From Rhizobium etli CFN 42 (GTDB lineage Bacteria > Pseudomonadota > Alphaproteobacteria > Rhizobiales > Rhizobiaceae): a stretch of 64,000 nt of DNA. The stretch lies in the NCBI RefSeq assembly GCF_000092045.1, contig NC_007761.1, positions 1,367,001 through 1,431,000 of the forward strand, written 5' to 3'. Below are positions 1 to 64,000 of this stretch, one piece after another. The notes beneath the pieces are model-generated. The model was not told where the DNA came from. It did not search any database and saw only the letters and a program-made list of their open reading frames with translations. A program made the translations under genes and the position numbers. Numbering within the stretch: position 1 is the stretch's first letter; every line of letters starts with the position of its first letter.

Positions 1-472
1 GGGAGGCGTCGGCAAGGCTGCGGGCAAGCAGGATCAGGACGCCGCCGACGATCGCCGCCAGCCCGGCAATGCGCGTCGCATCCGGCCGCTCGCGAAACAA
101 GAGAATGCCGATCAGTGCGGTGGCAAGCGGCATGGAGCCGCCGAGCAGGATGCCGGAGGAGGCCGCCGGTGTGGAGTGGATGGCCAGCGTCGTCACCAGA
201 AAGAAGATCGCGCCGCAGCCCGCGACCATGATCGCCAGCAGATAGAGCGGCACGCCCTTCGGCAGCAGACCGATGCGAAGCCAGACGGGCGAAAGCGCGA
301 GCGCCGGAATACCGAAGCGGATGAGGCCGATATCGATAGAGCCGAGCGACGTCGCCGCGCTGTGGCGGGTCGCCAGAAACCAGGTCGCCCAGATCAAGAC
401 GGTGATGCTGCCGGCGGCATAACCGAGCGCCTGCGAAGGTGATTTGTCGTTTGAAAATGCGATCGTGCTCAT
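1..472 (-). CDS. EamA/DMT-family exporter, C-terminus cut by window edge
   Basis: Reading leftward from an ATG at 472, an open frame of 157 codons runs off the window. The translation is very hydrophobic, with at least four membrane segments, including an early one (about residues 17-35, ITVLIWATWFLATRHS) and an end-of-repeat pattern (SSGILLGGSMPLATALIG, then LFRERP) typical of EamA domains. The LFRE motif after a membrane helix is a common EamA signature. The family exports metabolites or amino acids across the inner membrane; the substrate cannot be told. It is transcribed divergently from the Lrp regulator, a common arrangement for an amino acid exporter and its regulator. Only the first half of the protein is visible. 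Confidence 0.85.
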   Translation of the reverse strand, partial: MSTIAFSNDKSPSQALGYAAGSITVLIWATWFLATRHSAATSLGSIDIGLIRFGIPALALSPVWLRIGLLPKGVPLYLLAIMVAGCGAIFFLVTTLAIHSTPAASSGILLGGSMPLATALIGILLFRERPDATRIAGLAAIVGGVLILLARSLADAS

Positions 473-618
473 CGTCCTAATCCTTTCCTCAATCCGGATC
501 TTGTTCCGGTTGAGGAGGAGATTAGCGCCGGAGGCCGAGGCATGTCCTTGCTATCTGTGGCTTGAAAAGCGTGCTATACGCAATCTTCTGCCAAATCATG
601 CCCAAGGGTTTCACGAAA
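473..618. promoter_or_regulatory. Divergent promoter region between DMT exporter and Lrp regulator
   Basis: This 146-bp gap lies between two divergent genes. It contains an imperfect inverted repeat around 493-516 (arms CAATCCGGA and TCCGGTTG) that could bind the neighbouring Lrp protein. No -10/-35 pair is clear. The operator role is inferred from position. Confidence 0.35.
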
Positions 619-1092
619 GTGCCAAATCTCGATAAATTCGATATTGCTATCCTGAAATGCCTGCAGGAAGATGCGCGGGCCACCAACGTCGAGATCGCCG
701 AGAAGGTGAACCTTTCGCCGTCGCCCTGCCTGCGTCGCATCCGTAATCTCGAACGCTCCGGCATCATCCGCGGCTACACCGCGGATATCGATCGCAAGGA
801 GGTCGGTCTCGGCCTGACGGTCTTCGTCGAATTCAAGGTGGTGCATCACAGCCGCGAAAATTCCGAGGCGCAGCAGAAGGCATTGCTCGCCATCCCCGAA
901 ATCGTCTCCTGTTTCCTGATTTCGGGAACAGCCGATTTCCTGGCTGAAGTGGTCGTGGAAGATCTCGCCGCCTATGAACGGCTTCTGACGGACACGCTGC
1001 TGACCTTGCCGAACGTCAGCGACATCCGCTCGAACTTCGCCATCCGCAGCATCAAGACGCATGGGCCGTTGAAACTGCCCGAGGGAAGATAA
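619..1092 (+). CDS. Lrp/AsnC-family transcriptional regulator
   Basis: The protein has an N-terminal AsnC winged helix-turn-helix (LDKFDIAILKCLQEDAR, then NVEIAEKVNLSPSPCLRRI) followed by a RAM ligand-binding domain (ISGTADFLAEVVVEDLAAYE). The length of 157 residues matches the family. The GTG at 619 (PNLDKFD) is preferred because family members start just before this motif and an AAGG lies upstream; in-frame ATGs at 562 and 598 would add 19 or 7 residues. Such proteins bind amino acids and control their transport or catabolism. The divergent exporter is the likely target (inference). Confidence 0.9.
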   Translation: MPNLDKFDIAILKCLQEDARATNVEIAEKVNLSPSPCLRRIRNLERSGIIRGYTADIDRKEVGLGLTVFVEFKVVHHSRENSEAQQKALLAIPEIVSCFLISGTADFLAEVVVEDLAAYERLLTDTLLTLPNVSDIRSNFAIRSIKTHGPLKLPEGR

Positions 1093-1122
1093 TTTCCCCA
1101 ATAGTTTTTCTCGCTAATAAAA

Positions 1123-1250
1123 GCCCCTCCCCAAGCCCTCCCCACAAGGGGGAGGGACTAATCTGGGGCACCGTCTCGCTCCCCATCAAAGGTCAATAGT
1201 TGGGATGCGGGTCGCTCCTCCCCCTTGTGGGGAGGGCTTGGGGAGGGGTC
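1123..1250. repeat. RIME-like palindromic intergenic element, copy A
   Basis: A perfect 32-bp inverted repeat has arms at 1124-1155 and 1217-1248, separated by 61 nt. Each arm is itself built from CCCCTCCCC / GGGGAGGGG blocks around CACAAGGGGG. The same element recurs at 31414-31567 and 34448-34595. It fits the rhizobial intergenic mosaic elements (two large palindromes, about 100-150 bp). Here it sits between the convergent lrp and mgtE genes, where it may also act as a bidirectional terminator. Confidence 0.8.
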
Positions 1251-1257
1251 TTGCGTG

Positions 1258-2631
1258 CTACAGCAGGGTCCCGCTGAGGATCAGCAGCGCCACCGAGAAG
1301 TAGATGACGAGGCCGGTGACGTCGACCAGCGTGGCGACGAAGGGGGCCGAGGCGCTGGCCGGGTCGAGCCGGAGCTTCTGCAGCACGAACGGCAGCATCG
1401 AGCCGCAGATCGAGCCGAAGGTGACGATTCCGATCAGCGCGGCAAACACCGTGACGGCGACCATCAGCCAGTGCGGGCCGTAATCGTAGAGCCCGGCCGA
1501 CTGCCAGAAGATGATGCGGATGAAGCCGACAAGGCCGAGGATCGCGCCGAGCACGATGCCGGTCGGCAGTTCGCGGAAGAGCACCTTCCACCAGTCCGAA
1601 AGCTTCAGTTCGCCGAGCGCCAAGGCCCGGATGATCAGCGAGGTTGCCTGCGAACCGGAATTGCCGCCGGAGCTCATGATCAACGGGATGAACAGCGTCA
1701 GCACCACGGCCTTTTCCAGCTCGCCTTCGAAATGCTGCATGGCGCTTGCCGTCAGCATCTCGCCGAGGAACAGGGCGGCGAGCCAGCCGGCGCGCTTGCG
1801 GATCATGCCGGCGAAGCCGATCTTCATATAGGGCTGGCCGAGCGCCTCCATGCCGCCGAACCTCTGGGCCGCTTCCGTGGTGTCCGATATCATCGTGTCG
1901 ATCACGTCGTCGACCGTGACGATGCCGAGCACCTGCCCATGTTCGTCGATGACGGGCAAGGCGAGCAGATCATGCTTACGGATCAGCCGGGCCACGTCCT
2001 CCTGTTTCATCAGCGGATCGGCCGAAACCGGAGCGCCTTTCTGAGCGACCGTGAGGATGGAGGCATCCGGCTCGCCGGTGATGAGGCGACGCAGCGTCAC
2101 CACGTGCATCAGCGCATGGCTGATCTCATCGAGCACGTAGATGGCGTAGACGGTCTCGCGCGAACGTTCGACCTGGCGCACATGGTCGAGCGTCTGGGCA
2201 ACGGTCCAGCTATCCGGCACGCTGACGAATTCCGTCGTCATGATGCCGCCGGCCGTGCGCGGCGGATAGCCCATCAGGTGCTGGATAGCGACGCGCACCG
2301 GCTCGTCGAGGCTGGAGAACAGCCGGGCGCGGGTCTCGCCGTCGAGTTCCAGCAGCACGTCGGCGACACGGTCGTTGGACATTCCGTGCAGCAGCCGTGC
2401 GGCGTCCTCGGCGCTGATCAGCGCGAGGATCTGTGCGGCGTTGCGAAGCTCCGGCCGGTCGAGAATGTTGACGGCATAGTCGAGCGGCATGCCGCACAGC
2501 ACCCGTCCGGCGTCCTGGATGCTGAGTGCGTTCAACGCGTCGACGCGTTCGGCGATCGTGGCGCCACGGCTGTTGTTGATGAAGGCACGGGCGGCATGGC
2601 CTGCCCGAAGAGGGAAGCGATTGATATTCAT
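1258..2631 (-). CDS. mgtE: Magnesium transporter MgtE
   Basis: This is a 457-residue MgtE with all expected parts: a helical N domain (about 25-125), two CBS domains (about 130-250, with VYAIYVLDE and LLALPVIDEHGQVLGIVTV), a plug helix and five membrane helices (about 280-457). The pore signature PLIMSSGGNSGSQAT is at 316-330 and the conserved pore Asp is D437 in LVDVTG. MgtE is a homodimeric inner-membrane Mg2+ channel gated by Mg2+ binding to the N and CBS domains. The ATG at 2631 is preceded by GGAAAGGCGAG, which lies partly inside a leader hairpin (see 2634-2679). Confidence 0.97.
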   Translation of the reverse strand: MNINRFPLRAGHAARAFINNSRGATIAERVDALNALSIQDAGRVLCGMPLDYAVNILDRPELRNAAQILALISAEDAARLLHGMSNDRVADVLLELDGETRARLFSSLDEPVRVAIQHLMGYPPRTAGGIMTTEFVSVPDSWTVAQTLDHVRQVERSRETVYAIYVLDEISHALMHVVTLRRLITGEPDASILTVAQKGAPVSADPLMKQEDVARLIRKHDLLALPVIDEHGQVLGIVTVDDVIDTMISDTTEAAQRFGGMEALGQPYMKIGFAGMIRKRAGWLAALFLGEMLTASAMQHFEGELEKAVVLTLFIPLIMSSGGNSGSQATSLIIRALALGELKLSDWWKVLFRELPTGIVLGAILGLVGFIRIIFWQSAGLYDYGPHWLMVAVTVFAALIGIVTFGSICGSMLPFVLQKLRLDPASASAPFVATLVDVTGLVIYFSVALLILSGTLL

Positions 2632-2633
2632 GA

Positions 2634-2679
2634 GGCTCGCCTTTCCATCGATCCGCCGTAGCGTCCGATCGGGCGAGCC
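2634..2679 (-). promoter_or_regulatory. Leader hairpin overlapping the mgtE ribosome-binding site
   Basis: An 8-bp perfect inverted repeat (2634-2641 with 2672-2679, GGCTCGCC/GGCGAGCC) is continued inside by a second 5-bp stem (2649-2653 with 2667-2671). The downstream arm is GGCGAGCC, three bases before the mgtE ATG on the minus strand, so folding would bury part of the Shine-Dalgarno sequence. This could be a translational control element. No known riboswitch class was recognised. Confidence 0.45.
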
Positions 2680-2802
2680 GACAGGAGTCGGTCAGCGCAC
2701 GAGGGCCGCGTACGGCAAAGGCAATCGACTGCTACTGTCGCTTGGCATCGCTAAGATGACTCCGTTGAAATCCGCGGCCGACGAAGTCGCCCACGTGCAT
2801 GC

Positions 2803-2831
2803 TAGGTGGCCCCGAACGCGGAAAAAGTCAA
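2803..2831 (-). promoter_or_regulatory. Probable sigma-70 promoter of mgtE
   Basis: On the minus strand TTGACT (2831-2826) and CACCTA (2808-2803) are 17 bp apart. The -35 is near perfect and the -10 is weak. Transcription from here would give a leader of roughly 165 nt before mgtE, long for an ordinary gene and consistent with RNA-level control. Confidence 0.5.
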
Positions 2832-2890
2832 GCCGGATAAATGCTTAACGCCAGAATGCCGCACCTGCGCGCGTTGCGGGCAGAGATGCG

Positions 2891-4114
2891 CTACGCCACC
2901 TGCGTGCTGCGACGCTCCAGGCGGGCGGAGGCGGCGAATACGAACAGGCCGAGGAAGGACAATGCTGCGCCGACATAGCCGGTTGCCGCAAAACCGTAAC
3001 CCCAGGCGATGACAAGGCCGCCGAGCCAGGCGCCGATCGCATTGGCGATGTTGAAGGCGGAATGGTTGGAAGCGGCGGCCAGCGTCTGCGCATCGGCAGC
3101 GACATCCATCAGCCGCGTCTGCAGCGCCGGCCCGGCGGCAAAACCGCAGCCGACGAGGAAGACCGATAGGCCGAGCATATAGGGGTTGGCGGCGGTCAGC
3201 GAGAAGGTGGTCAGCACGACGATATTATAGACGAGCGAGCCGCCGACCGTGCCGAGCAGCGACTTGTCGGCGAGCCACGAGCCGATGAAATTGCCGGCAT
3301 TCATGCCGACGCCGAAGAGCACCAGCATGATCGGAACGGCCGTTTCCGACAACATCGCCACCTCGGTTGTCGTCGAGGCGATATAGCTGAACATGGCGAA
3401 CATGCCGCCATAGCCGACGGCGGCGATGCCGAGCGTCAGCCAGACCTGCGGTCGGCGGAACGCGCCGAGTTCGCGTGAGAAACTCGCCTCCTCGGAAACC
3501 CTGTCCTTTGGCAAGTAGACCCAGATCAAGACCACTGTCAGCAAGCCGACGACGCCGACCGACAGGAACGCCACCTGCCAGTCGAGCGATTGGCCGAAAA
3601 ATGTCGTCAGCGGCGTGCCGAGGAGAGTTGCGACAGTCAGTCCGAGCATGACGCGTCCGACAGCGCGTGCCCGCCGATGAACCGGCACCATCGAGGCGGC
3701 CACAAGCGCGGCGACACCGAAATAGGCGCCATGCGGCAGGCCGGTGATGAAACGCAGCACGGTGAAGCTCTCGAAGGTCGGCGCCACCGCGCTGAGTATG
3801 TTGCCGATGGCAAAGACCAGCATCAGCGTCAGAAGCAGCGTGCGGCGGGCCATCTTCGCGGCTAGCACGGCGATGACGGGCGCCCCGACGACGACGCCGA
3901 GCGCATAGGCGCTGATGACGTATCCCGCCTGCGGCGTCGTCACCGAGAAGGTATCGGCGACATTGGGCAGCAGCCCCATGATTGCGAATTCGCCGGTGCC
4001 GATGCCGAAGCCGCCGCAAGCGAGCGCCAGTTGAACCAAAGCCACGGTCGTTGCCGATGGCAGCTCGTCATCCGGCCGGGTTGCAATGGAATCACTGATG
4101 GCGATCTCACTCAT
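2891..4114 (-). CDS. MFS transporter, arabinose-efflux (AraJ-like) type
   Basis: The 407-residue protein has about 12 membrane segments. The loop after helix 2 contains AAKMARRTLLL, an MFS motif A variant, and a sequence typical of the YdhP/AraJ efflux group lies near the start (GTGEFAIMGLLPNVA). The ATG at 4114 is chosen over an upstream in-frame ATG at 4183 because it has ACGGAG eight bases upstream and fits the family length. The family exports sugars or drugs by proton antiport in the inner membrane; the substrate is unknown. It is divergent from the lipid kinase gene. Confidence 0.93.
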   Translation of the reverse strand: MSEIAISDSIATRPDDELPSATTVALVQLALACGGFGIGTGEFAIMGLLPNVADTFSVTTPQAGYVISAYALGVVVGAPVIAVLAAKMARRTLLLTLMLVFAIGNILSAVAPTFESFTVLRFITGLPHGAYFGVAALVAASMVPVHRRARAVGRVMLGLTVATLLGTPLTTFFGQSLDWQVAFLSVGVVGLLTVVLIWVYLPKDRVSEEASFSRELGAFRRPQVWLTLGIAAVGYGGMFAMFSYIASTTTEVAMLSETAVPIMLVLFGVGMNAGNFIGSWLADKSLLGTVGGSLVYNIVVLTTFSLTAANPYMLGLSVFLVGCGFAAGPALQTRLMDVAADAQTLAAASNHSAFNIANAIGAWLGGLVIAWGYGFAATGYVGAALSFLGLFVFAASARLERRSTQVA

Positions 4115-4410
4115 GAGAGCTCCGTGGAAAGGTTTTCTGCTTGGCAATGTCCCTGGCGTCGGCCGCGAGGCGATCGGGATCAATGGCGGGAAGTGGAGAC
4201 GATCTCTCCGACATCCGATCTATCCGCATTGCAGCGGCCGGCGTCGAGTGCAATTTTCGCAGTGCAGCGTCCTGCTATGTGCATATGTCCGTTGCAATAT
4301 TTGCATTTCTGTCATTTCCTGCTGTGAAGGGGCGGTGCTTGAAATCGCCGGTGGCGCAACCATCTGAGGAGCAAGGCAGGACCATTTCCGCGCCAGGAAC
4401 GGGAGCCCTC

Positions 4411-5355
4411 ATGAAGCTTGTAGGTTTTTTCAATCGCGACGGCGGTACCTTCAAGACCACCGATATGCTGGCCTACGAGAAGAGGGCGGAAGCAGCTTTC
4501 CGCGACGCCGGACACGATTTCGAGGCAATCGTTTTCTCCGGCAAGGAAATCATTCCCGCTATGGAACGGGCGGCCAAACGCGACGATATCGACGGCATCG
4601 TCGCTGGCGGCGGCGACGGCACGATTTCGGCAGCGGCCTCCATCGCCTGGAAAAACGGCATCGCGCTCGGCGTCGTCCCGGCCGGCACCATGAACCTCTT
4701 TGCCCGCTCGCTACGCGTGCCGCTCGACATCTGGCAGGCGCTCGACGTGCTTGCATCAGGCGAGATCGACAATGTCGATATCGCCAGCGCCAACGGCCGC
4801 CCCTTCATTCACCAGTTTTCCGCCGGCCTGCATGCCCGCATGGTGCGCTACCGCAACGCCTACAGCTATCGCTCACGGCTGGGCAAGATCAGAGCGAGCA
4901 CAAAGGCGGCGCTTGGTGTGATCTTCAACCCGCCCGAGTTCGAGGTCGAGTTCGAAGCGGCCGGCAGGCGCGAGCGCCGCAGGGTCTCGGCGGTCTCGGT
5001 TTCCAACAATCCCTTCGGCGAAAATGCGCTGCTTTATGCCGATAATCTGAGAAGCGGCGAACTCGGCTTCTATACTGCAAATCCGCTGAAACCACTCGGT
5101 GTCGCCCGCCTCGCCATCGATATGCTACGCGGCAAGGTGCGCGAGAATGCCGATGTCATGGTGATGCATCCGGCCGAAGTGCGCCTGCATTTCCCGAAGC
5201 TGCGCTCCAAGGCCAATTGCGTCATGGACGGCGAGCTGCTGCCGCTCGAACGCAATGTCTTGATCCGGCTGCACCCGGGTGAACTGAAGGTTCTCGTCAA
5301 GCAGGGCCTTGCCGCCCAGGTCAATGCGGACGAACGCCGCGAACCCGCGGCGTAA
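4411..5355 (+). CDS. Diacylglycerol kinase catalytic-domain protein (lipid kinase, YegS/BmrU type)
   Basis: The 314-residue protein carries the glycine-rich nucleotide-binding motif GGGDGT at 66-71, followed by GVVPAGTMNLFARSL, the typical G-GT-N-(F/L)A block of this family. The C-terminal beta-sandwich ends with CVMDGELLP, also characteristic. The ATG at 4411 follows GGGAG; an open frame extends back to 4141 but lacks family sequence. These enzymes phosphorylate diacylglycerol, sphingoid or related lipids at the membrane, and the exact lipid is not predictable. The gene has its own promoter region and is convergent with the glutamine-synthetase-like gene. Confidence 0.93.
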   Translation: MKLVGFFNRDGGTFKTTDMLAYEKRAEAAFRDAGHDFEAIVFSGKEIIPAMERAAKRDDIDGIVAGGGDGTISAAASIAWKNGIALGVVPAGTMNLFARSLRVPLDIWQALDVLASGEIDNVDIASANGRPFIHQFSAGLHARMVRYRNAYSYRSRLGKIRASTKAALGVIFNPPEFEVEFEAAGRRERRRVSAVSVSNNPFGENALLYADNLRSGELGFYTANPLKPLGVARLAIDMLRGKVRENADVMVMHPAEVRLHFPKLRSKANCVMDGELLPLERNVLIRLHPGELKVLVKQGLAAQVNADERREPAA

Positions 5356-5367
5356 AAGCCGAAGGTT

Positions 5368-6717
5368 TCAGAGCCGTGGCAGATAGGTACGATAGTCGAA
5401 ATCGGAGACCGTGCGCAGATGCGCCAGCGCTTCCTTGCGCTTGGTGTCGCCGTAGAGAGCCTGATAGCGGCCGCCGAAGATATCGGCGACAAAGGGCGAG
5501 GTGCGGAAGACCTCGACCGCGCTCAGGAAATCATGCGTCAGCCGCGTCGTATTGGCGGGCGTATACGCGGGCGTCGTCTCCTCGCCGGGATCGAGGTCGC
5601 GGTCGAGGCCGGTGAGCATGCCGCCGAGGATCGCCGCCAGCAGCAAATAGGGATTGGCGTCGGCGCCGGCGACGCGGTGCTCGATGCGTGCGGCCGGTCC
5701 ATCCTTGTCGGGGATCCGGATCGCCGTGCCGCGATGGCCGCTGCCCCAGGTCAGATCGACGGGCGCGAAGGAACCCGGCTGGAAGCGCCGGTAGGAATTG
5801 GCGAAGGGGGCGAAGACCAACTGCGCCGCGCGCATGCTGTCGAGCAGGCCTGCCGTAACCGATTTCAGCAGCTTCGGCTCGCCGCCTTTGGCGTCGAGGA
5901 TGTTGCGGCCTTGTTCGTCGACGACGCTTACATGCACATGCAGGCCGGAACCGGCATGGTCGGAATAAGGCTTTGCCATGCAGGACGATTTCAGCCCGTG
6001 GCGGCGCGCCGCCTGTTCGGCGATGCGCTTCAAGTAGAGGCAGTCGTCGGCCGCCGCCAGCGCATTGGCGCGATGCATGAGGTTGACCTCAAACTGACCG
6101 GGCCCGAATTCAGCTGTTGTCGCATCCGCCGGCAGGCCCTGCGCCTTCGCATAGGCCCTCAGCGTCTGCAGATAGGCGTCGAGCGCACCAACGGCGCTCA
6201 TGTCGTAGAGCTGGAAACCGTTCGGTTTGCCGCGATAAGTGAGGCTTTCGGGCGGAGAAGGGCGTCCGGTCTCGCGCCAGTCTCCCGACATCACGTAGAA
6301 TTCCAGCTCGGTCGCGACGACAGGCGTCAGTCCGCGCAGTCTGTAGCGCTCGACCACCGAGGCAAGGATCGCGCGCGGATCCATGAAGCTCGGGCTGCCG
6401 TCGAATTCGCACATGGTGGCCAGCACCTGCATGGAGCCCTGCGGCGCCCAGGGGATCGGCGCGAGGCTGCGTCGGTCGGGAACCACCATGCCGTCGGGAT
6501 CACCGATGGTCAGCGACAGACCGGTGATGTCGTCATTGTCGTCGCCCCAGATGTCGAGCGATTGCGTTGAGGTCGGCAGGCGAATCTCACCGGCCCAGAC
6601 CTTGCTTTCGCTGCCGGAAGGAAGTTGCTTGCCGCGCAGCTCGCCATTCATGCCGACGATCAGGATCTCGAAACGCGGGTCTCCATCGGCCTTGCCGTCC
6701 ATCCTGTCGCTCCCCAT
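5368..6717 (-). CDS. Glutamine synthetase family ligase, gamma-glutamylputrescine synthetase (PuuA)-like
   Basis: This 449-residue GS-fold protein has the metal and ATP site blocks: ATELEFYV, then TAEFGPGQFEVN, then GSGLHVHVSV, and the C-terminal RIEHRVAGADANPYL. These match the class that condenses glutamate with amines (PuuA, GlnA3-like) rather than ammonia-using GS. The ATG at 6717 is chosen over 6777; an ATG at 6702, preceded by GGGGAG, is an alternative. It is divergent from a putrescine-type aminotransferase, which supports a role in putrescine or other amine catabolism in the cytoplasm (inference from context). Confidence 0.88.
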   Translation of the reverse strand: MGSDRMDGKADGDPRFEILIVGMNGELRGKQLPSGSESKVWAGEIRLPTSTQSLDIWGDDNDDITGLSLTIGDPDGMVVPDRRSLAPIPWAPQGSMQVLATMCEFDGSPSFMDPRAILASVVERYRLRGLTPVVATELEFYVMSGDWRETGRPSPPESLTYRGKPNGFQLYDMSAVGALDAYLQTLRAYAKAQGLPADATTAEFGPGQFEVNLMHRANALAAADDCLYLKRIAEQAARRHGLKSSCMAKPYSDHAGSGLHVHVSVVDEQGRNILDAKGGEPKLLKSVTAGLLDSMRAAQLVFAPFANSYRRFQPGSFAPVDLTWGSGHRGTAIRIPDKDGPAARIEHRVAGADANPYLLLAAILGGMLTGLDRDLDPGEETTPAYTPANTTRLTHDFLSAVEVFRTSPFVADIFGGRYQALYGDTKRKEALAHLRTVSDFDYRTYLPRL

Positions 6718-6800
6718 GACCTTGAAAAACCTCCGGGACAAGGCCAAGCTCCTATCCCATCGATAGCAGCCTTTCAATCCGCGAGGGTCTTTTACAAGTC

Positions 6801-8168
6801 ATGCCCGACACTTACCCGCCCTCGAACCTTGCCGCGATCGACGCAGCCCATCATCTCCACCCCTTCGCCGACATGAAGAAGCTGAATGCCGATGGCGTCC
6901 GCATCATCCAGCGCGGCGAGGGCGTTTACGTCTTCGATGATCACGGCAGGAAATATCTCGACGGCTTCGCCGGTCTCTGGTGCGTCAATATCGGTTATGG
7001 TCGCAGGGAGATCGCTGAGGCCGTCGCAAGGCAGATGAATGAGCTGCCCTATTACAACACCTTCTTCGGCACGACCTCGACGCCGGCGACGCTGCTGGCG
7101 CAGAAGGTTACTTCCCATGCCGGCGAACGGTTCAACCATATCTTCTTAACCAGCTCCGGTTCGGAAGCGAACGACACCTGGTTCCGCATGGCCCGCGTCT
7201 ATTGGAGCGCCGTCGGCAAGCCGTCGAAGAAGATCGTGATCGCGAGGAAGAACGGCTATCACGGCTCGACAGTTGCCGGCGCCAGCCTCGGCGGCATGAA
7301 ATTTATGCACGAGCAGGGCGACCTGCCGATCCCAGGAATCGTCCATATCGGCCAGCCCTATTGGTATGGCGAGGGCGGCGATCTCTCACCCGCCGAATTC
7401 GGTCTCAAGGTTGCCCGAGAGCTGGAGGCGAAGATCGATGAACTCGGCGAGGAGAACGTCGCGGCCTTCGTCGCCGAGCCGGTGCAGGGGGCGGCCGGCG
7501 TCATCATCCCGCCCGAGACCTATTGGCCGGAGATCTACCGGATCTGCAAGGCACGTAACATCCTGCTGGTAACCGACGAGGTGATCTGCGGTTTCGGCCG
7601 GTTGGGCGCCTGGTTCGGTCATCAGCATTTCGGCGTCGAGCCGGATCTGGCGCCGATCGCCAAGGGTCTCTCCTCCGGTTACCTGCCTATCGGCGGCGTG
7701 CTCGTCAGTGACAAGATTGCCGACGTGCTGATCACCGAGGTCGGCGAGTTCAACCACGGCTTCACCTATTCCGGCCACCCGGTCTGCGCCGCCGCCGCGC
7801 TCGAAAACCTGCGCATCATCGAGGAGGAAAAGCTGGTCGAGCGCGTGCGCGACAATATCGGCCCCTATTTCGGCAAGGCCTGGGCAGCACTCGCCGAACA
7901 CGATCTCGTCGGCGAGGCGGTCAGTATCGGCCTGATGGGCGGCCTGCAGCTTACTGCCGACAAGAGCACGCGCAGCCGTTATGAAAAGCCCGATCAGGTC
8001 GGTGCGCTGGTGCGCAACCACGCACTGGCGAACGGCCTCGTGCTGCGCGCCACCGGCGACCGAATGCTCGCTTCGCCACCGCTCGTCATCAGCCATGCTG
8101 AGGTAGACGAGATGGCAAGGATTGCCAGGCGGGCGCTGGATGCGGCCTGGAAGGAGCTTAAATCCTGA
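6801..8168 (+). CDS. Class III aminotransferase, putrescine/GABA-pyruvate type (SpuC-like)
   Basis: This fold-type I, class III aminotransferase has 455 residues. Visible features are the GSEAND cofactor-phosphate site (about 120-125), D259 in TDEVICGFGR, and the Schiff-base lysine K288 in APIAKGLSSGYLPIG. The N-terminus HHLHPFADMKKL is typical of omega-amino acid and putrescine-pyruvate aminotransferases. It transfers an amino group from a diamine or omega-amino acid to pyruvate. It lies divergently beside the PuuA-like ligase, with 83 bp between start codons, suggesting shared control of polyamine breakdown. Confidence 0.92.
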   Translation: MPDTYPPSNLAAIDAAHHLHPFADMKKLNADGVRIIQRGEGVYVFDDHGRKYLDGFAGLWCVNIGYGRREIAEAVARQMNELPYYNTFFGTTSTPATLLAQKVTSHAGERFNHIFLTSSGSEANDTWFRMARVYWSAVGKPSKKIVIARKNGYHGSTVAGASLGGMKFMHEQGDLPIPGIVHIGQPYWYGEGGDLSPAEFGLKVARELEAKIDELGEENVAAFVAEPVQGAAGVIIPPETYWPEIYRICKARNILLVTDEVICGFGRLGAWFGHQHFGVEPDLAPIAKGLSSGYLPIGGVLVSDKIADVLITEVGEFNHGFTYSGHPVCAAAALENLRIIEEEKLVERVRDNIGPYFGKAWAALAEHDLVGEAVSIGLMGGLQLTADKSTRSRYEKPDQVGALVRNHALANGLVLRATGDRMLASPPLVISHAEVDEMARIARRALDAAWKELKS

Positions 8169-8173
8169 TTCGT

Positions 8174-9661
8174 TCAGCCCGGCGGATTAATCCAGGCATA
8201 GCCGAAACGATAGCTGTCCTTGCCGCGGCCATAGAAATAGGGCACATCGATCACCGACGTCTTAGGCGCGGAGGCGCCGAGATTGGCCTGGAGCCATTGC
8301 GCCATATCAGGCGGGAGCGCTTCGCTGCCTCCCTTCGGCGGTATCAGCCAGACGAGGAGAAGCGGTCGGCGGCCGGTCAGATCCCGATGGAAGCCGGGAT
8401 AATCGACGGAGAGGACCGGTATCCCGGGAATATCCTGCCTGACATTGCCGGCAAGCAGGCTGTCGCCGGCAAGGATGGCTGCCGGTTCGGCCTGTTTGCG
8501 CAAGCTTTCCAGCATTGTGGCATAGGGCCTGTTCAATCGCTCGTAGTGGCCGGTGAAGCGTGCCGCCGCGACGCTGCCGTAAAGGGCGGCCGGCACGCCG
8601 ATCATGATGACGGCGACGACGGCCATGAAACGCCGGAACGCCGTGTCTGTCACGACGCCCGCGGCGTCGATCTTCAGGCAGAAATAGAGCGGCAGGATGA
8701 AGAGCATCGGCACCAGCCAGCGATCCTTGATGCCGGCAGCACCGCCGAAGACGATCAAAAGCAGGATGCCGACGACGAAGACGAGCATCATCCGCTCGAT
8801 AAGCCGCGTCCATTCCGACTGAGCGGTCAATGCCGGACGAAGCCCCTTGCCGAAGACGACCGCAAACACCGCCATCGTCAATCCGGCAAAGCTGATGATG
8901 GCGAGAGTAAGCGAGCCGACGCCCATGGCCACCTGCATGAGATAACCGGCGTCGCCGCTGGCCGTCATCTTTTCCAGGGTGCGGGCGGTGGCGAAGTCGA
9001 GATTATCCTTCAGCCAGAAGAGATGCGGCAGGGTGATGACGAGGACAACGATAATGGTCACCGCCAGTCGTGGATCGAAGATCCGCGGCCGCAGGCGCGC
9101 ATCCGCTAACGCGGCAATCAGCCCTGCTGCCGGCAGGATGGCGAAATTATATTTGGCCAGTAGGCCGAAACCAATGCCGATACCTGTTATCAGATAGGAG
9201 GCAAGGTTCGGCTGTTTCAGACTGCGGATGAAGCCGTAGAAGAAGATGCTGGCCGAGAAGAAGACCGCGACTGTGTGCGTCAGGTCTCGCTGCATCTCGA
9301 AGGCCATTTGCGGGATCGTCAGCAATCCGAGCGTCGCGATCACCACCAGCGCCTTGTCGCGCAAAATGAGACGCGCGGTCAGGCCGTACAGCAGATAGGC
9401 GCTGAACAGCAGGAGGTTCTTCACCACCGAAAGCGCGACAAGCGAAACACCGGCAAACTGGAAGACGGTATATTGCAGCCAGTTGTAGAACGGCGGCTGC
9501 GGGCCGTAACCGGCGGCGAGCCATTGCGAGCGGAAGACCTGTTCGGCCTCGTCGAGATCGAGCGAATGCGAGGTTGCGAGCCGCACTCCGACCTGAAGCG
9601 TGAAATAAACGGCGAGCAGCACGAAAATCCAGCTGACGTCGCGAAGACCGGTCTTGATCAT
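8174..9661 (-). CDS. GT39-family membrane glycosyltransferase (ArnT/PMT-like), paralogue 1
   Basis: The 495-residue polytopic protein has about 11 membrane segments. An acidic motif in the first periplasmic loop, DLDEAEQ, is followed by GPQPPFYNWLQY; both are shared with the two neighbouring paralogues. GT39 enzymes move a sugar from a polyprenyl-phosphate donor to an acceptor such as lipid A or a protein on the periplasmic side. The ATG at 9661 starts just after the TAG of the upstream paralogue (9663-9665), so translation is probably coupled. The nearby GT2 likely makes the lipid-linked donor. Confidence 0.88.
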   Translation of the reverse strand: MIKTGLRDVSWIFVLLAVYFTLQVGVRLATSHSLDLDEAEQVFRSQWLAAGYGPQPPFYNWLQYTVFQFAGVSLVALSVVKNLLLFSAYLLYGLTARLILRDKALVVIATLGLLTIPQMAFEMQRDLTHTVAVFFSASIFFYGFIRSLKQPNLASYLITGIGIGFGLLAKYNFAILPAAGLIAALADARLRPRIFDPRLAVTIIVVLVITLPHLFWLKDNLDFATARTLEKMTASGDAGYLMQVAMGVGSLTLAIISFAGLTMAVFAVVFGKGLRPALTAQSEWTRLIERMMLVFVVGILLLIVFGGAAGIKDRWLVPMLFILPLYFCLKIDAAGVVTDTAFRRFMAVVAVIMIGVPAALYGSVAAARFTGHYERLNRPYATMLESLRKQAEPAAILAGDSLLAGNVRQDIPGIPVLSVDYPGFHRDLTGRRPLLLVWLIPPKGGSEALPPDMAQWLQANLGASAPKTSVIDVPYFYGRGKDSYRFGYAWINPPG

Positions 9662-9662
9662 T

Positions 9663-11165
9663 CTATCTGGCCCCCGGCCGAACCCAGGCATAGCCGAGTG
9701 CGAAATTATCGCCCTGGCGGCCGAAATAATAGGGGCGCGACAGGGCGCCGATCTCCTGCGGCGTGATATCAGCCGCCGTCAGCGCCGATGAAAACCGCTC
9801 CGGCATGACGGCATCCGCAGCCGTCGCCGTCTTCTTGCCGCGCCAGACGATCAGCACCGGTCCGCCTGCTGTTGTGTAGGCCGGAATGCCGGCAACGGGA
9901 AAATCGGGGATGACGACGGGCACATGGGGAAGCTGCAGACGCATATTCCCGGCGACATAGGGATCCGAGGCAATCACCAGCGCGGGTTCAGCCTGCCGGG
10001 TCATTTCGCGGGCGAGATCGGCCATCGGCACATTCGGCCTGCTGTAGGTGCCGATCAGCCCAGCGCCGACGACGCGGAAGCCCAGCGCGATGAGCACGCA
10101 TGCCATCAGCACCGGCACGACGGACCGGAGGCGGCGCAGTCCGGCGGAAAGGTCGAGCCCGGCCGCCTGCATCTTTGCCAGGAAATAGATCGGCAGCACC
10201 AGAAGGAATGGGTCGAGCCAGCGTTCACGCACCGTCGTGGAGCCGGTGAACAGCACGATCAGAAGGATGCCGGCGAGGCTCGCGAGCATCATTCGCTCGA
10301 TCATCCCCGTCCAGCGGTTTCCGGCTGAAAGTGCCCGGACAAAATCCCGGCGGAAGGCGGCTGCGAAGATGGCGACGGGCAGCGCCGCAAAGGCGATGAT
10401 GGCGATGAGAAAGGCAAGAATGCCCTTGCCGATCCGCACCGCGCCGGCCGGTTCGTTGCCGGCGGCCATCTTGACCAGAGTGTCGGAGGAGGCGAATTCG
10501 AGATTGCTCCCCAGCCAGATCGCGTGCGGCAGAACGATGATGAGCGCGACGGCGACGGCCGCCAGGATGCGCCAGTCGAGCACTCTGCGCCGCCATTCGG
10601 CATCGGGCAGGATGGCGATCAGCGCGACGACGGGCATCAGCGCAAAATTATATTTCGAGATCAACCCGATGCCTGTGGCAAGCCCGAGCAGGAGGTAGCT
10701 GCCGATGCCGGACCGCTCGAGCGTGCGGAAGAAGCCGTAGAGAAAGAGCGAGCTCGCAAAGAGCAGCGCCGTCGTGTGGGTCAGATCCTGCTGCGCCATG
10801 TAGGAGACCTGCGGCAGGGTGATCAGCGCCAGCATCCCGACGGCTGCAAGCTTCTGGTGCTTCAGTGCCTCGCGCCCGGCAAGGCCGTAAAAGACGTAAC
10901 ACAGGAAGAGCAGGATGTTCTTCGGGATGATAAGCGCGCCCATCGACAAGCCGCTTAGGGAAACGACGGCATATTGCATCCAGTTGTAGAAGGGCGGCTG
11001 CGGGCCGTAGCCCGCCAGCAGATATTGCGAGAAGAAGGACTGCTCGGCCTCGTCGAGCTCCAGCGCGTGCGGAAGCGCAAGCCTGAGCGCGATGTTCAGC
11101 ACGAAATAGGCTGCAAGCAGCAGCGCCGCGGTTCTGATCGTCCTCGTCGCGCGGTCCAGCATCAT
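9663..11165 (-). CDS. GT39-family membrane glycosyltransferase (ArnT/PMT-like), paralogue 2
   Basis: This 500-residue protein has the architecture of its neighbours: a membrane anchor at residues 9-26, then HALELDEAEQ, GYGPQPPFYNWMQY, many membrane helices and a periplasmic C-terminal domain ending YYFGRQGDNFALGYAW. It lies 8 bp after the GT2 gene and directly before paralogue 1, in one leftward operon. The acceptor is unknown; lipid A or LPS core decoration is the best guess for the family in rhizobia. Confidence 0.88.
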   Translation of the reverse strand: MMLDRATRTIRTAALLLAAYFVLNIALRLALPHALELDEAEQSFFSQYLLAGYGPQPPFYNWMQYAVVSLSGLSMGALIIPKNILLFLCYVFYGLAGREALKHQKLAAVGMLALITLPQVSYMAQQDLTHTTALLFASSLFLYGFFRTLERSGIGSYLLLGLATGIGLISKYNFALMPVVALIAILPDAEWRRRVLDWRILAAVAVALIIVLPHAIWLGSNLEFASSDTLVKMAAGNEPAGAVRIGKGILAFLIAIIAFAALPVAIFAAAFRRDFVRALSAGNRWTGMIERMMLASLAGILLIVLFTGSTTVRERWLDPFLLVLPIYFLAKMQAAGLDLSAGLRRLRSVVPVLMACVLIALGFRVVGAGLIGTYSRPNVPMADLAREMTRQAEPALVIASDPYVAGNMRLQLPHVPVVIPDFPVAGIPAYTTAGGPVLIVWRGKKTATAADAVMPERFSSALTAADITPQEIGALSRPYYFGRQGDNFALGYAWVRPGAR

Positions 11166-11173
11166 GCTGCCGG

Positions 11174-12190
11174 TTACGCTTGGCTTTGGTCGTCGAAGAT
11201 CTGCCGGACGATGTAGTTCGGGGAGGCATCGTCACGATAATAGGTGCGCGCGATCATTTCCGCCAGAATGCCGGTGGTAATCATCTGCACCGAGGAAAGC
11301 AGCAGCACGACGCCGACCATCAGCATCGGGCGTGTGCCGATATCGTTGCCCAGGATGAACTTGTCGAAGCCGAGGTAGAGCAGGATCAATATGGCAACCG
11401 CGCCGAGACCGAGACCGAGCGAGCCGAAGAAGTGGCCGGGCCGCGCCTTGTAGCGCATGAAGAACATGACAGACAGCAGATCAAGGATGACGCGGAAGGT
11501 GCGCGAAATTCCGTATTTGGAAACCCCGTGCTCGCGGGCATGGTGGGTGACAGCCATCTCGCCGATACGCGAGCTCGGCACGACGCCGGCCACCCAGGCC
11601 GGGATGAAGCGGTGCATTTCGCCCATCAGCTTCACCTGCTTGATGATCGAGGCACGGTAGATCTTCAGGCTGCAGCCGTAATCGTGCAGCTTGACGCCGG
11701 TGATGCGGCCGATCAGGTAGTTGGCGCACCAGGAGGGTATCTTGCGCAGGAACAGACCGTCCTTGCGGTTCTTGCGCCAGCCGACCAAAAGGTCGAGTTC
11801 GCGCCGCTCCAGCTCGGAGACCATCTGAGGAATATCCTTCGGGTCGTTCTGCAGATCGCCGTCCATCGTCGCGATCAGCCGGCCGCGGGCGGTATCGATG
11901 CCGGCCTGCATGGCGGCGGTCTGGCCGAAGTTGCGCTGCAGCTCGACGATCCGGAGCGCCAGACCCTCGCGTCCGACGAATTTGCGGGCGTTGACGAGCG
12001 TCGCATCCGTGCTGCCGTCATCGACGAGGATCAGTTCCCAGCGATGAGGATACTCGGCCATCGCCGCAACGATACGCTCGACCAGCGGGCCGACGCTTTC
12101 CTCTTCGTTGAAAACGGGCACGACCAGCGACAGCTCGAGCGATTGTACCGGATCATTCGTGCCGCGAATGGGCTCTACCGTTGTCTGCAA
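11174..12190 (-). CDS. GT2 polyprenol-phosphate sugar transferase (ArnC/DPM-synthase-like)
   Basis: The 338-residue protein has an N-terminal GT-A domain (LSLVVPVFNEEES, then LILVDDGSTDATLV, then the DxD-type IATMDGDLQNDP) and two C-terminal membrane helices (about 235-310). This is the layout of enzymes that make undecaprenyl-phosphate sugars on the cytoplasmic face. The product would be the donor for the three GT39 transferases encoded around it. It sits between paralogues 3 and 2 in the same direction. Confidence 0.92.
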   Translation of the reverse strand: MQTTVEPIRGTNDPVQSLELSLVVPVFNEEESVGPLVERIVAAMAEYPHRWELILVDDGSTDATLVNARKFVGREGLALRIVELQRNFGQTAAMQAGIDTARGRLIATMDGDLQNDPKDIPQMVSELERRELDLLVGWRKNRKDGLFLRKIPSWCANYLIGRITGVKLHDYGCSLKIYRASIIKQVKLMGEMHRFIPAWVAGVVPSSRIGEMAVTHHAREHGVSKYGISRTFRVILDLLSVMFFMRYKARPGHFFGSLGLGLGAVAILILLYLGFDKFILGNDIGTRPMLMVGVVLLLSSVQMITTGILAEMIARTYYRDDASPNYIVRQIFDDQSQA

Positions 12191-12327
12191 CTTTGCATCT
12201 CCAAAAGGCCGGGCGGCCTTGCAATCTTACTGCCGCCACCGCGCTTGCGGAAGCTACTATATGAAGTGTCCGCGCGTTGCCAGCGGGCAATGCCGCTTTC
12301 CCCGCAATCGGCCGACTTGCCGAAACC

Positions 12328-13836
12328 CTACTTCGCGCCGCCTTCCACCCAGGAATAACCAATCGAGAACGTATGTTTGCCGTCACCGAAAAGATAAGGC
12401 AGCGTCAGAGTCTTCACCTCCTGCAGATGAATACCCGATTTCACGAGATCATCGGCAAAGGCGGGAGAAATGGTTGGGTCATTTGCGGTTTCCCCGCGCC
12501 AGACGACAAGCACCGGACCCTTCGCAGTAGCATATTCGGGCACCCCGGGGCCTGGAAAGAACGGGATCACGACGGGAACCTCGGGGAATTCCAGCTTCAT
12601 ATTGCCGGCCACGAATTTGGTCCCCGCCACGATGAGAACCGGCTTGCGGGTCGCGGTCAGTTCGGCCACGTAGCCGGAGAAGGGCACGTTCGTTCTGGTA
12701 TAAGTGCCGATATATTGAATGGCGACGATCCTGAGCAGAAGGATCGCCAGGATGACGACCATGAAGACCGGCACCACAGGCCGGAAGCGTGCAAGGCCGG
12801 CGGAAAGATCGAAGCCTGCGGTTTCCAGCTTCAGGAACAGATAGATCAGCAGGACGAGCAGGCAGGGGTCGAGCCAGCGCTCGTGGATATCGCTCGCGCC
12901 GGCTACGATGACAACACCGGCGAATGCAAGCAGGCTGACGATCATCATCCGCTCGATCACCCGGATCATCGGACTGGACGCCGAGAGCGCGCGGAAGAAA
13001 TCCCGTCGGAAGGCTGCTGCGAAGAGAACGATCGGCAAAGCGACGAAGCCGAGGACGGCGATGACGAGGGACAACAGTCCCTGTCCGATACGGGGAAGGC
13101 CAGCGGCAGCCTCATGCTCGGCGGTCATTCGCTCAAGGGTCGGGGCCGAAGCGCTGACGAGATTATCGGGCAGCCAGAGCGCATGCGGCAGAACGATCAG
13201 AGTGGCGATTACGAACGCCGGCAGCAGACGCCAGTCCAACAGACGGCTGCGCCACTTTCGGTCTACCAGGACCGCGACGAAGGCGGCAAATGGCAGGATG
13301 GCGAAATTGTATTTGGAGATCAGGCCGATGCCGGTGGCGATACCGATGACGAGGTAGCTGCCGATCGTCGGCTGCCGAAGTGTGCGGAAAAAACCGAAGA
13401 GGAAGAGCGAGGTGGCAAACAGCAGGGCAACCGTGTGGGTCAGTTCGCGCTGCGCCATCAGGCCGACCTGTGGCAGGGTAATCAGGCTCAGCATGGCGAT
13501 GGGCGGGAGAAGACGGCTCTTCAGCACCTCGCGGGCCGCCAGGCCGTAGAAAAGATAGCAACCGAACAGAATGATGTTCTTCGGAACCGAGAGCGCCCAC
13601 ATCGTGATGCCGGTGACCGAGACGATGGCGTATTGGATCCAGTTGTAGAAAGGCGGCTGCGAGCCGTAGCCGGCCAGAAGATATTGCGAGTAGAACGACT
13701 GTTCCGCCTCGTCGAGATCGAGCGTATGAGGCAAGGCAATGCGGAGCGCGATGTTCAGCAGGAAATAGGCTGCCAGAAAAATGCTGGCACCCGTGATGTT
13801 TCTTGTAATGCGCTCCAACATCGATCTCCAAGTCAA
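12328..13836 (-). CDS. GT39-family membrane glycosyltransferase (ArnT/PMT-like), paralogue 3
   Basis: This 502-residue protein is closest to paralogue 2 by eye: both have LLAGYGxQPPFYNWxQYA and end with a F(G/S)xGYxW pattern. The catalytic-loop motif is [14 protein letters not shown]. It is the first gene of the leftward operon and is separated from the GT2 gene by 137 bp, so a second promoter there is possible. Its start faces the UPF0104 gene across 166 bp. The sugar and acceptor are not identifiable. Confidence 0.88.
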
Positions 13837-14002
13837 GCCGGCGAGGCGCCCTCATACATCGGTCTGCCGTCGGATCGTCGGCCTTAAAGCGACCGCGCCG
13901 CCACCGCCTCAACTCCGCCGTTGTGCGCAACCGCCATTTCTCCTAAAACGCCTGACGACGGAGCGAGACCTGTGCCGACGCCAAGCGAGGAATGCTTACT
14001 AC

Positions 14003-14965
14003 ATGAAGAGTTCGATCGTTGAAAGCCAGCAGTCCTGGTTTATGCGCAACCGCATGACGGCGCTGACGGTCGTAATTGTCGCAGCCTATGCGCTCTTCGT
14101 GCAATGGTTCTGGGGGTGGCCCGTGATCATCAGCCAATGGGCCGATGTCGGGGCAGGCCCGGTGATCGGCGCGCTCGTGGCATTGACGAGCACCTATTTC
14201 CTGCGCACCTGGCGCATCTACGACTATTTTCCGAAGGAAACGGCGGGCCGGTTTGCGATCCTCTTTCGCGTCACGCAGATCCACAATCTCCTAAACATCA
14301 TGCTGCCCTTCCGCACCGGCGAGACCAGCTTTCCGTTGTTGATGCGCACCGAGTTCGGCATCCCGCTGACCCGCGGAACCTCGGCACTCCTGGTCATGCG
14401 GCTGCTCGACCTGCACGCGCTGCTGGCGGCGGCCGGCATCGGCTTTGCGCTCGCAGCAGCCGATGCGCTCGTCGCATGGTCGCTTTGGGCGGTCTTCCTG
14501 CTGCTGCCGGTAGCGGCCTTCGTCGCGCGCAAACCGCTGTTGCGCGTTGCCGCCACGCTGTTGCCTGATAAGGCGCAGAAATTCGTCGTTGAGATCGAAA
14601 ATGGGCTGCCGCTCGATGCCGCGGCCTTTGCGCGCGCCTGGGCGATGACCATCGTCAACTGGCTGGTGAAGGTGATCGTGCTCGCATGGGCGCTCGGCCT
14701 GATGGGTGTGTTGCCGATGGCGGCAAGCTTCGGCGGCGCGCTCGGCGGTGAACTCTCCTCCGTTCTGCCGGTGCACGCGCCGGGCGGCGTCGGCACCTAT
14801 CCGGCCGGCATCACCGCCGGCGCCATTGCGCTCGGAGCCTCGAGTGAGCGGATGGCTCTGGCCGCGCTGGCGCAGGCAAGCGTCAATGCTCATCTGCTGA
14901 TCATCGTTTCGGCGCTGACGGGCACCGCAATCTCACTGCCGCTCGGGCGCCGCGGCAAGCTCTGA
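14003..14965 (+). CDS. UPF0104/LPG-synthase-transmembrane-like integral membrane protein
   Basis: The 320-residue protein has about eight membrane segments and the family pattern GGELSSVLPVHAPGGVGTYP (about 247-266), as in UPF0104/AglD-like proteins. Such proteins often accompany GT2 and GT39 genes and are suspected to act in lipid-linked sugar transfer or flipping; no reaction is established. The ATG at 14003 has GCGAGG about 12 bases upstream. The last 33 bp overlap the end of the convergent sigma factor gene. Confidence 0.82.
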   Translation: MKSSIVESQQSWFMRNRMTALTVVIVAAYALFVQWFWGWPVIISQWADVGAGPVIGALVALTSTYFLRTWRIYDYFPKETAGRFAILFRVTQIHNLLNIMLPFRTGETSFPLLMRTEFGIPLTRGTSALLVMRLLDLHALLAAAGIGFALAAADALVAWSLWAVFLLLPVAAFVARKPLLRVAATLLPDKAQKFVVEIENGLPLDAAAFARAWAMTIVNWLVKVIVLAWALGLMGVLPMAASFGGALGGELSSVLPVHAPGGVGTYPAGITAGAIALGASSERMALAALAQASVNAHLLIIVSALTGTAISLPLGRRGKL

Positions 14966-16174
14966 AATCCATTTCCGCAGAAAGGCCTGCTCCGGCTCCT
15001 GCCGACAGAGCGACAGCGCCGTCTGATAGGCTGCGATCGCCTCTTCGGTGCGGCCGAGCCTGCGCAGGAAATCGGCGCGCGCCGAATGGGCGAGGTGATA
15101 GGCCGTGAGCTCCTGGCGCCCAAGAATGGCATCGATCAGATCCAGTCCCTTCGCCGGGCCGTCCGCCATAGCGATCGCCACGGCGCGGTTGAGCTCCACG
15201 ATCGGCGACGGCTGCGCAGCCAGCAGCAGATCGTAGTAGAAGGCGATCCGCTGCCAGTCGGTCTCTTCGGCGGTCGGCGCCCTGGCATGCTCGGCAGCGA
15301 TCGCCGCCTGGACTGTATAGGCGCCGATCTCTGCCGCCCTCATCGCCTCGGCGAGCAGCGCCAGGCCTTCCGCGATTTTTGCACGGTCCCAGAGCGAGCG
15401 GTCCTGGTCAGCTAGCAGCACCAGCGATCCCTGCTCGTTGCTGCGCGCCAGGCGGCGGGAATCCTGCAGCAGCATCAGCGCCAGCAGACCACGGGCGTCA
15501 GGATGCGGCAGCAGCGCCAGAAGCAGCCGCGCCAGCCGTATCGCCTCGGCGGTCAGATCGGCGCGGACCACATCCTCGCCTGATGAGGCGGAATACCCCT
15601 CGTTGAAGACGAGATAGATGACGTGCAGTACCTGATCGAGCCGCTGAGGCAGTGCGTCGCGGCCCGGTACTTCGTAGGGGATATTCGCGGCTCGTATCCT
15701 GTTCTTGGCGCGCACGATCCGCTGGGCGACCGTTGGCGCCGGAACGAGAAACGCATGGGCGATCTCTTCGGTGGTCAATCCGCAGATTTCTCGAAGCGCC
15801 ATCGCCGTCTGGGCATCTGAGGGAATAGCGGGATGACAGCAGGTGAAGATCAGCCGCAGCATATCGTCCTCGATCGGTTCCATATCGCCGATCTCCGTTG
15901 TGTCGACAGTGTAGAGGCTGTCCTCGATGTGATGCTGCGAGGCATCGAAGCGCGCTCGCCGCCGGATCGTGTCGATCGCCTTGAAGCGTCCCGTCGAGAC
16001 AAGCCAGGCGGAGGGATTGCCCGGCAGGCCTTCCACCGGCCACGTCCGTGCTGCCGCAGCGAAAGCATCGTGAAGCGCTTCCTCCGCCCGGTCGAAATCG
16101 CCGAGCAAACGGATCAAGGTCGCCAGCACCCGGCGCGACTGCGTTCGGTAGATCTCCTCGATGACACGTTCCAA
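14933..16174 (-). CDS. ECF42-type RNA polymerase sigma factor with C-terminal extension
   Basis: The 413-residue protein has sigma region 2 (LIRLLGDFDRAEEALHDAF, then RFKAIDTIRRR), region 4 (LTTEEIAHAFLVPAPTVAQR, about 130-150) and a helical C-terminal extension of about 200 residues, as in group ECF42. No anti-sigma gene is adjacent. The TTG at 16174 is chosen because GAGG lies six bases before it and ECF42 proteins start with ERV-like residues; a TTG at 16186 overlaps the upstream stop. It is the last gene of an operon with three DGPF proteins, the known partners of this group. The C-terminal domain is thought to control activity in place of an anti-sigma factor. Confidence 0.93.
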   Translation of the reverse strand: MERVIEEIYRTQSRRVLATLIRLLGDFDRAEEALHDAFAAAARTWPVEGLPGNPSAWLVSTGRFKAIDTIRRRARFDASQHHIEDSLYTVDTTEIGDMEPIEDDMLRLIFTCCHPAIPSDAQTAMALREICGLTTEEIAHAFLVPAPTVAQRIVRAKNRIRAANIPYEVPGRDALPQRLDQVLHVIYLVFNEGYSASSGEDVVRADLTAEAIRLARLLLALLPHPDARGLLALMLLQDSRRLARSNEQGSLVLLADQDRSLWDRAKIAEGLALLAEAMRAAEIGAYTVQAAIAAEHARAPTAEETDWQRIAFYYDLLLAAQPSPIVELNRAVAIAMADGPAKGLDLIDAILGRQELTAYHLAHSARADFLRRLGRTEEAIAAYQTALSLCRQEPEQAFLRKWISELAAAPERQ

Positions 16175-16182
16175 AGAGCACC

Positions 16183-16542
16183 TCAATCCGGCAGTGTGAG
16201 CGTCCGCACGGGCCTCAGTTCGACCGCGCCGTAACGCGCCGAGGGGATGCGCGCGGCAATTTCGGTTGCTGTCGCCACATCCGGCGCCTCGATGACGTAG
16301 AAGCCGGCCAAATGCTCCTTTGTCTCGACATAGGGCCCATCGGTGGCGGCGAGCGTGTTGTTTCGAACGCGCAGCACGGTTGCCTTGTCAGGCATCTCGA
16401 GTGCATCGGCGTGGATCATGATGCCGTCGCGGCGCAGTTCCTCATCGAAGGCGAAATGGGCTTTGATGAGTTCATCGGTTTCATCAGGCGTCAGCGTGCC
16501 GTCGGTATCGGCACAATTGTAGATGAGGCAGATGTAGCGCAT
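16183..16542 (-). CDS. DGPF/YCII-related protein 1
   Basis: This 119-residue alpha/beta-barrel protein has the signature as ATDGPYVETKEHLAGFYVIE, with Tyr in place of the usual Phe (DGPY). Proteins of this family are linked to ECF42 sigma factors in many bacteria and probably form dimers; no enzyme activity is proven. The gene is 2 bp after the second DGPF gene and its TGA lies just before the sigma factor start, so translation is likely coupled. Confidence 0.92.
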   Translation of the reverse strand: MRYICLIYNCADTDGTLTPDETDELIKAHFAFDEELRRDGIMIHADALEMPDKATVLRVRNNTLAATDGPYVETKEHLAGFYVIEAPDVATATEIAARIPSARYGAVELRPVRTLTLPD

Positions 16543-16544
16543 CG

Positions 16545-16904
16545 CTATCTCCCGTCCTGGATCGAATAAGCGGGGCGCACTTCGATCGAGCAGTATCTGA
16601 GGATCGGAAAACTGGATACGATCGTCTGCGCCTCCTCGATAGTTTCGGCTTCGATCAGCACGAAGCCGCCGAGATGCTCCTTGATTTCGGCAAACGGGCC
16701 ATCGGTCGCCGAGGCTTCGCCATTGCGCAGGCGCACCGTGATCGCCGTCGACGGTTCACGCAAGGCAAGCGCCACCAGCAGGTGGCCGCTGTCGCGCCAG
16801 CGATTGTCGCTGGCGATGCACTCCCGCGTCACGGCTTCCCATTCGGCCTGGCTTACCAACTTGCTCTTTTCAGTGTCGAACCAGATCTGGCATAAAAACT
16901 TCAT
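16545..16904 (-). CDS. DGPF/YCII-related protein 2
   Basis: The 119-residue protein has the family signature ATDGPFAEIKEHLGGFVLIE at about 66-85 and the usual N-terminus MKFLCQIWFDTE. It is the middle one of three paralogues, 15 bp after the first gene of the operon and 2 bp before the next. Role as for its neighbours: partner of the ECF42 sigma factor, biochemical activity unknown. Confidence 0.92.
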   Translation of the reverse strand: MKFLCQIWFDTEKSKLVSQAEWEAVTRECIASDNRWRDSGHLLVALALREPSTAITVRLRNGEASATDGPFAEIKEHLGGFVLIEAETIEEAQTIVSSFPILRYCSIEVRPAYSIQDGR

Positions 16905-16919
16905 TGGCGCCTCCTCTCT

Positions 16920-17276
16920 TCATTGAGCTCGGAATTCATGGATCGGCCGCACCTCGATCGCGCCGAGTTTGGCGAGCGGAATGCCGGCGGCGATGCGGAT
17001 TGCATCGTTAAGGTCTTTTGCCTCAACCAGGATGAAGCCGCCGAGAGCCTCTTTCGTCTCGGCAAAAGGACCATCCGTTACCGATATCTCGCCGCCCCGC
17101 ACCCGGACGGTGACAGCCGATTTCGGCGGCTGCAGCGCCTGGGCGACAATTAGATGCCCGCTTTCGGCGAGGTGTTTGTCGTAGTCCAGCGAATTGCTGT
17201 CGAGTTCGGCCTTCTCCTCTTCCGTCATGGCGGCGAGCGCGCCGCCATCGAACCAGACCTGACAGAGATATTTCAT
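16920..17276 (-). CDS. DGPF/YCII-related protein 3, first gene of the ECF42 operon
   Basis: The 118-residue protein carries VTDGPFAETKEALGGFILVE. The ATG at 17276 is chosen because AGGAGG stands nine bases upstream; a longer frame to 17330 would run across the promoter. Transcription probably starts near 17304 from the leftward TGTCGA promoter, which would make the whole operon, including the sigma factor gene, self-activated (inference). Confidence 0.93.
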   Translation of the reverse strand: MKYLCQVWFDGGALAAMTEEEKAELDSNSLDYDKHLAESGHLIVAQALQPPKSAVTVRVRGGEISVTDGPFAETKEALGGFILVEAKDLNDAIRIAAGIPLAKLGAIEVRPIHEFRAQ

Positions 17277-17310
17277 CGCGGACAGCCTCCTTGGGTGTTC
17301 AATAAGCCTG

Positions 17311-17337
17311 GACGATCGAGCTTCACGCATTTCGACA
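17311..17337 (-). promoter_or_regulatory. Predicted ECF42 promoter, leftward (DGPF-sigma operon)
   Basis: On the minus strand TGTCGA (17337-17332) is followed after 17 bp by CGTC (17314-17311). This matches the TGTCGA / CG(A/T)C promoter that I recall for ECF42 sigma factors. The -35 hexamer is part of one arm of a perfect 13-bp inverted repeat (17327-17339). Confidence 0.7.
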
Positions 17338-17378
17338 GCATTGGAAAAAATCTTTGTTACGGAGCGCTGTCGAAATGC
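17327..17378. repeat. Perfect 13-bp inverted repeat holding two divergent TGTCGA elements
   Basis: GCATTTCGACAGC at 17327-17339 is repeated inverted as GCTGTCGAAATGC at 17366-17378, with 26 bp between. Each arm contains a TGTCGA pointing outward. The match extends beyond the hexamer, so the flanking bases (AAATGC) may be part of the recognised element or bind another regulator. Confidence 0.85.
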
Positions 17379-17393
17379 CAGGCAGCAATCGAC
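17368..17393 (+). promoter_or_regulatory. Predicted ECF42 promoter, rightward (small membrane protein)
   Basis: TGTCGA at 17368-17373 is followed after 16 bp by CGAC at 17390-17393. It faces the small membrane protein gene, whose ATG is at 17428. With the leftward copy it forms a mirror-image pair. Confidence 0.6.
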
Positions 17394-17427
17394 TAGGCCT
17401 CGTCAAACCCTGTCGAGGAGAACGGCA

Positions 17428-17643
17428 ATGAGTATTCTTGAAATTGCGCTGGCAAGCCAGATCTGGGCACGCCGCCGTGAGAAGCGTCAGCCGGATTTCG
17501 ACGAAAACGACGGGCTGAAGATTCTTGTGCGCATCGCGATCGTCTTTGCGGCCTTCACCCTGCTGATAGCAGGGCTGAACATTGCTGCCGGCAGGCCGCA
17601 GATGCTTGCGCAGAGCTCGGCGCCTGTCGTTGCCGGCCGATGA
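17428..17643 (+). CDS. Small single-span membrane protein, putative ECF42 regulon member
   Basis: The 71-residue protein has one clear membrane helix (about 34-54, ILVRIAIVFAAFTLLIAGLN) between a charged N-terminal part (WARRREKRQPDFDEND) and a short polar tail. GAGGAG lies seven bases before the ATG. I do not recognise a family. Its position behind the rightward TGTCGA promoter suggests control by the adjacent sigma factor. It ends 9 bp before the end of the convergent amn gene. Confidence 0.7.
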   Translation: MSILEIALASQIWARRREKRQPDFDENDGLKILVRIAIVFAAFTLLIAGLNIAAGRPQMLAQSSAPVVAGR

Positions 17644-17652
17644 AGAAACGGC

Positions 17653-19155
17653 CTATTGGAAAGCCGTCTCGAAGAAGCTGCGCAGCTTGCGCGAATGCAG
17701 GGCTTCCTTCGGCATGGCGGCCAGCTTCTGCACGGCGCGGATGCCGATCTGCAAATGCTGGTTGACCTGTGTGCGGTAGAAGGCCGTCGCCATGCCAGGC
17801 AGCTTCAACTCGCCGTGCAGCGGCTTGTCGGAGACGCAGAGCAGCGTGCCGTAAGGCACGCGGAAGCGGAAGCCGTTGGCGGCGATCGTGGCCGATTCCA
17901 TGTCGAGCGCGATGGCGCGCGCCTGCGACAGCCGCTTCACCGGCCCGAGCTGGTCGCGCAGTTCCCAGTTGCGGTTGTCGATCGTCCCGACGGTGCCGGT
18001 GCGCATGATGCGCTTCAGTTCGAAGCCCTCGTAGCCGGTGATTTCGGCGACGGCTGCCTCCAGCGCCACCTGCACTTCGGCGAGCGCCGGGATCGGCACC
18101 CAGACCGGAAGGTCGTCATCGAGAACATGGTCCTCGCGCATATAGGCATGGGCAAGCACATAATCGCCGAGCCGCTGGCTGTTGCGCAGGCCGGCGCAGT
18201 GGCCGAGCATCAGCCAGGCATGCGGGCGCAGGACGGCGACGTGGTCGGTGATCGTCTTGGCGTTGGAAGGGCCGACGCCGATATTGATCATGGTGATCCC
18301 GGCATGGCCCTTCTTCTTCAGGTGATAGGCCGGCATCTGCGGCAGGCGGGCAAGGGTCGCATCCGTTTCCGGCACGCTCGAGCCGGGCAGGGTGACGATA
18401 TTGCCGGGCTCGACGAAGGCGGTGTAGCCGTCGCCGCCCTCCGCCATCAGCTTGCGCGCCCAGCTGCAGAATTCATCGATATAGAACTGGTAGTTCGTAA
18501 ACAGCACGAAGTTCTGGAAATGCTCGGCATGCGTCGCCGTATAATGCGACAGTCGGGCGAGCGAGTAATCGATCCGCTGCGCGGTGAATGGGGCAAGCGG
18601 CGAGGGTTCTCCTGGCGGCGGGATATATTCGCCGTTGGCGATCTCGTCGTCGGTGGTGTTGAGGTCGGGTGTATCGAAGATATCGCGCATTGGAACGTCG
18701 ACGAAGGCTGAGGCCGATGCTTCCACATGCGCGCCCTCGCCGAAGGCGAAGTGCAGCGGGATCGGCGTCGACGATTCCGAGACGACGATCGGAACATTGT
18801 GGCTCCTTATCAAAAGCGACAGCTGCTCCTTGAGGTAATGCTTGAAGAGCTTCGGCCGGGTGACCGTCGTCGTGTAGATGCCGGGCGCCGTGACATGGCC
18901 GTAGGAGAGGCGCGAATCGACATGGCCGAAGCTCGTCGTCTCGATGCTGACCTGCGGATAGAAGGCGCGGTAGCGCGAGGCGATCGGAGCGCCTTGGGCA
19001 AGGTCTGTGAAGGTTTGGATCAGGAACGCCGTATTGCGTTCGTAAAGTGCTGTCAGCGTCTCGACGGCCTTGGCCGGATCATCGAAACTCTCGGGCTGAA
19101 AAGGGGGCGGAGAGGAAATGTCGAGGGGCGACAGAGGGGAGATTCGTTTGTTCAT
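17653..19155 (-). CDS. amn: AMP nucleosidase
   Basis: This 500-residue protein matches full-length AMP nucleosidase: an N-terminal AMP-binding regulatory domain (about 1-190) and a C-terminal phosphorylase-fold domain with MINIGVGPSNAKTITDHVAVLRPHAWLMLGHC-type sequence, split here as MINIGVGPSN and WLMLGHCAGLR, and ALDMESATIAANGFR near the end. It hydrolyses AMP to adenine and ribose 5-phosphate, adjusting the adenylate pool. No Shine-Dalgarno is seen before the ATG; a TATAAT lies five bases upstream, so the mRNA is probably leaderless. Confidence 0.96.
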   Translation of the reverse strand: MNKRISPLSPLDISSPPPFQPESFDDPAKAVETLTALYERNTAFLIQTFTDLAQGAPIASRYRAFYPQVSIETTSFGHVDSRLSYGHVTAPGIYTTTVTRPKLFKHYLKEQLSLLIRSHNVPIVVSESSTPIPLHFAFGEGAHVEASASAFVDVPMRDIFDTPDLNTTDDEIANGEYIPPPGEPSPLAPFTAQRIDYSLARLSHYTATHAEHFQNFVLFTNYQFYIDEFCSWARKLMAEGGDGYTAFVEPGNIVTLPGSSVPETDATLARLPQMPAYHLKKKGHAGITMINIGVGPSNAKTITDHVAVLRPHAWLMLGHCAGLRNSQRLGDYVLAHAYMREDHVLDDDLPVWVPIPALAEVQVALEAAVAEITGYEGFELKRIMRTGTVGTIDNRNWELRDQLGPVKRLSQARAIALDMESATIAANGFRFRVPYGTLLCVSDKPLHGELKLPGMATAFYRTQVNQHLQIGIRAVQKLAAMPKEALHSRKLRSFFETAFQ

Positions 19156-19160
19156 GACGC

Positions 19161-19188
19161 ATTATAGAGAGTTGTTTTTGACAAGCAA
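19161..19188 (-). promoter_or_regulatory. amn promoter, apparently giving a leaderless mRNA
   Basis: On the minus strand TTGCTT (19188-19183) and a perfect TATAAT (19166-19161) are 16 bp apart. The amn ATG at 19155 begins six bases after the -10, where transcription should start. No ribosome-binding site lies between. Confidence 0.55.
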
Positions 19189-19242
19189 ACGACGCGCGTC
19201 GACGGAATCCGATTTTTTATCCTCTTGCGAGCCTGATGCCGG

Positions 19243-19422
19243 TCACCGCACCGCGGGCGCGCAGAACGTCCCGTTTCTTTCCAGGCAGGTATAGCTCGCA
19301 CCGAAATGCGACTGCGTGCCGCCGCCGCCATTGTGCACAACGACCGCCGAAAATGTGACGGCGAAGATCGCCGCAAACAGCGTGATGATGCTGAAACGTC
19401 TTGCCAGAATATAGAAGTTCAT
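19243..19422 (-). CDS. Small hypothetical secreted or membrane protein
   Basis: The 59-residue product starts with a signal-like sequence (MNFYILARRFSIITLFAAIF, then AVTFSAVVVHN) and ends in a short tail with two Cys (YTCLERNGTFCAP). The ATG at 19422 follows GGGGCTTGAG; a longer frame starts at 19467. No family is recognised. It lies between amn and the DUF2147-like gene in the same direction, separated from both. Confidence 0.55.
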   Translation of the reverse strand: MNFYILARRFSIITLFAAIFAVTFSAVVVHNGGGGTQSHFGASYTCLERNGTFCAPAVR

Positions 19423-19570
19423 CTCAAGCCCCGATACGCAACCTAACCGTGACATGAGTTTTGCCACGCCTCGGCTGAACGAGTGCTGAGATGCCGGTTC
19501 ATCCGCCGTTCAGCTTACGGGGCAGCCTCGGGCGATCGCAGTGAGGGATCGGCAAGCCGAGGCTTCGAGG

Positions 19571-19593
19571 CATGCCGGCATTTCGCCGGCATG
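19571..19593. terminator. Hairpin downstream of the DUF2147-like gene
   Basis: A perfect 9-bp stem (CATGCCGGC at 19571-19579, GCCGGCATG at 19585-19593) has a 5-nt loop. It lies 41 bp past the stop codon of the leftward gene ending at 19634. No T-run follows, so it may be a weak terminator or an mRNA-end hairpin. Confidence 0.4.
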
Positions 19594-19633
19594 ATTATAC
19601 GTTTGGGATGATTGTTGCGTCGGCCTTATCGCG

Positions 19634-19972
19634 TCAGAGCCGCGTCCAGGTCTGCGTCTTGCAGAGGATCTTCATTACGCAGCCCTGCATCTTCAGTGAA
19701 TTGCCGGAAATCTTTCCCGAGCCGCTATAGGTCTTGTCGGCGGCGGGGTCGGTGATTTCGCCGGCATAGCTGCCACCGGTGCCGGCAAGTGTGCCGATCT
19801 TGCGGCCAGTATATTTGCCGGTTTTCAGCGTCACGCAATAACTCCCGCCGCAGGCGGCAATCACCGCCGTTTCGCCGGAGGCCGTCTTCCAATTGCCGAC
19901 GATAGGTTCCTCGGCATTGGCTATGCCCGCGATCACGGCGATAGCGCCGGCGAGAATGAGACTGCGGATCAT
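19634..19972 (-). CDS. DUF2147-like small secreted protein
   Basis: The 112-residue product has a signal peptide (MIRSLILAGAIAVIAGIANA, cleavage near 20) and a mature part like DUF2147: PIVGNWKTASGETAVI, then CGGSYCVTLKTGKYTGRKIG, and YSGSGKISGNSLKMQGCVMK. Four Cys in the mature part may form disulfides. The ATG at 19972 has AGGGAGGAAA just upstream, so the longer frame to 20173 is rejected. It acts in the periplasm or envelope; function is unknown for the family. Confidence 0.82.
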   Translation of the reverse strand: MIRSLILAGAIAVIAGIANAEEPIVGNWKTASGETAVIAACGGSYCVTLKTGKYTGRKIGTLAGTGGSYAGEITDPAADKTYSGSGKISGNSLKMQGCVMKILCKTQTWTRL

Positions 19973-20280
19973 CTTTTCCTCCCTGATGTTCTCTGACCGG
20001 CCGCGAAAGTAGCTGACGCGAACGTAAAGATAAATAGAGCCGGCTGTTCGTGCGGCGCTCGCTAAAAGCAGCCGAAAAGCCGACCGCAGACCTTTAAAAA
20101 CCGGTCGCCTGCTGATTTCATGATGAACGATCCGTTTATTTCCGAATCTGAATCTTTCGTAAAATTTGAGCAAAAATGCCTAAATCCCAGGGGATCCGAT
20201 GTTTAACAAAAACCCAATTTTACCAAGCGTTTGCAGTTTGTTTGTCTCAAATTAATCATGCATTTTAGGCGTTTTTTGAA

Positions 20281-20412
20281 AGCCGTTTGGCATAGTCAAG
20301 CCATCAGACGAGCGGGCAAACCCGCCGGACCGGAGGGGCCGCAAAGCCGCGTTAGACGGCAGGTCCGAAGGTAAAACAGGGTAAGTCGTAAACAGGCTAA
20401 CAGGGATAAAAC
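20281..20412 (+). ncRNA. Candidate riboswitch-like leader with c-di-GMP-I (GEMM) core
   Basis: The leader of the Sel1 gene holds GGGCAAACC (20314-20322), a 17-nt hairpin segment and CGCAAAGCC (20340-20348). These are the two invariant strands of the c-di-GMP-I riboswitch core, which in the Vibrio Vc2 example are 16 nt apart. The segment between folds as CCC-G-CCG-GAC-CGG-A-GGG. Against it: the base before CGCAAAGCC is C where A is usual, and the second helix looks much shorter than in known examples. A GGTCCGAAGG follows at 20362-20371. Confidence 0.42.
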
Positions 20413-20414
20413 CG

Positions 20415-20684
20415 ATGGCACGCTTTGAAATGCACAATGCTGAAACGGCCACCATGGGTGGCGATAACAACAGCGCCGATGTCTTCTGCGAAATGGGTCT
20501 GATGTATGCGACCGGCCGGGGCTGCGCCGTCGATCTCGTTGCCGCCCACAAGTGGCTGAACATCGCCGCCATCAAGGGCAACGACCGCGCCGCCGAGCTT
20601 CGCGCCGACGTGGCCGCCGCCATGAACAAGATGCAGCTCGTGGAAGCACTGCGCGCTGCCCGCGAATGGATGACGGTTCACTAA
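20415..20684 (+). CDS. Short Sel1-repeat protein
   Basis: The 89-residue protein has one clear Sel1 repeat (FCEMGLMYATGRGCAVDLVAAHKWLNIAA, about 24-52; key residues G28, Y31, G34, G36, D40, A43, W47, A51-A52) and a helical tail. Sel1 repeats are alpha/alpha units for protein-protein contact. No signal peptide is present, so the protein is probably cytoplasmic. The long leader with a riboswitch-like core suggests RNA-level control. A strong hairpin follows the gene. Confidence 0.85.
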   Translation: MARFEMHNAETATMGGDNNSADVFCEMGLMYATGRGCAVDLVAAHKWLNIAAIKGNDRAAELRADVAAAMNKMQLVEALRAAREWMTVH

Positions 20685-20715
20685 CGCATCGACCGAACCA
20701 TCCCTCAACTCGACG

Positions 20716-20758
20716 TGTTGGAGCGCCGCCTGTCCAAAGGACGCATGGCGCTCCAACA
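20716..20758 (+). terminator. Long hairpin after the Sel1 gene
   Basis: TGTTGGAGCGCC (20716-20727) pairs perfectly with GGCGCTCCAACA (20747-20758), and the 19-nt loop holds a further GTCC/GGAC stem. It starts 31 bp after the Sel1 stop codon. No T-run follows. Confidence 0.55.
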
Positions 20759-20897
20759 GACGTTTGAAATCGGAATGGCGATTGGAGCGGGTCCATGGTT
20801 CAAATTTCTGAGGTCGTCGGTGTTGGGACGCCTCAGACGTCCTTCGTCAGATGAGGCAAGACCTCGTCGATTGCAATGAGACCTTGGAGATCAAAAC

Positions 20898-21335
20898 ATG
20901 GCGCTCAAGCGAATGGACAATGTGGGAATCGTCGTCGAAGACCTCGGAGAGGCGATTGATTTCTTTCGCGAACTCGGCCTCGAATTCGAAGGGCGCGCCA
21001 CGGTCGAAGGCGAATGGGCCGGACGTATCACTGGACTGGGCGATCAGTGTGTCGAGATTGCCATGATGCGCACACCGGATGGCCACAGCCGGCTCGAGCT
21101 CTCCCGCTTCCTGGCGCCATCTGTCGTCGCAGATCACCGGAACGCGCCGGTCAACGCTCTCGGCTACCTGCGCGTCATGTTCGCAGTGGATGACATCGAC
21201 GAGACGCTTGACAGGCTCCGCAGGCGCGGCGCGCAGCTCGTAGGGGAGGTCGTTCAGTATAAGGATGCATATCGGCTCTGCTACATCCGCGGGCCTGAAG
21301 GGATTCTGATCGGCCTCGCCGAGGAACTCAGCTGA
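20898..21335 (+). CDS. VOC-family (glyoxalase/bleomycin-resistance fold) protein
   Basis: The 145-residue protein has two beta-alpha-beta-beta-beta units: MDNVGIVVEDLGEAIDFFRELGLEFEG-type sequence at 6-32 and YLRVMFAVDDIDETLDRLRRRG-type sequence around 94-115, ending with CYIRGPEGILIGLAEEL. Candidate metal ligands are E52 or E70-region residues (VEIAMM, SRLELSRF) and the Glu of the last strand. It is a metal-dependent lyase, epimerase or dioxygenase of unknown substrate. It stands alone with an SD-like GGAG before the ATG. Confidence 0.88.
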   Translation: MALKRMDNVGIVVEDLGEAIDFFRELGLEFEGRATVEGEWAGRITGLGDQCVEIAMMRTPDGHSRLELSRFLAPSVVADHRNAPVNALGYLRVMFAVDDIDETLDRLRRRGAQLVGEVVQYKDAYRLCYIRGPEGILIGLAEELS

Positions 21336-21398
21336 ACGCAGTACGCAGGGGAATGGCGAAGCCTCACCGGTCTCGGCGATTGAACAGGAATGACAACC

Positions 21399-22511
21399 TC
21401 AGGCGAGCGTCTTCAGGACCTGCGGCAGCGCTTGCTCGAACAGCGCCATCTCAGCCTCAGGCCCGACGCTGACGCGGATGCAGCGATTGAGCGGCGCAAC
21501 ACCCGGCATGCGGATGAAGACGCCGTGTTCCATCAGGCCATCGACGATCGCCCGCGCATGGGCGCCGTCGCGGCCGGTATCGATCGCCACGAAATTGGTC
21601 GCCGAGGGCAGCGGCTCAAGACCGTTTGCCCGGGCGATGCGGCCGATCCGATCCCGTGCTGCATGGATTTTCCCGACCACATCGGCGAGATAGGCTTGAT
21701 CCTTGAGCGCGGCCAGCGCTGCGGCCGTCGCCAGCCGGTTCATGCCGAAATGATTGCGGATCTTGTCGAAGGCCTGTGCCGTGCCTGAGGTCGAGATCAC
21801 ATAGCCGGTGCGTGAGCCGGCAAGCCCGTAGGCCTTGGAAAAGGTGCGGGTGCGCACGATGTTCGGCAGATCGATGAGCGAAGCGATCGACGGCAGCGAA
21901 TTTGCCGGCCCCGTTTCGCTATAGGCTTCGTCCAGCACCATCATCGTGGTCTCGGGCAGCGCCCGGGCGAAAGCGACGATGCTGTCGGCGTCCCACCAGC
22001 TTCCCATCGGATTGTCGGGATTGGCGAAATAAACGAGCGGCGCATTCTCGCGTCTGACGGCCTCGAGCAGCCCGTCGAGATTCTCGCGATCGTTCACATA
22101 GGGCACGGTGACCAGTCGGCCGCCGAAGCCGGCGACATGGAAATTGAAGGTGGGATAGGCGCCGAGCGAGGTGACCACAGGTGCGCCGGCTTCGATCACC
22201 AGCCGGACGATTTGGCCGAGCAACTCGTCGATGCCGCCGCCGATGGCGATATTGGTGGGGGAGATGCCGAGATGGATGCCGAGCGCTTCCCTCAGCGAAA
22301 AATTTTCCGGATCGTTGTATTTCCAGATATTGCCGGCCTCGTCGCGCATGGCCGCAAGCACGGAAGGCGCCGGGCCGAAGCCGTTCTCATTCGCGCCGAT
22401 GCGTGCCAAGACAGCAAGTCCGCGTTGACGCTCGATCGCCTCAGGGCCGACGAAGGGAACTGTGGAGGGCAGGGCGCCGATGAGAGGCGTGAAGCGCGAA
22501 AAGGCGGACAT
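21399..22511 (-). CDS. HisC-type PLP aminotransferase
   Basis: The 370-residue fold-type I aminotransferase resembles histidinol-phosphate aminotransferase. It has the N-terminal IGANENGFGPAPSV, ANPDNPMGSWW (Asn-Pro cofactor loop), D195 in MVLDEAYSE, and K226 in TRTFSKAYGLAGSRTGY. Histidine genes are absent nearby, so another substrate (for example aromatic amino acids) is possible. The ATG at 22511 is chosen over 22577 by homology to family N-termini. Before IS10 insertion the PilZ gene ended 72 bp upstream on the same strand. Confidence 0.88.
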   Translation of the reverse strand: MSAFSRFTPLIGALPSTVPFVGPEAIERQRGLAVLARIGANENGFGPAPSVLAAMRDEAGNIWKYNDPENFSLREALGIHLGISPTNIAIGGGIDELLGQIVRLVIEAGAPVVTSLGAYPTFNFHVAGFGGRLVTVPYVNDRENLDGLLEAVRRENAPLVYFANPDNPMGSWWDADSIVAFARALPETTMMVLDEAYSETGPANSLPSIASLIDLPNIVRTRTFSKAYGLAGSRTGYVISTSGTAQAFDKIRNHFGMNRLATAAALAALKDQAYLADVVGKIHAARDRIGRIARANGLEPLPSATNFVAIDTGRDGAHARAIVDGLMEHGVFIRMPGVAPLNRCIRVSVGPEAEMALFEQALPQVLKTLA

Positions 22512-22583
22512 GCGAAGGCAATTTCCCGGACATGTTGACGGTTGGCGCAACAATAGGCCGGGGTACGGCCAAGGCAAGCAAGA

Positions 22584-22641
22584 TTATTTCGACAAGCCCA
22601 TAGGCGACGCTTGCGGGCGGAATATCGGTGCACGCCGTGCA
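22584..22641 (-). pseudogene. Original 3' end of the PilZ gene, cut off by IS10
   Basis: If IS10 and one copy of the 9-bp duplication are removed, the PilZ reading frame runs on from Ala-Arg-Arg into APIFRPQASPMGLSK and stops at TAA (22584-22586). These 15 codons are separated from the rest of the gene by IS10. Confidence 0.75.
22633..22641. repeat. 9-bp target-site duplication of IS10, left copy
   Basis: CGCCGTGCA directly precedes the IS10 end CTGAGAGATCC and is repeated exactly at 23971-23979. IS10 makes 9-bp duplications. Confidence 0.95.
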
Positions 22642-23970
22642 CTGAGAGATCCCCTCATAATTTCCCCAAAGCGTAACCATGTGTGAATAAATTTTGAGCT
22701 AGTAGGGTTGCAGCCACGAGTAAGTCTTCCCTTGTTATTGTGTAGCCAGAATGCCGCAAAACTTCCATGCCTAAGCGAACTGTTGAGAGTACGTTTCGAT
22801 TTCTGACTGTGTTAGCCTGGAAGTGCTTGTCCCAACCTTGTTTCTGAGCATGAACGCCCGCAAGCCAACATGTTAGTTGAAGCATCAGGGCGATTAGCAG
22901 CATGATATCAAAACGCTCTGAGCTGCTCGTTCGGCTATGGCGTAGGCCTAGTCCGTAGGCAGGACTTTTCAAGTCTCGGAAGGTTTCTTCAATCTGCATT
23001 CGCTTCGAATAGATATTAACAAGTTGTTTGGGTGTTCGAATTTCAACAGGTAAGTTAGTTGCTAGAATCCATGGCTCCTTTGCCGACGCTGAGTAGATTT
23101 TAGGTGACGGGTGGTGACAATGAGTCCGTGTCGAGCGCTGATTTTTTCGGCCTTTAGAGCGAGATTTATACAATAGAATTTGGCATGAGATTGGATTGCT
23201 TTTAGTCAGCCTCTTATAGCCTAAAGTCTTTGAGTGACTAGATGACATATCATGTAAGTTGCTGATAGGTTTCCAGTTTTCCGCTCCTAGGTCTGCATAT
23301 TGTACTTTTCCTCTTACTCGACTTAACCAGTACCAACCCAGCTTCTCAACGGATTTATACCATGGCACTTTAAAGCCAGCATCACTGACAATGAGCGGTG
23401 TGGTGTTACTCGGTAGAATGCTCGCAAGGTCGGCTAGAAATTGGTCATGAGCTTTCTTTGAACATTGCTCTGAAAGCGGGAACGCTTTCTCATAAAGAGT
23501 AACAGAACGACCGTGTAGTGCGACTGAAGCTCGCAATACCATAAGCCGTTTTTGCTCACGGATATCAGACCAGTCAACAAGTACAATGGGCATCGTATTG
23601 CCCGAACAGATAAAGCTAGCATGCCAACGGTATACAGCGAGTCGCTCTTTGTGGAGGTGACGATTACCTAACAATCGGTCGATTCGTTTGATGTTATGTT
23701 TTGTTCTCGCTTTGGTTGGCAGGTTACGGCCAAGTTCGGTAAGAGTGAGAGTTTTACAGTCAAGTAAGGCGTGGCAAGCCAACGTTAAGCTGTTGAGTCG
23801 TTTTAAGTGTAATTCGGGGCAGAATTGGTAAAGAGAGTCGTGTAAAATATCGAGTTCGCACATTTTGTTGTCTGATTATTGATTTTTGGCGAAACCATTT
23901 GATCATATGACAAGATGTGTATCTACCTTAACTTAATGATTTTGATAAAAATCATTAGGGGATTCATCAG
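22642..23970 (-). mobile_element. Complete IS10 (Tn10 right-end type) insertion sequence
   Basis: The element is exactly 1329 bp, the length of IS10. Its ends are CTGAGAGATCCCCTCATAAT at 22642 (inside end) and, on the minus strand, CTGATGAATCCCCTAATGAT from 23970 (outside end). A perfect 9-bp duplication flanks it and the transposase is intact. Base composition is much more AT-rich than the host DNA. IS10 is an enterobacterial element, common in E. coli laboratory strains. Confidence 0.98.
22655..23863 (-). CDS. IS10 transposase (IS4 family)
   Basis: The 402-residue product is full length. The catalytic DDE triad falls exactly at the positions known for Tn10 transposase: D97 (VLVDWSD), D161 (IVSDAGF) and E292 (MQIEETFRDL, with the Y-(2)-R-(3)-E-(6)-K signature of the IS4 family). 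It performs cut-and-paste transposition. Codon use (many AAA, TTA, AAT codons) is unlike the neighbours, as expected for a foreign element. Confidence 0.98.
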   Translation of the reverse strand: MCELDILHDSLYQFCPELHLKRLNSLTLACHALLDCKTLTLTELGRNLPTKARTKHNIKRIDRLLGNRHLHKERLAVYRWHASFICSGNTMPIVLVDWSDIREQKRLMVLRASVALHGRSVTLYEKAFPLSEQCSKKAHDQFLADLASILPSNTTPLIVSDAGFKVPWYKSVEKLGWYWLSRVRGKVQYADLGAENWKPISNLHDMSSSHSKTLGYKRLTKSNPISCQILLYKSRSKGRKNQRSTRTHCHHPSPKIYSASAKEPWILATNLPVEIRTPKQLVNIYSKRMQIEETFRDLKSPAYGLGLRHSRTSSSERFDIMLLIALMLQLTCWLAGVHAQKQGWDKHFQANTVRNRNVLSTVRLGMEVLRHSGYTITREDLLVAATLLAQNLFTHGYALGKL

Positions 23971-24350
23971 CGCCGTGCATCGATCGCTTCCATGTTGCCG
24001 ACAAGGAAATCTGTGCGCACTACGCGGCGCAGGACCTCGGGATCCATCAGGTTGATGAACCGCACGCCGATGCGTTCCTTGTGACGGTAGACCTCGGCAC
24101 ACCCGATCCGATAGGCGAGGCCGAGAATGTTGAGATAATAATGCTTCGGCAGACCGGCAGTGGTCGACACGATGAAGGTCGCACCGCCTTGCGAGATATC
24201 GATGATCTCGGCGCTTCGCATCGAAACGCCCGTGAGGCACGGCCGGACGGCCACGATGCGGGCGGGGCGCTTGACGTGGAACTCTTCCCAGCGCAGGTCG
24301 TAAATGGCGGATTTGACCGTGGCAAGGTGTGTGGCGCGGAGCATAGTCAT
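23967..24350 (-). CDS. PilZ-domain protein with C-terminus replaced by IS10 insertion
   Basis: The 127-residue product has PilZ features: KRPAR in the N-terminal part (RxxxR-like) and IIDISQGGATFIVS (the D/N-x-S-x-x-G strand), so c-di-GMP binding is plausible. The stop TGA comes from the IS10 end (CTGATG); the undisturbed gene coded 15 more residues (see 22584-22641). The PilZ core is intact and the truncated protein may still work. The ATG at 24350 follows GGAGAATGTAAG. A second PilZ-like protein with similar C-terminal sequence lies at 26487-26819. Confidence 0.87.
   Translation of the reverse strand: MTMLRATHLATVKSAIYDLRWEEFHVKRPARIVAVRPCLTGVSMRSAEIIDISQGGATFIVSTTAGLPKHYYLNILGLAYRIGCAEVYRHKERIGVRFINLMDPEVLRRVVRTDFLVGNMEAIDARR
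23971..23979. repeat. 9-bp target-site duplication of IS10, right copy
   Basis: CGCCGTGCA follows the outside end of IS10 and equals the copy at 22633-22641. Confidence 0.95.
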
Positions 24351-24646
24351 CTTACATTCTCCGTCAGACAGGGCACAGTGGGGTTCTTGCTCTGGTGCAA
24401 GCTGATCTTGCTCCGGCCAAGGTCACATGAATGTTTTGCGCATTCGTCAAAGATAAAATGACAATTTTAACGAGTTCAAATTTTGTTCCCAATCGGGACG
24501 TCGGCAGTCGTTCCAACACCAGTTTCAGCCAAGATTTCTGGCGGTAGGCCGAGCGTGGGAAGCGGTCGGCGCCGCTGCAGCTGCCGGATGCTGTCGGTCC
24601 AGAATGGCACCACTGGAAAAGGTCGTGGCGATCGAATCCGTCGCCA
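24351..24646. other. Intergenic region between PilZ and the Host_attach unit
   Basis: The part nearest the PilZ gene (about 24420-24490) is AT-rich and is the likely PilZ promoter zone. No convincing gene is seen; the open frames here run antisense to or across each other without good starts. Confidence 0.4.
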
Positions 24647-24829
24647 ATGTCGACGACAGCGCTTGCACAGATCGCCGCGGCGGCGAAGGACGCGAAACAG
24701 CGAGGCCTGGAAACTGGATTGCCACTCCAATCGATTTCCGGCGCAATTTCTCGAACTCTTTCAACGGCCGGACGTTCTGTCTTGATCGATGAAGCATGGC
24801 GCGCTTCGATGACGACAGCGAGGAGTTGA
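24647..24829 (+). CDS. Possible small protein upstream of the Host_attach gene
   Basis: A 60-codon frame (Ala-rich start MSTTALAQIAAAAKDAKQRG) ends in TGA two bases before the ATG of the next gene, whose SD (GAGGAG) lies inside its last codons. The tight spacing suggests an operon. The composition is plausible for a soluble helical protein, but no family is recognised and no clear SD precedes the ATG. Confidence 0.35.
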   Translation: MSTTALAQIAAAAKDAKQRGLETGLPLQSISGAISRTLSTAGRSVLIDEAWRASMTTARS

Positions 24830-24831
24830 AG

Positions 24832-25278
24832 ATGACCGACGTCAGAATCCCCCGGAAATCATGGGTCGTAGTCTGCAATGGAGCCAAGGCCCTGATCATG
24901 CAGAATGCCGGCGATGCCCAACTGATGAACCTCAAGGTGCTGGAAACCCTGACGCAGCCGAACGAGCCCGATCGCGAGGTCGGCGCCGACAAGCCCGGCC
25001 GTAGCCATGCCGCCGATGGGGTCAGCCGCAGCGCTGTCGAAGAGACCAGCTGGCAGGAGCAAGCTGAAGCGCAATTTCTGAAACATGTGGCGGAACGGAT
25101 GGACGAGTTGATGCAGGCAAAGGATGCCCACCGCATCGTGCTCATCGCGCCGCCGAAGGCGCTAGGAACCCTGCGTCCGGCGCTCAGTGCCGAGACGCAG
25201 GCGGCGATATCGACAGAATTGGCGAAAGACTATACCAACCTGCCGGTCGACGAGATCGAGCGGCATCTCGCCGCGTGA
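24832..25278 (+). CDS. Host_attach (AtsE-like) family protein
   Basis: The 148-residue protein matches the family named for proteins required for attachment to host cells: an N-terminal strand RKSWVVVCNGAKALIMQNAG, a linker with DREVGADKPGRS and ETSWQEQAEAQFLKHVAERM, then RIVLIAPPKALGTLRPALS and a final DLTNLPVDEIERHL-like end. The ATG at 24832 has GAGGAG ten bases upstream, better than 24796. In Agrobacterium the family is linked to plant-surface attachment; the molecular role is not known. Confidence 0.88.
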   Translation: MTDVRIPRKSWVVVCNGAKALIMQNAGDAQLMNLKVLETLTQPNEPDREVGADKPGRSHAADGVSRSAVEETSWQEQAEAQFLKHVAERMDELMQAKDAHRIVLIAPPKALGTLRPALSAETQAAISTELAKDYTNLPVDEIERHLAA

Positions 25279-25331
25279 TCACACCCGGGCATAACAGAGC
25301 GCGGGCCTGAATGGTCCGCGTTCTGTTTGAC

Positions 25332-26198
25332 TCACCCAGATGGCCTCCGCCCGGCAAATAGGTCTTCATGATCGGCAAACAGTGCTGCCAGGCGGTCGAT
25401 GACGGTTCTGACTTCCGGCCGTTGCCGCTCATCATCATGCGCGACGATCCACATCTCGTAGGTCAGATCGTCGATGACAGGCCCGGCGCGCACGAGCTTG
25501 CGCTCCTCATCGCCGATGAAACAGGGCAGCACGCCGCGGCCGGCCCCGCCACGGATCAGGTAAAAAAGCATATGCGGCGTGTTCGTCCAGCTGGTGATCC
25601 AATAATCCGGCTGTTCGAACGTCCATTTATCCGCCGGCGTGATCGCGGTGTCGGTGCCAAGCGAAATCCAATTGCAATTGGTCTGCGCAAAGTCGACCGC
25701 CTGGTAAGCGGCATGGGCCACTTTGACCGAACGGCGGATCGCGACGTTGCCGCTGTCCGGCCGGCTGTGGCGGATGGCGATATGCGCCTCGCGATAGGTG
25801 AAGTCGACGCTCGCATCACAGGTCTTGTAGCACATGCGGAAACTATCCTTCGGCCGCCAGACGCTGGCCAGGTGGTCGGCGAGGAAGCGCAGGGTCCAGC
25901 CGTCGGCGGCCGTCGAGACGATCGGCAGCGTCAGCACCTCACCGCGCCAGTCGGAGATCGCCCGCGCCGCATCCTGCATCAGCCGGACGCGATCGAGCAG
26001 CTCCTGCCCGTCCTTGGCAAGCAGGTAGCCTCTGGGGCCGCGGTTGAATAGCGACCGGCCGGTCACCCGTTCGAGCGCCAGCATGCGCCGGCCGATCGTC
26101 GGCGCACTGAGCCCCGTCCGCGCCGCCGCCGCCGAAAGCCCGCCGCCGGTCGCGACATGGAAGAAAAGCTGCAGATCGTCCCAGCTCGCCTCTTTCAT
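25332..26198 (-). CDS. LysR-family transcriptional regulator
   Basis: The 288-residue protein has an N-terminal LysR helix-turn-helix (DDLQLFFHVATGGGLSAAAARTG, then LSAPTIGRRMLALE, about 5-45) and an effector domain in which RHSRPDSGNVAIRR and VLPCFIGDEERKLVR are visible. The ATG at 26198 follows a G-rich stretch and fits the family better than 26222. The target is unknown; the divergent small gene at 26288 is the only candidate beside it. Confidence 0.9.
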   Translation of the reverse strand: MKEASWDDLQLFFHVATGGGLSAAAARTGLSAPTIGRRMLALERVTGRSLFNRGPRGYLLAKDGQELLDRVRLMQDAARAISDWRGEVLTLPIVSTAADGWTLRFLADHLASVWRPKDSFRMCYKTCDASVDFTYREAHIAIRHSRPDSGNVAIRRSVKVAHAAYQAVDFAQTNCNWISLGTDTAITPADKWTFEQPDYWITSWTNTPHMLFYLIRGGAGRGVLPCFIGDEERKLVRAGPVIDDLTYEMWIVAHDDERQRPEVRTVIDRLAALFADHEDLFAGRRPSG

Positions 26199-26287
26199 GG
26201 ATGAAAACCCCCTTTCCCCCATGCCTCTACATAGTGGGGGCGTGAAGGCCTAGCTCAACTACTCCAGCAATAGATGGAGGATAGGTT

Positions 26288-26536
26288 ATGCTTCTCAACT
26301 GGGTAGTTCTCTTCAACGAAGTCGCGTCCCGCAATTGCCGGATGCGCCGCGATCCCATGGCCGATCCGCTCGATGGCCCGGAATGGCGCGGGCTTCACTG
26401 GATCATATCGATCACAGCTCATCTCTCCGCAAGAAGAGGCGAGACGAGGAGGCCGCGCCGCGATCGGGCGGTGATCGGAAGACGCCTCAGGTTTCGAAGC
26501 TCAGTCGCAGCACGTGGTGCAGGAATTCCGGATTGA
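26288..26536 (+). CDS. Possible small hypothetical protein
   Basis: An 82-codon frame starts eight bases after a strong GGAGG and is divergent from the LysR gene. The N-terminal third (MLLNWVVLFNEVASRNCRMR, then RDPMADPLDGPEW) looks protein-like, while the rest is Arg-rich and runs antisense into the end of the PilZ-like gene. No family is recognised. A frameshifted or decayed gene is possible. Confidence 0.3.
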   Translation: MLLNWVVLFNEVASRNCRMRRDPMADPLDGPEWRGLHWIISITAHLSARRGETRRPRRDRAVIGRRLRFRSSVAARGAGIPD

Positions 26537-26819
26537 GCAGCATGTTGAAGCCGATCGTCACCAGTTCGTCTTCGCGCTTGACCAAGGTGGCGCCGATTTC
26601 GTCATGGATGCCAAGTATCTCGAGAAAGAAATGACTCGGCATCTCCAGGCTCGGACTGACTTCGAGCACGGCGCCGGCAAGTGTGATCGTGCGGATCAGG
26701 CAACGTACCTGCGTACCGGTGCTGAGGTGGTGGCCGACGAAGATGATATTGCCCGGCCTGTCGAGATTGAATTCCCGGTAAGCACGTTCCGGCTTGGGGT
26801 GTTCTGAGTCGAGGTGCAT
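26487..26819 (-). CDS. PilZ-like domain protein, degenerate c-di-GMP motif
   Basis: The 110-residue product aligns by eye with the PilZ protein at 23967-24350: TITLAGAVLEVSPSLEMPSHFFLEILGI matches IDISQGGATFIVSTTAGLPKHYYLNILGL segment by segment (shown here only in key residues G-A, P-H, L-ILG), and both end with an F-N/M-L-(N/D)PE pattern. The DxSxxG strand is changed to T-x-A-G and no RxxxR is clear, so c-di-GMP binding may be lost. It could act by protein contact or be a diverged sensor. Confidence 0.68.
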   Translation of the reverse strand: MHLDSEHPKPERAYREFNLDRPGNIIFVGHHLSTGTQVRCLIRTITLAGAVLEVSPSLEMPSHFFLEILGIHDEIGATLVKREDELVTIGFNMLLNPEFLHHVLRLSFET

Positions 26820-27170
26820 TTGAAAGGCCCTTTTAGCCTCCGCTCATCGTAAGCAGAGAATAATGCAAGAGTGCTGACGATTGCTGAAGATCATTGTTAA
26901 GATTGAAGGCTGTCGCTGTGATCGGCTGGAAATCGCACCGATTCCGGCCAGATTTGCTCCAATTTCGTGCATCCTCCAAGATCTGCACCATTCTTGACAT
27001 GCCGACGGGGATCGCGCATACAAGCCCCGGTTCGAGGCACCGGCCGCTCGCGGATGGAAATCCAAGGTGAAGTCCTCGTGATCATGGTCACGGCCCTCTG
27101 TGCATGCTGACTGACGGCAATGCGAGCTCCCATTTGCAGTCGAAGCGCATGCCTTGCGAAGGCTCACTCC
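26820..27170. other. Gap between PilZ-like and glyoxalase-superfamily genes
   Basis: The first 90 bp (AT-rich, with AATAATGCAAGAG and TGTTAAGATTGAA) is probably the promoter zone of the leftward PilZ-like gene. The rest has overlapping open frames on the minus strand without convincing starts. No RNA gene or terminator is recognised. Confidence 0.4.
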
Positions 27171-27605
27171 ATGACGACCTATCCCGGTATTGAAGAATTG
27201 AAAGCCCAGGCCAAGCGCCTGCGCCAGGCGATGAACGATCGCGGCGCGGCGCTGACCCACAGTGCGGCCTTGGAAATGATCGCCCGCCAGCACGGCGTGC
27301 GCGACTGGAACACACTGGCGGCTCTGGCGGCAAAACCCAATGCGCCTGCGAAGACGCCGCTCTTCGTCGGCGCGGCTATTGGCGGCCGATATCTCAATCA
27401 GCCGTTCACGGGCGAAATCCTCTCGCTTTCGGCTCTGACGGGCGGCCTCCGCCGGATCACCGTCCATTTCGACAAAGCGGTTGACGTGGTCACCTTCGAG
27501 AGCTTTTCAGCCTTTCGTCGACGCGTGAGTGCACAGATCGATGCCGACGGCGTCTCCCCCAGGAAGACCTCGAACGGCGTGCCCCACCTGGTTCTCGATC
27601 TCTGA
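27171..27605 (+). CDS. Glyoxalase-superfamily-associated small protein
   Basis: The 144-residue protein starts with a helical module (YPGIEELKAQAKRLRQAM, then SAALEMIARQHGVRDWNTLAA) that is commonly found at the N-terminus of glyoxalase-superfamily proteins and in stand-alone form. The second half (GGRYLNQPFTGEILSLSAL, then RRITVHFDKAVDVVTFESF) is a small beta domain. I cannot name a reaction. The gene precedes the MATE gene by 81 bp in the same direction. Confidence 0.65.
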   Translation: MTTYPGIEELKAQAKRLRQAMNDRGAALTHSAALEMIARQHGVRDWNTLAALAAKPNAPAKTPLFVGAAIGGRYLNQPFTGEILSLSALTGGLRRITVHFDKAVDVVTFESFSAFRRRVSAQIDADGVSPRKTSNGVPHLVLDL

Positions 27606-27686
27606 TTGCTCCTCATCCCTTCGAGACCGTCCGCATGCGCTTGTTCAAGCCGCAGCGGATGTCCCCCATATCGCACGGATTTCTCC

Positions 27687-29053
27687 ATGACCGATCCTTC
27701 CAAAGGCAATGCCTTCCTCACCGGCTCCCTGCCGGGCGTATTCATCAGAACTGCGGCGCCGATCGTCGCGATCACCACCGTCAACGGCCTGTTTGCTATC
27801 GTCGACGCCTATTTCCTGGGTGCCTATGTCGGCCCCGACGCGCTCTCGGCCGTTAGCCTGATCTTTCCGGGGCTGATGCTGCTGGTCGCCCTGCAATCGC
27901 TCATCTCGAACGGCATGGGAAGCATTCTCGCCCGCCGACTCGGTGCCGGCGATTGCCAAGGCGCGCGTCGCGTATTTTCCGGCGCCCATACGCTGGCGCT
28001 CGCCGTAATCGTGATCCTCGACATGTTCTACTGGGCCCTCGGCGGGCGGATTATCGTCGCCGGCGCGGCCGGAAACAGCGCCGTGGCCGACGGAGCCATG
28101 CTCTTCATGGGCGCGATGATCACCGCGACGCCGGTGAGTTTCTTCCTTTCGTTGCATCTCGACGGGCTGCGCTGTGAAGGCAGGATGGGTTTCATGACGG
28201 TGGTCACGCTCTCGGCCTCACTGCTCAACATCCTCGCCAACTGGCTGTTCATGGCAGTGATGCATTGGGGCGTGGCCGGTTCGGCCGCAGGCTCCATCGC
28301 CTCGCAATTCGTCTGTCTCGCCGCCGTGCTCGTCTATCGCTGGCGCCGGCCGGGGCACTCAGGCCTTCTCCCGCATTCGCCCTTGCCGAATGGCGCGGCA
28401 TCGTCGCCTTGGGCGCGCCTATGAGCCTCGGTTTCATCGGCATATCGCTTGCCTCGGCCGCGATTCTGGTCAACGTCTCGCTCTGGAGCACGCGTGATTA
28501 TACCGCCACCGTTGCCGCTTACGGCATCATCACCCGTATCCTGACCTTCGCCTATCTGCCGCTGCTTGGTCTCAGCATCGCGCTGCAGACGATCGCCGGC
28601 AACAATCACGGCGCCGGCCTTGGGTTGCGCGTCGGCCGCAGCCTGCAGATCGCCATGCTCTCGGCGCTCGTCTATTGCGGCCTGGTGGAGATCACGGTGG
28701 AATTGCTGGCTGGTCGCATCGGCGGTGCCTCCGTCGGCGATCCAGCCATTATCGCCGAGGTTAGGCGAATTCTGCCCTGGACGATCGGCGCCTATTTTCT
28801 GTTCGGACAGATGCTCATCCTGTCGTCTTATTTCCAGTCGATCGGCGATGCGCCGCGCGCGGCGATCTTCGGTCTGTCGCGACCCTATCTTCTCACCCTG
28901 CCTCTCACCTTCCTTCTGCCCTTCGTCTTCGGCGAGCAGGGAATCTGGATGGTGCCTGTCTTTGCGGAGGCAGGCATGGTGGTGCTTGCCTTGCTGGTGC
29001 TGTCTGAGAATGCCAGGCGCCGCGGCTGGCGATACGGGCTTCTGCCCGCCTGA
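27687..29053 (+). pseudogene. MATE-family efflux transporter, frameshifted
   Basis: Two overlapping frames together make one MATE protein of about 455 residues with 12 membrane segments. The first frame runs from the ATG at 27687 to about VLVYRWRRPG and the second continues ALRPSPAFALAEWRGIV to the stop at 29053. The shift lies at the run GGGG, 28352-28355; one more G would restore CGG CCG GGG GCA CTC. MATE proteins export drugs or metabolites by Na+ or H+ antiport. A sequencing error in the G run or a true one-base deletion are both possible. Confidence 0.85.
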
Positions 29054-29062
29054 GAGGAGGAA

Positions 29063-29082
29063 GCCGCGCCTCCTTGCGCGGC
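29063..29082. terminator. Hairpin between convergent MATE and Cys-rich genes
   Basis: GCCGCGC (29063-29069) pairs perfectly with GCGCGGC (29076-29082) around a CTCCTT loop. It lies 10 bp after the MATE stop and 16 bp after the end of the convergent small gene, so it could serve both. Confidence 0.5.
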
Positions 29083-29097
29083 CTCGTCGATTGCCCT

Positions 29098-29259
29098 CTA
29101 TTCCTTGCTGCTTTGAGCGGCCGACGTCGACGATTCCGCCTCGTTCAGCGCCTCGGCGCATTCCTGACAGCAGACTTCGACGGTCTCGCCGCCGAGCTTG
29201 ACGGTGATGATCTCGGCGCCGAGTTCGCAGTCGCAGGCAGCGCATGTGGTCTTCTTCAT
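29098..29259 (-). CDS. Cys-rich 53-residue metal-binding protein
   Basis: A short gene starts with ATG at 29259 (GGAGG nine bases upstream) and ends at TAG 29098-29100. The product has six Cys at 6, 9, 11, 30, 31 and 34: an N-terminal CAACDC knuckle and a CCQEC motif, followed by a Ser-rich tail (ESSTSAAQSSKE). The layout of two Cys clusters around a short beta segment (EIITVKLGGETVEV) is like small metallothionein or TRASH/YHS zinc-finger proteins. It probably binds Zn2+ or Cu+ in the cytoplasm. Confidence 0.75.
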   Translation of the reverse strand: MKKTTCAACDCELGAEIITVKLGGETVEVCCQECAEALNEAESSTSAAQSSKE

Positions 29260-29357
29260 CGGGTAATCCTCCATTGACCGTCCCCGGATCGGGACAGCGT
29301 CATAAGAGCATCGAAGACCGCATCACCGCTGTCGAAAACTTTAGCGATCAATCGGGA

Positions 29358-30197
29358 TCAGGCTCGGCGCCGCAGTTGCGCCGAGCGCTGAAATTCGGCC
29401 GGAGTCTGACCGAACGCCTGTTTGAAGGAAGCACTGAAATGACTGTGGCTGGAAAAACCGAGATCGAGGCCGAGTGAGGTCAGATCGTCATACTGGCCGA
29501 GCAGATCGAGCGCCCGGGCAAGCCGCAGCCTTAGCTGATAGCGATAGAGCGGCGTGGCCTCGACCTGCTGAAAGACCTGGGTGAGATAAACAGGGGAAAC
29601 GCCGACTTCCGAGGCGATTTCCGCGAGCGTCCAGCGTCTCGCGAGATCGGAGGAAAGCACCAGCTTTGCCCGGTCGACGAGTTTCTGCCGGCCTGCGCTG
29701 GCGCCGGCTGCGTGCGAGGTGCGCTCGCCGAGCGAGCGGCGAACCAGCGTCAGGGCCAGCGTTTCCGCCTCGAGCGTTTCGGCGACGTTGCGTCTGAGGC
29801 CGTGACGCAGCAGGGCGACCAGCGCCTGCGCGCGCGGGTCGATCCGCCGGCGCTGGCGGCGGAAGGAAAAGGCCGGGCCGGGCTGGACCTGTTCCTTTGG
29901 CGCCAGCTCTTCCAGCATCGATTCGTCGATCGACAGGTCGATGCAGGCGTCGCCGCCCGTGATCGGATGACTGATACGATAGCTCTGAGCGGCATTGAAG
30001 AACAACACCTGATTGGCTTCAGCCACCGTATCCGTGCGGCCGACATGGCGCATGAAGACGCCGCGATAGGGATAGACGAGGCTTGTCTTGTGAGCACATT
30101 CCTCGTCGCTCTTGTGGCGGCACTCGCCATTGCAAACGACGTCACGAATGGTGACGGTCTTCGTTTTCAGGAGCAGTGCTGTTGAAAACTGCGACAT
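29358..30197 (-). CDS. AraC-family transcriptional regulator
   Basis: The 279-residue protein has an N-terminal cupin-like sensing half (about 1-170, SLVYPYRGVFMRHVGR, VLFFNAAQSYRISHPI) and a C-terminal double helix-turn-helix (WTLAEIASEVGVSPVYLTQV and LTSLGLDLGFSSHSHFSASF), ending with the AraC signature GQTPAEFQRS. Three Cys early on (CNGECRHKSDEECAHK) could bind metal or sense redox. The ATG at 30197 is chosen because the longer frame would overlap the DUF1127 gene. Its target is unknown. Confidence 0.9.
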   Translation of the reverse strand: MSQFSTALLLKTKTVTIRDVVCNGECRHKSDEECAHKTSLVYPYRGVFMRHVGRTDTVAEANQVLFFNAAQSYRISHPITGGDACIDLSIDESMLEELAPKEQVQPGPAFSFRRQRRRIDPRAQALVALLRHGLRRNVAETLEAETLALTLVRRSLGERTSHAAGASAGRQKLVDRAKLVLSSDLARRWTLAEIASEVGVSPVYLTQVFQQVEATPLYRYQLRLRLARALDLLGQYDDLTSLGLDLGFSSHSHFSASFKQAFGQTPAEFQRSAQLRRRA

Positions 30198-30270
30198 CGT
30201 ATCGTCCGGGTTCAGACAGGCAGCCCGACAAGGCTGCGCAGGGGCACAGTACCACAGTGAGTCTGATGTT

Positions 30271-30501
30271 TCAGTAGCGGCTGTAAACGTGCACGTCGCT
30301 ATCTGTCTGCCCCCGGGAGAGGCCGACATCCTTCAACTGAGCGTCGGAAAGTTCCATCAGCGCATTGTAGTTGCGCCGTTCGCTGATCTTGCGCTCCAGC
30401 CAGCGGACCGCCGTGACGGCTGTAGAAAGAAGGCCGGGCGGCCGGGTGCGCCGCGAAGAGCGGATATTGCGGGCCGGTATCGTGAAATTCGAGCTGTGCA
30501 T
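30271..30501 (-). CDS. DUF1127 small protein
   Basis: The 76-residue protein ends with the DUF1127 motif: LERKISERRNYNALMELSDAQLKDVGLSRGQ (about residues 35-65; key residues R42-R43, L48, L51, D53, L56, D58-G60, S62-R63). Such short Arg-rich proteins are abundant in rhizobia; some bind RNA or affect phosphate and carbon metabolism, but this longer one is uncharacterised. It is 73 bp upstream of the AraC gene in the same direction. Confidence 0.9.
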   Translation of the reverse strand: MHSSNFTIPARNIRSSRRTRPPGLLSTAVTAVRWLERKISERRNYNALMELSDAQLKDVGLSRGQTDSDVHVYSRY

Positions 30502-30589
30502 GATGATCCTCCATCCTCATTGGATGGAGGCAGTGAACCATCACCGACAGTTTGGCGCTGTCAGATTATTTAGCGATCGAGCGCAGCCT

Positions 30590-31387
30590 TTATGCCTTCA
30601 GCAGCCATTCGTGCTCGGCGGCATTGTGGAATTTCCAGATCCGCTTCGGCCCGGCCATGACGTTGAGATAATAGAGATCATAGCCATGCGTTGCCGCGCA
30701 GGGATGATAGCCCTTCGGCACCAGCGTCACGTCGCCGTCCTCGATTGCCATGGTCTCGTCGAGCGAGCGGTCGTCGGTGTAGACGCGCTGGAAACCGAAA
30801 CCCTGCGGGGGGTTGAGGCGATGGTAGTAAGTCTCTTCCAGAAAGCTTTCGTTTGGCAGGTCGTCCTGATCGTGCTTGTGCGGCGGATAGGAGGAGGTAT
30901 GGCCACCTGGCGTGATCACCTCGACGACGAGCAGCGAATGCGCCGAATTATCGTCTTCAGGCATGATGTTGTTGACGTAGCGCACATTCGTGCCCTTGCC
31001 GCGCGTTACCTGGGGATGGGTGCCAGGCGGGATCGCCTTTGCCTCATAGGTGCCGCCGCCGGGCGCCGAGCAGACGGCCAGCTCCAGATCGGTCTCCGCC
31101 GTCACCGACCACGTTGATTCCATCGGGATGTAGAGCGCATGCGGAGCGCCGTCGAAGGGGCTCATCCGCTCGCCGAGCGTACCGAAATCCGTGGTGCCGG
31201 CTGACGCTTTGCCCTTGCCGGTGACCCAGACGAGGCAGACTTCCCGATCGCCGGTCTCTCCCGAAACCGTTTCGCCCGGCTTCACGCGATGCAGATCAAA
31301 GCCGACATAGGTCCAGCCGGCATTTTCAGGCGTGACATGCGTGACGCGGCCATGCGTGCCGGATGGTTTCACCTTGAGGTTTGGCAT
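30590..31387 (-). CDS. iolB: 5-deoxy-glucuronate isomerase IolB
   Basis: The 265-residue KduI/IolB-family double cupin contains YPPHKHDQDDLPNESFLEET (metal-binding His and Glu) and ends with YYLNVMAGPKRIWKFHNAAE. It isomerises 5-deoxy-D-glucuronate to 5-dehydro-2-deoxy-D-gluconate, the third dedicated step of myo-inositol catabolism. It is the last gene of the leftward iolC-D-E-B run. The ATG at 31387 has a GAGGAG-like sequence upstream; the longer frame to 31453 lies within a repeat. Confidence 0.96.
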   Translation of the reverse strand: MPNLKVKPSGTHGRVTHVTPENAGWTYVGFDLHRVKPGETVSGETGDREVCLVWVTGKGKASAGTTDFGTLGERMSPFDGAPHALYIPMESTWSVTAETDLELAVCSAPGGGTYEAKAIPPGTHPQVTRGKGTNVRYVNNIMPEDDNSAHSLLVVEVITPGGHTSSYPPHKHDQDDLPNESFLEETYYHRLNPPQGFGFQRVYTDDRSLDETMAIEDGDVTLVPKGYHPCAATHGYDLYYLNVMAGPKRIWKFHNAAEHEWLLKA

Positions 31388-31413
31388 TGGTGTTTCTCCT
31401 CGTACCTTAAAAA

Positions 31414-31567
31414 GTCCCGCCCCAAACCCCTCCCCACGGGCGGGAGGGCTCAATCTGCGGCGCTGTCTCGCCTATGTTGCGGCGTTCCTTTTGCAAGTGG
31501 CGCTGCCTGGAGCGGGGTGCCTCAAGTCAAGTCCCTCCCCCTTGTGGGGAGGGGTTGGGAGGGGTTT
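31414..31567. repeat. RIME-like palindromic intergenic element, copy B (iolE-iolB gap)
   Basis: Two diverged copies of the CCCCTCCCC / GGGGAGGGG palindromic block face each other at about 31414-31447 and 31532-31567, as in copies A and C. The left arm is altered (CCCCACGGGCGGGAGGG). It fills the space between iolE and iolB. Confidence 0.75.
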
Positions 31568-31575
31568 TCATTCCG

Positions 31576-32493
31576 CTATCCCTTGGGAAAACCTTCTGTT
31601 TCCACCGTATAACCAGCTGCCGTCATCACCCGCATCAGTTCGGCATGGCCGATCTCGGCCATCTTCTGCGGCGGCGCCTTGCGCGGATCCTGTTCGGCCT
31701 CGACGACGAACCAGCCTTCATAGCCATGGTCGGCGAAGCGCTGGACGATAGCGCCGAAATCGAGCGAGCCGTCGCCCGGCACGGTGAAGGCGCCAAGCGC
31801 CACGGCGTCGAGGAAGGATTGCCGGCTGCGGTCGAGCCCATCCACCACGGATTGGCGAATGTCCTTGACGTGGACGTGGTTGATGCGGGCGTGGTGATTG
31901 TCGATGGCGCGCAGCACATCGCCTCCGGCAAAGGCCAGATGCCCGGCGTCGAGCAGCAGCGGAATGCCTTCGCCCGAATTGCGCATGAAAGCGTCGAGTT
32001 CCGGCTCGGTTTCGACGACGGCGGCCATGTGGTGGTGATAAGAGAGCGGCATGCCCTGCTCGGCGCACCATTCGCCGAATTCGGTGACGCGGCGCGCATA
32101 GACCTTCATTTCGTCGTCGCCGAGGCGCGGCTTGGTGGCGAGCGGCTTGGAGCGGTCGCCCTGGATAGAGCGGCCGACTTCGCCATAGACGATGCAGGGC
32201 GCATTGACCGCTTTGAAAAGCTCGATCATCGGGGCAATGCGGTCCTTGTTGGCCGAGAGCTCCTCATTGACAAGCGTGCCGGAGAACCAGCCGCCGCACA
32301 GCGTCACGTCGGCGGCGCGCAGGATCGGCAGCATTTCTTCAGGGTTGCTGGGGAAACGGCGGCCTTGTTCCATGCCGGTGAAACCGGCACTGCGCGATTG
32401 CCGCAGGCATTCCTCAAGGGACACGTCGTCGCTAAGCTCAGGAAGGTCGTCGTTCCACCATGCGATGGGCGACATGCCGAGTTTGGCCTTCAT
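31576..32493 (-). CDS. iolE: Myo-inosose-2 dehydratase IolE
   Basis: The 305-residue TIM-barrel protein of the xylose-isomerase-like fold starts MKAKLGMSPIAWWNDDLPEL, the usual IolE N-terminus. Metal-site segments are visible: PLSYHHHMAAVVE, LLLDAGHLAFAGGD, HVHVKDI and GWFVVEAEQDP. It dehydrates scyllo-inosose to 3D-trihydroxycyclohexane-1,2-dione. The ATG at 32493 follows AAGGAGAATATTG. It lies 67 bp after iolD. Confidence 0.96.
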   Translation of the reverse strand: MKAKLGMSPIAWWNDDLPELSDDVSLEECLRQSRSAGFTGMEQGRRFPSNPEEMLPILRAADVTLCGGWFSGTLVNEELSANKDRIAPMIELFKAVNAPCIVYGEVGRSIQGDRSKPLATKPRLGDDEMKVYARRVTEFGEWCAEQGMPLSYHHHMAAVVETEPELDAFMRNSGEGIPLLLDAGHLAFAGGDVLRAIDNHHARINHVHVKDIRQSVVDGLDRSRQSFLDAVALGAFTVPGDGSLDFGAIVQRFADHGYEGWFVVEAEQDPRKAPPQKMAEIGHAELMRVMTAAGYTVETEGFPKG

Positions 32494-32560
32494 CAATATT
32501 CTCCTTAAAGACATTGCGGAGGAGCGGGTCGGCTCCTCCCGAAAAATAGGGCTAACCTGT

Positions 32561-34411
32561 TCAGCCGATGCGCTGGGAGCCGCGGGCTTCGACGTAACCC
32601 TTGCGCGCTTTGTTGACTTCTTCGCGCGGGCTGACTTCCGGCACCGCGACATCCCACCAATGGCCGCCGGCCTCAGTGGTGATCAAGGGATCGGTGTCGA
32701 TGACGAAGACGGATGTACGATCGTTCTTCTTCGAGTCGACGATCGCCTGCTCGAGTTCGGCAATGGAACTGACCTTGACGGCGATGGCGCCCATGCTTTC
32801 GGCATGCGCGCGGAAATCGATCTCCGGCATCACTTCATGATAGGAGTCCTTGAGCAGATTGTTGAAATTGGCGCCGCCGGTTCCCATCTGCAGCCGGTTG
32901 ATGCAGCCATAGCCGCGATTGTCGAGCAGGACGATATTGAGCTTGAGGCCGAGCATCACCGAGGTCGCGATCTCCGAATTCATCATCATGTAGGAGCCGT
33001 CGCCGACCATGACGACGACATCCCGTTCGGGACGCGCCATCTTGGCGCCGAGCCCGCCGGCGATCTCGTAACCCATGCAGGAAAAACCGTATTCCATGTG
33101 ATAACTGCCCGGCGCTGTCGCCGGCCAGAGCTTGTGCAATTCGCCCGGCAGGCCGCCGGCGGCGCAAAGCAGTGTCGTGTTCTCGCCGCCGATCGTGCGC
33201 ACGACGGCGCCGATCACCTGGGCGTCGGAGGGCAGGGCGGCATTGGTCGTCGCCATCGCCTTCGCCGCAGCTTCCATCCAAACCTTCTTCTCGGCTGCGG
33301 CCTTCTCGGTAAGCGCCGCCGGCGCCTTCCAGCCGGAAAGGCCTGCCGAAAGCGCCTTCAGCCCTTCGCGGGCATCGGCCACCACAGGGTGGCTGTCGTG
33401 CTTCACCGCGTCATAGGCGGCGATGTTGAGGCCGACCATCTTCAGGCTGTCGTTCTTGAAGAGCGCCCAGGAGCCAGTCGTGAAATCCTGGCAGCGCGTG
33501 CCGACGGCGATGACGAGATCCGTCTCCTCGGCGATCGCGTTCGCCGCCGAGGTGCCGGTAACGCCGACCGAGCCGAGCGCCAGCGGATGGGTCTCGTTGA
33601 TTGACGACTTGCCGGCCTGGGTGACGACCACGGGGATGGCGTGAGCTTCGGCAAAGGCCGCGAGTTCCTTCGTCGCCTGCGAATAGAGCACGCCGCCGCC
33701 GGCAACGATCACCGGCTTCTCTGATGCCTTGATAAGGGCGATGGCATTTGCCAGCTCGTCCGCATCCGGTTGCGGCCGGCGGGTTGCCCAGACTTTTTCT
33801 TCGAATAGGCTTTCCGGATAATCAAAGGCCTCAGCCTGAACGTCCTGGCAAAGCGACAGCGTCACCGGGCCGCAATCGAGCGGATCGGTCAGCACCTGCA
33901 TGGCCCGCTTCAGCGCCGTGATGATCTGCTCCGGCCGGGTAATTCGGTCGAAGTAGCGCGAAACCGGACGGAAGGCGTCATTGGCAGAGACCGTGCCGTC
34001 GCCGAAATCCTCGATCTGCTGCAGCACCGGATCCGGCGCGCGGTTGGCGAAGACATCGCCTGGGAGGAAGAGAACGGGAATGCGGTTGACATGCGCGACC
34101 CCCGCGGCCGTCACCATGTTCAGCGCGCCGGGGCCGATCGAGGTCGTGCAGGCCATGAAGCGCGTGCGGAAATTCGCCTTGGCATAGGCGATCGCGGCAT
34201 GCGCCATGCCCTGTTCATTATGGGCGCGATAGGTCGTCAGTTCCCCGCGCACCTGATAGAGAGCCTCGCCGATGCCGGCGACGTTGCCGTGGCCGAAGAT
34301 CGCCCAGACCCCGCCGAAGATCGGCACCTTTTTGCCGTCGACAACAGTCATCTGTACTTTCAGGAAATGCGCGACGGCCTGCGCCATCGTCAACCGTATC
34401 GTCTTGCCCAT
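32561..34411 (-). CDS. iolD: 3D-(3,5/4)-trihydroxycyclohexane-1,2-dione hydrolase IolD
   Basis: The 616-residue thiamine-diphosphate enzyme has the N-terminal catalytic Glu in TYRAHNEQGMAHAAIAYAK, a central nucleotide-fold domain, and the C-terminal ThDP-Mg motif VGDGSYMMMNSEIATS to NRGYGC. It opens the inositol-derived ring to 5-deoxy-glucuronate. The ATG at 34411 (MGKTIRLTMAQAV) is the normal IolD start; the frame to 34501 enters a repeat. It is the second gene of the operon. Confidence 0.97.
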   Translation of the reverse strand: MGKTIRLTMAQAVAHFLKVQMTVVDGKKVPIFGGVWAIFGHGNVAGIGEALYQVRGELTTYRAHNEQGMAHAAIAYAKANFRTRFMACTTSIGPGALNMVTAAGVAHVNRIPVLFLPGDVFANRAPDPVLQQIEDFGDGTVSANDAFRPVSRYFDRITRPEQIITALKRAMQVLTDPLDCGPVTLSLCQDVQAEAFDYPESLFEEKVWATRRPQPDADELANAIALIKASEKPVIVAGGGVLYSQATKELAAFAEAHAIPVVVTQAGKSSINETHPLALGSVGVTGTSAANAIAEETDLVIAVGTRCQDFTTGSWALFKNDSLKMVGLNIAAYDAVKHDSHPVVADAREGLKALSAGLSGWKAPAALTEKAAAEKKVWMEAAAKAMATTNAALPSDAQVIGAVVRTIGGENTTLLCAAGGLPGELHKLWPATAPGSYHMEYGFSCMGYEIAGGLGAKMARPERDVVVMVGDGSYMMMNSEIATSVMLGLKLNIVLLDNRGYGCINRLQMGTGGANFNNLLKDSYHEVMPEIDFRAHAESMGAIAVKVSSIAELEQAIVDSKKNDRTSVFVIDTDPLITTEAGGHWWDVAVPEVSPREEVNKARKGYVEARGSQRIG

Positions 34412-34447
34412 CGGGGCCTCCCGGAGTTTTCTCTCTGTCTGGTTTCC

Positions 34448-34595
34448 CCGCCCCAACCCCTCCCCACAAGGGGGAGGGGCTAACCTGCCGTGCCGTTTCA
34501 CGCCTGTTGCAGCGCTTTTCCAGCAGGACCGCCGAGTTCGAGGCGGCGCCTCAGGTTAAGTCCCTCCCCCTCGTGGGGAGGGGTTGGGGAGGGTC
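34448..34595. repeat. RIME-like palindromic intergenic element, copy C (iolC-iolD gap)
   Basis: Two inverted copies of the CCCCAACCCCTCCCCAC block lie at about 34449-34480 and 34561-34593, again with about 80 bp between that shares the motif GCCGTTTC/TTGCAGCGC with copy B (GCTGTCTC/TTGCGGCG). It sits between iolC and iolD. Confidence 0.8.
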
Positions 34596-34601
34596 TAATT
34601 C

Positions 34602-36536
34602 TCAGTGAAGCCCGCGCGTCTTCAGCCAGGCCTCGGTCAATTGCCGGAAACGGCCGGCCATGTCGGCGATTGCCGCCTCGTCGCTTATTTCGCCGGAGAG
34701 CCAGGCGCGCGCCGGATCGGCAAAGATCGTCCGGCCGACGGCAAAGCCCTTCACTGAGGGAGCCGCCAGCGTCGCCTCGAAACAGGAGATCAGTTCCTCG
34801 GCGGGCGCTTCGAGCCCCAGGAGCACGATACCGCGGCACCATGGATCATTTTTGGCGATCACCGCGTCGATCTTCTTCCAGGCTTCGCCGGAAGCCTGCG
34901 GCTCCAGCTTCCACCAGTCCGGCTTGATGCCGAGCGCGTAGAGTTCTTCCAGCGCGGTGGCGATCGTATCGTCTGTGAGCGGGCCGCTTTTGCCGGCGAT
35001 GATTTCCACCAGCAGTTCGCGGCCAACCTTGCGTGCGGCTTCGAAGAGCGTGCGCAGCTTCTCCTGCTGCTCCGTCTTCAGGTCGGCGGGATCATCGGGA
35101 TGATAGAAGCACAGGCACTTGATGCAATGGCCGAGCGGCCATTCGACAAGCTGCGAGCCGATATCCTGGCTGAATTCGAAGCGCAGCGGCTTCGAGCCCG
35201 GCAGTTCCACCGGCCGGCCGACCCAGGAGAAATTCTTGGTCGCCGCGTCGAAGAACGCGTCGCGACCGAAACGCTCGTCGATCAGCATGCCGTAGCCGTC
35301 GCGGCCGTTCGAAACGCGCGCTGCCGCCTCGACCGCCAGCCGCTTGAAGGCGACGATCTTGTCATGGCCGACGCCGAGTTCATCAGCGACGCTGACAAGC
35401 TGCGAGCGGTGGTCGATCGCCAGCGCCATCAGCAGCGGGATTTCGCCGCGCCGCGTCGATGCCCAGTGAATATGATTGATCGCCTCGTCCTTGCGCAGCG
35501 CCCGATGTTTGCTGCCGGTCTTCAGGAAGAAGTCGAGTTCCGCCCAGGTCGGATATTCCGGCGAGCAGAGCAGGCGGGACACGGCGAAGGCGCCGCAGGC
35601 ATTGGCCCAGGTGGCGCAGGTCTTAAGCGGCTCGTCGCGCAGGAAGCCCCGCAGGAAACCGGACATGAAGGCGTCACCTGCACCGAGCACATTGAAGACT
35701 TCGATCGGGAAGCCCTGGCCGACGATGCCGGCTTCGAGGTCGTCGGCGATCGGCCCGTCATAGACGATGCAGCCCATCGCGCCGCGCTTGAGCACAATCG
35801 TCGCCGGCGTCAGCCGCCGGATCTCCTTCAGCGCGCCGAGCACGTCGTCGGCGCCCGACGCGATGAGGATTTCCTCTTCGGTGCCGACGATGAGATCGCA
35901 ATCGGGCAGCGTTTCCTTCATCTTCGAGGAGACGCGGTCGGATTTCACATAGCGCTCGAAGCCTTCCGCATGGCCCGCAAGCCCCCAGAGGTTCGGCCGG
36001 TAGTCGATGTCGAAGATCACCTTGCGGCCGTTCTCCTTGGCGATGCGGATAGCCTTGCGTTGCGCGGCTTCGGTGTTGGGCCGCGAAAAATGCGTGCCGG
36101 AAACGAGAACGGCGCGCGAGGATTTGATGAAGTTTTCGTCGATATCGCCTTCCTCGAGCGCCATGTCGGCACAGTCCGAACGATAGAAGATCATCGGCGA
36201 CACGCCCTCGGCCTCGACCGCAAGCAGCACCAGCGCCGTCAGCCGTTCCTTGTCGGTGACGATGCCGTCCGTCGCCACACCTTCGCGCGCCGCCTGCTCA
36301 CGGATGAAGCGTCCCATCTGCTCGTCGCCGACGCGGGTGATGAGGCCGGACTTGAGGCCGAGCCGCGCGGTGCCGATGGCGATATTGGACGGGCAGCCGC
36401 CGACCGATTTGGCGAAGGAGGCAATATCCTCCAGTCGCGAACCGATCTGCTGGCCGTAAAGATCGACCGAGGAGCGGCCGATGGTGATTACATCAAGCGC
36501 CGGCTCCGGCTGTAAACCCGGATTCGATTGTACCAT
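34602..36536 (-). CDS. iolC: IolC: 5-dehydro-2-deoxygluconokinase fused to a DUF2090 aldolase-like domain
   Basis: The 644-residue protein has an N-terminal PfkB kinase domain (about 13-330) with ITIGRSSVDLYG, the NAIG-like CPSNIAIGTARLG and the catalytic GAGDAF (285-290, D288), then a C-terminal DUF2090 TIM-barrel-like domain (about 340-640, PLLMALAIDHRSQL to KGFAVGRTIF). Kinase and aldolase steps of inositol breakdown (IolC and IolJ functions) are thus probably on one chain, as in other alpha-proteobacteria. It is the first gene of the iolCDEB operon, behind two IolR-type sites. Confidence 0.96.
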   Translation of the reverse strand: MVQSNPGLQPEPALDVITIGRSSVDLYGQQIGSRLEDIASFAKSVGGCPSNIAIGTARLGLKSGLITRVGDEQMGRFIREQAAREGVATDGIVTDKERLTALVLLAVEAEGVSPMIFYRSDCADMALEEGDIDENFIKSSRAVLVSGTHFSRPNTEAAQRKAIRIAKENGRKVIFDIDYRPNLWGLAGHAEGFERYVKSDRVSSKMKETLPDCDLIVGTEEEILIASGADDVLGALKEIRRLTPATIVLKRGAMGCIVYDGPIADDLEAGIVGQGFPIEVFNVLGAGDAFMSGFLRGFLRDEPLKTCATWANACGAFAVSRLLCSPEYPTWAELDFFLKTGSKHRALRKDEAINHIHWASTRRGEIPLLMALAIDHRSQLVSVADELGVGHDKIVAFKRLAVEAAARVSNGRDGYGMLIDERFGRDAFFDAATKNFSWVGRPVELPGSKPLRFEFSQDIGSQLVEWPLGHCIKCLCFYHPDDPADLKTEQQEKLRTLFEAARKVGRELLVEIIAGKSGPLTDDTIATALEELYALGIKPDWWKLEPQASGEAWKKIDAVIAKNDPWCRGIVLLGLEAPAEELISCFEATLAAPSVKGFAVGRTIFADPARAWLSGEISDEAAIADMAGRFRQLTEAWLKTRGLH

Positions 36537-36590
36537 GATGTCCTCCCGCTAGATTTTGCGCGGCTTCCAGTGCCTGCGAATGTCGATAAT

Positions 36591-36604
36591 GAAACATTGG
36601 TTCC
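36591..36604. promoter_or_regulatory. Possible IolR operator, iolC-proximal (GAAA-N6-TTCC)
   Basis: GAAACATTGGTTCC differs by one base from GGAA-N6-TTCC, the motif reported for IolR of Sinorhizobium meliloti. It lies 55 bp upstream of the iolC ATG and 30 bp, about three helical turns, from the perfect site at 36621. Confidence 0.55.
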
Positions 36605-36620
36605 GCTATTTTGTCAATTC

Positions 36621-36634
36621 GGAATATTTATTCC
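36621..36634. promoter_or_regulatory. IolR operator upstream of iolC (GGAA-N6-TTCC)
   Basis: GGAATATTTATTCC matches GGAA-N6-TTCC exactly and is almost a perfect palindrome. It is 85 bp upstream of the iolC start and overlaps the last codons of iolR (stop at 36628). Confidence 0.72.
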
Positions 36635-37503
36635 ATTTTCGCTTTTCCAGCTTTGAAATGTTGACGCTTGCGGCGCCGCTCGGCAATTGCGACCGGCAGC
36701 GCCATGGTGAGCGCCATCGAGGCTGAAAGCGAGCGGAAGCCGGCGAAATCCGCTTCCGCCACCTCGAACCAATGCGTGGCGCAGGCGGCAAGCGGCGAGA
36801 AGGCCGAATCGGTGATAGCAATGACGGGAACGCCGCGATCTGCAAGCTCCTGGCTCTGGCTAAGGCTGTCGGCGGCATAGGGCGAGAAACTAGCAGCGAT
36901 CGCCGCATCCCTCGGCGATGCGAACTGCACCGTTTCAAGATCCACTCCGTTCGGCGAGGCGACGATCTGGTGCCGGATGTTCAGCTTGGAAAATGCGTAG
37001 CTCATATGCGCCGTCAGCGGATAGGAACGCCGCTTGGCGATCAGATAGATCGTTTCGGCGGCGGCGAGGATATCCACCGCCTTCGTAAACGTCTCGCTCT
37101 GAACCGTCGCGGCCAGCCGGTTGACCGACTGGTTCGCCGCGGCAATGAATCCGGAGAGTAGATTGGCGTCTTCGTCATCGCCGCTCGTTTGCTCCAGCGT
37201 GACGAGCCGCTCTTCGTAGCTCAGCGTGCGGTCGCGCAGCCTTTCGCGGAAGATGCTCTGCAGATCGGAAAAGCCTTCATAGCCGAGATGATGCGCGAGA
37301 CGTACCAGCGTCGAGGGCTGGACGTCGGAGGCGGCCGCGATGCTCGCCGTCGTGCCAAAGGCGATTTCGTCGGGATTGCCGAGCGCGAAGGCGGCGACCT
37401 GCGCCAGCCGCTTCGGCATGTTCGCCTTGCGCTCGATGATGGTGCTGCGCAGGCTTTCGAAATCGCGCGGCACGCGCGCGTGCCTTTGGAGGTCATTATC
37501 CAT
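36628..37503 (-). CDS. iolR: IolR, RpiR/MurR-family repressor of inositol catabolism
   Basis: The 291-residue protein has an N-terminal HTH_6 domain (VAAFALGNPDEIAFGTTASI, then VQPSTLVRLAHHLGYEGFSD, about 33-75) and a C-terminal SIS sugar-phosphate-binding domain (TIYLIAKRRSYPLTAHMSY, then IAASFSPYAADSLSQSQELA). In rhizobia such a regulator represses iol genes until an inositol-derived phosphorylated intermediate builds up. It is directly upstream of iolC in the same direction and carries a near-consensus operator 18 bp before its own start. Confidence 0.94.
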   Translation of the reverse strand: MDNDLQRHARVPRDFESLRSTIIERKANMPKRLAQVAAFALGNPDEIAFGTTASIAAASDVQPSTLVRLAHHLGYEGFSDLQSIFRERLRDRTLSYEERLVTLEQTSGDDEDANLLSGFIAAANQSVNRLAATVQSETFTKAVDILAAAETIYLIAKRRSYPLTAHMSYAFSKLNIRHQIVASPNGVDLETVQFASPRDAAIAASFSPYAADSLSQSQELADRGVPVIAITDSAFSPLAACATHWFEVAEADFAGFRSLSASMALTMALPVAIAERRRKRQHFKAGKAKME

Positions 37504-37521
37504 GCTTGCGGCTCACAGGAT

Positions 37522-37535
37522 GAAACAAATATTCC
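37522..37535. promoter_or_regulatory. Possible IolR autoregulatory site
   Basis: GAAACAAATATTCC (GAAA-N6-TTCC) lies 18 bp upstream of the iolR ATG and differs by one base from the IolR consensus. Autoregulation by IolR is inferred. Confidence 0.5.
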
Positions 37536-37663
37536 ATATTGCCCAGCATAGACGATTTCAAACGGCGCGCCTAATTGTTTTTAATCGCCTGAAATTGAAG
37601 CGTTTTGAACAATCGAACCGGGCGAATGAAAGTCATCTGCTTGCGACGGTCTCTTGTCAAAAT

Positions 37664-37677
37664 GGTCCAAATATTCC
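37664..37677. promoter_or_regulatory. Weak IolR-like site before the Gfo/Idh oxidoreductase gene
   Basis: GGTCCAAATATTCC keeps GG and TTCC of GGAA-N6-TTCC with two mismatches in the left half, and shares CAAATATTCC with the iolR site at 37522-37535. It lies 33 bp before the divergent gene start at 37711. Confidence 0.4.
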
Positions 37678-37710
37678 AAAAATCCGCGCGCAGCTCAGGA
37701 GGAGACGGAA

Positions 37711-38826
37711 ATGAAGCCACTTGGCATCGGTTTGATCGGCACGGGTTATATGGGCAAGTGCCATGCGCTGGCCTGGAATGCGGTGAAGACTGTGTTCGGC
37801 GATGTCGAGCGTCCCCGGCTCGTGCATCTGGCTGAAGCCAATGCCGGGCTTGCTGAGGCCCGTGCCGGCGAGTTCGGCTTCGAAAAGGCAACGGCCGACT
37901 GGCGGGCGCTGATCGCCGACCCAGAGGTCGACGTCGTTTCCGTCACCACGCCCAACCAGTTCCATGCCGAGATGGCGATTGCAGCCCTGGAAGCCGGCAA
38001 GCATGTCTGGTGTGAGAAGCCGATGGCACCCGCCTACGCCGACGCCGAGCGCATGCTGGCGACGGCGGAACGATCAGGCAAAGTTGCCGCTCTCGGCTAC
38101 AATTACATTCAGAACCCCGTCATGCGGCACATCAGGAAGCTTGTCGGCGACGGCGTCATCGGTAGGGTCAATCATGTACGCGTCGAAATGGACGAGGATT
38201 TCATGGCCGATCCCGACATCTTCTTTTATTGGAAGAGCGAGCTTTCCGCCGGCTATGGTGCGCTTGACGATTTCGCAGTGCACCCGCTGTCGTTGCTCTG
38301 GTATCTTTTCGGCCACGTCGAGGCCGTCATAACGGATATGGTGAAGCCCTATCCCGACCGTCCGCTCAGCGAGGGTGGCCGCCGTGCCGTCGAAAATCAC
38401 GATGCCGCCAATGTGCTGATGCGGCTCGACGGCGGCATCTCCGCCGTGTTGATGGCGAATCGCGCCGCCTGGGGTCGTAAGGGGCGCATCGCCCTGCAGA
38501 TTTACGGCTCGAAAGGCTCGATCCTCTATGACCAGGAGCGCATGAACGAGTTTGAACTCTATCAGGCAGAAGGGCCTGGTTCGGAGCAGGGCTTCCGCAA
38601 GATACTGGCGGCGCCTGCCCATCGGCCCTATGATCGCTTCATCCCGGCTCCTGGCCATGGCCTCGGCTTCAACGATCTGAAGATCATCGAGTGCCGCGAG
38701 CTGATCCGGGCAATAACAGGCGAACCGTCGTCGATCGTGACATTTAAAGACGGTCTCAGGATAGAGAAGTCGGTGCATGCCATGGCACAGTCCTTCCACG
38801 AGCGTCGCTGGATCGAGATCGGCTGA
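37711..38826 (+). CDS. Gfo/Idh/MocA-family oxidoreductase, probably inositol or sugar linked
   Basis: The 371-residue protein has an N-terminal Rossmann motif (GIGLIGTGYMGKCHALAW), EKPMAPAYADAERM (the EKP catalytic Lys at about 97) and YNYIQNPVMRHIRKLVGDG. AGGAGGAGA stands just before the ATG at 37711. Members oxidise inositols or sugars with NAD(P). Divergence from iolR and a shared operator-like sequence suggest work on an inositol isomer or derivative (inference). The true IolG is probably elsewhere. Confidence 0.9.
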   Translation: MKPLGIGLIGTGYMGKCHALAWNAVKTVFGDVERPRLVHLAEANAGLAEARAGEFGFEKATADWRALIADPEVDVVSVTTPNQFHAEMAIAALEAGKHVWCEKPMAPAYADAERMLATAERSGKVAALGYNYIQNPVMRHIRKLVGDGVIGRVNHVRVEMDEDFMADPDIFFYWKSELSAGYGALDDFAVHPLSLLWYLFGHVEAVITDMVKPYPDRPLSEGGRRAVENHDAANVLMRLDGGISAVLMANRAAWGRKGRIALQIYGSKGSILYDQERMNEFELYQAEGPGSEQGFRKILAAPAHRPYDRFIPAPGHGLGFNDLKIIECRELIRAITGEPSSIVTFKDGLRIEKSVHAMAQSFHERRWIEIG

Positions 38827-38913
38827 ATGTAAGAAGCCGCTTGCCGTTGACGGCGCATGGGGCAGGGGATAGGCCTTGGCGTAAGTGTCGAGCCTGGTTT
38901 TAGGAGTGAGATC

Positions 38914-40131
38914 GTGACGGATAGAGTGGTGATCATCGGCGCGGGACAGGCGGGTTTCGCCTTGGCGGCCAAACTGCGTGCTTTGAAGGATACGCGCCCG
39001 ATCACCCTCATCGGCGCCGAGGATGTGGCTCCCTATCAGCGTCCGCCGCTTTCGAAGAAATATCTGCTCGGTGAAATGAGCTTCGACCGCCTGCTGTTCC
39101 GCCCGGAACACTGGTATGCCGACAACGACGTCGATCTTCGCCTTTCGACCTGGGCCGAGGAGATCAAGCGGGACAGCAAAGAGGTTCTGCTGCAGGACGG
39201 CTCCGTTCTTGACTACGGCACTCTGGTGCTCGCCACCGGCTCGACGCCGCGCCGGCTGCCGCCCGCAATCGGCGGTGATCTCGAAGGCGTCTATGTCGCC
39301 CGCGATAAGCGCGACGCCGATCTGCTCGCCGACGAGATGCGGCCCGGCCGTCGCGTCCTCATCATCGGCGGCGGTTACATCGGCCTCGAGGCTGCCGCCG
39401 TCGCCCGTCATCGTGGTCTCGAAGTCACGGTCATCGAGATGGCCGATCGCATCCTGCAGCGTGTCGCGGCGAAGGAAACGGCCGACCTCATGCGCGCCAT
39501 TCACGAGAGCCACGACGTGGTGATACGCGAGAAGACCGGTCTGAAACATTTGATCGGCAAGGATGGTCGGGTTTCCGGCGCCGCCCTTTCCGACGACTCG
39601 GTCATCGATGTCGATTTCGTCGTCGTCGGCATCGGCGTCGTGCCGAACGACCAGCTTGCCAAGGAGGCCGGCCTGGAAGTCGCCAACGGCATTATCGTCG
39701 ACGAATTCGCCCGCACCTCTGATCCAGCGATTTTTGCGGCCGGCGATTGCGCCGCACTTCCGTGGCAGGGTGGGCGCATCAGGCTCGAATCGGTGCAGAA
39801 CGCCGTCGACCAGGCTGAAGCTGCGGCAGCTCTCATCGCCGGCGGCGACGAGCCTTATCAACCGAAGCCTTGGTTCTGGTCCGACCAGTATGACGTCAAG
39901 CTGCAGATTGCCGGCTTCAATCTCGGCTATGACGACACGCTTTTGCGTCCTGGTGCCCGCGAAGGGGCTCATTCGATCTGGTACTTCAGGGAAGGCCGGC
40001 TGATCGCTGTCGATGCGATCAATGATGCGAAGGCCTATGTGACCGGCAAGAAGCTGCTGGAATCTGGCGCCAATCCCGATCGAGCGATCCTCGCTGACCC
40101 CTCGGCCGATCTGAAGAGCCTATTGAGCTGA
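38914..40131 (+). CDS. FAD-dependent ferredoxin/rubredoxin reductase-like oxidoreductase
   Basis: The 405-residue protein has an FAD-binding GAGQAG at 9-14, PYQRPPLSKKYL, a second NAD(P)H-binding motif (ILIIGGGYIGLEAAAVARHRG-type sequence, key GGGYIG near 150) and the C-terminal FAD motif IFAAGDCA, then a reductase C domain. It resembles ferredoxin reductases of oxygenase systems. The start is a GTG at 38914 with AGGAG seven bases upstream; ATG 38857 is less likely. It follows the Gfo/Idh gene by 87 bp and may be co-transcribed. The redox partner is not in the window. Confidence 0.92.
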   Translation: MTDRVVIIGAGQAGFALAAKLRALKDTRPITLIGAEDVAPYQRPPLSKKYLLGEMSFDRLLFRPEHWYADNDVDLRLSTWAEEIKRDSKEVLLQDGSVLDYGTLVLATGSTPRRLPPAIGGDLEGVYVARDKRDADLLADEMRPGRRVLIIGGGYIGLEAAAVARHRGLEVTVIEMADRILQRVAAKETADLMRAIHESHDVVIREKTGLKHLIGKDGRVSGAALSDDSVIDVDFVVVGIGVVPNDQLAKEAGLEVANGIIVDEFARTSDPAIFAAGDCAALPWQGGRIRLESVQNAVDQAEAAAALIAGGDEPYQPKPWFWSDQYDVKLQIAGFNLGYDDTLLRPGAREGAHSIWYFREGRLIAVDAINDAKAYVTGKKLLESGANPDRAILADPSADLKSLLS

Positions 40132-40322
40132 GTCCGCGAGTGTGCGCGCTCCAAGGCGTGTGCGCTTGAAGGGTCGATCGGCCGAGCTTCTGGGGATGGG
40201 CGCAGACGAGCGATTGTTCTCGTCCGTCCGTCAAAAGCCGAAACGCCGCCCCTGCATTTCTTCTGGTGAAAACTCAAAAAACCCTTGCATTCACAGACCG
40301 CTCACCCTAGTTAGGCGGCACC

Positions 40323-40413
40323 GGAGAGGTGGCCGAGTGGTCGAAGGCGCTCCCCTGCTAAGGGAGTATACGTCAAAAGCGTATCGTGGGTTCGAATCCC
40401 ATCTTCTCCGCCA
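40323..40413 (+). tRNA. tRNA-Ser(GCT)
   Basis: The sequence folds as a class II tRNA with a long variable arm. The acceptor strand GGAGAGG pairs with CTTCTCC, the anticodon stem CTCCC/GGGAG encloses CTGCTAA with anticodon GCT (40357-40359), the T-loop is GTTCGAATC-like, and the encoded 3' end is GCCA. It reads AGC and AGT serine codons. Confidence 0.96.
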
Positions 40414-41069
40414 CTTCGATTTCCGCAGCGTATCTCTGGTCTCACCTTCCATTGGCGAATCACAGCCGCTTCGAGCGCCGGACGCACGAAGGATGCTCTA
40501 CGCTACGAATCTACGCATTATGCTTACGGAAAATCGATTCCGATTTTCGGGCTGATACGCTGGTCGGCTGTCCCTGCCGTCGCGCGAGGTAGAATCGCTT
40601 CTCTTCGAAGAGAGAGAATCGCCGGCAGGAATCACGTCCCGCGCTTCTGCCCTCAGGCGGTAGCGAGCGGATCCGTGAACGTGCGGTTACGCTCTCGGGA
40701 GCTGCCATCTCTCCCGCAACTGCCCGATCTTGTCAAAAAAGTGTCGCGAATGCGTCGGAAAGCCTCTGTCCAGCTCTTTATCGACTGGAGGCTAAGCAGC
40801 GGCAAAATCAGGCTTTTCTTAACAAAGCATAAAGGAAATCGGGGCCGGCTGCCCGACTTGTGTCCTTTCGGCAACAGAATGTCGGGAAGGCTCCCGCAAA
40901 CCACCCATTCGAGTAAGTTGGTGATTGCGTGACGGCCGCCGTCTTGTATTTTCACCCTCGGAAGCAAGGGCGACGGATCGTCCACTTCTTGAAACACGGG
41001 GATGGGGCAGGGAACGCTGCTCAGCGAAAGATCTCAAACCCGATCGAAACTTTGAATTGGAGGTCATTT
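40414..41069. other. 656-bp non-coding stretch between tRNA-Ser and the porin gene
   Basis: No convincing gene is present. Several hairpins are visible: around 40591-40621 (TCTCTTCGAAGAGA core), and 40853-40889 (CCCGAC ... GTCGGG around a CTTTCGGCAAC loop). The last 100 bp before the porin must hold its promoter and leader, with TTGGAGG as ribosome-binding site nine bases before the ATG at 41070. A small RNA is possible but not demonstrable. Confidence 0.4.
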
Positions 41070-42092
41070 ATGAACATCAAGAGCCTTCTTCTCGGCTCCG
41101 CTGCTGCTCTCGCAGTAGTTTCCGGTGCTCAGGCTGCTGACGCTATCGTTGCTGCTGAGCCGGAACCGGTTGAATATGTTCGCGTCTGCGACGCTTACGG
41201 CACCGGCTACTTCTACATCCCGGGCACGGAAACTTGCCTCAAGATCGAAGGCTACATCCGTTTCCAGGTCGACGTTGGTGATCAGCCGCTTAATGGCTCG
41301 GCCAGCAACGATTCGGATTGGGATGCGCGTACCCGCGGTCAGGTTCAGTTCACGGCCAAGAGCGACACCGAGTATGGTCCGCTGACCGGCGTCATCGTCA
41401 TGCAGTTCAATGCTGACAATGCCACCGACCAGGATGCCATCCTCGACTCCGCTTACCTCGACATCGCCGGCTTCCGCGCTGGTCTGTTCTACAGCTGGTG
41501 GGACGATGGCCTCTCTGGCGAAACCGACGATATCGGTTCTCCGGTCACGCTGCATAACTCCATCCGTTATCAGTACGAAACCGAAGCCTTCTACGCTGGC
41601 ATCAGCGTCGACGAACTGGAAGACGGCTTCTACAAGACGGACGAAGACCCGAACAACGTCGGCGTTGCCGTCGGTCTCGGCGGCAAGGGTGGTATCTTCA
41701 GCTACCAGATCACTGCCGGCTACGACGTCGACAACGAAGAAGGCGCTGTCCGCGCAATGGGTACGGTTGACATCGGTCCCGGTACGCTCGGCCTCGCAGC
41801 CGTCTACGCCACCGGCCCGAGCTCCTACTACACCGCCGCTGAATGGGCTATCGCTGCCGAATACGCTATCAAGGCAACCGACAAGCTCAAGATCACTCCC
41901 GGCGTCCAGTACTACAGCGACTACGGTATTGACGGCAACGACTTCGCCGACGGCGATGCCTGGAAGGTTGGTCTGACGGTTGATTACCAGATCGTCGACA
42001 ACTTCTACGCCAAGGCTTCGGTTCAGTACCTCGATCCGGAAGACGGCGACGACTCCACCTCGGGCTACTTCCGCCTGCAGCGTTCGTTCTAA
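41070..42092 (+). CDS. Outer-membrane porin, family 2 (RopA-like)
   Basis: The 340-residue protein starts with a signal peptide (MNIKSLLLGSAAALAVVSGA, then QAAD; cleavage near 23). The mature part begins with the rhizobial Porin_2 pattern EPEPVEYVRVCDAYGTGYFY and CLKIEGYIRFQVD, and alternates short strands and acidic turns to a terminal aromatic residue (LQRSF), as required for beta-barrel insertion. It forms a trimeric diffusion pore in the outer membrane. Codon use is strongly biased to C/T-ending codons, suggesting high expression. A strong terminator follows. Confidence 0.96.
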   Translation: MNIKSLLLGSAAALAVVSGAQAADAIVAAEPEPVEYVRVCDAYGTGYFYIPGTETCLKIEGYIRFQVDVGDQPLNGSASNDSDWDARTRGQVQFTAKSDTEYGPLTGVIVMQFNADNATDQDAILDSAYLDIAGFRAGLFYSWWDDGLSGETDDIGSPVTLHNSIRYQYETEAFYAGISVDELEDGFYKTDEDPNNVGVAVGLGGKGGIFSYQITAGYDVDNEEGAVRAMGTVDIGPGTLGLAAVYATGPSSYYTAAEWAIAAEYAIKATDKLKITPGVQYYSDYGIDGNDFADGDAWKVGLTVDYQIVDNFYAKASVQYLDPEDGDDSTSGYFRLQRSF

Positions 42093-42117
42093 TTTGGTCT
42101 GACTTCGGTCGATCAGG

Positions 42118-42143
42118 AAAGCCCGGCTCTCGAGCCGGGCTTT
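42118..42143 (+). terminator. Rho-independent terminator of the porin gene
   Basis: An AAAGCCCGGCT / AGCCGGGCTTT 11-bp perfect stem with a CTCG loop is followed by TTTTTG. It lies 26 bp after the porin stop codon and is the clearest terminator in the window. Confidence 0.93.
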
Positions 42144-42288
42144 TTGCATTGTGCAGTCAGTGTTTGAATCTCGCAGCCCTCGGAAGCGAGGCGTCGCACG
42201 ATCGCGCGGCCTACGTGCCGTGGTGGCGAGCGAATCTGAAAGATCGTGACGCGTTCAAACCCTTTTTCCGGCAAGGCCGTAGATCGCC

Positions 42289-43380
42289 TCAGGCATAGGC
42301 AAAACCTTTGGTTACACTCACCGCCGGAACATTTCGTGCCATGACTTTCAGATCTTCGCGGACCATCTCCGTAACCAGCTGATCAAGACTGGTCTCATGT
42401 TTCCAGCCAAGCTTCGTATGCGCCTTCGTCGGATCACCGATCAGAAGGTCAACTTCAGTCGGGCGGAAATAAGCCGGATCGATTTCCACCACGCACCGAC
42501 CGGATGTCTTGTCATACCCCTTTTCCTCAACCCCGTGGCCACGCCAATCAATCGGCATGCCCACCTTGGCAAAGGCCTTGTCGACGAAGGAACGAACCGA
42601 GTGCGTTTCGCCCGTTGCAAGGACATAGTCCTCCGGTTCGTCCTGCTGCAGCATCAGCCACATCCCGCGGACATATTCGCGCGCATGTCCCCAGTCGCGC
42701 TGCGCATCCAAATTGCCAAGATAGAGCCTTTCCTGCAGTCCAAGATGGATCGCAGCAGCTGCCCGGGTGATTTTACGGGTCACGAATGTTTCCCCGCGGA
42801 TCGGGCTTTCATGATTGAACAAGATGCCGTTCGACGCGTGCATGCCATATGCCTCGCGATAATTAACCACGATCCAATAGGCATAGAGCTTGGCCGCCGC
42901 GTAGGGTGATCGAGGGTAGAAAGGCGTCGTTTCGCTCTGCGGGACTTCTTGAACTTTGCCGTAGAGCTCCGAGGTGGACGCTTGATAGAAGCGTGTCTTC
43001 TTGGTCAGCCCCAGGAGGCGGATTGCTTCAAGCAGCCGAAGGGTGCCGGTTCCATCGGCGTTGGCCGTATATTCCGGCGTCTCGAAAGAGACTTGAACGT
43101 GGCTCTGCGCTGCGAGGTTATAGATCTCGTCCGGCTGCGTTTCCTGAACGACACGGATGAGGTTCGTCGAATCGGTCATGTCGCCGAAATGCAAGATGAA
43201 CCGAGGATTCTCGACATGCGGATCCTCGTAAAGATGCTCGATGCGGCTGGTGTTGAAGGACGATGAGCGTCGCTTGAGTCCGTGAACAATATAGCCCTTC
43301 TCCAAGAGAAACTCGGCCAGATAGGCACCGTCCTGACCTGTTATACCCGTAATCAGCGCAACCTTGTTTTTATTCTTCAC
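42289..43380 (-). CDS. gmd: GDP-mannose 4,6-dehydratase
   Basis: The 363-residue extended short-chain dehydrogenase has [17 protein letters not shown] (NADP-binding), the catalytic block [28 protein letters not shown] (Tyr and Lys) and the Gmd-specific [15 protein letters not shown]. It converts GDP-mannose to GDP-4-keto-6-deoxymannose, the precursor of GDP-fucose, GDP-rhamnose and related sugars. No reductase for the next step is in the window. It lies 52 bp after the ExoP-like gene at the end of the leftward polysaccharide block. Confidence 0.97.
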
Positions 43381-43432
43381 TACGGTCTCCGTAATCTGTT
43401 TCGGCGGAACCAGATGTGAATGCAGTCCTGGT

Positions 43433-45640
43433 TCAGGTGAATTCGTGGTATTTCCTCAGTGATTTCACAAACAATTCGGAATCGCTGAAGTTATACCTGG
43501 CGTGTTGTTTCGGATTAACGTTGTTGATGGCAACGCAGAGCTCTGTGTTGCGTGCGGTCCTCAGCTGATGTAAGCAAAATTCGGCCGCGCGACGGCTCGT
43601 CTTACCCCATTTGACGACCACGAGCGTTCGTTCTGCTAACGCCGTCAGATGCATCGTGTCAGCCGAGGCGAGCACAGGTGCGCTGTCGAAGATGACGACT
43701 TGGCCCAGCGAGGCGGCCATTGAGATAATGTCAGCCGCATCAGTCATGCGGGCGCGCCGATGGAGAGTGGCGTTGCCGGCCGGAATGAAGTCGATGCCGC
43801 TTGGATGGTGATCGATGATGTCCCGGATTCCAGCCTGTCCACACAGGAATTCGTTCAACCCCTGCTGTAGCTCTGACCTGAAAAACGAGTCGAGATGTCC
43901 GTGTCTGAGGTCGCCATCAACAAGCAGCACCGGAATTCCGTTGGCGGCGAGATCGATTGCCAATGATCTGGCGACAAGCGACTTGCCCTCTCCGCTATGA
44001 GCCGACGTCACGACAATACTGTTAGGCAGCTTTCCACCGTTGGACTGTTTGAGCGAAGTTATGACGGAGCGAATTGCTTCGTCAAACATCCCGTCTCGAA
44101 TGTACCCAAAGAGCATAGATGGATCCCCCCGATCCCTCCGTTTCAGGCGCGGGATGAACCCGGCTGGCACTATGCGAGGGATTCCGGCCATCTGATCGAA
44201 GCTGCGGACCGAGTTATCCAGCATCTCGACCACGAAAGCGGCCGTTACCGCGATCGATATCGAGGCCAGGAGGGCGCCGACCAGGTAGAAAAGCCGCCCG
44301 CGTCCCTGCGGTGCCAGCGGCACTGCTGCCGGTGACAAAACTTCCAGTTCCGCTCCCGGCAGCATGGCTTGCGCAGCCAGGCCGCGGCGCTGCTCCTCGA
44401 GCTTATCAAGCGCGGTCTGCTCCTTCTCAGCCATGCGCTGGAGTCGCGCCAGTTCCGTTTGCGCCAGGGCAGAGCGAGCGCGTTTCTCATGAGCAGCCGC
44501 CAAGGCCGACCGGACCACGTCACCTTCATGATCGAGCGCTGCAAGCTTCGAGCGGATGGATTGAAGGTATCGATCGGTGGCAAGCTTGAGATCGGTGCGG
44601 GATTTGACAATCTTCGCCCGCATATCGACCACGGCTTCGGCCGTGTTGCCATATGTCTCGAGAAGGCGCTCGAGATCTTGCTCCTGCGCACGAAGCTCTC
44701 GTTGCATTGCGCCGATGCTGTCGGGAATAACCATATTCTGCAGGGTAAGCGAGAGGTCGTCGGCCGCTTCCAGTGCAGATATCGTTGCTCTCGCCTCAGT
44801 GCGGCTTTGTTCGATTTTTGTTTGCCGCTCGCCCAGCTCCATTATCGACTTGATCTGTTCAACCTGATCGTTGTCATTTGAGACGACATCCATTGTCTTT
44901 TGATATTGGTCGGCGGCATCGCGTGCTGCCGCAGCGCGGTCCTTCTGTTCGGCGATGCGCTGCAGAACCCATTCTTCTGCCGCGTCCAGGCGGCCCCGTA
45001 GACCGTCCTTCCGCTCTTCGAGATAGATGCTGATGAGCCGGTTCGGGACCGAGGCCGCCAGTTGGGGGTCGCTCGCATCGAAGCCGATCTGAATAACGTC
45101 ACCCTGGCCATCGCGCCATACGCGGAGTGCCTTGTAGTATTTCGGGATGATCGGCTCGATGCTGTTTCGGGCCGGCGAGGATGGTTTTTCTCTGTCGACC
45201 AGACCACGCAGCATTGCTCGGATCCTGTCGATAAGCGAGGTCTCCTGCAGCGCCGGATTGAATTCCGGCCATTCATCGAGCCGCAGGTCACGGATTACCC
45301 GCTCTGCAATGCTTCTCGAAAGAAGTCGCTCGGTCTCCGATGTGGCGTCCAGCGGATCGTTGCGGCCGGAATCCTCCGGGCCGAGTTTCGTCGCCAGAGG
45401 CGTGTGGATAATCAGCCGGGACTCGGCATGAAAACTCGGCTTCAATCCCGAAACCATGACTGCGGCGATCGTCATAAACAGCGTGATGATAGCCACGATC
45501 ATCACCATCCTTCGCCGGATAAGACGCAAGCCCGATGTGAGGTCAAAGTCGTCCGACCTGGTTTCTATCTGAAACCGGGGATCGTAGCGCATCGACGAGA
45601 GCGAGGTGTTGCGGTCTGGCGGGATAGTTGAAATGGTCAT
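43433..45640 (-). CDS. ExoP-like polysaccharide co-polymerase with C-terminal BY-kinase domain
   Basis: The 735-residue protein has an N-terminal Wzz domain with a first membrane helix (about 40-62), a long periplasmic coiled-coil region (about 200-420), a second helix near 440-465, then a BY-kinase domain with Walker [10 protein letters not shown] (546-554, K553), Walker A' LLVDGDLR and Walker [10 protein letters not shown]. The C-terminal tail has only two Tyr (YNF and KYHEF), fewer than in typical Tyr-rich clusters. It sets chain length and couples polymerisation to export. Its start overlaps the upstream GT4 stop by 4 bp. Confidence 0.94.
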
Positions 45641-46782
45641 CGTTCACTAACCGACGTTTGAGGTTGCGCGGAGACGGCGTCATAGAGTTTTTCCAGCGAT
45701 CGCATGTAGGCCTTCATACTGAACTGGTTGAGATAATGCGCCCGGGCCTTGGCCGAGAGGCGATTGCGGATTTCCGGATCGCTGACGAGTCTCGCCAGCG
45801 CCGCAGCCAGGGCATCCTTGTCTCCGACAGGCACGAAGACGCCCGTTTCACCGTCAGAGATGACTTCGCCATGTGCGCCGACGCGCGTGGTAACGACCGC
45901 AAGCCCGTGGGCGAGCCCTTCGACCACAGCCATTGCCAAACCCTCGGCATGCGAAGGCAGGACCAGGATATCTGCCCGTGCACACAAGGCTTGCGCCTCG
46001 TCGGCGCCGAGCCAGCCCGGCATTTTCACCAGATCTGAAAGGCCCAGGGCTGCGGCTTGGCGGCGGTAGTCTTCCACAGGTCCGTCGCCGGCCAGCACGG
46101 CCCGCCACTGGAGCTCCTTCATCATCGGATGACTTAAGGCAAGCAGAAGCTCCCCAACGCCTTTGCGTTCGCTCAGTCGGCCGAGAAAGACGATCAACGG
46201 CATCTTGCCGACGTGAACACTGCGCGCCCCGGGGTCGGGAACACAATTGCGGATGACGGCCACGCGGCGCTCGTCCACGCCGAGAAGCGTCGTTAGCGTC
46301 ATGCGATCGCGCTGACCCAGTGCTACGACCTGGTCGGCATTTTGGAACATCCGGCGTATGAGCATTTGTTGCCGTGGCGAGCGTGCGGCAAAATCACTCG
46401 CATAGTCGTAATCATGCAGGTGCAATATGTGAGAGCACCCGAGGAAGCGGGCAGCCTCGGTGAGGATCAGTTTTCTCGCGGTGCTGCCGCGACCCGCGAC
46501 ATGGATATGGTGAATGCGTGCCGGAGCAATTATCCGATCCTTGGCCATCATCAAGATGGCGCCGAGCAGGCGCATCGGCGACGTGATGAGGGACCAGCGC
46601 CGCCCCCTGGTGTCGGTGACGAGGTGCGTTTCGCCTGCCTCCCTCACCGTGCTCGATATATAGCCGACCAGCCTGCCAATTCCGCCGCCGTTCTCGCAAC
46701 CACCCGGAACATAGTGGCGGACGGTTGCTGCTGCATTCCGCACCGCTGTCCGATTCCCCTGCGTGAGCGCCGTCATTCGCAT
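45637..46782 (-). CDS. GT4-family glycosyltransferase (polysaccharide assembly) 1
   Basis: The 381-residue GT-B protein has a C-terminal donor-binding half with VFLGRLSERKGVGELLLAL and the EX7E motif in PSHAEGLAMAVVEGLAHG. It probably adds one sugar of the lipid-linked repeat unit on the cytoplasmic face. Its start overlaps the upstream GT4 gene by 10 bp and its ATGA stop overlap links it to the ExoP-like gene, so all are co-translated. Confidence 0.92.
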   Translation of the reverse strand: MRMTALTQGNRTAVRNAAATVRHYVPGGCENGGGIGRLVGYISSTVREAGETHLVTDTRGRRWSLITSPMRLLGAILMMAKDRIIAPARIHHIHVAGRGSTARKLILTEAARFLGCSHILHLHDYDYASDFAARSPRQQMLIRRMFQNADQVVALGQRDRMTLTTLLGVDERRVAVIRNCVPDPGARSVHVGKMPLIVFLGRLSERKGVGELLLALSHPMMKELQWRAVLAGDGPVEDYRRQAAALGLSDLVKMPGWLGADEAQALCARADILVLPSHAEGLAMAVVEGLAHGLAVVTTRVGAHGEVISDGETGVFVPVGDKDALAAALARLVSDPEIRNRLSAKARAHYLNQFSMKAYMRSLEKLYDAVSAQPQTSVSER

Positions 46783-47876
46783 GCTCCGACCACCTCACGA
46801 TAAACGGCCGCAGCCTGTGCGCCGACCTGTTCAGGCGAATTCGGACCGGTGGCCCAGGCGAGCGCGCTGGTCCCGAAGCTGCTTCTCAGTTCGCTGTTAT
46901 CAGCCAGTGTCCGGATGGCACTGGCGAGCTGTTCGACGTCCCCTGGCCGAACCACCATTCCCAGTCCGTTTGGCAGAACGGTAGCGCGCAACTCGCCGAC
47001 ATCAGTCACGATGACCGGTTTGCCAAATGCCGCGGCAAGGTTGAGCACACCACTTTGCGAGGCTTCCGTGTAGGGAAGAACAACCATATCGGCATCCAGA
47101 AAAAGCTGGGCGACCTCCATGTCCTCGATAAAGCGGTTGCGAATGTCATAGCGGCCGGTTTCGCCCATAAGCGGCTGGAAGATCCACGGATCGTCGCCGC
47201 GGCCGGCGACCGTGATGCGCAGATTGGGGAGCTGGTCCTTGAGCATTGCTTCGGCGCGGACCAGATGCTCCAATCCCTTGTAAGCAAAGATCCGTCCGAA
47301 AAGCAGCACGCGCAAGGTTCCATCTGCGGGGCCTCGCGCCATTTTGTGGTGTCGAGCGAGTTCCGCGTAGCGATGAATGGCCGGATGCGACAGAACATGG
47401 ACGCGATCAGGCGATTTCGAATATCGCTCGAGAACCAGTTGTTTCAGCCCCTCGCCATGGACGACGACATGACCCGATTGCCGCACCATCAGTTGGGGAG
47501 CCCAGGCGGGCAGCTTGCGGGTGTCGGAATCGCCGGGATGCACGTCAACATCATGGACAGTCGTAACAAGCGGGATCGGCCGCCAGAATGGCGCAGCAAA
47601 GTTCAACCACAGCGTGGAATTGCTCAGAAGGTGAATGACGTTCGGCCGCTCGTTCCGGATGAGACGCGTGAGTTGGTGCAGGAACCAGGGATTGGCGAGC
47701 GAACGGTGCCGTGGCCAGTCCAAAAGGTGCAGATCGACAGCCGGATCGAAAGCGGAGGCAAGGTTGGCGTAGCGCCGATGCGGAACTGCGAGCGCGACCT
47801 GCAGGTGTTGCGCAACACCGTTGGCGAACGAAATAGTGTAGTCTTCGAGTTCGGAAACCAGCATCAGCGCCTTCAT
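46773..47876 (-). CDS. GT4-family glycosyltransferase (polysaccharide assembly) 2
   Basis: The 367-residue GT-B protein has LLFGRIFAYKGLEHLVRAE and, at the donor site, TEASQSGVLNLAAAFG, where the second Glu of EX7E is replaced by Asn. Despite that change the fold features are complete. It overlaps its neighbours by 4 bp (upstream GT2) and 10 bp (downstream GT4). The donor sugar is unknown. Confidence 0.9.
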   Translation of the reverse strand: MKALMLVSELEDYTISFANGVAQHLQVALAVPHRRYANLASAFDPAVDLHLLDWPRHRSLANPWFLHQLTRLIRNERPNVIHLLSNSTLWLNFAAPFWRPIPLVTTVHDVDVHPGDSDTRKLPAWAPQLMVRQSGHVVVHGEGLKQLVLERYSKSPDRVHVLSHPAIHRYAELARHHKMARGPADGTLRVLLFGRIFAYKGLEHLVRAEAMLKDQLPNLRITVAGRGDDPWIFQPLMGETGRYDIRNRFIEDMEVAQLFLDADMVVLPYTEASQSGVLNLAAAFGKPVIVTDVGELRATVLPNGLGMVVRPGDVEQLASAIRTLADNSELRSSFGTSALAWATGPNSPEQVGAQAAAVYREVVGACE

Positions 47877-48823
47877 TGTGCTGACTCCGAAAAGCCAAGA
47901 GACTGACCACGTCGAGGGAGGTCGCTGGCTGTGCGCAATGCATCACGCATACGCCTCCGCAAGTCTGGTTCGCCGGCGAAAAAAAGCCCTTGCACGCCAA
48001 GTCTTAACCGGGTGCGTATGTCTGCGCCCTCCAGCCTGGCCGAGGCGACCCGATACGGAAAGTGATCGGCCAGACGCAGCCTTCCGGCTAAATCGTGCGC
48101 GGAAAGAAACTGGTTTGTCACTTCAACGACAGTCCGCCAATGGGTCATCCGCTTTCGTAACATGGCGGCGTCATCGACTGGTCGATACCAGTTGTTGTTG
48201 TGGATGCGGTAGAATCCGAGTGCATCGGACAGGGCGACAACGTCCCCCAAAAATGGGTAGATCCCCGTAAGCCAGGCATCGGCGGAAATGCGGAACTGCT
48301 CAGGAATATCGCCTGCCGCACCCCAGGCGCTCCGTCTTACAGCGATGGCTGATGTTAGTGGGAAGGGCCACCAGCCAGCCGATCGCGCAAGCCGTGGCGA
48401 TAAATCTCCCGAACACAGGGTCCGAGGGATTGGCTTGAAGGCTATTGAGCCATCGGTCTGCGTTGGCTGAAGCCGGTGATAAACAAGCGATGCATGAGGA
48501 TTCGACTGGAAAGCGGCGGCTGTTGCCGACAGCTTGTTCGGCGCCCACCAGTCATCGGCATCGAGAAAACAGAGGATGTCGCCACTGCTTGCCTTCACAG
48601 CAGCATTAATGGCGGCGGCCTGTCCCTGGTTTTCCTGGAAGAGCACTTTCACCCGCTTTTCATAGCCTTCGAGAACCGAGCGCGACTGATCGCTCGAGCC
48701 GTCATCGACGACGATGATCTCGGCATCAGACCTCTTTTGGCGCAAGGCGCTGTCAATCGCCCGAGGAAGGAAGCAACCGTAGTTGTAGTTGTTGATGAGG
48801 ACGCTGATCGTCGGCCGCTCCAT
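47873..48823 (-). CDS. GT2-family glycosyltransferase, first gene of the leftward block
   Basis: The 316-residue GT-A protein has ISVLINNYNYGCFLPRAIDS, EIIVVDDGSSDQS and the DxD-type LCFLDADDWW. The ATG at 48823 has AGGGGG upstream and replaces an open frame to 48859. No membrane segment is seen, so it is a cytoplasmic or peripheral enzyme. It is divergent from the polymerase gene across about 615 bp of non-coding DNA that must hold both promoters. Confidence 0.92.
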   Translation of the reverse strand: MERPTISVLINNYNYGCFLPRAIDSALRQKRSDAEIIVVDDGSSDQSRSVLEGYEKRVKVLFQENQGQAAAINAAVKASSGDILCFLDADDWWAPNKLSATAAAFQSNPHASLVYHRLQPTQTDGSIAFKPIPRTLCSGDLSPRLARSAGWWPFPLTSAIAVRRSAWGAAGDIPEQFRISADAWLTGIYPFLGDVVALSDALGFYRIHNNNWYRPVDDAAMLRKRMTHWRTVVEVTNQFLSAHDLAGRLRLADHFPYRVASARLEGADIRTRLRLGVQGLFFAGEPDLRRRMRDALRTASDLPRRGQSLGFSESAQ

Positions 48824-49438
48824 GACACCCCCTCTCAAGCGCGTTGCTGCGCGACACATCGGTACGCCGGAGTTGCGAACGCTCGTTCGTTCGACAACGC
48901 GATTTGATGGAAAGAGATGGGAGGCGGACAGGCATCATTCTGCGCGATCAGGCTTGCGCCCTGAGCTCGTAGGGTCACCACCGCAACGCGTGATGCTTCC
49001 GTTATAGTGCATACGAAACCAGGACCATGACGCAGAACCATAAAAATCCCAACCCTTCCAAGCGTCACCTGCCCACTGCCAGCTGCGCCAGAATTATTGC
49101 CTCACTTCACCACCGACTGCGGCTTAGCGCGGCGTGCTTCGCAGTATGTTTTCATCGCCAAGCTACCGGCGATTGGTCACCGGCGACATCTGCTCTTATG
49201 GGCAATGCCGTTTGCCCAAGCACCAACTTTTGGGGGAGGGGTAGACCGTGAGCTTAACCTTAGCAACGCCCTTGGAGGGTGGGTACGCGCGTTAGGCTTA
49301 GCCCTGCCTTCGTTTGCGTTAGTTGACTGGGGAGATGGCGGGATGTTCGTTGATAAGCAGCAGCTGTGAAAGGGAACCCATGTCTTTCCAAATTGCCGCG
49401 ATGAGCAGCCTTTCGTCTGTCCAAGCACAACGGGACCG
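48824..49438. other. 615-bp divergent control region of the polysaccharide locus
   Basis: No convincing gene is seen. The region separates the leftward GT2-ExoP-gmd block from the rightward polymerase block and so should hold both main promoters. Short repeats of GCGTTAG occur at about 49289 and 49317. No specific regulator site is recognised. Confidence 0.45.
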
Positions 49439-50761
49439 ATGATGAGAGCGTATACGCTTAGAATAGCGAATGGGCCGACCGTCAGTTGGCGAACGATAGA
49501 ATACTGGGGCGCCGGCCTCTGCCTTTTTCTTCAGACAGGCGCCTTTTTCCCGCTCATGTTGGCGGATGCCGACGGAGCCATTAGCGATCATGCCAGGTCA
49601 ATATTGCGCCTGCTTTGCCTACCCGTATACAGCTTCACACTGTTGATGCTGGTGCGGAATTTTCCGCATTTTCTCATAGCACTCAAGCGAAATTGGTTTG
49701 TCCCTCTGATGGTCGCCATGCCGTTTGTCTCCGTCTTCTGGTCGGTAGGTCCTTCCACCACATTCAGGCGCGCCATCGGTCTGCTCTTTACGGTACTTCT
49801 GGCCTATGTGCTGGCGATACGCTTCACACCAAGGCAGTTGCTGCTGCTGGCATTTGCCACTTTCGGAACATGCATCGTCCTCAGCCTGCTGCTCTTCGTG
49901 GCGTCGCCGGGTCTCGCTCGCATGCCGATGGACGGCGCGGCGCGTGGCATATTCATCCACAAGAACAGTCTCGGTTGGTATGCCGCCATGATGATACTGG
50001 TGTCGACGGCCGTTTTATTGGACGATAGCCGGGCCTTACGGCGAACCGCTTTGCTTTTCTTGATCGCTGGTGGGGCCTGTCTCGTCCGCGCCGGATCGAT
50101 GACCGCTTTAATTGCGACGGTATCGGCCTATTGCTTGATCGGGTTCTATTCCCTGTTGCGGCGGATCGGTGGCATCAGTCGCGTGGTCTTCATCCTGATT
50201 TTTGTTCAAATGGCCATCGGGCTCCTCTTTGTGCTTCACGAATTCCTCGTTCCGTTCCTGGAGGCGCTTGGCAAGGACGCCACTTTGACGGGCCGAGTGC
50301 CATTATGGGAACTGGTCGATGGTCAGATTGCCGATCACCTGCTGCTCGGCTTCGGCTACCAGGCCTTTTGGACAGAAGCGAATCCCGAGGCCTGGATTAT
50401 TTGGTCGAAAATCCAATGGATGTCTCCCCACGCCCATAACGGATTCCGCGATACGCTGCTGAACTTCGGAATATGCGGGATGATTTTGTTCGCTCTGATG
50501 CTTCTACAGGCATTACGCCAAGGGGCAGTCCTCCAATGCCGCGACCCGCATTATGGCTGGCTGTGGTTGAATGTCTTCACAGTCGTGATTTTGGTGATGA
50601 ACCTGACTGAGACGATCTTCCTGATCCAGAACGACACAATTTTCATTCTGTTCATGTCAGGCATCATCATGTTCTCTCTTTACGAACCCGTTGTTTTGAT
50701 GACTCCCGGCCAGCAACTGCGGCCATCGGCACGCAGGACAACGGCGGAACTGCAGATTTGA
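49439..50761 (+). CDS. Wzy-type O-antigen/exopolysaccharide polymerase (ligase-superfamily)
   Basis: The 440-residue protein has about 11 membrane segments and a large loop with SPHAHNGFRDTLLNFGICGM, the H-x-H-N signature of the O-antigen ligase/polymerase family, plus LTGRVPLWELV before it. It probably joins lipid-linked repeat units in the periplasm (ExoQ-like function). Its stop overlaps the start of the beta-helix gene, so the two are translated together. Confidence 0.9.
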   Translation: MMRAYTLRIANGPTVSWRTIEYWGAGLCLFLQTGAFFPLMLADADGAISDHARSILRLLCLPVYSFTLLMLVRNFPHFLIALKRNWFVPLMVAMPFVSVFWSVGPSTTFRRAIGLLFTVLLAYVLAIRFTPRQLLLLAFATFGTCIVLSLLLFVASPGLARMPMDGAARGIFIHKNSLGWYAAMMILVSTAVLLDDSRALRRTALLFLIAGGACLVRAGSMTALIATVSAYCLIGFYSLLRRIGGISRVVFILIFVQMAIGLLFVLHEFLVPFLEALGKDATLTGRVPLWELVDGQIADHLLLGFGYQAFWTEANPEAWIIWSKIQWMSPHAHNGFRDTLLNFGICGMILFALMLLQALRQGAVLQCRDPHYGWLWLNVFTVVILVMNLTETIFLIQNDTIFILFMSGIIMFSLYEPVVLMTPGQQLRPSARRTTAELQI

Positions 50762-52893
50762 TCAGCCTGCGTCTCGCACCGATCTTGAGCATTCTGCTTG
50801 CGACGCTCTTTCCGCAGCCGAGCAATCCGGCCGCAGTCAGTCCGGATACCGATGCGCCCGACCGGGTGCAGACGGCGCTCCGGGAAGCGACTTGCGCGGA
50901 AGCGTCGCCGGCGACATTTTCGGACAGGCTGAAGGGGACTTCATTGAGCAAAGTACTGACGGGCACAACTGCGCCCCGGGCGGTATTTTATGTTTCTCCC
51001 GATGGCAAGGATAGTTGGAGTGGGCGTCTTCCCAAACCCAATCCTCAGCGCACCGACGGTCCTTTTGTCAGCATCGAGAGAGCTCGAGATGCTGCGCGAG
51101 AGAAGGGCGGTCAAAACACGATCGCAATGGGCGATGGGGACTATTATCTCGCTGAACCGATAGTCTTCGACGCCCGCGATGCGGGCCTCGTCATTGCGGC
51201 GAGGTGCAACGAAGCGCCAATTCTGCACGGTGGCCTGCTTATTCGCAAGTGGAAGGCACAGGCCGATGGCCGCTGGACGGCGTCACTGAAGTTGCCGGCG
51301 GGCAGAGAGGTAGGCGACCTCTTCGTCAACGGGGCGCTCCAGACGCAGGCACGCTTTCCCAACGCCCCGCTCGATGGAGATCCGCGCAAAGGATGGCTTT
51401 TTGCGGCCAAGTGCACGCATGACGACGACATATGGCATGGCAACATGCGCTTTTGCTTCCATGCTGGAGATCTTCCGATCTCGAAAAATACCGCGGGGCT
51501 CGTCGCCCACATTGTCGGTGGTTTTCGCCCCGGCAGCCAATGGGGCAGTGACACCCTCCCGGTGGTTTCATTCGACACCGCCAACCGGACCATCAACACC
51601 AGAGGCACTGCCTACTTCTTCACCGCGGAAGGCAGCCGCTATTTCCTGGCGGGGGCGGCGGCCCTGCTCGATGCTCCCGGCGAGTGGTGGTATGACCGCG
51701 CCAAGGAGCAAGTCGTCTACATTCCGACCGATGGATTGCCAATCAGCTCTACGGCTGTCGCCGGCATCCTGCCGACATTCTTCAGGCTGGATGGAGCCGA
51801 CGGAATGGTTGTATCGGGGCTCCGGTTCAGGGATGGGGATCCGCGTGGTAGCGGGAAATTCGGTACCGACACCAGGAGCTTTGGTGCCATACGGCTCGAC
51901 CGGGCGGACGGCGTCCGGCTGCTCGGCAATTCCATCGACAATGTCGGTGTCGGCATCCATGTTTCCGAGAGCAAAGATGTCCTGATTGCCGGCAACGTGG
52001 TTGCGGATGTGGCTGGCAACGGGATTTATGTTGGCACGACCTATGGCACCTTCCTCAAATCGCACGATGCGACAATCCTGTCGAACCACATCCATGATAT
52101 CGGCAGGGTCTATTTCGAAACGGCCGGGATATGGTTCCAGGCTGCCGACAACGTCGGGATTGCTCATAATCTCATCGAAAACGCAGCCCAGTTCGGTATT
52201 GCCGGTGGCTCGCTATGGGGACCTCAGGACGCAGTTCATGACGCGGTCATCGAACACAACGTGGTCCGCAACGCCAATCAGCAAACGGCAGATGGCGGCG
52301 CCATCAAGATGATGGGTGAGCAGGCCGACCCTTTGAACAGCAGCATTCGCTACAATCGCGTCACCGGAACAGGTCAGCTTATGAACAGGGTCGATGGGAC
52401 ATTCTGGCCTCCTGGATATGAAAATACCAGTGAATGGCCTTCTCCTATCAGTTGGGCGATCTATACCGACGGCAAGGCCAGTGGAGTGCGCATCGAAGGA
52501 AATACGCTTTCGGATAATATATCGGCGATCGGCATAAACGGCGGCTGGAGCAACCTAGTGACAGGAAACGTCATTACAGGCGGGTCTGGGGCTGCCTTTC
52601 GCGTCGATGACGGTACGGGCTGGGGGTGGCATCCCCCTTGGGCGGGCCCCAATCGCATCGAGGACAACATCGTCTCGGTCGAGAGCGGCAATGGGCTTGC
52701 AGCATACGTTTACGTGCCTGACCACAAGCTCGGATCGGTGCGATTTGCGCGAAACCGCTACAGCGGCAACCTGAACGAAAAGAGCTTCAGGATACACCCG
52801 GAGATCATGCGCTCAGGGGAGTTTGGCAGTCTGGCCGATCTTCAGGAGGCTGGGATCGACAGAGGCAGCGTCGCGTCGCAGTCCCATCAATAA
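50758..52893 (+). CDS. Secreted right-handed parallel beta-helix protein
   Basis: The 711-residue product begins with a TTG that overlaps the polymerase stop, then a signal-peptide-like stretch (ISLRLAPILSILLATLFPQP). FYVSPDGKDSWSGRL starts a domain typical of secreted beta-helix polysaccharide-acting proteins. From about 350 to 640 there are repeated N-x-I/V-x-x-x-G-x-G-I turns (LLGNSIDNVGVGIHVSESKD, LIAGNVVADVAGNGIYVG). It may be a lyase, epimerase or hydrolase that trims or modifies the polymer in the periplasm or outside; the activity is not identifiable. Confidence 0.88.
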   Translation: MISLRLAPILSILLATLFPQPSNPAAVSPDTDAPDRVQTALREATCAEASPATFSDRLKGTSLSKVLTGTTAPRAVFYVSPDGKDSWSGRLPKPNPQRTDGPFVSIERARDAAREKGGQNTIAMGDGDYYLAEPIVFDARDAGLVIAARCNEAPILHGGLLIRKWKAQADGRWTASLKLPAGREVGDLFVNGALQTQARFPNAPLDGDPRKGWLFAAKCTHDDDIWHGNMRFCFHAGDLPISKNTAGLVAHIVGGFRPGSQWGSDTLPVVSFDTANRTINTRGTAYFFTAEGSRYFLAGAAALLDAPGEWWYDRAKEQVVYIPTDGLPISSTAVAGILPTFFRLDGADGMVVSGLRFRDGDPRGSGKFGTDTRSFGAIRLDRADGVRLLGNSIDNVGVGIHVSESKDVLIAGNVVADVAGNGIYVGTTYGTFLKSHDATILSNHIHDIGRVYFETAGIWFQAADNVGIAHNLIENAAQFGIAGGSLWGPQDAVHDAVIEHNVVRNANQQTADGGAIKMMGEQADPLNSSIRYNRVTGTGQLMNRVDGTFWPPGYENTSEWPSPISWAIYTDGKASGVRIEGNTLSDNISAIGINGGWSNLVTGNVITGGSGAAFRVDDGTGWGWHPPWAGPNRIEDNIVSVESGNGLAAYVYVPDHKLGSVRFARNRYSGNLNEKSFRIHPEIMRSGEFGSLADLQEAGIDRGSVASQSHQ

Positions 52894-53614
52894 GACTGGC
52901 GACGCGACGGATGTCACGCGTTGAGCGTCAGCAGGTTGAAGCCGCTCGATCAGCTCGTACGTGCACTGCTGGTGGGGCACGTTGCTCGTCTACGAAGCTG
53001 AGACCACTTGCGCCGTTGCTCGGCGCGATAGCGCCCTGCCCGCGATGCACAGATGACTGCTCCCGGTAGAGTTATGGATGCATAGCCCGGCGAGCTTGCC
53101 AAGAGCGAAGTTCCAATGGATCCTGCGTCAGGTTTTCAATCCATACGCCGACACAACTACACGCATCACGTTCCCGGCCCGGAAACCTGCTGGGGTGCGA
53201 CCGGCTTGTCGATAATGGGCGCGCTGATATTGGCGGCGAGCTGTTTCACAACCTCTGCACTCGGCGTTTTCGCGGGCGTTCTAATCGCCAGCCGTGCAGG
53301 TCATCTCACCTTATTAGGTTGACCGTCTCCCCCCGCTTTATTCGCGCGCAAGTCTCTCCCGCCTGGGCGCGACAGTGGCTCTCCTCCGCGGCTTTGTGAA
53401 GACCAAACCTCTCTTTTGGGTTCGCACTCATCAAAAAGAGCAACGTGGCAAGCCGTGGGGGTACGCCGCCTTACTTCGAACATTGTAACTTATCTCGGCC
53501 GAAGGCGTAGGAGTATGAAGTGTCTTCTACGTCCAATAGTTGGAACTGCAAGTATGGAGACAATCGCGCTGGCGGCATATTCTGGTGACAGTTTAAATCG
53601 CGGAAGCGTAGGTC
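52894..53614. other. 721-bp non-coding stretch before the WecB/TagA gene
   Basis: No well-supported gene is present. An open frame at 53116-53322 (68 codons) encodes one hydrophobic segment (SIMGALILAASCFTTSALGV) but has a poor ribosome-binding site; it could be a small membrane protein. The last 150 bp before 53615 are richer in A/T and probably hold the promoter of the second half of the rightward block. Confidence 0.4.
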
Positions 53615-54481
53615 ATGAGAAAGCAACCAGCAGACAGAATCCAAACTTCAGTTCTTAAACAAAAGGACTCCCTAGAATGGACTAATGTCCTTGGTGTTCG
53701 CATTTCGGCAGTTAATCTTAAAAGCGCTACCGGTTTTATTCAAAAAGGGATTGAAGAGGGCCGGAGGGAATATGTGTGCGTTCGCGACGCACACGGCGTC
53801 GTCCGATGTCAGGATGATCCAGAGCTTCGGTCGATCCATAACCGGGCTTTTCTCGTGACCCCCGACGGCATGCCGTTGGTATGGGCATTGAAGCACGCCG
53901 GCCATTTGGAGAGCGACAGGGTGTACGGACCTGATCTGATGTTGTCTGTTTTCGAGGCCGGCACATCGAAGGGTATACGCCACTTCCTTTACGGCGCAAC
54001 GCCCGAGACGCTGCAACACTTGCAGGCGCGGCTTCTCGCGAAATTCCCGGAAGCTGAGATAGCCGGCTCCTATGCACCGCCTTTTCATAAACTGTCACCG
54101 CAAGAGGAAGTCGATATTGCAGACCTGCTCAATCGATCCGGCGCCGATATCATCTGGGTGGGGCTGAGCAGTCCCAAGCAGGAACTCTGGATGGCGCGCA
54201 TGCGTGACCGTCTGGATGCATCGATGCTTATCGGCGTCGGAGCTGCATTCGATTTCCACGCCGGCCTCAAGCGGCAAGCTCCAAGGTTCATTCAAAGAAG
54301 CGGCTTCGAATGGGCCTTTCGTCTTTTGTGCGAGCCGCGACGGCTGTGGCGGCGCTATGCGCTCGTCGTGCCGACCTTCATCTCACTGACAGCATTCCAG
54401 AGACTGGGGCTTCGGAAGTTTCCGATCGAAGACGAGGTTTTTGGATCGAGTGCGCCAAAAGCAACAGCCGTAAAGGTGTGA
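53615..54481 (+). CDS. WecB/TagA/CpsF-family glycosyltransferase (GT26)
   Basis: The 288-residue protein carries the GT26 pattern: VRDAHGVVRCQDDPELRSIH, then FLVTPDGMPLVWALK (the catalytic Asp region), the nucleotide-binding FLYGATPETLQHLQ and WVGLSSPKQELWM. It typically adds the second sugar to the undecaprenyl-diphosphate-linked first sugar. It is 7 bp upstream of the initiating transferase gene, matching its expected early step. Confidence 0.93.
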   Translation: MRKQPADRIQTSVLKQKDSLEWTNVLGVRISAVNLKSATGFIQKGIEEGRREYVCVRDAHGVVRCQDDPELRSIHNRAFLVTPDGMPLVWALKHAGHLESDRVYGPDLMLSVFEAGTSKGIRHFLYGATPETLQHLQARLLAKFPEAEIAGSYAPPFHKLSPQEEVDIADLLNRSGADIIWVGLSSPKQELWMARMRDRLDASMLIGVGAAFDFHAGLKRQAPRFIQRSGFEWAFRLLCEPRRLWRRYALVVPTFISLTAFQRLGLRKFPIEDEVFGSSAPKATAVKV

Positions 54482-54488
54482 AGCGATC

Positions 54489-55943
54489 ATGTCCCTATTT
54501 GCGCCGTCAGCAATCACGCCCGACCTGCGGAAGGCGAACCCTTTCGTGGCAAACTCCGCGCCGACCGCCGAATTCAGCAAGCGGGCAGGGTTGAAGATAC
54601 CGGTTCCATTCAGGGGCAGCTTGCCTCGGCTGGCTACGTCATCATTTCTGGTTGCCGGCGACATCGCAAGCTACGTGATAGCCTATCTTCTTCTCCTGCC
54701 GTTCCTTCCGCACGGTTTGGAGAATATGGTGCCGGAGCGCGCTTTCGCCGTCGCAGCACTGGCAGCGATCGTTCTTTATGCATCGAACGCGCTCTATCCC
54801 GGATATCGCCTTCACGACCACGAACATCTGCGTCGCCGCACGACGGCGTCCTTCAAGGTGTCCATCATCGCAGCGCTTGGGGCGATCCTTCTGCCGGAAG
54901 GGTTAGGACTGCTGCTTCCGATCATCGGCTTCCTTGGCCTCGGACTGGTTGTTCAACCTCTTATGCGCGGGGCCGCACGAGGACTGTCCTGGAGACTTGG
55001 TATCTGGGGTGAACTGGCAGTGATCATCGGTGCCCGCAATCGTATCCCTGCGCTCACGGCCTATTTCTCAGAGCATTGGCATTACGGCATTCGGCCGGAA
55101 TCCTCCTCTCCCGATATGTCGGAAGTATTACCCGACGGCGGGCCGTCAATTGCCTTGATCGCTGACGATACGGGCTCATTTATCACCGAGTTGGCAACGA
55201 TGCGCCGCCAGTTCGCGGAAGTCATCCTCCTCTCCGACACGCCAAACCTCAAGATAACGGGCTTGCGGCCGGCGGATGTCGGCGGAGAGATCGGTATTCG
55301 TTTGGCCATCGGCGGGAGATCGGCAGGCTCGAACCTGGTTCGTCGAGTCCTCGATCTTGCGATTGCAATACCTGCGACGCTGGTGCTTATGCCCTGCGTT
55401 CTGGTTGCCGCCGCCGCGATCTACGCCATCGACCCGGGGCCTGTCTTCTTCAGACACGCCCGGGAAGGCTTGTCTGGCAAACCGGTGCGCGTCCTGAAAC
55501 TGAGAACGATGTACAGAGATGCGGAACAGCGCCTCGAATCATTATTCCGGGACAATCCGGCCGCACAAACCGAGTGGTCGAACCACTTCAAGCTTCGGCA
55601 GGATCCTCGCATCCTGCCGGTGATCGGGCATGTCCTTCGCTCGTCGAGCTTCGACGAACTCCCGCAGTTGGTGAACATCATTGCAGGAGAGATGTCGTTC
55701 GTGGGACCGCGCCCCTTCCCGGAGTATCACCTCTCGGCGATGGATGGCGAGTTTCGCGACAAACGGCGCTCGGTAACCCCAGGTCTGACGGGGCTTTGGC
55801 AGATATCCGAACGAAGCAATGCGGATATCGAGCTGCAGCAGCAACTCGACGAGTTCTACATCGACAATCGATCCTTGTGGTTCGACTGGCACATCCTTCT
55901 CAGCACAATTCCTGCGGTCCTCAAAGGCAGGGGAGCTTGCTGA
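54489..55943 (+). CDS. Polyprenyl-phosphate sugar-1-phosphate transferase (initiating enzyme)
   Basis: The 484-residue protein has four N-terminal membrane helices (about 50-160), a CoA-binding-like middle part, one more helix (about 288-312) and the bacterial sugar transferase domain: [10 protein letters not shown] at 337-346, [20 protein letters not shown] at 389-408 and [12 protein letters not shown] at 431-442. It loads the first sugar phosphate (often glucose or galactose) on undecaprenyl phosphate. It follows the GT26 gene closely and precedes the decarboxylase gene. Confidence 0.95.
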
Positions 55944-55989
55944 CATGTTCTCCATTCCTGTGGGCAAACATCAACAACGGAGCAAATCA

Positions 55990-57033
55990 ATGCACGGACA
56001 GAAGCGAATTATGGTTACCGGCGGCACCGGATTTCTGGGATCATTCCTGTGCGAAAGGCTTTTGCGAGAGGGCAATGATGTCCTCTGCGTGGACAATTTC
56101 TACACCGGCTCGCGCGATAACGTGCTGCACCTTCTTGATGATCCTCGCTTTGAGATACTCCGCCACGACATCACCTTCCCGCTTTATGTGGAGATCGATG
56201 AGATCTACAACCTCGCCTGCCCGGCATCTCCGGTCCACTACCAGCACGATCCCGTTCAGACCGTGAAGACGAATGTGCATGGGGCCATCAATATGCTCGG
56301 CCTGGCCAAACGCACCAAGGCGAAGATCTTCCAGGCATCGACGAGCGAGGTCTATGGCGATCCGGCAGTCCACCCGCAGCCCGAGGAGTATCGCGGCAGC
56401 GTCAGTCCCATAGGCCCGCGGGCATGCTATGACGAAGGCAAGCGGTGCGCCGAGACGCTGTTCTTCGACTATCACCGTCAATATGGCGTGGAAATCCGGG
56501 TGGCTCGGATCTTCAACACCTACGGCCCGCGAATGCAGACGAATGACGGCCGCGTCGTCTCCAATTTCATCGTTCAGGCGCTTCGCAACGAGCCGATCAC
56601 CATCTTCGGCGACGGCAGGCAAACACGGTCGTTCTGCTACGTGGACGACCTGATCGACGGCTTCATCCGTTTGATGGCCGCGCCCGCTGGGGTTACGGGA
56701 CCGATCAATCTCGGCAATCCCGGAGAATTCCAGGTCCGTGAATTGGCAGAGATGGTGATCGAAATGACCGGATCGAAGTCCGGCATCGTTTTCAAGGCTC
56801 TGCCGATCGATGATCCGACCCAGCGCAAGCCCGACATCAGCCGCGCAACGCAACAGCTGGGCTGGCAGCCGAAGGTGAACCTTCGTGAGGGGCTTGAGAG
56901 AACGATCGCCTATTTCGAGTGGAAGCTTTCCGGCGGAGTAAACAACAGGTTTAGCCTCAAATCCCGGCAAGGGCCCTATCCGCATCTTGCGTCTCCGGGC
57001 GTAGAACTCAATGCTCCTGAAGCCATTCGATAG
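55990..57033 (+). CDS. UDP-glucuronate decarboxylase (UDP-xylose synthase)
   Basis: The 347-residue extended SDR has GGTGFLG at 11-17, STSEVYGD (E120 region), the catalytic Tyr and Lys in YDEGK (Y147, K151) and [10 protein letters not shown], all typical of UDP-xylose synthases. It converts UDP-glucuronate to UDP-xylose with NAD+, so xylose or a derivative is a likely component of the polymer. GGAG stands eight bases before the ATG at 55990; an ATG at 55945 with GGGGAG upstream is an alternative. Confidence 0.94.
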
Positions 57034-57037
57034 GGAC

Positions 57038-58876
57038 ATGAACAGCAAACTCGATCATCAAAAGCCGCGGCTCGTTTTTTTTCAATGGGATCATCAGCCC
57101 AATGCGAACGCGGCCAGTTACCTGCTGCTGCACATGCAGCAGCAGGTCAAATGCCTCGCAACACATTTCGATGTCGTCGTCATTAATCGCGACTGTGACT
57201 ATGCAGAGATTTGCGACAGGTACGAACCGGATCTGACGTTGTTTGAAAGCGGTTACCGGTCGCATGGCTCACGTCGAATAAAAATCACCAACACCAATAC
57301 CCATATGGCCGTTCCGAAGCTTGGTCTTCATAACGCTGATGCATGGTGCGATCGACGCGCCGGCTTTCTTTCCGACATGGAGCAGTGGGGCATCGAGACG
57401 TATTTCGCCATCGCAACCATGGCGCCGGAATATATGCCGGCGGTAAGGGAGAATCTGTTCGTCTGGCCAAATTTCATCGATCCCGAAATCTACCGCGACT
57501 ATGGGCAGCAAAAGGTCATCCCGGTCACGCTGACGGGTCAGGCCTATGGTCTTTATCCTTGGCGACAGACGGTCTTTCCGATGATCCGCGACCGTTACCC
57601 CTGCCTGGTGTCGCCGCAACACGCCTATGAGAGCAAGCTGGCCGCCCAACTCCTTTCTGGTGAAGCCTATGCGCGCGCGCTCAACGCGAGCTTCGTGGTC
57701 CCCACATGCGGCACCATGGGCGGCGAGGTCGTGCGCAAGCATTTCGAGATCCCCGGGTCAAAGGCCTGCCTCGTGACGGAACGGACGGCAGCAGTGGAGG
57801 CTGCCGGCTTTGTCGACATGGAGAACTGTGTCTTTGTTGACGGCCGCAACGTGGTCGAGCGATTGGATTATCTTTTTGCCCATCCCCACGAAACAAGCCG
57901 TATCACGGCAGCCGGTTACAGCCTGATCCACTCGCGTCATACGTTGAGCCACAGGCCGCAAATATATCAGTGGTTCCTGCTGAACAAAGGTCTGCAGTTC
58001 GGCGAAAAGATCATCCAGTCCGGCCCCTTCGGCGATCTTTCAAAGGTCAGGCGCATCTCGAAGCAGGAGAGCGTTCATATCGTCGGGAAAGCAAGCGATC
58101 GTGTCTTGCTGAAGCAGGGGGACCTGCTTCTCCAGCAGGGCAGGGTGGAGGAGGCCAAGCAATGCTACCTCAGCTGTCTTGACTATGTATCCTACTTGCC
58201 CGAAGCGAAATTCCGCCTTGCCATCTGCGCATTGCAGGAGGGTGACACCGATCGCGCCTATGACCTTCTCGTGGACCTGGTCAAGGTGACCATCGTCGAA
58301 TATGGCGCGCTCGATCCGGATCCGGTTGAGTGGGCATACTTCCTTCTCGCTTTGATCTGCAGAGGCCAATTTGAGCGGGCGCGGAGGCTGCAAGACTTCT
58401 ATCCGTCGCTGTCTCATGGCGAATTCAGGCGCGCTCAGCTCGTCATTGCGCAACTCGCTCGCTCGGCCGATGGGGTGGTCCCGAAACGGCATGGCAGGGA
58501 TCGAAAAAGCATTCATCAGCTTCCCGATCGAACCGATGCCGAGTGGCTTGCATGGTTCGCCGACACTCTTGAACGGTGCCGGCAGCCAGATCTTGCAAAT
58601 GTTCTTCGTCATGCAGCGCTTGGCGAAAGAGTTGGCGAGAAACTAACACTTCCGCAGTTCGAACCTGATGCTGGTTGGCGACTGCGAGTATATTCGGGCA
58701 TCGATGGCCTGATGATCAAACTACGCCTGAATGGCCTGCGGCCGAGTGTTCCGCCTCTGCCGGAGTTCCGCTATTTGTGGAATGTTGCGCGGGGTCTGGT
58801 CCCTCATTCGCAGAAAGCTCCGTTGCGCAGGATTCGAATGGCGCTTTCCAAGCTTTCCGTGAGCGGCGGCAATTAG
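57038..58876 (+). CDS. Large CgeB-like glycosyltransferase with C-terminal helical repeats
   Basis: The 612-residue protein has a GT-B-like N-terminal half (RLVFFQWDHQPNANAASYLL to a donor-side block VPTCGTMGGEVVRKHFEIPG and VFVDGRNVVERLDYLFAHPH, about 220-290), similar to CgeB/GT1-type proteins. From about 350 it has TPR-like helices (VLLKQGDLLLQQGRVEEAKQ) and a C-terminal helical region. An ATG at 57011 overlapping the decarboxylase gene is an alternative start. It probably adds a sugar to the polymer; TPRs may dock it on partner proteins. Confidence 0.78.
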   Translation: MNSKLDHQKPRLVFFQWDHQPNANAASYLLLHMQQQVKCLATHFDVVVINRDCDYAEICDRYEPDLTLFESGYRSHGSRRIKITNTNTHMAVPKLGLHNADAWCDRRAGFLSDMEQWGIETYFAIATMAPEYMPAVRENLFVWPNFIDPEIYRDYGQQKVIPVTLTGQAYGLYPWRQTVFPMIRDRYPCLVSPQHAYESKLAAQLLSGEAYARALNASFVVPTCGTMGGEVVRKHFEIPGSKACLVTERTAAVEAAGFVDMENCVFVDGRNVVERLDYLFAHPHETSRITAAGYSLIHSRHTLSHRPQIYQWFLLNKGLQFGEKIIQSGPFGDLSKVRRISKQESVHIVGKASDRVLLKQGDLLLQQGRVEEAKQCYLSCLDYVSYLPEAKFRLAICALQEGDTDRAYDLLVDLVKVTIVEYGALDPDPVEWAYFLLALICRGQFERARRLQDFYPSLSHGEFRRAQLVIAQLARSADGVVPKRHGRDRKSIHQLPDRTDAEWLAWFADTLERCRQPDLANVLRHAALGERVGEKLTLPQFEPDAGWRLRVYSGIDGLMIKLRLNGLRPSVPPLPEFRYLWNVARGLVPHSQKAPLRRIRMALSKLSVSGGN

Positions 58877-58903
58877 GCTGCGAGGACACGCAATTGCAAA
58901 AGA

Positions 58904-58949
58904 CCTAAAGCGTGACACGCGAATCCGAAAGATCGCGGCACGCTTTAGG
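58904..58949. terminator. Palindromic terminator-like repeat after the glycosyltransferase gene
   Basis: CCTAAAGCGTG (58904-58914) pairs with CACGCTTTAGG (58939-58949), and the loop has a second stem CGCGA/TCGCG around ATCCGAAAGA. It lies 28 bp after the stop codon. A diverged half-copy (GCGAATCTGAAAGATCGTGAC) occurs at about 42230-42250, so it is a dispersed repeat as well. Confidence 0.65.
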
Positions 58950-59049
58950 TAGCGAGTCGGTGGCGTTCCGTGCCGCCACCGCAATGTCTAAGCAGAGAAA
59001 ATGCTCTCCATGCGAAGCTAGGTCTGATCGGCTGACAGTATTGGCACCA

Positions 59050-59829
59050 TCAGTTTGCTGCTAAGCCGCCCGAAAGGTTACTCTGAAAAAGATCGTTGAG
59101 CTTGAACACGACTTCCGTTCTGTTCGTCGCCTTGACCTTTTTCATGATGTTTCGAACATGCACCTTGACGGTGCTCTCTCGGAGATTGAGCTCGTAGGCG
59201 ATGATCTTGTTCGCCTTTCCGCGTCGGAGCGCCTCCACCACTTCTGCCTGACGATCGGTGAAGATTCCGGAGAGCGGGCGGGCGGTCGAGTTGCTCGAGT
59301 CCAGCAGGTGACGCATGGCGAACAGGGCGCTTGCAGGCACGAATATTCCTCCTGCCACCGACAGCGCGATCAGCTCCATGCAGACGCTGACGCTGACCGA
59401 GGCCGGTATGAAGCCTTTGGCTCCGTACTCAAGAGCCCTGACGATTTGGCCGAAATCGTCGCTATCGGCCAACACGATAAGAGGTGTGGACGCGAATTCC
59501 GACGAAAGTTTCCGGATTTGCTCCGAAACGGCTGGTTCATCGACCTTTTTGCCGCCGATGTTCAAGAGGATGGCTGCAAGCGGCGCGTATTCGTCGCGCT
59601 TCTGCTTCCACTCCTCAATCGATCCAAACGCCAAAATCTGCAGATCCGCCTTTTGCGCAGCCATGCATTGCGCCAGGCATTGGCGATCAAGCTCACGATT
59701 GTCGAGAATGACAAGCGAATGCGTTTGTCCTGCCGACAGAGCAAGCGTGTGCGCGTTATTTTCTATCCTAAGGGGAAGAGGTACGTGTTCCTGCCTGCGG
59801 TCCAAATTCGGTATAAGTGCTGAATTCAC
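59050..59829 (-). CDS. LuxR-type regulator with degenerate receiver domain
   Basis: The 259-residue protein has an N-terminal receiver-like domain (about 37-160) and a C-terminal LuxR/FixJ helix-turn-helix (FTDRQAEVVEALRRGKANKI, then LRESTVKVHVRNIMKKV, about 190-240). The usual phospho-acceptor Asp is replaced by Asn (N90 in AAILLNIGG), so classical phosphorylation is unlikely. No kinase gene is nearby. Its place between two polysaccharide blocks suggests it controls them. Confidence 0.9.
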   Translation of the reverse strand: MNSALIPNLDRRQEHVPLPLRIENNAHTLALSAGQTHSLVILDNRELDRQCLAQCMAAQKADLQILAFGSIEEWKQKRDEYAPLAAILLNIGGKKVDEPAVSEQIRKLSSEFASTPLIVLADSDDFGQIVRALEYGAKGFIPASVSVSVCMELIALSVAGGIFVPASALFAMRHLLDSSNSTARPLSGIFTDRQAEVVEALRRGKANKIIAYELNLRESTVKVHVRNIMKKVKATNRTEVVFKLNDLFQSNLSGGLAAN

Positions 59830-60384
59830 AGCTTCACCCTCCCACTAACACGTTACGCTTCACTACGACCCCGAGTACCGACCCCTCTCAATACGGGGGT
59901 TTGGGAACTCTAAAGTAGGAATCGAATACCACAATTCGCGGAACGTTACAGTAGCTAATATAGGCTAAGTACAGCACAACTTACCGCATCGATTTCAAAT
60001 TGGAAGATAAGCCTGAGTATAGACCTAGGTCTTACTGCGCTGCCCTACGGATAGTCTCTGTTATTACATTTCCGTTTTGCCGATGGGCCACTAAACGCAT
60101 GGAAACAATCGCTGTCTTCGGCGTAGGCGCGGCGACAGGCTGGGAGGATGGGTCCGCCACCAATGCTGGTACAGGGCATACACCAGGGCGTAAGTCGTCA
60201 TAAGTAGATACGCCTTTAGGTGAATAAGCTTGAACGTTTTGTTTCTTTACTCGGGCGAGGAAAACAATTCTCTTTGAAGTGGAGAGAAATATTTGTCCTG
60301 TTGGTTTGAAACCTTGGACGCAATCGCCCGATTGTTTGTTCAACTGAAAATCGGGCCCTGTTAGGAGTAGTAGGAGTCTCAGGG
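59830..60384. promoter_or_regulatory. AT-rich 555-bp divergent control region (luxR / acyltransferase block)
   Basis: The region is clearly richer in A/T than its surroundings and has no convincing gene. It contains a perfect 12-bp palindrome, AGACCTAGGTCT at 60021-60032, and two copies of a CGTTAC motif (59848-59858 and 59943-59949). It separates the LuxR-type gene from the third polysaccharide block and probably holds both promoters; the palindrome is an operator candidate. Confidence 0.5.
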
Positions 60385-60891
60385 ATGATTGCATCAAATG
60401 TCAAGCTGGGTGACGGAAGCGTCATCCACCATCGAGATCTCGTGAATCTGTATGGCTGCACGATCGGCGCAGGAACGCGCATCGGCACCTTTGTCGAAAT
60501 TCAGAAGAATGTCGTGGTCGGGAGGGACTGCAAGATCTCCAGCCATTCCTTCCTCTGTGAGGGCGTGACGCTGGAAGACGGCGTGTTCATCGGCCACGGC
60601 GTCATGTTTACGAACGACACCTATCCGCGCGCCATTAATCCGGACGGCAGCCTGCAGACGGAGACCGACTGGATACTCATCCCTACACTTGTCAAGCGCC
60701 ACGCGTCGATCGGGAGCAACGCCACCATTCTGCCCGGCGTGATCATCGGAGAGGCTGCCCAGGTCGGTGCCGGAGCGGTTGTAACAAAGGACGTGCCCGA
60801 TGGTGCCATCGTCGCAGGCGTTCCGGCCAGGGTAATCGGTCGCGTCAATGACGGACCGGTAGACATGTTTGCATTGGGAGAAATGGAATGA
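60385..60891 (+). CDS. Hexapeptide-repeat acyltransferase (WbpD/WlbB-like N-acetyltransferase)
   Basis: The 168-residue left-handed beta-helix protein has repeats such as VKLGDGSVIHHRDLVNLYGC, IGAGTRIGTFVEIQKNVVVG and the end IGSNATILPGVIIGEAAQVG, with catalytic-type His and Asn (HGVMFTNDTYPRAIN). This matches acetyltransferases acting on UDP-3-amino sugars (WbpD, WlbB). AGGAG precedes the ATG. Its stop overlaps the next start by 4 bp (ATGA). Confidence 0.9.
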   Translation: MIASNVKLGDGSVIHHRDLVNLYGCTIGAGTRIGTFVEIQKNVVVGRDCKISSHSFLCEGVTLEDGVFIGHGVMFTNDTYPRAINPDGSLQTETDWILIPTLVKRHASIGSNATILPGVIIGEAAQVGAGAVVTKDVPDGAIVAGVPARVIGRVNDGPVDMFALGEME

Positions 60892-61925
60892 TCGGTATCG
60901 CTGTTGTCGGATATGGGTATTGGGGTCCGAATCTGGTTCGTAACATCTCGGAAGCGGCCGGCGCCCACCTTGTTTCCGTCTGTGATCTCAATCTTGAACG
61001 GTTGGGGGCCGTCAAAAGCCGGTACCCCGCAATAACGGTCACCGACAATTTCGAGGAAGTCTTGCGCGACCCGAGAGTCGACGCGATCGCCATCGCGACG
61101 CCGGTCTCGACGCATTTCAAGCTGGCAATGCAGGCGATGATGGCCGGAAAGCATGTCTTCGTCGAAAAACCGATGGCAGCGACGGCGGAAGAAGCCTCGC
61201 GAATGGTCGACGAAGCTGCGCGCCGACGCCTCGTGCTGGCCGTGGATCATACCTTCGTCCACACCGGCGCCGTCCGGAAAATGCGCGAACTGGTCGAAAG
61301 CGGCCTTGGCGACATGTATTATTATGACTCGGTTCGGGTCAATCTGGGGCTCTTCCAGCATGATGTCAGCGTCATCTGGGACCTCGCGGTGCACGACCTT
61401 TCCATCCTTGACCATGTCCTGCAGGAAAAACCAGTGGCTGTTTCTGCGACGGGCATGAGCCACGTTCTCGGCGAGCCGGAGAACATCGCCTATCTGACGC
61501 TCTTTTTCGAGAGCAAGCTCATCGCGCACATCCACGTCAATTGGCTTGCGCCGGTCAAGGTGCGCCGCACGCTGATCGGCGGCAGCAACAAGATGATCGT
61601 CTATGACGATCTCGAGCCCAGCGAAAAGATCAAGGTCTATGACAAAGGTATCACCATGTGCCCAAATTCTCAGTCCTACGGCGAGAAGGTGCATCAGATG
61701 CTGGTCGGCTACCGCAGCGGCGACATGTGGGCGCCCAAGCTGGATATGACCGAGGCGCTGAAACGCGAACTCGATCAATTCGTCGAGTGCGTCGAGCAAA
61801 ACTTGCGCCCCATTACCGATGGACTCGCCGGGCTGCGTGTCGTTCGCATTCTTGAAGCGGCGAGCCGATCGCTCGCCCAGCGCGGTCGTATCGTCGAGCT
61901 CGAAGAGGCGAGGCGCATTGCATGA
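60888..61925 (+). CDS. Gfo/Idh/MocA sugar dehydrogenase (WbpB/WlbA-like)
   Basis: The 345-residue protein has a Rossmann motif GYGYWG at 8-13, EKPMAATAEE (E93-K94-P95) and VNLGLFQHDVSVIWDLAVHD, a segment typical of WlbA/WbpB, which oxidise the 3-position of UDP-N-acetylglucosaminuronate. The next gene would then add the amino group. The stop overlaps the aminotransferase start (ATGA). Confidence 0.9.
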   Translation: MIGIAVVGYGYWGPNLVRNISEAAGAHLVSVCDLNLERLGAVKSRYPAITVTDNFEEVLRDPRVDAIAIATPVSTHFKLAMQAMMAGKHVFVEKPMAATAEEASRMVDEAARRRLVLAVDHTFVHTGAVRKMRELVESGLGDMYYYDSVRVNLGLFQHDVSVIWDLAVHDLSILDHVLQEKPVAVSATGMSHVLGEPENIAYLTLFFESKLIAHIHVNWLAPVKVRRTLIGGSNKMIVYDDLEPSEKIKVYDKGITMCPNSQSYGEKVHQMLVGYRSGDMWAPKLDMTEALKRELDQFVECVEQNLRPITDGLAGLRVVRILEAASRSLAQRGRIVELEEARRIA

Positions 61926-63025
61926 TCCCCTTTCTGGACCTCAAAGCACAATATCAATCCATCAAGAGCGAAATCGACGCCGCCGTGCTCGGCGTGCTCG
62001 CCTCTGGGCAATACATACTGGGCGAGGAAGTCATCCGCCTCGAGCAGGAATTCGCGGATTATTGCAACGTCAAACACGCGATCGCCGTCAACACCGGGAC
62101 GAGTGCCCTGCATCTGTCTTTGCTTGCGGCGGGCGTTGGTCCCGGCGACGAAGTCATCACCGTGCCATTCACCTTCGTCGCGACCGTGTCGGCGATCTGC
62201 TACACGGGCGCAACACCCGTATTCGTTGATGTCGAGCCCGTGACGCTCACGATGGATCCGGCTCAGCTCGAGGCGAAGATCACATCCCGGACCAAGGCGA
62301 TCATCCCCGTCCATCTCTACGGCCAGATGGCCGACATGGATGGCATCATGGCAGTCGCCGACCACTATCGGATTCCGGTCATCGAGGACGCCTGCCAGGC
62401 ACATGGCGCTCGGTATAAGGGCGCGCGCGCCGGCAGCATCGGCGCATCCGGCTGCTTCAGTTTCTACCCGGGCAAGAATCTTGGCGCCTGCGGCGAAGGC
62501 GGCATCGCCGTCACGAACAGCGACGATCAGGCCAAGACTATGCGCATGCTGCGCGACTGGGGTCAGGAACAGCGCTATTACCACCTGCTGAAGGGCTTCA
62601 ACTATCGCATGGACGCCATCCAGGGAGCCATTCTGCGCGTTAAGCTCCGGCATCTCGAAGCCTGGACCGAAGCCCGTCGTTCGCATGGCCGCCGCTACTC
62701 CTCGCTGCTTGCAGGATCGCCACACTTGCGAACGCCTGTGGAAGCGGCCGAGCGGCGGCATGTCTACCATGTCTACGCCGTCAGAAGCCACGATCGCGAC
62801 GGTCTGCAGCGTGTGCTCACGGCAGAGGGCATTCCGTCCGGTTTGCACTATCCGATCCCGGTTCATTTGCAGAAGGCCCATGCCGACCTCGGTTACCAAG
62901 CTGGCGACTTCCCGGTCTCGGAAGCCGCCGCAGGAGAGGTTCTCTCCTTGCCGATCTACCCTGAAATGCCCGTCCAGCATGTCGATCAGGTCGCGGCTGC
63001 GCTGGAGTATGCCTATGTCAGCTAA
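61922..63025 (+). CDS. DegT/DnrJ/EryC1-family sugar aminotransferase (WbpE/WlbC-like)
   Basis: The 367-residue PLP enzyme has VNTGTSALHLSLLAAGVG-type substrate loop, D156-region EDACQAHGARYKG and the PLP lysine K185 in SFYPGKNLGACGEGG. It transfers an amino group from glutamate to a keto-sugar nucleotide. Gene order acyltransferase, dehydrogenase, aminotransferase matches the wbpDBE/wlbBAC set that makes UDP-2,3-diamino sugar acids. Its end overlaps the next ATG by 11 bp. Confidence 0.94.
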   Translation: MIPFLDLKAQYQSIKSEIDAAVLGVLASGQYILGEEVIRLEQEFADYCNVKHAIAVNTGTSALHLSLLAAGVGPGDEVITVPFTFVATVSAICYTGATPVFVDVEPVTLTMDPAQLEAKITSRTKAIIPVHLYGQMADMDGIMAVADHYRIPVIEDACQAHGARYKGARAGSIGASGCFSFYPGKNLGACGEGGIAVTNSDDQAKTMRMLRDWGQEQRYYHLLKGFNYRMDAIQGAILRVKLRHLEAWTEARRSHGRRYSSLLAGSPHLRTPVEAAERRHVYHVYAVRSHDRDGLQRVLTAEGIPSGLHYPIPVHLQKAHADLGYQAGDFPVSEAAAGEVLSLPIYPEMPVQHVDQVAAALEYAYVS

Positions 63026-63731
63026 TCCACGCGAGGCTCGCGTCGTGCAGGCTGTTCACGGCCGCAGCCGGAAGCCAGCAGATCCGGCCTATCAGGCGGG
63101 GCTCGCCGAAGAGCTCAGGCAGTCATATGGGCGCGCCGGCCTGATCGAACTCTACGGCCGCTTCGCGACAGGCGACGGCGTCGTCGACTCGCTGATGCGC
63201 AAAGCCATCTGGCAGGCTATCACACGGCGCTGCGGCGAAGGTCTGCAGGTCGCAAGCGGCGCCGGTTTCAAACATCCGGAAACTTTCGAAATCGGCGATG
63301 GCGTGTTCATCGGCGCTCAGGCCTACATCCAGGGACGCTACGATGGCACCTGCGTCATCGGCGACAATGTCTGGATCGGCCCGATGGCCTATTTCGACGC
63401 GCGCGACCTGGTGATCGAGGATTCTGTCGGGTGGGGGCCGGGCGCCAAGGTGCTTGGCTCTACCCACACGGCACTGCCAATAGACGTGCCGATCATCCGC
63501 ACCGATCTTGAAATCAGGCCGGTACGTATCTGTGCAGAGGCCGATATCGGGACGAATGCGACGATTCTTCCCGGGGTGACCATCGGAAAGGGGGCAATCG
63601 TAGGAGCGGGGGCAGTCGTTGTTTCCGACGTCGAGCCGTTCTCCGTTGCTGCCGGCGTACCGGCAAAATTCATACGTTGGCGTTCGGAGAATGATCCGAT
63701 GACGAACATGTCGCGTGAGGGAAGATCATGA
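63015..63731 (+). CDS. Second hexapeptide-repeat acyltransferase
   Basis: The 238-residue protein has a helical N-terminal part (about 1-70) and a left-handed beta-helix with FEIGDGVFIGAQAYIQGRYD, VIGDNVWIGPMAYFDARDL and the end IGTNATILPGVTIGKGAIVG. It is like sugar O- or N-acetyltransferases of polysaccharide loci. The ATG at 63015 lies inside the end of the aminotransferase gene; an upstream frame to 62685 is an overlap artefact. Its TGA overlaps the epimerase ATG. Confidence 0.9.
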   Translation: MSANPREARVVQAVHGRSRKPADPAYQAGLAEELRQSYGRAGLIELYGRFATGDGVVDSLMRKAIWQAITRRCGEGLQVASGAGFKHPETFEIGDGVFIGAQAYIQGRYDGTCVIGDNVWIGPMAYFDARDLVIEDSVGWGPGAKVLGSTHTALPIDVPIIRTDLEIRPVRICAEADIGTNATILPGVTIGKGAIVGAGAVVVSDVEPFSVAAGVPAKFIRWRSENDPMTNMSREGRS

Positions 63732-64000
63732 GAAACAAACGGGTGCTCATCACCGGCGGTGCCGGTCTGATCGGTTCGCATATTGCCGATCTTGTTGCAT
63801 TGGAAAAACCTCGCGAGATCATCGTCCTCGACAATTTCGTGCGTGGGCGCCGGGACAATCTCAGCACGGCAATATCAAGCGGCTCCGTCAACATCATCGA
63901 AGGCGATATCCGCGACAGGGCACTGCTGGCGAAGACCTTCGCAGGCATCGACATCGTCTTTCACCAGGCGGCGATCCGAATAACGCAGTGCGCCGAAGAC
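63728..64000 (+). CDS. NAD-dependent epimerase/dehydratase, cut by window end
   Basis: The visible 91 residues start with the Rossmann motif VLITGGAGLIGSHIADLV and continue IIVLDNFVRGRRDNL, DIRDRALLAKTFAGIDIVFH and QAAIRITQCAED, as in UDP-sugar 4-epimerases and related SDR enzymes. It overlaps the upstream stop by 4 bp (ATGA), continuing the amino-sugar operon. The rest lies outside the window. Confidence 0.9.
   Translation, partial: MRNKRVLITGGAGLIGSHIADLVALEKPREIIVLDNFVRGRRDNLSTAISSGSVNIIEGDIRDRALLAKTFAGIDIVFHQAAIRITQCAED

Follow-up and report, generated by a model that had tools for sequence, protein, structure and literature searches.

How an enterobacterial IS10 came to stand in the finished chromosome of Rhizobium etli CFN42, and whether it was inserted into the living strain or into a cloned fragment of its DNA, is the question raised by this locus. 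We have analysed a stretch of 64,000 nucleotides of contig NC_007761.1, from 1,367,001 to 1,431,000 (the window; all other positions in it are counted from its first letter), in which the element and its immediate neighbours are arranged as follows.

21399..22577, minus strand: aminotransferase gene (PF00155, NF006014), which flanks the insertion opposite the PilZ-like gene and is not disrupted
22633..22641, no strand assigned: left copy of the 9-bp target duplication, CGCCGTGCA, identified from sequence
22642..23970, minus strand: IS10, 1329 bp, with the transposase reading right to left and 0 differences to laboratory E. coli copies
22655..23863, minus strand: IS10 transposase, 402 aa, with D97, D161 and E292 (PF01609, NF033591)
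23967..24350, minus strand: PilZ-like gene interrupted shortly before its 3' end, with the stop codon (23967-23969) inside IS10
23971..23979, no strand assigned: right copy of the 9-bp target duplication, CGCCGTGCA, identified from sequence

The element belongs to IS10 by its length of 1329 bp and by its characteristic ends, identical to those of three 1329-bp laboratory copies. The end at 22642 is CTGAGAGATCCCC, presumably the inside end, and that at 23970 is CTGATGAATCCCC, presumably the outside end; the terminal 25 bases form imperfect inverted repeats with 17 of 25 positions identical. GATC occurs at element positions 7 and 1260, the latter 67-70 bases from the outside end, and both sites lie where we take the Dam sites of IS10 to be, namely in the inside end and 67-70 bases from the outside end. 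The G+C content of the element is 43.9%, against 59.7% and 60.9% on its two sides, and each of the eight lowest-GC stretches among the 1329-base samples taken across the window overlaps with it. The 9-mers that flank it are identical, and with the base composition of the window two given 9-mers would match by chance with p of about 5.4e-6. The same 9-mer occurs once more in the window, on the plus strand at 17811, with no bearing on the insertion. Of the six specified bases of the IS10 target consensus, NGCTNAGCN, four match. The transposase reading frame is free of internal stops and is predicted to encode a complete DDE enzyme with all three catalytic residues in place; the profile matches are to Pfam DDE_Tnp_1 (PF01609; E 1.5e-24) and NCBIfam transpos_IS4_2 (NF033591; E 6.4e-121). 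The preliminary description had reported, at 22633-23979, a 1329-bp IS10 with both ends, a perfect 9-bp duplication and an intact DDE transposase of this kind, and in all three respects it was borne out. The IS10 coordinates of strain ER2796 likewise correspond to 1329 bp (PMC4444293).

Nine IS10 copies in all were aligned against the window copy. Those of DH10B (NC_010473.1), S17-1 (NZ_CP040667.1) and the F' plasmid of XL1-Blue (NZ_CP132549.1) differ from it at none of the 1329 bases, but stand in another host genome; all three records annotate the element as 'IS4-like element ISVsa5 family transposase'. The XL1-Blue F' copy has a perfect 9-bp duplication, as has that in the window, whereas in DH10B and S17-1 the two 9-bp flanks are unequal. 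Other copies differ from that of the window at 2 sites (R621a), 3 (Typhi pHCM1), 6 (13C1079T), 7 (TUM23331), 10 (PT62) and 14 (CUVET24-CCU25). The Tn10 arms of R100 (NC_002134.1; 8133-9461 and 15951-17279) represent the same element at the same length; the gltS-side arm has six differences from the window copy, at sites 30-81, and the tetD-side arm nine, at sites 427-1306, with no overlap between the two sets. Judged by this distribution, the laboratory haplotype resembles either a mosaic formed from both R100 arms or their common ancestor.

A megablast search of 20,395 E. coli records found 1413 in which at least 80% of IS10 is covered at one place. Perfect copies (100.0%, 2455 bits each) were present in 45 records, all among the best 60 of the 1413. 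By name or label 37 of them are laboratory strains, including DH10B, DH5alpha, EPI300, JM109, XL1-Blue F', S17-1, BL21 derivatives and NEB strains; the names are taken by us to denote laboratory strains. Five further records (CM2, CM13, CM19, CM56 and CM93) have no laboratory label ('not applicable' or '-') and carry the exact copy in opgB, the same place as in DH10B; CM5, their sister by series name, is labelled laboratory and also has its copy in opgB. The remaining three, USML2, BH212 and TSW4848-W1, carry the copy at laboratory-like Tn10/IS10 sites. The junction of srlD and IS10 in USML2 is the same as that of S17-1 at 60 of 60 bases, which suggests that this 'environmental' genome is that of a laboratory K-12 derivative; the strain is recorded as an oil-palm inner leaf isolate. 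In BH212 the tetD-side arm of Tn10 is exactly the laboratory haplotype and stands beside a broken tyrA, and this Tn10 is taken to be a laboratory marker. The TSW4848-W1 copy lies in opgB, in a record whose label names a lake strain as the source.

The boundary between laboratory and other strains is not a sharp one for this haplotype. The two records that follow the 45 exact ones, Br_112_kylling and E06, are at 99.9% and are not labelled laboratory, and the chicken isolate CS18F, also within the best 60 of the 1413, is at 99.8%; a few wild isolates are one or two bases away from the laboratory sequence. Conversely, the best copy is of another haplotype in two laboratory-labelled strains, BM28 (in lysU, 99.6%) and TUM23331 ('laboratory developed', 99.5%). 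Of 60 rows taken at even intervals down the full ranking, two were full-length and exact and the other full-length rows did not exceed 99.5%; partial copies further down reached 99.7-100% over shorter lengths.

IS10 matches were found in 2313 records of a plasmid collection, 1813 of these predicted to be conjugative. The best-ranked list contained three exact, undivided copies, on two F' plasmids of laboratory strains and on the Klebsiella plasmid pRJ119-NDM1; a fourth exact match was divided into two pieces, with IS903B annotated under it. On pRJ119-NDM1 the laboratory-haplotype IS10 lies between stretches annotated as NDM beta-lactamase and has a perfect 9-bp duplication, and to judge from its sequence this insertion may have arisen in laboratory E. 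coli. One of 50,697 phage records, Enterobacteria phage CL707, contained a copy, at 99.2% over 99% of the length.

The preliminary description had proposed a search of the genome for further copies and a comparison with close relatives, and both are consistent with a single, recent insertion. In the genome of CFN42 (6,530,228 bases in 7 contigs, that of the window having 4,381,608 bases) the IS10 of the window is the sole copy. A published CFN42 chromosome position agrees with the numbering of this contig: PMC8150021 gives a T>C change at 2848592 in RHE_CH02735, a sorbosone dehydrogenase gene, and base 2848592 of the contig is T, within a frame that has a glucose/sorbosone dehydrogenase domain. 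Among the 148 genomes of the genus that were searched, its own included, none of the 147 others contains IS10, and in a sample of 397 genomes of the order, again including its own, two others match, but over no more than 32 and 28 bases.

The insertion site itself was compared by means of an empty-site query of 600 bases, in which both flanks were joined with one copy of the duplication. All 148 genomes of the genus match this query in some form; the 35 best-scoring relatives align with it in a single piece and nearly end to end, and the genome of CFN42 aligns in two pieces with the 1329 bases of IS10 between them. Some more distant or diverged relatives also align in two pieces, with other sequence between (e.g., G007, G018 and G100). 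Named loci were fetched by the neighbouring protein, and for the best 80 of 103 an alignment that started at or before base 285 and ended at or after base 315 of the query was counted as crossing the junction. This was the case in 71 of the 80, seven of which (L009, L016, L017, L027, L030, L032 and L034) align only from 15-22 bases outside the duplication; the nine loci not aligned across it are L039, L074, L077-L080, L082, L084 and L085. All of the best 30 loci taken from the 147 other genomes align across the site (30/30). The named and the genome-derived sets probably share species, and no IS10 match was found in any of the 80 and 30 loci fetched. Most of the relatives examined show the site without IS10.

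The element is very likely of laboratory E. coli origin, and its recent arrival from such a source, as proposed in the preliminary description, is upheld by the exact laboratory haplotype, by the single copy and by the empty site at most related loci. We can give next to no credence to a resident rhizobial element of the IS4 family that resembles IS10: the transposase does fall in the IS4-family model, but 100% DNA identity to the E. coli copies over 1329 bases refutes this reading, the G+C content is 16 points under that of the surroundings, and the longest match in the other 396 genomes of the order sample is 32 bases. Natural transfer from an enteric bacterium to CFN42 in soil or plant, by which IS10 would be truly present in the living strain, is very improbable. 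The abundance of IS10 on conjugative enteric plasmids, as predicted for 1813 of the matched records, and the 99.8-99.9% copies among listed isolates without a laboratory label would favour such a transfer, yet the haplotype is exactly the laboratory one, of the three undivided exact plasmid copies in the best-ranked list from the 2313 records two belong to laboratory F' plasmids, and IS10 is missing from the 147 other genomes of the genus that were searched. Were it true, it would show that a rhizobial chromosome is open to transposition of this enterobacterial element under non-laboratory conditions. The entry of the element within Tn10, which the preliminary description had also considered, is not supported: a search of the Rhizobium genome with the tetR-tetA-tetC-tetD region of R100 returned nothing and there is no second IS10, and both Tn10 delivery and a composite Tn10 are rejected.

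We favour an event in the sequencing project over one in the living strain, and infer this step as follows. IS10 of a laboratory E. coli would have moved into a piece of the CFN42 chromosome that was being propagated as a clone in E. coli, its ordinary cut-and-paste transposition would have produced the 9-bp duplication, and the altered clone would then have been built into the finished sequence. That IS10 jumped into a sequencing clone of CFN42 which entered the finished genome in this way is, in our judgement, probable; such a jump accounts at once for the laboratory haplotype, for the presence of one copy and for the perfect 9-bp duplication. The element is an ordinary and already known one, and the kind of event is known too. 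Several considerations count against an artefact. A redundant shotgun would normally outvote a single altered clone, so the region must have rested on one clone or its descendants; near-identical copies occur in isolates without a laboratory label, and two laboratory-labelled strains have another haplotype as their best match; and the sequence fits a jump in a living laboratory strain equally well. In the latter case the insertion would be real in the sequenced culture, IS10 having arrived with a plasmid that an E. coli donor (e.g., S17-1) had passed on by mobilisation, or with another laboratory vector, and having jumped once into the chromosome; this we regard as possible but rather unlikely. 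The S17-1 donor carries exactly the IS10 of the window, the 9-bp duplication indicates true transposition, although it is expected in a clone as well, and finished genomes are usually correct. Against it stands, apart from the absence of the tet region, that IS1, IS186, IS911, IS30 and IS5 had no match in the Rhizobium genome. The sole match among the K-12 IS queries was at 66%, in the nhaA part of the query; that both this homologue and IS10 were recovered demonstrates the efficacy of such searches here. With none of the further K-12 elements tested being present, a wider carry-over from E. coli is not indicated, and this counts against a clone artefact as well. Dam methylation, which rhizobia are not known to possess, holds IS10 down, yet the genome of CFN42 has a single copy. 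The argument is weak, because 18 places with IS10 were counted in DH5alpha and at least 40 in Br_112_kylling, in spite of at least 40 in ET12567, which is presumably dam-deficient.

The movement of IS10 from a cloning host into foreign DNA, as in the favoured reading, has been described before for raw sequencing reads (PMC2891674) and for plasmids (PMC4021028), in the latter case as IS10 insertion into plasmids in DH5alpha; the copy in the window differs from both in that it lies in a finished reference chromosome. According to PMC2891674, among 295 Sanger shotgun projects 166 had reads that matched E. coli IS and 129 had none, and after filtering, in which organisms with an IS of their own were left out, 109 host-IS reads from 14 data sets were retained. 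IS10 was the commonest, with 68 of the 109 reads against 30 for IS1, and is stated there to have reached K-12 strains through the use of Tn10. Ordinary transposition rates were said to predict only about one interrupted gene per 100 projects, a figure that counts against the artefact reading, as does the restriction of the survey to raw reads; the excess observed was ascribed to selection in the clone (PMC2891674).

CFN42 serves as a reference for bean-nodulating rhizobia (e.g., PMC8150021 and PMC4167512). In the two papers retrieved for IS10 together with R. etli and CFN42, the text matches to 'IS10' were to IS1006 or IS1086, and the titles and opening lines of abstracts surveyed more widely contained no statement on the insertion in the window. 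Strain CE3 has been sequenced and mapped to CFN42, with no mention of the insertion site in the excerpted main text (PMC8150021), CE3 RNA reads have been mapped in a study whose main text does not contain the terms transposase, insertion sequence or IS10 (PMC4167512), and Mim1 has been compared with CFN42, again without naming the insertion in the excerpted text (PMC4125696). Should the insertion prove to be an artefact, the reference holds 1338 extra bases and gives a conserved PilZ-like gene an incorrect 3' end; the transposase would be miscounted as a rhizobial IS in surveys, and reads mapped to the CFN42 reference would show a false deletion at the insertion site. As an artefact is the most likely explanation, the site should not be taken as natural biology.

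The gene at the right-hand end of the element has lost its own terminus in the sequence as deposited. The PilZ-like frame now has 127 codons, compared with 142 when uninterrupted, its last 15 codons being replaced by a stop supplied by IS10; if the insertion were real, the protein would lose its last 15 residues. In all 30 named loci compared (L006-L035 of the 80) the frame continues past residue 127, to 133-144 aa. Many close relatives are called 'PilZ domain-containing' in their source records, and the 127-aa form has no Pfam or NCBIfam match at E 0.001. A protein search with the uninterrupted frame gave 172 matches, the best of them a 143-aa relative with 99% identity; among the 120 listed of these, no match was attributable to a second CFN42 assembly. 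A further protein of 110 aa, encoded on the minus strand at 26487-26819, resembles by eye the PilZ-like protein of 23967-24350 and has no Pfam or NCBIfam match at E 0.001. Close to the insertion site, at 24796-25278 on the plus strand, lies a gene for a host-attachment/release-factor-like protein (baeRF_family12, Host_attach).
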